A DNA stretch of 25,997 nt. Origin: a virus. Below, piece by piece: positions 1-25,997 of this stretch. The notes below the pieces were generated by a model. It had not been told where the DNA came from, searched no databases, and was given only the letters and a program-made list of their open reading frames with translations. The position numbers and the translations under genes are program-made. The DNA lies in the IMG/VR virus record IMGVR_UViG_3300032287_003598, positions 1-25,997 of that record; one strand, 5' to 3'. The first letter of the stretch is position 1. The number at the start of each line of letters is the position of its first letter.

Positions 1-1065
1 AACGTTATATACAATAGATCAGCATCAACACTTGCTTCTTTATCTGGTACTGGAGGTCCACTAGCAACAGTATCTCAGTTTCAATATATAAATGCTGATA
101 ATATTAATAGCACACAGGGATTATCAGTAACAGGCTCAATAACTGTATCTGGAAGTGTAATAAATAACTTAACAGCATCATATGCAATAAGTGCTTCTCA
201 AGCATTAAGTTCATCATTTGCCACAACAGCATCTTATGTAGCAGGAGCATCAAGTTTCCCATACACAGGAAGTGCCTTAATTACAGGTTCATTAGATGTA
301 ACTGGGTCATTAATAGCTACTCAAATTGGAGCTGGAGCTGCACCAAGTGGCTCAGTTAGATTAGATGTAAGAGCACAAGGTTCAGCATCAAGTGATACAG
401 CATTTAGAGTTAGAAATAATGCTAATACTAACAATATATTCTCAGTACTAGGAAATAATACATTATTTTTTACTGGATCTGCAACTATTACAGGTTCAAT
501 TAACGTAACACAAAACGTAACATCATCTAGAACATTTATTTCTTCCTCAAATGGAACAGTAAGTGGCTCAACATTAACCGTATACGGTTCCGGTTCAACC
601 CAACCAGTATTTACAGTACAAGGATCACAAGGTGAACTATTTTCTGTAACAGATAGTTTAAGCGGATCTTTATTTAGCGTAAATGATATTTCCGGTTTAC
701 CAATTTTAGAGGTATTTTCCGACAATACAACACTCATTGGAAACTATTTAGATCCAATGTTAATCACAACAGCAAAAATAACCCAAACAAATTCAGGTTC
801 TTTTGTATTGTATAGTTTACCTACCGCTTCATATGATACAGCATTCTTTGAATATTCAGTTAAATCAGGTTCAAATGCAAGAGCGGGTACAATCATGGCA
901 ATCCAAAGTGGAGCCTCAGTTAATTTTACAGAAGTAACCTCATCTCAGTTTGGAAGTACAAGTGCTATTTCGTTTACTGTGATAGTAACAGGTTCAAATA
1001 TGGCTTTAACTGGTTCTTCAACAACTGGTTCATGGACTATAAAAACAATTGTAAGAGGTTTATAA
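1..1065 (+). CDS. Partial fibre-like virion structural protein (5' end outside window)
   Basis: The reading frame is open from the first base and stops at 1063-1065, so 354 C-terminal residues are visible and the start lies upstream. The sequence is almost entirely Ser/Thr/Gly/Ala/Asn and rich in short beta-type repeats such as ITGSLDVTGS, ATITGSINVT and ASYAISASQA, which is typical of trimeric beta-helical fibre shafts in marine phages. There are no cysteines or enzymatic motifs. About the last 105 residues, after LITTAKITQTNSG, look like a compact beta-sandwich tip. The next gene starts one base after the stop, so the two are probably cotranscribed and translationally coupled. Its place beside three LamG-like genes suggests a tail fibre or adhesin component. 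The fibre role is inferred from composition and context; no specific family is claimed. Confidence 0.7.
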   Translation, partial: NVIYNRSASTLASLSGTGGPLATVSQFQYINADNINSTQGLSVTGSITVSGSVINNLTASYAISASQALSSSFATTASYVAGASSFPYTGSALITGSLDVTGSLIATQIGAGAAPSGSVRLDVRAQGSASSDTAFRVRNNANTNNIFSVLGNNTLFFTGSATITGSINVTQNVTSSRTFISSSNGTVSGSTLTVYGSGSTQPVFTVQGSQGELFSVTDSLSGSLFSVNDISGLPILEVFSDNTTLIGNYLDPMLITTAKITQTNSGSFVLYSLPTASYDTAFFEYSVKSGSNARAGTIMAIQSGASVNFTEVTSSQFGSTSAISFTVIVTGSNMALTGSSTTGSWTIKTIVRGL

Positions 1066-1066
1066 A

Positions 1067-1723
1067 ATGGCGTTTAATTATTCACCAAAAATAACTACAG
1101 ATGGGCTAGTGTTGTATTTAGATGCGGCAAATACTCGTTCATATGCTAGTGGCACCACATGGTCAGATTTAAGCCGAAACGGAAATAATGTAACATTAGT
1201 AAATTCTCCAACTTATACCTCAACTAGTTATTTTACCTTTAATGGAACAACCCAATATGCTACTGGTACCACAACAAATGTAGTACCTTCAACTACATAT
1301 TCTAAGCAAATTTGGTTTTATTTAAATGCAATAGCTGATAATAATTTAATAAGTAGTGACGTGGGTGGGCATTATATGTTTTTTGGCTCAACAAACAGAC
1401 TATATGCTGGAAATTATAATTGGGCTGGATTTCCATACAACCTACAATCAACAACAACATTTACTACAGGTATTTGGTATAATGCAGCTATTACTTTTAA
1501 CACAACTGATGGAATGATATTATATGTAAATGGAGTATTAAATGCTACTTATACAGCTGTTAAAACTGCACATAATGGAAATGGAGCAACAAATATAGCA
1601 TCTTACGGTACAGGTAATCTATTAAATGGCAGAATATCTTCAGCAATGATATATAATCGTACCATAACAGCAACAGAAGTCTTACAAAACTATAACGCAA
1701 CTAAAACAAGATTCGGACTATAA
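1067..1723 (+). CDS. LamG-like (concanavalin A-like) virion protein, copy 1
   Basis: This 218-residue protein opens with DGLVLYLDAANTRSY followed by TTWSDLSRNGNN, the usual N-terminal strand pattern of LamG_3/concanavalin-like lectin domains in Bacteroidota and their phages. The rest reads as alternating beta strands ending in the shared C-terminal motif EVLQNYNATKTRFGL. The domain class normally binds glycans, so a receptor-binding or decoration role is the natural inference. It starts one base after the fibre gene and its stop overlaps the next start (TAATG at 1721-1725). It is the first of three paralogues (also 1723-2451 and 2714-3379) that share N- and C-terminal flanks but diverge in the middle. 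Confidence 0.75.
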   Translation: MAFNYSPKITTDGLVLYLDAANTRSYASGTTWSDLSRNGNNVTLVNSPTYTSTSYFTFNGTTQYATGTTTNVVPSTTYSKQIWFYLNAIADNNLISSDVGGHYMFFGSTNRLYAGNYNWAGFPYNLQSTTTFTTGIWYNAAITFNTTDGMILYVNGVLNATYTAVKTAHNGNGATNIASYGTGNLLNGRISSAMIYNRTITATEVLQNYNATKTRFGL

Positions 1724-2451
1724 TGGCAGGAAGGATATCATATTACGGAAACATAGTTAAAGATGGTTTAGTATTAGATTTAGATGCTGCTAAACGAGAT
1801 TCATATCCTGGAACAGGAACAGCATGGAATGATATAAGTGGACAAGGTTATACAGGTACTTTAACAAATGGGCCTACATTTAATCCAGATAATGGCGGAA
1901 GTATTGTTTTTGATGGTGTAGATGATTACGTAGAGTTTGGTGATGTTTTAGATTTAGGTACAAATAGTTTAACTGTTAATCATTGGGTCAATTTATCTGT
2001 TGCAAATACTAGTCAAATTTTTATGAGTAAAGCTTTAGCTGGAGTCCAAAATTATAGATTTTCAACTGGTATTGGTTATCCTGTTGCAAATAGACTTTAT
2101 GCTTTTATGCAGGGAAATACCGGTATTGATATTTTTCCATATGGCTCGACAGTCCTTACAACAAATACGTGGTTTATGGCAACATATGTTTTCAATAGAA
2201 CATCATCGATACAAATCTATTATAATGGTGTTCAAGAAACATTAACTGGTACTGCAACTATATCCCAATGGGATGGACTTAATTTTCAGTCAATAAATCC
2301 ATTTAGAATTGGTACATATACTGCTGGGAATAATACTGGTATAACTTTCCCAATGAATGGTAGAATGGGGTTGACCCATATGTACTTTAGAGCTCTTTCC
2401 TCATCTGAAGTACTACAAAACTATAACGCAACCAAAGGAAGATATTTATAA
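1723..2451 (+). CDS. LamG-like (concanavalin A-like) virion protein, copy 2
   Basis: This 242-residue protein has a LamG-like fold signature: DGLVLDLDAAKRDSYPG, then WNDISGQGYTGTL, then GGSIVFDGVDDYVEF, which is the classic first half of such domains. It ends EVLQNYNATKGRYL, nearly the same as copy 1. The central region (about residues 70-200) differs from the other copies and includes Trp- and Phe-rich strands suited to ligand contact. The start codon overlaps the preceding stop by one base and the next gene begins two bases after its own stop, so the cluster is one transcription unit. A glycan-binding adhesin role on the fibre is inferred from the fold and the neighbours, not shown. Confidence 0.75.
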   Translation: MAGRISYYGNIVKDGLVLDLDAAKRDSYPGTGTAWNDISGQGYTGTLTNGPTFNPDNGGSIVFDGVDDYVEFGDVLDLGTNSLTVNHWVNLSVANTSQIFMSKALAGVQNYRFSTGIGYPVANRLYAFMQGNTGIDIFPYGSTVLTTNTWFMATYVFNRTSSIQIYYNGVQETLTGTATISQWDGLNFQSINPFRIGTYTAGNNTGITFPMNGRMGLTHMYFRALSSSEVLQNYNATKGRYL

Positions 2452-2453
2452 TT

Positions 2454-2717
2454 ATGGAAACACAAAACTACCCAAACAGAGAATTTATGATATTCAACAT
2501 GTCAGAATTATCACAAATTGATTTCACTCAAGTACATGAAACCTCAATTGACACTGTACGTAAATCAATAGATGAAACTAAAACATTTGTAAAATGGGAT
2601 GGTGAAACACCTTCAAGCATTGCGGCTTTAACAACGGCGGAAGGACCTTATACATACGAGGAAATATTAACTATATTAGCTGGTCCTGAATGGACAAGCA
2701 CTGAACCATTACCATGA
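2454..2717 (+). CDS. Small hypothetical protein between LamG paralogues
   Basis: This gene encodes 87 residues, mildly acidic, with no signal peptide, membrane segment or cysteine. The first part (METQNYPNREFMIFNMSELS) looks beta-rich; the middle, around SIDTVRKSIDETKTFVKWDG, looks like a helix leading into a strand; and a later stretch (TYEEILTILAGPEW) is a probable helix. I do not recognise the family. It begins two bases after copy 2 of the LamG genes and overlaps copy 3 by four bases (ATGA at 2714-2717), so its translation is coupled to both. Its constant position among adhesin genes would suit a small accessory or folding factor for them, but that is only a guess from position. Confidence 0.65.
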   Translation: METQNYPNREFMIFNMSELSQIDFTQVHETSIDTVRKSIDETKTFVKWDGETPSSIAALTTAEGPYTYEEILTILAGPEWTSTEPLP

Positions 2718-3379
2718 GTACAGTAGAAGGTGGTGGAAATGTTATAACAGACGGTTTAGTGTTGTATTTAGATGCAGCAAACACTCGTTCATATGTTAGT
2801 GGATCAACTACTTGGACAGATTTATCACGTAGTGGGAATACGGGAACATTAGTGAATGGACCTACGTTTAATGCTGCAAATGGTGGGAGTATAGTGTTTG
2901 ATGGTGTAGATGATTATGTAACTTTTTCAACAATAACAAATAATGTTTATACTATTGAGTTTTGGTATAAAATGGGTGGTAATGATGGAACATATGGTTA
3001 TTTTGCATCAAGTGGTGACAATGGTTTGGCTATTAGTGAAGGAGGAAGTGTTAATGGGTTAGTGTATGGTCAATTTTATTATTATAATGGAAATCTTAAT
3101 AATTTATCTATTATTCCATCAACGACAAACTGGAATCATATATGTGCATTAATTAACACTTCAACAAATAATATACAAATATATGGAAATGGAAATCAAT
3201 TAAGTACTACCACTGTTACTAGTATGTCAACTTCAATAATTAACGTCGGTAGGTATATAACCGCTAATCTTAACTTTTTAAAAGGAAATTTAGCATCATA
3301 TAAAATTTATAACCGTGCCCTATCATCAACAGAAATCTTACAAAATTTCAATGCAACAAGAGCACGTTTTGGGATATAA
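2714..3379 (+). CDS. LamG-like (concanavalin A-like) virion protein, copy 3
   Basis: This 221-residue paralogue of the two preceding adhesin genes begins DGLVLYLDAANTRSYVSG, almost identical to copy 1. It then shares GPTFNAANGGSIVFDGVDDYV with copy 2, so it looks like a chimera of both flanks. The C-terminal motif EILQNFNATRARFGI is again shared. The central part (about residues 75-190) is unlike the others and its DNA is visibly richer in G on this strand, suggesting separate origin or module exchange. It overlaps the upstream gene by four bases and is followed by a candidate late promoter. A glycan-binding role is inferred from the LamG-like fold. Confidence 0.75.
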   Translation: MSTVEGGGNVITDGLVLYLDAANTRSYVSGSTTWTDLSRSGNTGTLVNGPTFNAANGGSIVFDGVDDYVTFSTITNNVYTIEFWYKMGGNDGTYGYFASSGDNGLAISEGGSVNGLVYGQFYYYNGNLNNLSIIPSTTNWNHICALINTSTNNIQIYGNGNQLSTTTVTSMSTSIINVGRYITANLNFLKGNLASYKIYNRALSSTEILQNFNATRARFGI

Positions 3380-3382
3380 TCG

Positions 3383-3396
3383 TATTTATAACAAAA
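3383..3396 (+). promoter_or_regulatory. Candidate late promoter motif
   Basis: TATTTATAACAAAA lies 9 bases before the ATG at 3400. It is one of eight close matches to ATATTTATAAYAAAA placed immediately before structural genes in this window. The promoter role is inferred from recurrence and position. Confidence 0.5.
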
Positions 3397-3399
3397 ATA

Positions 3400-4131
3400 A
3401 TGGCTGATTTCTCTAAAGAAAAAAAATATGATTACAACTGGCAAAATTCCAAATTTAAAGATCTTTTATTTGTAGGAAGTAACATATCCAATTTAGTTAA
3501 TGATGTTGGGTATATTACTTCGGCCGGAAGTATTTTAAGTGCTTCATACGCACTTACAGCATCATATGTTAACCCATTACGCCAAAATGTATATATAACA
3601 GGTTCACTTAATGTAACTGATGGTGATATTAATATAGTAAGCGGCTCATCATTTACAAGGTGGGGTAATAAATTATTTAACTACGGACAATTCTTAGACA
3701 CAACAACTCAATCAGGATCTGCAAACACTGCTTATTCTATGAAATTTAACACAACCGATTTTGCATTAAATACAAGAATAGTAAGCCAAAGTAGAATAAC
3801 AGTAGACAACACAGGACTATATGACTTACAATTTTCAGCTCAATTAGGAAACACAGCAAATACCACAATTGATTTTGATATATGGTTTGCTTACACAGGC
3901 AGTAATATACCAAATTCAAATACCCAAGTAGAGTTAACTAAAGTATCAGGAGCAAATGGTAGATTAGTAGCAGCATGGAATTTTGCAACCCTAATCCAAG
4001 CAGGTGATTACATAGAAATAAAATGGAGTTGTAATGCAGCAACGGGACAAATACAATCAGCACAATCATCAAGTACCCCAACAAGACCAGCAATTCCTTC
4101 AGTTATTGCTACTTTAACCCAAATAGCATAA
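3400..4131 (+). CDS. Fibre/tip-like structural protein with C-terminal jelly-roll-like domain
   Basis: This 243-residue protein carries, around residues 38-78, the module SASYALTASYV followed by VYITGSLNVTDGDI. That module closely resembles the repeats of the partial fibre at the left edge and is frequent in marine phage structural proteins. From about residue 85 the sequence becomes a beta-rich domain with spaced aromatic strands (YSMKFNTTDF, YDLQFSAQLG, IDFDIWFAYTG, AGDYIEIKWSC), resembling the C1q/TNF-like jelly rolls found at phage fibre tips. It is the last gene of the fibre cluster and has its own promoter-like motif 9 bases upstream. A trimeric tip or collar protein is the best inference; the exact role is unknown. 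Confidence 0.65.
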   Translation: MADFSKEKKYDYNWQNSKFKDLLFVGSNISNLVNDVGYITSAGSILSASYALTASYVNPLRQNVYITGSLNVTDGDINIVSGSSFTRWGNKLFNYGQFLDTTTQSGSANTAYSMKFNTTDFALNTRIVSQSRITVDNTGLYDLQFSAQLGNTANTTIDFDIWFAYTGSNIPNSNTQVELTKVSGANGRLVAAWNFATLIQAGDYIEIKWSCNAATGQIQSAQSSSTPTRPAIPSVIATLTQIA

Positions 4132-4165
4132 TGTGTAAAACTTTTGTTAATTTTAAAATTTTTTA

Positions 4166-4180
4166 ATATTTATAAACAAA
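4166..4180 (+). promoter_or_regulatory. Candidate late promoter motif
   Basis: ATATTTATAAACAAA lies 15 bases after the motif core and before the ATG at 4190, in the 58-base gap after the fibre cluster. It matches the recurrent ATATTTATAAYAAAA element with one deviation. Confidence 0.5.
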
Positions 4181-4189
4181 TAAAATAAT

Positions 4190-4453
4190 ATGTCAATAGT
4201 TACAGAAAAAAAGTTTTTAACCGAAGAAGAGTTACAAACATTAAAAACAATCCAAAACCAAACCCAAACTTTAGTATTAGAGTTAGGTGAAATTGAAATG
4301 ATTAAAATCCAAATTGAAAACCGTTACAATAGCGCAAAACAATTTCTATCAGATCTTTCAAAACAAGAACAAGATTTCACCGAATCTATATTTGAAAAAT
4401 ATGGAAAATCTAGTGTCAACCCAGAAACTGGCGAGATTACTAAATTAGATTAA
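4190..4453 (+). CDS. Small coiled-coil protein preceding the sheath genes
   Basis: This gene encodes 87 residues, mostly helical with a heptad-like pattern from LTEEELQTLKTIQ through LVLELGEIEMIKIQIENRY to FLSDLSKQEQDFTESIFEKYG. It ends with a short ...NPETGEI segment. Short helical proteins with this ELG...Ie...KYG...GEI layout recur next to phage tail genes, but I know of no assigned function. There is no signal peptide or cysteine. It stands alone between two promoter-like motifs, directly upstream of the first sheath gene. A scaffold, chaperone or minor virion part would fit, but the sequence does not decide. Confidence 0.65.
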   Translation: MSIVTEKKFLTEEELQTLKTIQNQTQTLVLELGEIEMIKIQIENRYNSAKQFLSDLSKQEQDFTESIFEKYGKSSVNPETGEITKLD

Positions 4454-4458
4454 TCTAA
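4445..4458. repeat. Perfect 14-bp palindrome with adjoining direct repeat
   Basis: TTAGATTAATCTAA is a perfect palindrome containing the stop codon of the preceding gene. The 12-mer TAAATTAGATTA is also directly repeated at 4441-4452 and 4456-4467. Both lie immediately before the promoter-like motif of the first sheath gene. It could be an operator-like site or a chance product of AT-rich sequence. Confidence 0.35.
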
Positions 4459-4471
4459 ATTAGATTACACC

Positions 4472-4486
4472 ATATTTATAATAAAA
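4472..4486 (+). promoter_or_regulatory. Candidate late promoter motif (sheath 1)
   Basis: ATATTTATAATAAAA is a perfect match to the recurrent element, with its core ending 19 bases before the ATG at 4500. Expression of the abundant sheath protein from it is an inference. Confidence 0.55.
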
Positions 4487-4499
4487 TAATTTATATCAA

Positions 4500-6614
4500 A
4501 TGGCAGAAACAATTGTATCACCTGGTGTATTAGCTATAGAAAACGATCAATCATTCATTACAGAAGGCCCTATACAAGCAGGTGCTGCTCTTATTGGACC
4601 AACAGTTAAAGGTAAAGTAGGAATACCTGTATTGTGTACAACATATAGTGATTATTTAAATAAATTTGGTTCTACTTTTTTAAGTGGAAGCCAAACTTAT
4701 TCATACCTTACATCAATTTCAGCATATAATTACTTCAATAACGGAGGAAATACATTATTGGTAACAAGAGTAGTAAGTGGAAGTACAGTTACAGATTGGA
4801 CTCCTGCAACTTCATCAACTATTCCTTCATCTGTAGCAGCTACCTCAGCCTCAGCTACATTAAATTTAACATATGTTTCCGCTAGTGTTGCAGCGGTAGG
4901 TTCAAGTTCATTTGGAGTAAATGGAATTACATTCTATTTTACAGGTTCAACAGTAGCTAATACTTCAACAATTGTATATGTTAACACAGCTTCATTTGCT
5001 AGTTCAACCTTAGCAAGCTATGCTGTATCTTCATCTACTATATTTAATGTTAGTAAATCTGCGGCATCATATAGTGGCTCTTTACAGTATATTTCTTCAA
5101 GTGCCTCTTCACCAAATGTAACATTTACATACATTGGTTCAAATGGTTTAGTTGGAAATTCACAATATATTGTTTCTGGAAGTACTACAACATATTTTTC
5201 TGGAGGTACAAATTCTCAAGCATTTGTTTTAGAGACATTATCTGAAGGTGAAATGATGAACAGTTCAGGTTCTTTATATGCTAATGGAACTTTAGAAAAT
5301 GGAACAGCAGATAACTATAGATGGCAGATTGTTTCTCCAAATATAAATAACGGAACATTTACTTTAATAATCCGTCAAGGTAATGATTCAACTAATTCTC
5401 CTTCAATTTTAGAAACATGGTCTAATTTATCATTAGATCCATTTGCTTCAAATTATGTTGAAAAAGTAATTGGAAACCAATACGAATCTGTTCAGCAAGA
5501 TAATGGAGAATATTATGTTCAATTAAATGGTGAATATAGAAACCAATCTAGATATGTACGTGTTAAACAAGTAAATTTAACCACTCCAAATTATCTTGAT
5601 AATACTGGGGACCCAAAACCACAATATACAGGTTCTTTACCTACTTCCTCTTTAGGTGTATTTGGAAATGGAAAAGGAAAAAATATTCCAACTGGAGTAG
5701 CAGGTGCATATTACGAAAATATTTCAAATACAAATATTCAAGGTTTAAAAGCAAATGATTATGTAGAATCTATTGCTTTGCTTGCAAATAAAGACGCTTA
5801 CAAATATAATTTAATCACAGCACCTGGTTTAATTGCAGATGGAACAAATTACCCATTACATGTACCTGTTGTATCACAACTTTTAAGTGTAGTACAAAGT
5901 AGAGGAGATTCAATGACATTAATTGATTTAGTAGGATACGGCTCTAATATACTCCCAGTAACAACAAATGCTTTAACATATGATACTTCATATGCAGCTG
6001 CATATTGGCCTTGGGTTCAAACAGTTGATCCAGACTCAGCAAGACAAGTTTGGGTACCTGCTTCAACTATGATTCCGGGTGTATACATGCTTAACGATAG
6101 TGTATCAGAACCTTGGTTTGCTCCTGCTGGAGTTAACCGTGGAGTAATGGCTACTGTTATTAGAGCAGAACGTAATTTGACTCAAGGAAACAGAGATTTA
6201 CTTTACGAAAGCAATGTTAATTCAATTGCAACTTTCCCCAATTCAGGTGTAACAGTATTTGGACAAAAAACACTACAGAAAAAGAAAAGTGCGCTTGATC
6301 GTGTAAACGTAAGAAGATTACTTATTGAATTAAAAAATTATATTTCACAAGTAGCAGATACCTTAGTATTCGAACAAAATACAGTAACTACAAGAAATAA
6401 TTTCTTATCTCAAGTTAACCCATATTTAGCTTCTGTACAACAAAGACAAGGTTTAACAGCATTTAAAGTAGTAATGGATGAATCAAATAATACACCTACT
6501 ACAATAGATAATAATCAATTGATAGGTCAAATTTATTTACAACCTACTAGAACAGTTGAATTTATCATACTAGACTTTAATATCTTACCTACTGGTGCAA
6601 CATTCCCAGCTTAA
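4500..6614 (+). CDS. Contractile tail sheath protein, long paralogue
   Basis: This 704-residue protein belongs to the phage sheath family (T4 gp18-like). The N-terminus, SPGVLAIENDQSF followed by QAGAALIGPTVKG, and the C-terminal half, with ALTYDTSYAAAYWPWVQTVDP, WFAPAGVNRGVM, ALDRVNVRRLL and QLIGQIYLQPTRTVEFI, are typical sheath core segments. The C-terminal domain forms the conserved inner layer around the tube and supplies the strands that link neighbouring subunits. Residues 1-94 align without gaps to the next gene, then about 125 extra Ser/Thr-rich residues (roughly 95-241) are inserted before the shared FVLETLSEG segment. That insert is probably an additional surface domain. Two sheath paralogues in tandem imply a mixed sheath or a specialised second copy. 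Confidence 0.92.
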   Translation: MAETIVSPGVLAIENDQSFITEGPIQAGAALIGPTVKGKVGIPVLCTTYSDYLNKFGSTFLSGSQTYSYLTSISAYNYFNNGGNTLLVTRVVSGSTVTDWTPATSSTIPSSVAATSASATLNLTYVSASVAAVGSSSFGVNGITFYFTGSTVANTSTIVYVNTASFASSTLASYAVSSSTIFNVSKSAASYSGSLQYISSSASSPNVTFTYIGSNGLVGNSQYIVSGSTTTYFSGGTNSQAFVLETLSEGEMMNSSGSLYANGTLENGTADNYRWQIVSPNINNGTFTLIIRQGNDSTNSPSILETWSNLSLDPFASNYVEKVIGNQYESVQQDNGEYYVQLNGEYRNQSRYVRVKQVNLTTPNYLDNTGDPKPQYTGSLPTSSLGVFGNGKGKNIPTGVAGAYYENISNTNIQGLKANDYVESIALLANKDAYKYNLITAPGLIADGTNYPLHVPVVSQLLSVVQSRGDSMTLIDLVGYGSNILPVTTNALTYDTSYAAAYWPWVQTVDPDSARQVWVPASTMIPGVYMLNDSVSEPWFAPAGVNRGVMATVIRAERNLTQGNRDLLYESNVNSIATFPNSGVTVFGQKTLQKKKSALDRVNVRRLLIELKNYISQVADTLVFEQNTVTTRNNFLSQVNPYLASVQQRQGLTAFKVVMDESNNTPTTIDNNQLIGQIYLQPTRTVEFIILDFNILPTGATFPA

Positions 6615-6637
6615 CCTAGATTTTTAAAAGAAGATTA

Positions 6638-6652
6638 ATATTTATAATAAAA
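6638..6652 (+). promoter_or_regulatory. Candidate late promoter motif (sheath 2)
   Basis: ATATTTATAATAAAA is a perfect match to the recurrent element, with its core ending 12 bases before the ATG at 6659. Confidence 0.55.
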
Positions 6653-6658
6653 AATAAA

Positions 6659-8356
6659 ATGGCAAAATTTACAGTTTCCCCTGGAGTAGCAATTAGTGAA
6701 ATAGATAACACGTTTTTAACTGGTCAACCTGTACAAGCTGGTGCAGCTATTATAGGACCAACAGTTAAAGGACCCGTTGAAGCCCCAACATTAGTTACAT
6801 CATATTCAGATTTCAAATCAATATTTGGAGATACTTTTATTAGTGGTGGCAATTCATATTCATATTTAACTTCAATTGCTGCTTACAATTATTTTAACTA
6901 TGGAGGCACTTCATTATTAGTAGCCCGTGTTGTTACAGGATCTTACACCCCAGCATCAAGTACTACAGTTTCAAATTACTTAAATGTTGCATCTTCATCA
7001 TTTGCTTTAGAAACACTTTCTGAAGGTATTATCATGAACAACTCAGGTTCAGAAATATCAGGTGCTTTAGCTTCAGGTTCAGAAAATAATGTAAGATGGG
7101 AAATTACTAACTCAAATACAGGATCAGGCACATTTAACGTAATAGTTAGAAGAGGAGACGATAATAATATAAATAAAATTGTTCTTGAATCATTTAACGG
7201 AGTTAATTTAGACCCAAATTCCTCAAAGTTTATTAGTAAAGTAATTGGAGATCAAGCAATTAACTACAATTCAACAACAAACCAAATGGAAGTTTCTGGA
7301 AGTTATCCAAACAACTCCAGATATGTTCGTGTTAAAAGCATAAATTATTTAACACCAAATTATTTTGATGGAAACGGCCAACCAGTTTCAGCTTATACAG
7401 CATCAATCCCTGTAAACGGAAGTGGTTCATTTAGCGGTGCTACAGGAACATTAAATTCTGTAGTAAACTTATATGATGCTATTTCAACTAATACACAAGG
7501 TTTAACTGGAGGAAATTATAATAGTATGATTGCATTACTTGGAAATCAAGATGCATATCAATTTAATGTATTATTTACTCCTGGGTTATTAGATGATACT
7601 CATACTGCTCAAGTTACTAATATTATCACAAATACTATTTCAAGAGGTGATAATTTATATGTAATGGATTTAGTTGATTTTAACAGTACAGTTACAGACG
7701 CAACTACACAAGCCCAATCAAGAGATACTTCATATGCCGCAACATATTGGCCTTGGGTTCGTATTATTGACCCAGCAACAGGAAAACACGTATGGGTTCC
7801 AGCTTCAACCGTAATACCAGGTGTATATGCATTTAACGATAAAGTAGCTGCTCCATGGTTTGCCCCAGCAGGTATTAACAGAGGTGGATTGAATACAGTG
7901 TTACAAGCACAATATAAACTATCTCAAGCAAATAAAGATTCATTATACGATAATAACGTTAACCCATTAGCTACATTACCTAAACAAGGTGTAGTAGTAT
8001 TTGGACAGAAAACATTACAAAAAGAAGCATCTGCTTTAGATAGAGTAAATGTTAGACGTTTAATGATTGAATTAAAAGGATATATTAGACAAATTGCAGA
8101 TACAGTAGTATTCGAACAAAATACAAACGCTACTAGAAATGCATTTATTGCTAGAGTAACTCCATATTTACAAATTATTCAACAAAAACAAGGTTTGTAC
8201 GCATTTAAAGTAGTAATGGATGATTCAAATAACGGACCTGATGTAATAGACAGAAACCAGTTAATTGGACAAATTTATATCCAGCCTACACGCACAGCTG
8301 AATTTGTTTCTTTAGATTTTATTTTATTACCAACTGGAGCTCAATTCCCAGCATAA
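6659..8356 (+). CDS. Contractile tail sheath protein, short paralogue
   Basis: This 565-residue sheath-family protein (T4 gp18-like) is clearly paralogous to the preceding gene along its length. It shares SPGVAISEIDN, QAGAAIIGPTVKG, FNYGGTSLLVARVV, the WFAPAGINRGGL segment and the C-terminal QLIGQIYIQPTRTAEFVSLDF. It lacks the roughly 125-residue Ser/Thr-rich insert of the long copy and so resembles a minimal sheath protomer. It has its own promoter-like motif and is followed by the tail tube gene, the usual sheath-tube order of T4-like phages. Which copy forms the bulk of the sheath cannot be told from sequence. Its role is contraction, driving the tube through the host envelope. Confidence 0.92.
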   Translation: MAKFTVSPGVAISEIDNTFLTGQPVQAGAAIIGPTVKGPVEAPTLVTSYSDFKSIFGDTFISGGNSYSYLTSIAAYNYFNYGGTSLLVARVVTGSYTPASSTTVSNYLNVASSSFALETLSEGIIMNNSGSEISGALASGSENNVRWEITNSNTGSGTFNVIVRRGDDNNINKIVLESFNGVNLDPNSSKFISKVIGDQAINYNSTTNQMEVSGSYPNNSRYVRVKSINYLTPNYFDGNGQPVSAYTASIPVNGSGSFSGATGTLNSVVNLYDAISTNTQGLTGGNYNSMIALLGNQDAYQFNVLFTPGLLDDTHTAQVTNIITNTISRGDNLYVMDLVDFNSTVTDATTQAQSRDTSYAATYWPWVRIIDPATGKHVWVPASTVIPGVYAFNDKVAAPWFAPAGINRGGLNTVLQAQYKLSQANKDSLYDNNVNPLATLPKQGVVVFGQKTLQKEASALDRVNVRRLMIELKGYIRQIADTVVFEQNTNATRNAFIARVTPYLQIIQQKQGLYAFKVVMDDSNNGPDVIDRNQLIGQIYIQPTRTAEFVSLDFILLPTGAQFPA

Positions 8357-8371
8357 AAACTTAAAGACGGA

Positions 8372-8386
8372 ATATTTATAATAAAA
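8372..8386 (+). promoter_or_regulatory. Candidate late promoter motif (tail tube)
   Basis: ATATTTATAATAAAA is a perfect match to the recurrent element, with its core ending 27 bases before the ATG at 8408, the longest such gap seen here. Confidence 0.5.
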
Positions 8387-8407
8387 CAAAATTAAACTAA
8401 AAATAAA

Positions 8408-8896
8408 ATGGCAATTTTAAATCCTAACGAAATTTTTTATACAGCGTTTGAACCTAGACTAACAAACCGTTTTATCCTTTATATGGATGGTATTCCGTCG
8501 TATTTAGTAAAAGGAATGTCTGCAATTTCATTGACGCAAACAGCAGTTCCTCTTAACCACATCAACGTTCAACGTTACGTAAAAGGAAAAACTATTTGGA
8601 ATACTGTTACTTTTACATTGTTTGAAGCAATTACCCCTGCAGGTTCTCAAACCGTAATGGAATGGGTTCGTTTAGGACACGAATCAGTAACAGGTAGAGA
8701 TGGTTACTCTGATTTCTATAAAAAAGATATTACATTTAATGGTTTAGGCCCAGTAGGTGATATTGTTAATGAATGGGTACTTAAAGGAGCTATTATTACA
8801 AGTGTTAATTTTGGAGATTATAACTGGGATGATGATGGTAATGCAGTAAACATTACAATTGAAGTACAACCAGATTATTGTATCTTGAACTACTAA
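8408..8896 (+). CDS. Tail tube protein, T4 gp19-like
   Basis: This 162-residue protein is the normal size for gp19-type tube proteins. The order is characteristic: an N-terminal segment ending in NRFILYMDGIPSYLVKG, a central MSAISLTQTAVPLNHINVQRYVKGKTIW in conserved spacing, the helix SQTVMEWVRLGHESVTGRDGYSDFYKK and the C-terminal strand VNFGDYNWDDDGNAVNITIEVQPDYCIL. It stacks as hexameric rings to form the inner tube through which DNA passes. It directly follows the two sheath genes and is closed by a strong hairpin terminator 27 bases after its stop, so the sheath-tube unit ends here. Confidence 0.93.
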   Translation: MAILNPNEIFYTAFEPRLTNRFILYMDGIPSYLVKGMSAISLTQTAVPLNHINVQRYVKGKTIWNTVTFTLFEAITPAGSQTVMEWVRLGHESVTGRDGYSDFYKKDITFNGLGPVGDIVNEWVLKGAIITSVNFGDYNWDDDGNAVNITIEVQPDYCILNY

Positions 8897-8923
8897 TTAG
8901 GAAACACAATCCGACGTATATTT

Positions 8924-8958
8924 AAGCTCCACATTAACATGTTGGAGCTTTTATTTTT
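8924..8958 (+). terminator. Rho-independent terminator after the tail tube gene
   Basis: An 8-bp stem, AAGCTCCA (8924-8931) with TGGAGCTT (8943-8950), encloses an 11-base loop and is followed by a T-rich run, TTATTTTT. It lies 27 bases after the tube gene stop and just before the promoter of the secreted-protein cassette, marking a transcription-unit boundary. It is the clearest intrinsic terminator in the window. Confidence 0.8.
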
Positions 8959-8960
8959 CC

Positions 8961-8991
8961 TTGGTTGTTTAAAATATTTATTTTATATTAA
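8961..8991 (+). promoter_or_regulatory. Bacteroidota-type promoter of the secreted-protein cassette
   Basis: TTGG (8961-8964), then 19 bases, then TATATTAA (8984-8991), sits directly after the terminator and 4 bases before the ATG at 8996. The same TTGG-N19-TATMTTWA layout occurs before the polymerase (22480) and gp32-like (24234) genes. It resembles the TTTG / TAnnTTTG promoters of the Bacteroidota housekeeping sigma factor. A TATTTATT sequence inside the spacer (8975-8982) is a weak relative of the late motif. Confidence 0.55.
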
Positions 8992-8995
8992 GTGT

Positions 8996-9589
8996 ATGAA
9001 ATTTTTTCAATTTATATTATTTATATTTTTAACCTACATAAGTTTTGGCCAATGTAATGGAACTCAATCATTTACATTAACCCCTCCCCCAGTAGCAGGA
9101 ACATATCTCCCAGGTCAAATAGTAACTATGTGTTACACAATGAATGGGTATACACAAGCTGGAATTAATTGGATAGAAGGATTTGATTTAACTTTAGGAC
9201 CTGGTTGGGCATCTGTTATACCTCAAAGTGCACCTGCAAATTGTGGAGGTAATGGAACAGGGGGGCAATGGACATGGATGACCTCAGTTACTTCAACTAC
9301 AACACCTATCACAACTGTAGGACCAGGATACTTTTTTGATCTATCTGTTGATGGTAACCCAGGAAATGATTTTGGGGATGCTGGGTCTTGTACTTGGACT
9401 TTTTGTGTTACTTTAACAGTAGCAAATGTTTGTACACCTCAAAATTTACTTTTACAAGTAACAGCGGGGTCAGATGGGTTATGGGGAAGTTACACAAGTA
9501 CATCCTGCGATTTAGCAACACCATTTACAATATTTAACGGAACAATAAATATAATCCCTATTACATTAGGGCCTGTTAGTCATAATTAA
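8996..9589 (+). CDS. Secreted protein 1 of an exported cassette, flavobacterial surface-protein-like
   Basis: The start at 8996 gives 197 residues opening with a good Sec signal peptide (MKFFQFILFIFLTYISFG, cleavage probably before Q19). An ATG at 8939 in the same frame is rejected because it lies in the loop of the terminator hairpin and would bury the signal peptide. The mature part has the beta-rich, Gly/Thr/Pro-rich look of flavobacterial extracellular proteins: FTLTPPPVAGTYLPGQIVTMCYT, WIEGFDLTLGPGWASV, FFDLSVDGNPGNDFGD, CTWTFCVTLTV. It has seven mature-chain cysteines, suited to an exported protein. It ends in GPVSHN, echoed by SPIQHN at the end of the next gene. It is the first of three consecutive exported proteins. 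Function unknown; a surface or adhesion role is inferred. Confidence 0.8.
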   Translation: MKFFQFILFIFLTYISFGQCNGTQSFTLTPPPVAGTYLPGQIVTMCYTMNGYTQAGINWIEGFDLTLGPGWASVIPQSAPANCGGNGTGGQWTWMTSVTSTTTPITTVGPGYFFDLSVDGNPGNDFGDAGSCTWTFCVTLTVANVCTPQNLLLQVTAGSDGLWGSYTSTSCDLATPFTIFNGTINIIPITLGPVSHN

Positions 9590-9601
9590 AAACAAAAAAC
9601 C

Positions 9602-10159
9602 ATGAAAAAACTACTTTTACTTTTATTTTTATCTCTTACTGGTATATTATCAGCACAATTAACAACTACTAACCCAGATACGGTTTGTTATCAGACAACT
9701 ACCTTATCAACCTATCAAGTCCCTTCAGTTGGTACAGGCACTTATACTTGGACAGTACCGGCTTGTGCTACTCTAGTTTCAGGTCAAGGAACCAATTCAA
9801 TATCCGTTAATTGGTCAGCTTGCCCTCCAGGATTAATCAATAACGCTATTTCAGTATCATACACTAGTCCTTCAGGCTGTCCTGCTACACCAGTAACACT
9901 TAATGTATTGATTTATCAAGTGATTCCTGTAATTACTCCGGTAGGTCCATTTTGCGCTGGAGATCCTTGTGTTACATTAGTTGCAACCCCAACAGGAGGA
10001 ACTTGGTCAGGTACAGGGGTAACTGGAAACCAATTTTGCCCAGGTATAACTAATACTTTAATCACATATACTTACACTCAAAGTGGTTGTACATTCTCAG
10101 CAAATGCAGGCGCAGTAATTAACCCAGTTCCAGTACTATCACCAATTCAACATAATTAA
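9602..10159 (+). CDS. Secreted protein 2 of the cassette, tandem PKD/Ig-like domains
   Basis: This 185-residue protein opens with a textbook signal peptide (Lys-Lys, then a leucine run, cleavage after SA before Q19). Gln at +1 follows the Bacteroidota Q-rule, in which the new N-terminus becomes pyroglutamate. The mature chain looks like two small Ig/PKD-like beta domains: about residues 20-107 (DTVCYQTTTLSTYQ, TYTWTVPACATLVSG, SISVNWS) and 108-175 (ITPVGPFCAGDPCVTL, GGTWSGTGVTGNQFCPG, TYTYTQSGCTF). Both patterns are very common in flavobacterial surface proteins with gliding-motility-type C-termini. It ends PVPVLSPIQHN. The stop overlaps the next start by one base (TAATG at 10157-10161 region), so the genes are coupled. 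Role unknown; probably exported together with its neighbours. Confidence 0.82.
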   Translation: MKKLLLLLFLSLTGILSAQLTTTNPDTVCYQTTTLSTYQVPSVGTGTYTWTVPACATLVSGQGTNSISVNWSACPPGLINNAISVSYTSPSGCPATPVTLNVLIYQVIPVITPVGPFCAGDPCVTLVATPTGGTWSGTGVTGNQFCPGITNTLITYTYTQSGCTFSANAGAVINPVPVLSPIQHN

Positions 10160-10716
10160 TGAGGTATTTAATATTCATATTATTCCCGTTTATTTGTTTG
10201 TCCCAACAAACTGTAGAGATATGTAATGATTTTAAAACATTTTCATACTTTACTTCTTCTACTGAAAATGGAAATATAGAATGGGAAGTAAATGGAATGT
10301 ATTATTATGGAGATGAAATTACTTTAACGTGGGATGAAGCAGGAATATATGAAATTACAGCAACTGCTACATCTAATAATTGCCCTAGTTTACCTCAAAC
10401 ATATACAGTAACAGTTATTGAATGTGATCCTTTAATTTATTGGATACCAAATTGTTTTACACCTGATGGGAATGAATTTAACCAAATGTGGGGACCTGTT
10501 TTTACAAGCGGATATTCAATTGATCATTTTGAAATATATGTTATGAATAGATGGGGGAATTTAATCTGGCAATCAACTAACCCCGCAGGTAAATGGGATG
10601 GAACATATAATGGAAAAAAAGTTTTAGATGGAGTTTATACTTGGATAGTAAGATTTGACCTTTTAAACACAGATGAACGAAGAATAGATCACGGATATGT
10701 GACAATAATTAGATAA
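10159..10716 (+). CDS. Secreted protein 3 with PKD-like domain and T9SS type B (gliding-motility) C-terminal domain
   Basis: This 185-residue protein has three parts. Residues 1-15 are a signal peptide with Gln at +1. About 20-88 is a PKD-like beta domain (GNIEWEVNGMYYYGDEITLTW, YEITATATSNNC). About 94-185 is a gliding motility-associated C-terminal domain (CHU_C / TIGR04131 type). The last is marked by IPNCFTPDGNEFNQ, FEIYVMNRWGNLIWQS, KWDGTYNGKKVLDGVY and the terminal strand GYVTIIR, all in family order. In Bacteroidota this domain directs cargo through the T9SS outer-membrane translocon to the surface or medium. Finding it on a phage gene amid tail genes is striking. It could instead have been reused as a virion domain, but the signal peptide argues for export. 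Overlapping start codon with the upstream gene. Confidence 0.88.
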   Translation: MRYLIFILFPFICLSQQTVEICNDFKTFSYFTSSTENGNIEWEVNGMYYYGDEITLTWDEAGIYEITATATSNNCPSLPQTYTVTVIECDPLIYWIPNCFTPDGNEFNQMWGPVFTSGYSIDHFEIYVMNRWGNLIWQSTNPAGKWDGTYNGKKVLDGVYTWIVRFDLLNTDERRIDHGYVTIIR

Positions 10717-10720
10717 TATA

Positions 10721-10731
10721 ATATTTATAAC
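10721..10731 (+). promoter_or_regulatory. Candidate late promoter motif
   Basis: ATATTTATAAC lies only 4 bases before the ATG at 10734, restarting the tail operon after the secreted cassette. If this is a -10 type element, the transcript would be nearly leaderless. Confidence 0.5.
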
Positions 10732-10733
10732 AT

Positions 10734-11105
10734 ATGAAATTAAATGCTTTACGTACATTAGTTAAAGAAGAACTTAAAAGATCTTTAAACGAAGAATACC
10801 AAGATAAATTTAAAATGGTAGGGATGCTCATTTCAAACATTGAGCAACGCCCCCAAAAAGAAATTTATTCAGATATCCGTTCAATTACAGGTATTTCAGT
10901 AATTTCTTCAAAAGAACCACTTGAATATAGTGAACAAGATACTACCAAATTCCAATCAATATTAACAGTTAAAGTAGATGGTTACCCATTCATTACAAAA
11001 GGTGGGTTTAGTAGAGATAAAATGGCAGAAATAGCCGCTCAAGTTAGAAAAGTACCAGGAGTTATATCTTTTAATTTTAATCCTGATAATGTTTCTGCTC
11101 TTTAA
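10734..11105 (+). CDS. Hypothetical tail-operon protein, ferredoxin-like fold suspected
   Basis: This 123-residue protein starts with an amphipathic helix (LRTLVKEELKRSLNEE), a style seen at the start of several marine phage proteins. Then follows an apparent alternation of strand, helix and strand: FKMVGMLISNIE, KEIYSDIRSITGISVIS, FQSILTVKVDG, KMAEIAAQVRKVPGVISFNF. This beta-alpha-beta-beta-alpha-beta order suggests a ferredoxin/ACT-like fold. No catalytic motif, cysteine or signal peptide is seen. It lies between the secreted cassette and the gp26-like gene, behind its own late-type motif. I do not recognise the family; a structural or assembly role is inferred from position only. Confidence 0.65.
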   Translation: MKLNALRTLVKEELKRSLNEEYQDKFKMVGMLISNIEQRPQKEIYSDIRSITGISVISSKEPLEYSEQDTTKFQSILTVKVDGYPFITKGGFSRDKMAEIAAQVRKVPGVISFNFNPDNVSAL

Positions 11106-11129
11106 TATATGTATATAAGACAAATAAAG

Positions 11130-11144
11130 TTATAATAAATAAAA
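11130..11144 (+). promoter_or_regulatory. Degenerate late-type motif
   Basis: TTATAATAAATAAAA matches the right half of the ATATTTATAAYAAAA element but lacks the ATAT start. It lies 3 bases before the ATG at 11148. It may be only an A-rich translation start region. Confidence 0.3.
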
Positions 11145-11147
11145 ATT

Positions 11148-11879
11148 ATGGAAGAAAAATTTAAATTACCAACGGAAACCGTTGAATTACCCTCAAAAGG
11201 TTTACTTTACCCTGAAGGGTCTGAATTATCAAAAGGAAAAGTAGAAATGAAATATATGACTGCTAAGGAAGAAGATATCCTTACAAACCAATCATATATT
11301 AAAAATGGTACTGTTTTAGATAAACTTTTAAAATCATTGATTGCTTCCCCAATCAATTATGATGAACTTTTAATTGGAGATAAAAACGCAATAATGGTCG
11401 CAGCTCGTATTTTAGGATACGGTTCAGAATACTCATTCGATTATTTAGGTGAATCACACACAGTTGATTTATCTCAAATTGAAAATAAAGAGTTGAACGA
11501 AGAATTATTTAAAAATCGTTTAAATGAATTTACATTTACTCTCCCAAAATCAAAAAATACAGTTACCTTTAAACTTTTAACTCACAAAGATGAACAAAAT
11601 ATAAACCGTGAGCTAGAAGGACTTAAAAAAATAAACAAAGACGCTTCCCCTGAACTTTCTACACGTTTAAAATATATTATTACTTCTGTGGAGGGAAGTC
11701 GCGAAACTAAAGACATTCGAGATTTTGTCGACAATTATCTCTTAGCCCAAGACTCCAGAGCTCTAAGAGAATATATTAGAGAAGTTCAACCAGATGTTGA
11801 TCTAACTTTTTTTCCCGACGGGAGTTCAAATAGAGTCAATATCCCAGTTGGGGTTAGCTTTTTTTGGCCTGACATTTGA
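11148..11879 (+). CDS. T4 gp26-like baseplate protein (probable tail assembly chaperone frame 0)
   Basis: This 243-residue protein is of the T4_baseplate (gp26-like) family. Signs are the N-terminal VELPSKGLLYPEGSELSKGKVEMKYMTAKEED with LPSKG and the YMTAKEEDIL helix, the central VAARILGYG, and a C-terminal tail ending FFWPDI, which is characteristic of the family. Its last bases overlap a second frame that continues as a gp51-like sequence without an ATG. The stop TGA (11877-11879) follows a run of seven T (11859-11865), so a programmed frameshift producing a longer fusion is possible. It sits directly upstream of the tape measure, the classical place for tail assembly chaperones. The family assignment is strong; the chaperone role is inferred. 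Confidence 0.82.
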   Translation: MEEKFKLPTETVELPSKGLLYPEGSELSKGKVEMKYMTAKEEDILTNQSYIKNGTVLDKLLKSLIASPINYDELLIGDKNAIMVAARILGYGSEYSFDYLGESHTVDLSQIENKELNEELFKNRLNEFTFTLPKSKNTVTFKLLTHKDEQNINRELEGLKKINKDASPELSTRLKYIITSVEGSRETKDIRDFVDNYLLAQDSRALREYIREVQPDVDLTFFPDGSSNRVNIPVGVSFFWPDI

Positions 11880-12150
11880 TACAGCCGCTGAAACAAGAGC
11901 AGCTATATTCAAACAACTACATCAAATTGTTTTTCATGGTAAAGGAGGATATGATTGGCATACTGTTTACAATATGCCAATCTGGCTTCGCCGTTTTACT
12001 TTTATTGAAATCCAAAAATATTACCAAGAAGAAAAAGAATCCATGGAAAACCAAGGAAAATCAGGCTCTAAAACAGTAATTGGAACTGATGGAAAAATTA
12101 AAGCCCCTGAATATCTTAGCCAAGCTAAAAGACCCGTGAAATACAGTTAA
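11848..12150 (+). CDS. gp51-like baseplate hub assembly protein / frameshift extension of the gp26-like gene
   Basis: The frame is open from 11806 to 12150 but has no ATG before 11974, which falls inside its best conserved part (IVFHGKGGYDWHTVYNMPIWLRRFTF, about residues 27-52 from TTG 11848). The VYNMPIWLRRF segment resembles small phage proteins annotated as baseplate hub assembly catalysts that follow gp26-like genes. Either a rare TTG at 11848 starts it, overlapping the upstream gene by 32 bases, or ribosomes shift +1 near the upstream TGA, yielding a fusion of about 334 residues. The C-terminal half is charged and Gln/Lys/Glu-rich. It probably binds the tape measure during tail assembly, as GT-type chaperone extensions do. 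Coding status is well supported; the start mechanism is not. Confidence 0.6.
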   Translation: MGLAFFGLTFDTAAETRAAIFKQLHQIVFHGKGGYDWHTVYNMPIWLRRFTFIEIQKYYQEEKESMENQGKSGSKTVIGTDGKIKAPEYLSQAKRPVKYS

Positions 12151-12165
12151 AAACATTAGACTTTC

Positions 12166-12180
12166 ATATTTATAACAAAA
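12166..12180 (+). promoter_or_regulatory. Candidate late promoter motif (tape measure)
   Basis: ATATTTATAACAAAA is a perfect match to the recurrent element, with its core ending 13 bases before the ATG at 12188. Confidence 0.5.
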
Positions 12181-12187
12181 TATTTAA

Positions 12188-14746
12188 ATGGCTGAACAAG
12201 ATCCTAAAGAAATAGAAAAACAATTTAAACGCTTACAAGCCTTAGCAGCTACATTAAGAAAAGATTTATCCTCATTTAATCTTTCAGCTTTAAAAAATGA
12301 CTCTGCTCTTATAGGAGAATTACTTGAAAAATGGGAACAAGAACTCCGCGATTCAGCAGCAAGTTTAGATTCTTTATCTTCTTCATTTCAAGATATTGTT
12401 AGAGATATTTCTAAAGGAAATAAAGGTTTAAATGATACCAGAACATCATTTAACAAACTTACTAGTTTAGCTCAAGATTTACAATACCATCAAAGGGGAA
12501 TTAATCAACTATCTAAAAAACAATTAGAATCCATTGGAAAACAAGCTGAAAAAGAAAAATTAAAACTTGAAACAGCTTATAATACTTTAGAACAAGAAAA
12601 AAAGGCTATAATAGCAGCTAGAAAAAGAGGTGAATTTAACCCTAAACAATTAGAACAACTTAGAAAAATTAAGGCTGCCCAAGAAGAAATCCAAGGAACA
12701 ATAACAGGCCAAAACTCAGCATTTGAGGATTTACTTACAAATGCTAATAACTTTCTTGATATTGAAAAACAAATAGATAAACAAACTGGTATTTTAGGTG
12801 GTTTATTTAGTGGGTTAGGAAAAGCATTTCCTAATATGGCTGATAAATTAGGTTTAGATAAAGTTCAAGCCAAAATGAGAGAAATGGCTGAAGAAAATAT
12901 CAAAAACCAACAAAAAGAAAGAGATTTAGCAGCTGAAATAAACGAAAAAAGAGGAAATCTTAGTGATAAACAAATTAAAGCTGGTTTTGGTGGTAAAGAA
13001 TTAAAAAATCTTTTAGGCCAAAAAGAAGCTCTTTCCGCATCTAATGCTGCTGCCTCTGGTTTAAAGGGACAATTTAAAATGCTAGGAGGTGCTGCTAAAG
13101 TATTTGGCACTGAACTTACAGCAGCTTTAGGTCCTGTTGGGTTAATTGTAATGGCCATTGAACAATTAATAAAAGCTCTTAAAATAGTTGACTCAGGAGC
13201 AGGAGATATGGCTAAATCTATGAATATGACTTATGAGGCGGCTTTAACTACTCGTAGGGAGTTTGGAAATATAGCAGCAATATCAGGTGATGCTGCTGTA
13301 ACTACTAAAGGGTTACAAGAAACTTATATGGCTATTGGTCAATCTCTTGGCTCTAATGCTAAACTAAATGAAAAAGATTTAATTACCGCTACAAAATTAC
13401 GTGAACAAGCAGGATATACCAACGAACAACTAGTTGAACTAAACAAGTTATCTGCAGTAAATGGAAAATCTTTAGAAAAAAATACTAAAGAAATACTTGG
13501 GGGAGCTAGAGCATATGCTTCTCGTAAAGGTTTAGTTCTTAATGAAAAACAAGTATTAGATGATGTAGTTAAAGCATCTGCTTCTTTAAAATTATCTTTA
13601 GGTGGAAGTGCAGATGCACTTGCTAAATCAGCTGTACAAGCACGTTCAGTTGGTTTAAATCTTGAACAAGCAGCAGCTATGGCTGATAGTTTACTTCAAT
13701 TTGAAACTTCTATTGAAAATGAATTAAGTGCAGAATTATTAACTGGAAAAGATTTAAATCTTGAAAGAGCAAGAACTTTAGCTTTAAATGGTGATATAGC
13801 AGGTTCCGCAGAAGAAATAGCTAACCAAGTTGGATCTTCAGCTGACTTTACTGAAATGAATGTTATTCAACAAGAGGCTTTAGCAAAAGCAGCTGGTTTG
13901 ACTAGAGATCAATTAGCTCAATCTTTAATGGATAGAGAAGCTCTACAGAAACTTTCAGCTAAAGAAGGTGAAAGTGCTCAACAAGCTTTTAATCGTTTAG
14001 TTAAAGAGGTTGGAATGGAAGAAGCTAAAAAACGTTTAGGAGATGAAATGTTAGCTACTCAATTCCAACAACAATCTGTACAAGAACGATTCAATCAAGC
14101 TGTAGAAAAACTCCAAGAATTATTTATCCAGATAGCAGAACCTATATTACAGATCATTTCTCCATTAATGGATTTAGTTTCTTTTATTTTACCTGCCATC
14201 AACGTTTTATTACAGCCTATAGTAGGAGCATTTCAAGCAATTGCTTCCACAATAAAAGCAATAATAAATCTTTTAAAAGGTGACCTCCCAGGTAGTTTAG
14301 CATCTTTTAAAGAAGCAGGTAAGGGTTTAAAAACTATGGTTTTTGGGGTTGGAAGTGATGTTGCAACAAAATCTACAACAGCTAATGATTTAATATCCTC
14401 ACCATTAACTTCAATCCCCTATAAGATTTCTTATATGAATGATGGGCTTTCTTTATCCTCATCAAAACCAGGCTATGGTTCTCGAACATTGTTTGGACCA
14501 GAAGGTGCAATCCAATTAAATAATAAAGACACAGTAATAGCAGGAACAAATTTATTTAATAAATCGGATGAAATGATGCCTGCTTCAAAAGGTGCTTTAC
14601 AAGTAAGTAATAAAACAGCACCTAAAAAAGAATTAAGTTACGATGAACAACTATTAGCAGAACAAAGGAAACAAACCCAATTAGCTGAAGAACGAAATAA
14701 ATACGCTAAACGAGACACCTCAGTTTCAACAATTCAAGTTCAATAA
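12188..14746 (+). CDS. Tail tape measure protein
   Basis: This 852-residue protein is dominated by long helices and coiled coils: residues 1-290 are Lys/Glu/Gln-rich, and 370-640 are Ala/Leu/Glu-rich. Two hydrophobic stretches follow, near residues 308-328 (ELTAALGPVGLIVMAIEQLI) and 651-685 (ILQIISPLMDLVSFILPAIN...), as is usual for tape measures that later meet the host membrane. The C-terminal part has the GPEGAIQLNNKDTVIAGTNLF segment seen in many phage tape measures. It directly follows the gp26/gp51-like pair. It sets tail length during tube polymerisation; at about 0.15 nm per residue the tail would be near 130 nm, an estimate based on other phages. Confidence 0.85.
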   Translation: MAEQDPKEIEKQFKRLQALAATLRKDLSSFNLSALKNDSALIGELLEKWEQELRDSAASLDSLSSSFQDIVRDISKGNKGLNDTRTSFNKLTSLAQDLQYHQRGINQLSKKQLESIGKQAEKEKLKLETAYNTLEQEKKAIIAARKRGEFNPKQLEQLRKIKAAQEEIQGTITGQNSAFEDLLTNANNFLDIEKQIDKQTGILGGLFSGLGKAFPNMADKLGLDKVQAKMREMAEENIKNQQKERDLAAEINEKRGNLSDKQIKAGFGGKELKNLLGQKEALSASNAAASGLKGQFKMLGGAAKVFGTELTAALGPVGLIVMAIEQLIKALKIVDSGAGDMAKSMNMTYEAALTTRREFGNIAAISGDAAVTTKGLQETYMAIGQSLGSNAKLNEKDLITATKLREQAGYTNEQLVELNKLSAVNGKSLEKNTKEILGGARAYASRKGLVLNEKQVLDDVVKASASLKLSLGGSADALAKSAVQARSVGLNLEQAAAMADSLLQFETSIENELSAELLTGKDLNLERARTLALNGDIAGSAEEIANQVGSSADFTEMNVIQQEALAKAAGLTRDQLAQSLMDREALQKLSAKEGESAQQAFNRLVKEVGMEEAKKRLGDEMLATQFQQQSVQERFNQAVEKLQELFIQIAEPILQIISPLMDLVSFILPAINVLLQPIVGAFQAIASTIKAIINLLKGDLPGSLASFKEAGKGLKTMVFGVGSDVATKSTTANDLISSPLTSIPYKISYMNDGLSLSSSKPGYGSRTLFGPEGAIQLNNKDTVIAGTNLFNKSDEMMPASKGALQVSNKTAPKKELSYDEQLLAEQRKQTQLAEERNKYAKRDTSVSTIQVQ

Positions 14747-14760
14747 TATTTATAATAAAA
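14746..14760 (+). promoter_or_regulatory. Candidate late promoter motif
   Basis: ATATTTATAATAAAA is a perfect match to the recurrent element, with its core ending 15 bases before the ATG at 14770. It abuts the tape measure stop codon. Confidence 0.5.
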
Positions 14761-14769
14761 CAAATAACC

Positions 14770-14985
14770 ATGGGACTATTAACTAAATTAACAACTGAAG
14801 GTTCAAATTTGAGCCAATTTGATGGACAAACTCCACCTGTAACTAACCTAGATACATCAGAGTCTACATTACATTATACTTACTCAATCAATGGTAACCC
14901 AAACTTACCTGGATACCCAACACCTTCACAATTGGATATAAATGGAGTAACCCCTCCAAAGTATTCTGACAATTTACCAGGCTAA
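14770..14985 (+). CDS. Small hypothetical protein with MGLL-KL N-terminus
   Basis: This gene encodes 71 residues, Thr/Pro/Asn/Ser-rich and probably extended or disordered, with no signal peptide or cysteine. The N-terminus MGLLTKLTTEGSNLSQFDG resembles that of the next gene (MGLLIKLQNGDTALKSLKFG), so the two share a short N-terminal motif and may interact with the same partner or arise from duplication. It starts 23 bases after the tape measure stop and ends 10 bases before the next start. I recognise no family; a small virion or assembly component at the baseplate is the likely setting. Confidence 0.6.
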   Translation: MGLLTKLTTEGSNLSQFDGQTPPVTNLDTSESTLHYTYSINGNPNLPGYPTPSQLDINGVTPPKYSDNLPG

Positions 14986-14995
14986 AAACATATAG

Positions 14996-17503
14996 ATGGG
15001 TCTTTTAATTAAATTACAAAACGGTGATACTGCACTGAAGTCTCTTAAATTTGGCCACGATAGACCAGGTGGAGGGGACAGTAATCAACCTTACATTAAA
15101 AACCCAATAGACAGACCTAACACCCCTGCTTTAAACAGTGATTTTCTTTTACGTGGAGGAATCTCAGCGCCATTAAATGCATTAGAGGATGTTGCTCGTT
15201 TAACAAAGTATTTTTTTGATTTTAAAAACCCAAGTGGTCTTTTATTTACAACAAAACAAAATTTACTTTCAAGGATTGCTACGAAAACTGAAGCATCTTT
15301 TGGTGCTGCATATGGCGGAGGGGGGATAAATGAAGGAATTTATACTCCATTATCTACATTAGCTCAAGCCGGTGTTGTTGCTTTTGGGGGGCATTTAAAT
15401 AAGCAAGGTTTAGATCCAACCGGTACTTTTAGAGATTTAGCCGATCCTAATATTGTACAAGCTAAAAAAACATACGCTCCAAATGCTACTGAATTTAAAG
15501 GAAGTATTCTTGCTATTAATAAATACCAAGATGTAGCTTACAATAATAATCGAGAAGATAAAAACCATGAGGCTGATGATGTTCTTTTACTTTTGGATCG
15601 GGAAAGTGGTTCAAATAGAAGAAGCTATAGTGCAACACCTAATTTTATTTTAAATAATAAATCCCTTTCCCAAGGAAAAAATTTATATACTAATCGATTA
15701 CTCAAATTACGCGATACATCCGGGTTAAACCCAAACTCCCCAGATACATCTTCTACTACATTATATTCTTATAAAGGAGGACCAAATTCTATTTTAGGGT
15801 TTGGAGTTACAGATATTAAATTTGCTACTGGAAATGATGGGCTACTTCCTCTTAGAACAAATAGATTATATTCTTTAATAGGAAGTAGAGACGAAAAAGA
15901 AAAATTAAAAAGAAAAAATATATATTTTCAAACAGATATAATATTTGGAAATTTATACTCCCCAAACCCAGGAGTTTCTCTTTTATATTCTTCTTCATTT
16001 AAAGATTCTTTATATTATGATTCAACAAATATATTTTATGATGGAAAAAGCTATAAAAATTATGTAAAAAATCATTCTGGTTATCAATCTTTTCAACCAT
16101 GGGCTAAAAGTTTTGTTACCCCATCTTCATCATCAGAAAATCCAAGATCATATTTAGCTAAAAAACAACATACACCTAAAAGTATTGAAGATTTTCCTCA
16201 ACCGATATTTGCTAGTAGTACATACAATGCAATAAAAAACTATAAGGGTGACCAAGTAAAATATGAATTTAGCTATGTAGGAAAACCTTATTATGGAATA
16301 GCTTATAATACTAGTGTTTATGATTCTGGTTCTTTAAATCCTAGAGCAGATTTAAAAACATATCTAACCAAAGAAGACCCAGACATACTTCCTGTTCAAA
16401 GATCAAATGATGAATTAACTAAGAGACCATATACTTCATCAATTAACTCAAAATTAAATGATTATGAAAGAGAACTAATCACCGACCCAGTACCTGACTA
16501 CTCTGGATCATTTTCTCCCCAAGACCCAAAGGGAAATCTTTTAGGACAATATTCATCAGAAAATACTTTAATTACAGACCCAGTAGCATCAAAAGAATTA
16601 AATGAAATCAAAAAAGTAGAACTTCTTAATAACCCCTCAACTAAGGGATATTTAGCTAATCTAAATAAAAATGGAGATCCAACTTCACACAATCCACCTA
16701 GAGAAGGAGGAGGAAGAGGTATATCTGTTGACTTTAGATCAGTTAATAGAGAAAAAAGAGGATTTATTGATAAAGAAAAGGCATGGGATTACATATCAAT
16801 ATCCAGTAGTTATGATGTAAATACTGCTCTTGAGAGTAAAGTATATTATAATTCAAGTGAATATGGAAAAAAAAGAACCTCTAAAGAATTACTTACTGAT
16901 TTTAATGATTTAATAGAATTTAATTTCACTATATTAGACCCTTCCAACCCCTCATCTCCAGGCACGGTATTAGACTTTAGAGCATACATTGATTCATTTT
17001 CAGATTCATATAATAATGATTGGAAAGCTCAAACATATATGGGTCGAGCAGAAAAACAATATAAATATAATTCATTTGATAGAAGTATTTCACTTGGTTT
17101 TACAATTGTAGCAGATAATCAAACAAATCTTGAGCAAATGTATAGCCAATTAAATACCCTTGCCTCCTCAATAGCTCCTTCTTATACTTCACAAGGATAT
17201 ATGGCTGGGGTTTTACATAAATTAACAGTAGGAAATTATATATATAAACAATATGGTATCCTTCAAGGTTTAACATTTGAAATAACAGATGAAACTCCAT
17301 GGCAAATAGATAAAGGTAATCAATTGCCCTTATATATTAAAGTAACCGGAATTAAATTTGTTCCAATTCATGTATTTAGACCTCAAGTTATTTTAGATAA
17401 AGAAGGTGCAACTAATTCTGGTAATGATAAGTACAATGTTCCTGTACCTATAAATGACCAATATGAAAGATATATTTACCAAACTGATGGAAACCCTAAT
17501 TAA
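14996..17503 (+). CDS. Large baseplate/tail-initiator-like structural protein
   Basis: This 835-residue protein has a Tyr/Ser/Asn-rich N-terminal two-thirds with many short strands and no recognisable motif apart from the shared MGLLIKL start. The C-terminal region, about residues 586-800, looks like a tube-initiator or tube-like domain: LDFRAYIDSFSDSYNNDWKAQ, TYMGRAEKQYKYNSFDRSISLGF, LEQMYSQLNTLASSI, then GYMAGVLHKLTVGNYIYKQ and ITDETPWQI. That order is common in baseplate proteins that cap the hub where the tube begins. It sits between the tape measure and gp53-like genes. A T4 gp48/gp54-type junction function is plausible but not proven. Confidence 0.6.
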   Translation: MGLLIKLQNGDTALKSLKFGHDRPGGGDSNQPYIKNPIDRPNTPALNSDFLLRGGISAPLNALEDVARLTKYFFDFKNPSGLLFTTKQNLLSRIATKTEASFGAAYGGGGINEGIYTPLSTLAQAGVVAFGGHLNKQGLDPTGTFRDLADPNIVQAKKTYAPNATEFKGSILAINKYQDVAYNNNREDKNHEADDVLLLLDRESGSNRRSYSATPNFILNNKSLSQGKNLYTNRLLKLRDTSGLNPNSPDTSSTTLYSYKGGPNSILGFGVTDIKFATGNDGLLPLRTNRLYSLIGSRDEKEKLKRKNIYFQTDIIFGNLYSPNPGVSLLYSSSFKDSLYYDSTNIFYDGKSYKNYVKNHSGYQSFQPWAKSFVTPSSSSENPRSYLAKKQHTPKSIEDFPQPIFASSTYNAIKNYKGDQVKYEFSYVGKPYYGIAYNTSVYDSGSLNPRADLKTYLTKEDPDILPVQRSNDELTKRPYTSSINSKLNDYERELITDPVPDYSGSFSPQDPKGNLLGQYSSENTLITDPVASKELNEIKKVELLNNPSTKGYLANLNKNGDPTSHNPPREGGGRGISVDFRSVNREKRGFIDKEKAWDYISISSSYDVNTALESKVYYNSSEYGKKRTSKELLTDFNDLIEFNFTILDPSNPSSPGTVLDFRAYIDSFSDSYNNDWKAQTYMGRAEKQYKYNSFDRSISLGFTIVADNQTNLEQMYSQLNTLASSIAPSYTSQGYMAGVLHKLTVGNYIYKQYGILQGLTFEITDETPWQIDKGNQLPLYIKVTGIKFVPIHVFRPQVILDKEGATNSGNDKYNVPVPINDQYERYIYQTDGNPN

Positions 17504-17516
17504 TAAAATCCTTTAA

Positions 17517-17828
17517 ATGGCACGTTACTCAGGCATACCAATTATAACAACCCCAACTAACCCAAAAAGAAGGTATATTAATGTAAAATACCCTGAAATC
17601 ACCCGTGATTTTTCAGATATTTATGTGTATACTACAAGAGGTGACAGATATGATCTACTAGCATTATCATACTACAATGATGCTCAATTATGGTGGATCA
17701 TAGCTAGAGCCAACACAAATAATACAACCCCAGATTCAATATATCCAAATGTTGGAGAACAAATTAGAATTCCGGGACCATCAAGAATTGCTTTTATATT
17801 AGGTGAATATGAAAGTTTAAATAGATAA
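17517..17828 (+). CDS. Baseplate wedge protein, T4 gp53-like
   Basis: This 103-residue protein centres on DIYVYTTRGDRYDLLALSYY followed by DAQLWWIIARAN (residues 34-66) and closes with IYPNVGEQIRIPGPSR. The pattern, a short LysM-like fold with the double Trp followed by IIARAN, is characteristic of gp53-type wedge proteins, which join wedges into the ring during baseplate assembly. It is much shorter than T4 gp53 and amounts to the LysM-like core alone. It starts 13 bases after the large baseplate gene and is followed after 5 bases by the hub gene, with A-rich spacing rather than Shine-Dalgarno sites. Confidence 0.75.
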   Translation: MARYSGIPIITTPTNPKRRYINVKYPEITRDFSDIYVYTTRGDRYDLLALSYYNDAQLWWIIARANTNNTTPDSIYPNVGEQIRIPGPSRIAFILGEYESLNR

Positions 17829-17833
17829 AAGTT

Positions 17834-20800
17834 ATGGCAAATGTAATTGGAGAACCTTTATTGAAGTTCGTACAAGATCAAATTGAAACAAGACAAGAAG
17901 CCCAAGGTTCAGGAGTAGCCTCTTATAGAACCCCAGAACAAATATCGTATCTAAATTCAAAAACAGCTTGGATTAAAATGGCTTCAGCTGTCGAAGTCTC
18001 ATCAAAAAGACTTGAAGCCGAAGGACTTCGCTCAGACTTTAACGAATCTGGATTAGCAAAATATGCTGTTTTATTTGATGGTGTTTCTAGATTAAGTGGG
18101 AAATATTTAGAACCAAGAGGTTTAGTTTTTGGTACAAATGGAATATGGGATTACTATGATGGAGCCTATTCAGTAAGTGCTAATAAAAATAGAAACGTAA
18201 GCGAATTTGGTTTAGCTCCAATGCCTGGAATTGAAAGTGTTGATATAAAATGTATAAACCGAGGTTCCACTAAAAAAGCATCAGTTAAACTTAAATGTTA
18301 CACCCCAGAACAATTTAAAATTATAGATTTACTTTATTTAAGAATAGGGTATACTATGTTTATAGAGTGGGGATGGGCACCTTATCTTGATAATAACGGG
18401 AACCTTAAATCAAATTATTTTACTTTAATAGAAGATCCAGATGGTTTTTTTAGCCCAAAATGGAAAAATAGTTCATATTTAAAATTTTTAGCAAAAATTA
18501 ATGGATATAAAAAAGATAAAAGTGGAAATTACGATGGATTAATATGTAAAGTAACTAACTTTAATTGGACTATTTCCCAAGATGGTTCGTATGATATTGA
18601 TATTCAACTCATAAGTTTAGGAGATGTAATAGAATCACTAAAAACAAACATCACACCTAGATATGACATGAACATATTTTTAAGATCAGCATATGTGCTT
18701 TTTGATCAAGGTGATGAAGAAACCCAAAATGTAGTCCCCGCCCCATTTGATAATATAGTCTCAGCATATTTATTTTTTCAAAAACTATACCTTTCAACTA
18801 ATCCATCAATTAAAGATAAATGGAATGATACTGAAAACCCTGAAGTTTATAGTTATGTAAATGAACCTCCTAAAGAAAAATTAACTTTAGGGGGTGTATT
18901 TATTACCCCAACCCCAGAAAGTGAACTTAAATTAGGACCATCAGAATTACCAGATAAAGATTTTGATAGTAGAGAAGAAGCTTTAAAGTGGCTTAAAAGT
19001 GAAATTGGTAATCTAGAGGGGTATGTTGAAAGTGATGATTTTGATAATAACCCAAATGCATATTATATAGATGAAAAATTTCTCGGTGGAGTATCTCTTT
19101 CCGTTCAATCAACACCAGAAGTACAAACATTTGAAACAAACCAAGGAAAAAAAGATGTTGTTTATTTAAATTACAACAACGAAAAAGATTCAGAAATTAA
19201 TGATTCTGGATTTTATATGAGATTTGGGCACTTACTTAGTTTTATTCAAAGTTATGTTGTTCCTAAAATAGAAAATTCTTTAACTCCTATTTTAAATATA
19301 GATTTTAACCAATGGACAAATAAAATGTATACTTTTCCATATCAAGTATCTTTAGATCCTAGGGTTTGTATAGTAAATGGAGGAGAAAATGTTAGAAATA
19401 AAAGTTTTTTTCCTACATTAAAATCTTTTAAAAGTAGTGCGGATGTTAATGTTGAAAAAAGATGTGCTTATCCAATGAACATTTATGTAAGCCATAACCA
19501 AATTTTAAATAGTTTACAAAATAACATGGATGATGAAGGAAATGTAGGTTTATTTGGATTCCTCTCAGACATATGCACTGCATTAAATAAAGCTTTAGGT
19601 GGTTTAAATAATTTAGAACCTGTAATAAATGAAGAAACTAATACTTTAAAAATTATAGATGGTAGTTACTCAAGTCCTAAACAACCAGGATATGCTTTAG
19701 AATTATATGGATATAACGGCACCCAATCTAATTTTGTTCGTAATTTTACTATAAAAACCGAAATAACTAATGATTTTGCAACAATGACTACCATTGGTTC
19801 AACAGCAGGTGGATATGTTAAAGGAACAGAGAACACAATGTTTTCAAAATGGAATAAAGGTTTAAAAGATAGGTTTAAAGAAAAAATTGTTGCGGCAGAT
19901 AAAAAATCTAGAGAAAAACAAGATGATGGAAGGGATGATCCAAACGCAGCATATTATAAAGATTTCTGGACTCAAAGATACAATGCTTTTGGTTACATTA
20001 AAAAAGATGTAGCCGGATGGTTCACAGGAGATGCTGCTGCCTTATCAGACGAAATTATAGACCAAAATGTAGCCACAGTTACAGAATTTTATAGATATTG
20101 TAACGCTAAACTTCAAGAATTAGATGAAAAATATGCATCTCCATCAAAAGGATTTGTTCCAATTAGTTTAAATGCTACTGTAGATGGTATTTCTGGTGTA
20201 AAAATATACAATGAAATAAATGTTGATACTAGATTTCTCCCTTCAAATTACCCAGAAGCACTACGTTTTATCATAACCCAAGTAAACCATAAAATTAGCG
20301 ATAACGATTGGGAAACTAGCTTTGAAACCGTAGCTATAACAAATTCCGAAAATGATAACAGTAAAATATATAAACCAAACACAACATTTGTGAGTAACGA
20401 AATAAATAGTGGTAATGAAAATGGTGCTATAGGAAATGCGGTAGAAAATGAAATAAATTCTTTAAACGATAACAGTAGCAATAACAGTACCCAAAATAAA
20501 AACAGTAAAAATTCCTACAACCAGAATAACTCCCCAGATACTTCATATAAATATGAAGGAAAACTCCCACAAAAAGTTTCAGGAACTTTTAAAGGAGATA
20601 ATGGAGATAGAACCCATGCTTTTCAATCTACAAATGGTGTAGTTGTTGGAGGCATGCAAACCAAAATTAATAAGGTATTAAAAGAAATCTATAATAAAGG
20701 GATTAACCCAGACATTACAAATATTAAAGTTGTTATAGACTTAAAGAAAAAAGAAACATCTTGGGAAGCTACACTTGATAAAAGTAAAGATGGTAAAGCA

Positions 20801-21040
20801 TATGTTGGGTTAGTAACTGTTGGTTCGTGCCAATCAAATAATCCATTTAAAAGAGCTCAAGACCAAGTAGAAAAAGCACTAACATGGAATGGTAGCCCCG
20901 CAAACCATACTTTAATTACAGACATGAAAACCACTCCAGATGGTCAATCTAATGGAAACATAACAATAAAAGGTGGTAAATATATATTAAGACAATTTTT
21001 CTACAAATATACAAAAAGTAATAAACCACCACGTAAATAA
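17834..21040 (+). CDS. Large baseplate hub-like protein
   Basis: This 1068-residue protein is one of the largest in the window. The N-terminal part includes GLAPMPGIESVDIKCINRGSTKKASVKLKCYTPEQ and IDLLYLRIGYTMFIEWGWAPYLDNNG (about residues 128-190). Near 775-836 it has FVPISLNATVDGISGVKIYNEINVDTRFLP followed by ITQVNHKISDNDWETSFET, the signature of baseplate hub proteins of the gp27/gpD-like type. Residues about 855-902 form an Asn/Ser-rich linker, and the last 165 residues are a separate domain I cannot assign. In this position it probably forms the central hub beneath the tube. Assignment of the exact T4 counterpart is uncertain. Confidence 0.6.
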   Translation: MANVIGEPLLKFVQDQIETRQEAQGSGVASYRTPEQISYLNSKTAWIKMASAVEVSSKRLEAEGLRSDFNESGLAKYAVLFDGVSRLSGKYLEPRGLVFGTNGIWDYYDGAYSVSANKNRNVSEFGLAPMPGIESVDIKCINRGSTKKASVKLKCYTPEQFKIIDLLYLRIGYTMFIEWGWAPYLDNNGNLKSNYFTLIEDPDGFFSPKWKNSSYLKFLAKINGYKKDKSGNYDGLICKVTNFNWTISQDGSYDIDIQLISLGDVIESLKTNITPRYDMNIFLRSAYVLFDQGDEETQNVVPAPFDNIVSAYLFFQKLYLSTNPSIKDKWNDTENPEVYSYVNEPPKEKLTLGGVFITPTPESELKLGPSELPDKDFDSREEALKWLKSEIGNLEGYVESDDFDNNPNAYYIDEKFLGGVSLSVQSTPEVQTFETNQGKKDVVYLNYNNEKDSEINDSGFYMRFGHLLSFIQSYVVPKIENSLTPILNIDFNQWTNKMYTFPYQVSLDPRVCIVNGGENVRNKSFFPTLKSFKSSADVNVEKRCAYPMNIYVSHNQILNSLQNNMDDEGNVGLFGFLSDICTALNKALGGLNNLEPVINEETNTLKIIDGSYSSPKQPGYALELYGYNGTQSNFVRNFTIKTEITNDFATMTTIGSTAGGYVKGTENTMFSKWNKGLKDRFKEKIVAADKKSREKQDDGRDDPNAAYYKDFWTQRYNAFGYIKKDVAGWFTGDAAALSDEIIDQNVATVTEFYRYCNAKLQELDEKYASPSKGFVPISLNATVDGISGVKIYNEINVDTRFLPSNYPEALRFIITQVNHKISDNDWETSFETVAITNSENDNSKIYKPNTTFVSNEINSGNENGAIGNAVENEINSLNDNSSNNSTQNKNSKNSYNQNNSPDTSYKYEGKLPQKVSGTFKGDNGDRTHAFQSTNGVVVGGMQTKINKVLKEIYNKGINPDITNIKVVIDLKKKETSWEATLDKSKDGKAYVGLVTVGSCQSNNPFKRAQDQVEKALTWNGSPANHTLITDMKTTPDGQSNGNITIKGGKYILRQFFYKYTKSNKPPRK

Positions 21041-21053
21041 AAATATTTAAACT

Positions 21054-21860
21054 ATGGCAGTAAATTATGGTTGGCTTCAAAAAAATATTTTCAATATTAT
21101 AATGGATGGGGTATCCTCATCTACAGAAAGTTCTAGTGGTAATAAAACCCCACCTAATAAAAACCAAAAACCATCAGACCCTAATAAATTATGTGGTTTA
21201 GCTAATTCAAGTAATGTTAATAAAATATACCCTAGATCAACTAAATGGTTAAATGGACCTAACCCAGTTGTAGTTAACGCAACAAACTCACCAGAATATG
21301 TTGTAAATTTAAAAAACCAACCAGTAGTTAAATATTCAAAAACATTGGTTACCCCAAAAGAATACATCACATCAGCTGAAAAAATAATTAATAGATTAGC
21401 TCCAAATGCTAGATCATTACATAAAAAATTAATTTTAACTTCTGCATTTGCTATAAGTAGACAAGAACAAGGTGGACCTGATGGGGGGTTTAAAGGATTT
21501 AATAATAATATTGCTGGTATTGAAGCTAGCGGTTTTAGTGTTTATGCTGCTACTGATGTAGTAGGTAAAGTCAAACTTACTGAAGGAGGAACAGGAAAAG
21601 ATAAATTTTATTATGCTTTTAAAGATGTAGGAGCAGGGTTAGTCCCTTTACTTTCTAAAATAATGGATAGAAACATGTGGGCTGTTGGAGGAACTTCAAA
21701 TGAATTCGCTTGGAGATATTTTAGGGATTGGAATGGATATGGTGCAAGGACAACAAAATCATATTCCCAACATAAAGATGATTGTATTCTTATTTCTAAC
21801 TTTGAATCAATTTATAGATCAGCCATTTCCCAAGTCAACAAATTTAGTAGTTATAAATAA
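21054..21860 (+). CDS. Possible tail-associated peptidoglycan hydrolase (glucosaminidase-like)
   Basis: This 268-residue protein has a disordered Ser/Asn/Pro-rich segment (20-60), then a domain from about 100 to 262. KKLILTSAFAISRQEQGG places Glu138 in a helix, followed by FNNNIAGIEASG (150-160), then YYAFKDVGAGLVPLLSKIMDRNM. This order (helix with Glu, an NNN-GI turn, then an FKD segment) resembles the FlgJ/GH73 N-acetylglucosaminidase layout, where the Glu is the general acid and NNLFGI a core turn. Phage hubs commonly carry such a lysin to open the cell wall during injection. Only one cysteine is present (47). It follows the hub gene by 13 bases. The call rests on motif order alone. Confidence 0.45.
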   Translation: MAVNYGWLQKNIFNIIMDGVSSSTESSSGNKTPPNKNQKPSDPNKLCGLANSSNVNKIYPRSTKWLNGPNPVVVNATNSPEYVVNLKNQPVVKYSKTLVTPKEYITSAEKIINRLAPNARSLHKKLILTSAFAISRQEQGGPDGGFKGFNNNIAGIEASGFSVYAATDVVGKVKLTEGGTGKDKFYYAFKDVGAGLVPLLSKIMDRNMWAVGGTSNEFAWRYFRDWNGYGARTTKSYSQHKDDCILISNFESIYRSAISQVNKFSSYK

Positions 21861-21877
21861 TTAAATATTTTTAGTTA

Positions 21878-22471
21878 ATGTATTTTCCAAAATCTCAAAT
21901 AAAACCCAATCTGTATACTAACGGGGGAGAGTATCTTTTAGCACCCACTAAACAAGATTATAAAGGATATTACTATGAGGTTTCATCTGGACAAAGATTT
22001 ACAGGTAAAACTCCACAAGATGGTCCTAATATTTTACTATTACCTGCAAAACAAGAAGAAAACCAATTTATTTCTCCTGTTAACCCTACAGAAAATTCCC
22101 CTATAGTATTAACAGATGATGAATTTTCTCTAAACTATCTTAATATTCAATCAACCCCACCATACATTAGATCCATCCCACAATCTAACCCAACACTTCC
22201 AACAGATCAAGAATTTGAATTAGGAGTTTATACTCGTTATTTTTGTAAGAAAAATAATGAATTAAAATATATGGAAATAAATAAAACCACATTTGAAAAA
22301 TTAAACAACAAATCCCAAGACATCGCTTGGGACTTATACACCCCAGTTTCTACACTTTGGTATATAATGGGAGATGCTGATTCTTATAAAGCAAATAAAG
22401 GTTTAATTTCATTGATTGAAAAAAACCAAAAATGGTATGGTTTTACACAATGGTTTAAAGAACGTTTTTAA
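21878..22471 (+). CDS. Hypothetical virion protein at the end of the tail operon
   Basis: This 197-residue protein begins MYFPKSQIKPNLYTNGGEYLL and carries YKGYYYEVSSGQRFTGKTPQDGPNILLLP (about 30-58). The pattern of a Y-x-G-Y-Y strand, then G-x-x-F/Y-x-G-K, then a loop and L-L-L-P recurs in structural proteins of large phages. The middle is Pro/Asn-rich and the C-terminal third is helical and aromatic (DIAWDLYTPVSTLWYIMGDAD, KWYGFTQWFKERF). No signal peptide or catalytic motif is visible. It starts 17 bases after the preceding gene and is the last gene before the replication block. A baseplate or tail role is inferred from position. Confidence 0.6.
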   Translation: MYFPKSQIKPNLYTNGGEYLLAPTKQDYKGYYYEVSSGQRFTGKTPQDGPNILLLPAKQEENQFISPVNPTENSPIVLTDDEFSLNYLNIQSTPPYIRSIPQSNPTLPTDQEFELGVYTRYFCKKNNELKYMEINKTTFEKLNNKSQDIAWDLYTPVSTLWYIMGDADSYKANKGLISLIEKNQKWYGFTQWFKERF

Positions 22472-22479
22472 AATCTTAC

Positions 22480-22510
22480 TTGGAGTTTAAATATTTTATT
22501 TGTATCTTTA
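22480..22510 (+). promoter_or_regulatory. Bacteroidota-type promoter of the DNA polymerase gene
   Basis: TTGG (22480-22483), then 19 bases, then TATCTTTA (22503-22510), ends 4 bases before the ATG at 22515. Geometry and spacing are identical to the secreted-cassette promoter, implying a near-leaderless transcript. It marks the change from tail genes to replication genes. Confidence 0.55.
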
Positions 22511-22514
22511 AAGC

Positions 22515-23765
22515 ATGTATTGGCTGATAGAAGATCAACAAAAAATAGAAACCCTTTGTCGTATTAAATACCAAGTAGCTTATGTTGAAGTAATATCCAC
22601 ATCACATAATCTACACCCCATTGAAAACGACATATGTGCTTTATACATTAGACCAAGAGACGATTCAAAAGGATATATTATACCAATAAATCATAGTGAA
22701 ACAATAAATTCAACAATAGAGGATTGTTTAAAAGTACTAAACAGTATAGAATACATTTATGTAAGGGATAGAAAGGAATTTTTACATTATTTTGCCCTTA
22801 AGCATTGTTACCAACCCTCACCCTCCCCAAATACGTATATACCTCAATTAACACAAGCTCACACTCATATTTACAACAAGTATCCAAACTCATCTAATTT
22901 AAACACAATAGTACCGATTGTAAAACACTATGAGATATGTGAACAAAACTTTGCTAATTTTAATAGTATAAGAATAAACCCATTTTACAACAAAGCAGCA
23001 CTTGTGTTTAATCAACTAGAACGAGCGGGTATAAAAATAGACCAAACTAAATTTGAACAGTATTATGATAAAGAGGCAAACGAGTTTATTTACACGCAAT
23101 ATAACCTAAACACATTAACAACAAGACCCTCCAATACATTTGGAGGTATAAATTTTTCAACATTAAATAAAGATAACGGTGAAAGAGAATGTTTTATACC
23201 GCGCAATGATGTTTTTATTGAAATGGATATTAGTGCTTATCATCCTACCCTACTTGCTAATTTATTGGGGCATGCTTTTGGGAGCAGTGATGTTCATATG
23301 GATTTTGCTCAAATGTATGGAGTGGACTACGGAAAAGCCAAAGAAATAACATTTAAACAATTATACGGTGGTATTTGGAAAGAATATAGAGATTTAGAAT
23401 TCTTTCAAAAAGTACAAGCATATGTAGATGATTTGTGGGATACTTTTAATTATGGAGGGTATATTAAATGCCCTATTTCAGACCATAAATTTATAAAAAA
23501 TGAAATGGAGGATATGAATCCACAAAAGCTTTTAAATTACATACTACAAAACTTGGAGACCGCAAATAATGTTCTTATATTGTGGGATATTTTTAAAATA
23601 TTACGAGGGAAAAATACTAAACTCGTATTATATGTTTACGATTCATTTTTACTTGATTTTGATAAAAATGAAACAGAAGTAATAGAACAAATAAAACAAG
23701 TATTTAATAAATACAAGCTACAGATTAAAATAAAAACAGGAACCAATTATAATAATTTAAAATAA
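22515..23765 (+). CDS. Compact family A DNA polymerase
   Basis: This 416-residue protein shows the palm and finger motifs of DNA polymerase I in order. A TTRPSN element carries Arg204 (cf. the TGR of Pol I), and motif A has EMDISAYHP with Asp238. Motif B is the O-helix K276-x3-F280-x3-Y284-G285, exactly the spacing of Pol I Lys758, Phe762, Tyr766. N341-x3-Q345 matches Asn845/Gln849, and motif C is YVYDS with Asp376 in place of HDE. Residues 1-150 look like a shrunken 3'-5' exonuclease domain (ICALYIRP, GYIIPINH), but the first DxE motif is absent (AYVEVIS). It is far shorter than Klenow-type enzymes (about 600). Role: phage DNA synthesis, probably without proofreading by this chain. Confidence 0.85.
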   Translation: MYWLIEDQQKIETLCRIKYQVAYVEVISTSHNLHPIENDICALYIRPRDDSKGYIIPINHSETINSTIEDCLKVLNSIEYIYVRDRKEFLHYFALKHCYQPSPSPNTYIPQLTQAHTHIYNKYPNSSNLNTIVPIVKHYEICEQNFANFNSIRINPFYNKAALVFNQLERAGIKIDQTKFEQYYDKEANEFIYTQYNLNTLTTRPSNTFGGINFSTLNKDNGERECFIPRNDVFIEMDISAYHPTLLANLLGHAFGSSDVHMDFAQMYGVDYGKAKEITFKQLYGGIWKEYRDLEFFQKVQAYVDDLWDTFNYGGYIKCPISDHKFIKNEMEDMNPQKLLNYILQNLETANNVLILWDIFKILRGKNTKLVLYVYDSFLLDFDKNETEVIEQIKQVFNKYKLQIKIKTGTNYNNLK

Positions 23766-23770
23766 AAGTT

Positions 23771-24232
23771 ATGTACAACACTTTACACCAACCCTATCAT
23801 ATGTATGACCAGTATGACTTTGAAACCATACTTGATTTTACATCAATGAACAACAGACTATTTTGTACATTTACAGCTTTAAATGAGTTGGATTCACTCA
23901 TTTCAGAACTATCTAATAGGTATTCTATTATGTACAATAAAATGTTTGTACTACATGTTAAAAGTAATAACGAATATGTTGTTACATATAATGTAGATCA
24001 AGGCAATGTAAATGATATTCCTGAACAAACAATTTTGGTTCATAGAAAAAAAGAATCAAATACACTTTACACCATAAACGCTTTAAATGAATTAATTAAA
24101 AGATTAAATGGTGGAGCAGTTGACACAAAATACCCAGTAAACTGGCAACATTATAAAAATTGTATATTGTTAACTCAACATAATGAGATTAAGCAATTGA
24201 ATACAAAGATTTTTAAAATTGTTGAATTATAA
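23771..24232 (+). CDS. Hypothetical protein between polymerase and gp32-like genes
   Basis: This 153-residue protein has no signal peptide or membrane segment. N-terminal DFETILDFTSMNNRLFCTFTALNELDSLISELSNRY is strand then helix. The middle, FVLHVKSNNEYVVTYNVDQG, is beta-rich. TILVHRKKESNTLYTINALNELIKRLNGG (about 96-124) is a basic strand-turn-helix that looks like the most conserved core, and it ends in LNTKIFKIVEL. It starts 5 bases after the polymerase stop with the same TAAAAGTTATG junction seen before the hub gene at 17834. I do not recognise the family. Placement between polymerase and ssDNA-binding genes suggests a replication, recombination or translational-control role; that is inference only. 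Confidence 0.65.
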   Translation: MYNTLHQPYHMYDQYDFETILDFTSMNNRLFCTFTALNELDSLISELSNRYSIMYNKMFVLHVKSNNEYVVTYNVDQGNVNDIPEQTILVHRKKESNTLYTINALNELIKRLNGGAVDTKYPVNWQHYKNCILLTQHNEIKQLNTKIFKIVEL

Positions 24233-24233
24233 T

Positions 24234-24264
24234 TTGGTTATCCCAAAAAAGGTTATTATATTTA
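24234..24264 (+). promoter_or_regulatory. Bacteroidota-type promoter of the gp32-like gene
   Basis: TTGG (24234-24237), then 19 bases, then TATATTTA (24257-24264), is the third example of this layout and the closest to the Bacteroidota TTTG / TAnnTTTG consensus (the first box reads TTTG at 24233-24236). The ATG at 24292 lies 27 bases further on. A second AT-rich stretch, TTATAAATAAA (24274-24284), resembles the late motif's right half. Confidence 0.6.
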
Positions 24265-24291
24265 AGTTGTAAATTATAAATAAAGTTATAT

Positions 24292-25113
24292 ATGAATCTA
24301 GATGCAATCAAGAAAAAACTTGAATCAATGCAAAAAACCTCAAACGGAGGTTCAAACAATTCAAGCAATGTGAAGCGATTTAAGCCTACCATTGGAAAGC
24401 AAACGGTTAGAGTTGTTCCGTTCAAATACAACAAAGAATTTCCATTTACGGAAATGAAATTTTACTACGGTATCGGAAGTAAAAAAGTAATTGCCTCACC
24501 ATTAAACTGGGGAGAAAAAGATCCAATTGCAGAATTTGCAAAACAATTACGTGGTACAAACGATAAGGAAAACTGGCGTTTGGCTAAAAAATTAGATCCT
24601 AAAACTCGTATTTACGCTCCTGTAGTAGTAAGAGGTGAAGAATCTGAAGGTGTTCAATTGTGGGAATTTGGTAAAGAAATTTACGAAGCATTTTTACAAA
24701 TGGCAGCTGACGAGGAAGTAGGAGATTTCTCAGACATCATGTCAGGTAGAGATATTAAATTAACTACAGTAGGACCAGAGGCTACAGGTACAAAGTACAA
24801 TAAAACTACTATTGCACCTTCAATGAAAATCTCTCCATTATCCAATGATTCAAAATTAGTTGAAAAACTATTGGATGAACAAGAAAATCCACTTGATTTA
24901 TACAAACCACTTCCATTTGATACTATCAAACAAGCACTTCAAGAATGGTTAAACCCTGAAGATGGAGAAGATGAAGTTGAAGAAGTAGAGGATGAAGTGA
25001 AAGAAGAACCAAAATCAAACTACAGTTTATCAACTAAACCAGCTGCTAAAAAATCTAAAGCAGATGCGTTTGATGATTTGTTTGATGACGAGGATGATGA
25101 TTCTCCATTTTAA
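24292..25113 (+). CDS. Single-stranded DNA-binding protein, T4 gp32-like
   Basis: This 273-residue protein has the gp32 organisation. A short basic N-terminus (MNLDAIKKKLESMQK) serves cooperative binding, a core holds KRFKPTIGKQTVRVVPF and FTEMKFYYGIG, and there is a helix-rich middle (EKENWRLAKKLDPKTRIYAPVVVRG). A long acidic C-terminus (about 222-273) ends DDEDDDSPF, the usual protein-docking tail of SSBs. Unlike T4 gp32, the chain contains no cysteine at all, so the zinc ribbon of T4 is absent. It precedes the UvsX-like recombinase by 13 bases, the expected pairing for replication and recombination. It coats ssDNA and recruits polymerase and recombinase. Confidence 0.88.
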   Translation: MNLDAIKKKLESMQKTSNGGSNNSSNVKRFKPTIGKQTVRVVPFKYNKEFPFTEMKFYYGIGSKKVIASPLNWGEKDPIAEFAKQLRGTNDKENWRLAKKLDPKTRIYAPVVVRGEESEGVQLWEFGKEIYEAFLQMAADEEVGDFSDIMSGRDIKLTTVGPEATGTKYNKTTIAPSMKISPLSNDSKLVEKLLDEQENPLDLYKPLPFDTIKQALQEWLNPEDGEDEVEEVEDEVKEEPKSNYSLSTKPAAKKSKADAFDDLFDDEDDDSPF

Positions 25114-25126
25114 TTAAAAATAATTT

Positions 25127-25997
25127 ATGGCTAAAGGAAGAAAATCGCTAACAGAGGCGGCGGACAAAGAACTGAAAACCGCCTTTAGTTTAGATAAATT
25201 TAAAGCAAATAAAGGTTTAGCGTCCAACGTTAAATTTAAAGAACAAAGATGGATTCCATTTTCACCGGCTTTGCAAGAAGCATTATCCATCCCCGGAATC
25301 CCTATGGGTCATAATGCTATGGTTCGAGGTAAAAGTAACACAGGAAAGTCTACTATGACTATTGAAATAGCAGTCAATGCTCAAAAAATGGGAGTATTAC
25401 CTGTGTTAATCATTACCGAAATGAAACACGATTGGGAACACTGGAAAAAAATGGGTTTTCAAATCGATGATGTAGTTGATACAGATACTGGAGAAATTGT
25501 AGATCAAACTGGATTTTTTATCTATAGAGATAGAAGTACTCTAAACTCAATTGAGGATATTGCTGAGTTCATTATTGATTTATTAACTGAACAGAAAAAG
25601 GGTAACTTACCATATGATTTATTATTTATTTGGGATTCAGTTGGTTCAATACCATGCCAAATGTCAATTGAGCAAGGTAAAAATAACCCAATGTGGAACG
25701 CAGGAGCTATTGCAACTCAATTCGGTAATTTCATTAACCAGCAGATTGTAATGTCTCGTAAGGAAAGCTCAAAATACACGAATACCTTGTTTATTGTAAA
25801 CAAAGTAGGTGTTGCTCCGGCTTTAACTCCAATGTCACAACCTAGAATGACAAACAAAGGTGGAGATACATTTTACTATGATGTTTCTTTATGTTTAACA
25901 TTTGGTAATGTTACAAATGCAGGTACATCTAAAATTAATGCTGTAAAAGATAAGAAAAAAGTTGAATTTGCATTACGTACTAAAATTGCCTGTGATA
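25127..25997 (+). CDS. uvsX: RecA/UvsX-like recombinase (3' end outside window)
   Basis: The ATG at 25127 lies 13 bases after the gp32-like stop; 290 residues are visible and no stop is reached. Walker A is G68-KSNT-GKS (68-75), Walker B is LLFIWDS with Asp170, and Glu98 in the ITEMKHDW segment is placed like the catalytic Glu of RecA. Phosphate-sensing and L2-like positions follow (FIVNKVGVAPAL, about 225-236), then the C-terminal core. The length and its pairing with gp32 favour the T4 UvsX type, which forms presynaptic filaments on ssDNA for strand exchange and recombination-dependent replication. It could also be a divergent RecA-like ATPase; the ATPase class is certain, the exact name less so. 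Confidence 0.82.
   Translation, partial: MAKGRKSLTEAADKELKTAFSLDKFKANKGLASNVKFKEQRWIPFSPALQEALSIPGIPMGHNAMVRGKSNTGKSTMTIEIAVNAQKMGVLPVLIITEMKHDWEHWKKMGFQIDDVVDTDTGEIVDQTGFFIYRDRSTLNSIEDIAEFIIDLLTEQKKGNLPYDLLFIWDSVGSIPCQMSIEQGKNNPMWNAGAIATQFGNFINQQIVMSRKESSKYTNTLFIVNKVGVAPALTPMSQPRMTNKGGDTFYYDVSLCLTFGNVTNAGTSKINAVKDKKKVEFALRTKIACD

Follow-up and report, generated by a model that had tools for sequence, protein, structure and literature searches.

Results

Gene order and anatomy of the cassette

The window, i.e. the whole stretch of DNA that was analysed, is the 25,997-base IMG/VR virus record IMGVR_UViG_3300032287_003598, the source of which is a large virus of Bacteroidota. On one strand, two tail sheath genes are followed by a tail tube gene, a block of three genes (the cassette), a gene for a 123-aa protein, a gp26-like hub gene and a long probable tape measure gene. 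The features in and around the cassette are:

8408..8896, + strand: tail tube (phrog_4542, 1.4e-17; 53% identity to the tail tube of Flavobacterium phage immuto)
8924..8958, + strand: intrinsic-terminator-like hairpin between tail tube and cassette (stem-loop 8924-8950 plus U-run)
8996..9589, + strand: ORF1 (chain 1), 197 aa; signal peptide followed by Gln at +1, no family match in the libraries, tail GPVSHN
8996..9049, + strand: ORF1 signal peptide, 18 aa; the +1 Gln is encoded at 9050, and Q19 is invariant in the ORF1 homolog alignment
9569..9586, + strand: ORF1 C-terminal tail GPVSHN (G-x-I/V-x-H-N; G, H and N in 54/54 distinct homologs)
9602..10159, + strand: ORF2 (chain 2), 185 aa; signal peptide encoded at 9602-9655 with Gln at +1, then a PKD_6 domain and the tail SPIQHN
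10139..10156, + strand: ORF2 C-terminal tail SPIQHN (I-x-H in 55/55, followed by a final N in 53 and a final D in 2)
10159..10716, + strand: ORF3 (chain 3), 185 aa; signal peptide encoded at 10159-10203 with Gln at +1, then a possible PKD-like domain and a type B T9SS C-terminal domain (CTD)
10444..10707, + strand: type B CTD (CHU_C / Bac_Flav_CTERM), ORF3 residues 96-183
10734..11105, + strand: 123-aa protein without signal peptide, directly 3' of the cassette
11148..11879, + strand: gp26-like baseplate hub (phrog_150, 4.5e-9; 65% identity to the immuto hub)

The start of ORF1 was placed at the Met of 8996, where its relatives begin; the mechanical open reading frame begins at 8939. An earlier note, made from the DNA letters, had described three consecutive coupled genes at 8996-10716, and these are indeed present, with a gap of 12 nt between ORF1 and ORF2 and an overlap of 1 nt (TAATG) between ORF2 and ORF3. 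The same one-base overlap is found in 47 of the 58 distinct split cassettes in which the spacing between chains 2 and 3 could be read. The N-termini also look like the putative Sec signal peptides of the note: in each of the three genes, the aligned homologs have Lys/Arg ahead of or with a hydrophobic core, together with a small residue at -1, and Gln at +1 is invariant.

The type B T9SS domain assigned to the third gene was recovered above cut-off with both models, CHU_C (PF13585; 52.8 bits, 4.5e-14, cut-off 27) and TIGR04131 (41 bits, 1.5e-10, cut-off 35), and a profile built from the ORF3 alignment matched the C-terminal region of GhpA (PDB 9flp, 3e-13). Neither CHU_C nor TIGR04131 matched ORF1 or ORF2, for which a CTD is found only in their fused or bacterial counterparts. 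The Ig/PKD-like domains that the note had seen in all three chains held up unequally. They were confirmed for ORF2, which matched PKD_6 (PF19408) over residues 21-74 (38.8 bits, 1.2e-9, cut-off 25). For ORF3 a PKD match of 15.1 bits, below the cut-off of 23.5, is suggestive, and in ORF1, which had no family match in Pfam, NCBIfam or PHROG, the sole indication is strands in a weak model. The domain search detected no SprB repeats in the window's three chains, and no mutual homology between ORF1 and ORF2 was detectable in the searches made.

Elsewhere in the window, the tail sheath is about 50% identical to that of phage immuto. The sheath genes form a tandem pair (4500-6614 and 6659-8356, both phrog_23) that is common to many relatives. 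Upstream of the cassette, 1067-3379 encodes three similar 'DGLVLYLDAA...' proteins, possibly LamG-like tail-fibre components, and 22515-23765 encodes a 416-aa protein whose sole match is to a phage DNA polymerase profile, and there to its C-terminal part. The tail tube of 'Microcystis phage Mel-JY01' (PP395634) is 56% identical to that of the window and closer to it than those of some Bacteroidota phages; given this likeness, the host assignment of that phage may be open to doubt.

Split and fused forms in phages and bacteria

Scans of viral contigs of up to 436 kb returned 11 loci for ORF3, 79 for ORF2 and 61 for ORF1. Phage contigs contain the block in split form as 58 distinct cassettes and in fused form about 20 times, and CHU_C was found in 23 of 23 related phage records. 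Being conserved in dozens of distinct cassettes, the arrangement is not a product of chance. Host sequence misassembled into phage contigs, which the Bacteroidota origin of the domains might bring to mind, is scarcely credible as a source, since the cassette is present on distinct contigs by the dozen, in many cases flanked on either side by phage tail genes, and the IMG/VR contigs that carry it reach 436 kb.

At intact split loci the order chain 1 - chain 2 - chain 3 is always kept, and chains 2 and 3 are never apart where the contig is long enough. In the fused homologs, the sequences of chains 2 and 3 lie in one protein of 670-830 aa with a different N-terminal part, joined exactly where, in the split form, one chain stops and the next begins. 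Where fused genes are linked to tail genes they occupy the same slot as the split block (tube-[gene]-p123-hub), and the gene for the 123-aa protein comes immediately after the cassette at almost every tail-linked locus, whether split or fused. The 635-kb phage LR745206 carries one fused copy and four CHU_C matches, and LR756502 has three.

Fused genes carry 0-2 SprB-like repeats (PF13573). Such repeats are sub-threshold in the fused proteins of L065 and L012 and clear in L013, in L135 and in chain 1 of L033. The protein encoded at 7255-12267 of L013 (LR756502), a phage product of 1670 aa, combines 13 SprB repeats with an ORF1-like domain and a CTD.

A single genome-contig scan with the ORF1 alignment located the ORF1-like domain at six Bacteroidota MAG loci, at the N-terminal side of long proteins (845-1714 aa). 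A CTD closes five of the six, and L139, the remaining one, is cut off by the end of its contig. The earlier note had likened the three chains to one host adhesin split into three, a view which gains strong support from the fused phage homologs and from these bacterial CTD adhesins.

A conserved C-terminal tail on chains 1 and 2

What tells most about the cassette is a feature that the note does not mention, a tail shared by chains 1 and 2. All 54 distinct ORF1 proteins and all 55 distinct ORF2 proteins have the free C-terminus I/V-x-H-[N/D], in the form G-x-I/V-x-H-N in ORF1 and mostly P-x-L-x-P-I-x-H-N in ORF2, with D as last residue in two. The sequences are related, which inflates the Fisher value for the tail, so cluster counts are the safer measure; at 85% clustering the rule still holds for 23 ORF1 and 22 ORF2 clusters. 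Chain 1 is exchangeable: seven first chains of other architecture (262 to 425 aa), among them a Gly-rich, a SprB-repeat and a PKD protein, end likewise and also begin with a signal peptide and Gln.

The His is absent at the equivalent junction of the fused proteins (0/20). Examples of this junction are TLTNPPVPVVGPITYN-DTVC and YEQPQISQITPYN-DFYEVC, from which it follows that the ends of the split chains lie on inter-domain linkers. The codons of the tail vary, both CAT and CAC being used for His and both AAT and AAC for Asn; selection therefore acts at the protein level, and a nucleotide-level translation signal was ruled out.

Could host machinery recognise the tail itself as a signal for export or anchoring? 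It occurs only at the free C-terminus of chains that look exported and have no CTD, as such a signal would. A search of 295 Bacteroidia-class genomes, restricted to the strict form P-I-x-H-N-TAA, found the DNA pattern in 91, not above the reversed control on inspection of the table. The 32 matches sampled lay in short frames, mostly without a start, and none ended a plausible secreted protein. A common host signal is thus unsupported, and a host-read signal seems to us very improbable; the lack of enrichment of the strict motif in these genomes points instead to a partner within the cassette rather than to a host receptor. An isopeptide cross-link through the terminal Asn/Asp was also considered and rejected, as mature ORF2 and ORF3 contain no invariant Lys.

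Relation to the tail module

The note had suggested looking for the block after the tail tube gene in flavobacterial phages. Such a position is seen for 13 distinct split cassettes, but 36 lie elsewhere, and none is present at the corresponding site of the cultured Flavobacterium phage immuto, where the tube directly adjoins the hub. Among distinct fused cassettes, 5 follow the tube and 14 lie elsewhere. Cassettes were counted as 'elsewhere' if the roughly 1.2 kb upstream contained no recognisable tube gene; 10 cassettes on contigs too short to tell were left unplaced. In G001 and G012 the tube is some 50-70 kb away from the cassette. Related phages thus do not retain the cassette among their tail genes: it is missing between tube and hub in immuto and located elsewhere in most phages that have it.

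The hairpin between tube and cassette folds at −12.4 kcal/mol (z −5.3) in the window. Six loci were folded in all, and the five tail-linked relatives form a hairpin at the same place despite a differing upper-stem sequence. It was not reported by a simple pattern scan, and RNAalifold gave an empty consensus for the spacer between tube and cassette because the loop lengths misalign; single folds were used instead. In view of the immuto arrangement and of this hairpin separating tube and cassette, an inserted accessory unit is favoured over a core part of the tail.

These data also bear on whether the three proteins are parts of the virion, such as tail decorations, with signal peptides that are incidental or serve solely for export before release. 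The location between tail tube and baseplate genes in the 13 split and 5 fused cases would suit this, as would the frequency of Ig-like domains on phage virions. It is nevertheless an improbable explanation, given the 36 split cassettes without a recognisable tube gene just upstream, the distant tube in G001 and G012, the terminator-like hairpin and the invariance of the Q+1 signal peptides. Moreover, immuto has an identical tail order without the cassette, and no CHU_C match was obtained anywhere in that phage, a negative to be read with the equally silent control genomes. Virion decoration, one of the roles put forward in the note, is accordingly disfavoured.

Structure models

A model of a fused homolog had good confidence beyond about residue 390, apart from the region around 640-660. 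The segment equal to the tail of chain 2 (residues 551-560) is ordered, with a pLDDT of 91. The model is of one chain and carries no contacts between separate chains. Foldseek returned fragments of GhpA, a surface protein of Aureispira, as best PDB matches (2e-13), and the best viral-library matches include A0A6J5NJX2 and A0A6J5NML0. A three-chain AlphaFold model made by reading through the stops was discarded (pLDDT 49.7), as the alignment had put single-chain rows on ORF1; its PDB search gave generic Ig matches, none at E ≤ 0.001. In donor-strand assembly, as in chaperone-usher or Mfa1-type fimbriae, a C-terminal strand is inserted into the neighbouring subunit. Set beside this, the tail corresponds to the fused homologs' linker, which is ordered in the fused model, and the three-chain model was uninformative. 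Counting against docking, chain 2 retains a segment of its own, TTTNPDTVC, that lines up with the beginning of PKD_6; the tail is hence not strictly needed to complete this domain.

Discussion

On balance, the cassette probably represents a phage-encoded, three-chain type B T9SS adhesin, with chains 1 and 2 docked and carried out on chain 3. That one adhesin has been split is indicated by the fused chain 2-chain 3 homologs, the fixed gene order and the N-terminal position of the ORF1 domain in bacterial CTD proteins; chain-to-chain docking, co-export and a role at the surface are what we infer. All three chains would reach the periplasm via Sec and be cut to expose Gln according to the Bacteroidetes Q-rule. 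Chain 3 with its CTD would then be exported by the host T9SS, aided by a host shuttle of the PorP/SprF type, and be anchored at the surface. The tails of chains 1 and 2, corresponding to the inter-domain linkers of the fused homologs, would most likely dock each chain on the next, such that chains 1 and 2 could leave as an assembled rod with chain 1 as its exchangeable tip. A search of 23 phage records for PorP/SprF (PF11751) found nothing, but as the control gave no signal either, this negative is uninformative.

Alternatively, only chain 3 may leave the cell, chains 1 and 2 being separate periplasmic proteins whose I-x-H-N ends confer protease resistance or bind a periplasmic partner. Both chains are without a CTD and their tail is not a known T9SS signal, as this would predict. 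Yet about 20 phages encode chains 2 and 3 as a single protein, the gene order never varies, bacterial CTD proteins include the ORF1 domain, and a guard against proteases would not need an identical H-N on unrelated chains. We therefore hold this explanation to be unlikely, and prefer the carriage of chains 1 and 2 by chain 3.

More tentatively, the cassette could exemplify split-cargo type IX secretion, in which a free I-x-H-N/D tag docks CTD-less chains on a CTD-bearing partner and permits export of a one-CTD complex with interchangeable tips. The literature passages checked gave no example of CTD-less chains carried by T9SS cargo.

The Q-rule is established (PMC5837995; PMC10653852), and it has been proposed that phages of flavobacteria use the gliding machinery and its adhesins as receptors (PMC7345892; PMC13288928). 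On these grounds we infer display at the surface during infection. The changed surface would most likely alter adhesion or receptor availability; superinfection exclusion is one plausible benefit, and gliding may be altered as well. If this is true, phages of Bacteroidota remodel the surface of their host through its own gliding and secretion machinery. The conserved tail would offer a simple handle on whether the T9SS exports assembled multi-chain cargo, and on the exchange of adhesin tips.

Phage-encoded T9SS cargo as such is already published. The Cryophage proteins (PMC7468147) and the CTD proteins of crAss-like phages (PMC6949934) are likewise phage products with a T9SS sorting domain, expected to use the host system. 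The Cryophage cargo differs in consisting of single proteins, enzyme-like or with PA14, whose sorting domains are of type A, and the passages on this subject in the two papers mention neither a multi-chain cassette nor a C-terminal tail. The literature searched contained no description of the three-chain form with its shared free C-terminal tail and fused counterpart. The novelty would thus lie in the export of three chains on one CTD, as predicted from the sequences.

Among cellular proteins, the type B CTD adhesins (SprB and relatives, TIGR04131/PF13585) share the signal peptide with Gln at +1, Ig/PKD-type domains and CHU_C at the extreme C-terminus, and SprB-repeat-like segments recur in the fused phage homologs; unlike them, the cassette is phage-encoded and split in three with separate signal peptides. 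Grappling hook protein A of Aureispira sp. (GhpA; PDB 9flp and related entries), matched by both the ORF3 profile and the fused model, is by contrast a single cellular chain and, at 5898 residues, much longer. A0A6J5NJX2 (187 aa, annotated 'Gliding motility-associated, C-terminal domain') and A0A6J5NML0 (185 aa, 'PKD-like domain-containing') of an uncultured Caudovirales phage resemble ORF3 and ORF2, respectively, in size and are close fold matches. They differ in being listed as separate proteins, and no description of a system was found.

Some further observations concern the related loci. L061 encodes at 3555-3890 a CTD-only chain of 111 aa, in which the signal peptide is followed almost directly by CHU_C. 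A gene for an FKBP-type isomerase-like protein without signal peptide lies near the cassette in L095 (6883-7308), L122 (8411-8836), L108 (7732-8157) and L087 (7877-8488). Finally, N-termini resembling MKKIIxLTExDLxxIVKRV, perhaps a targeting sequence, are found on many unrelated phage proteins (L028, L034, L095, L108, L122 and others).
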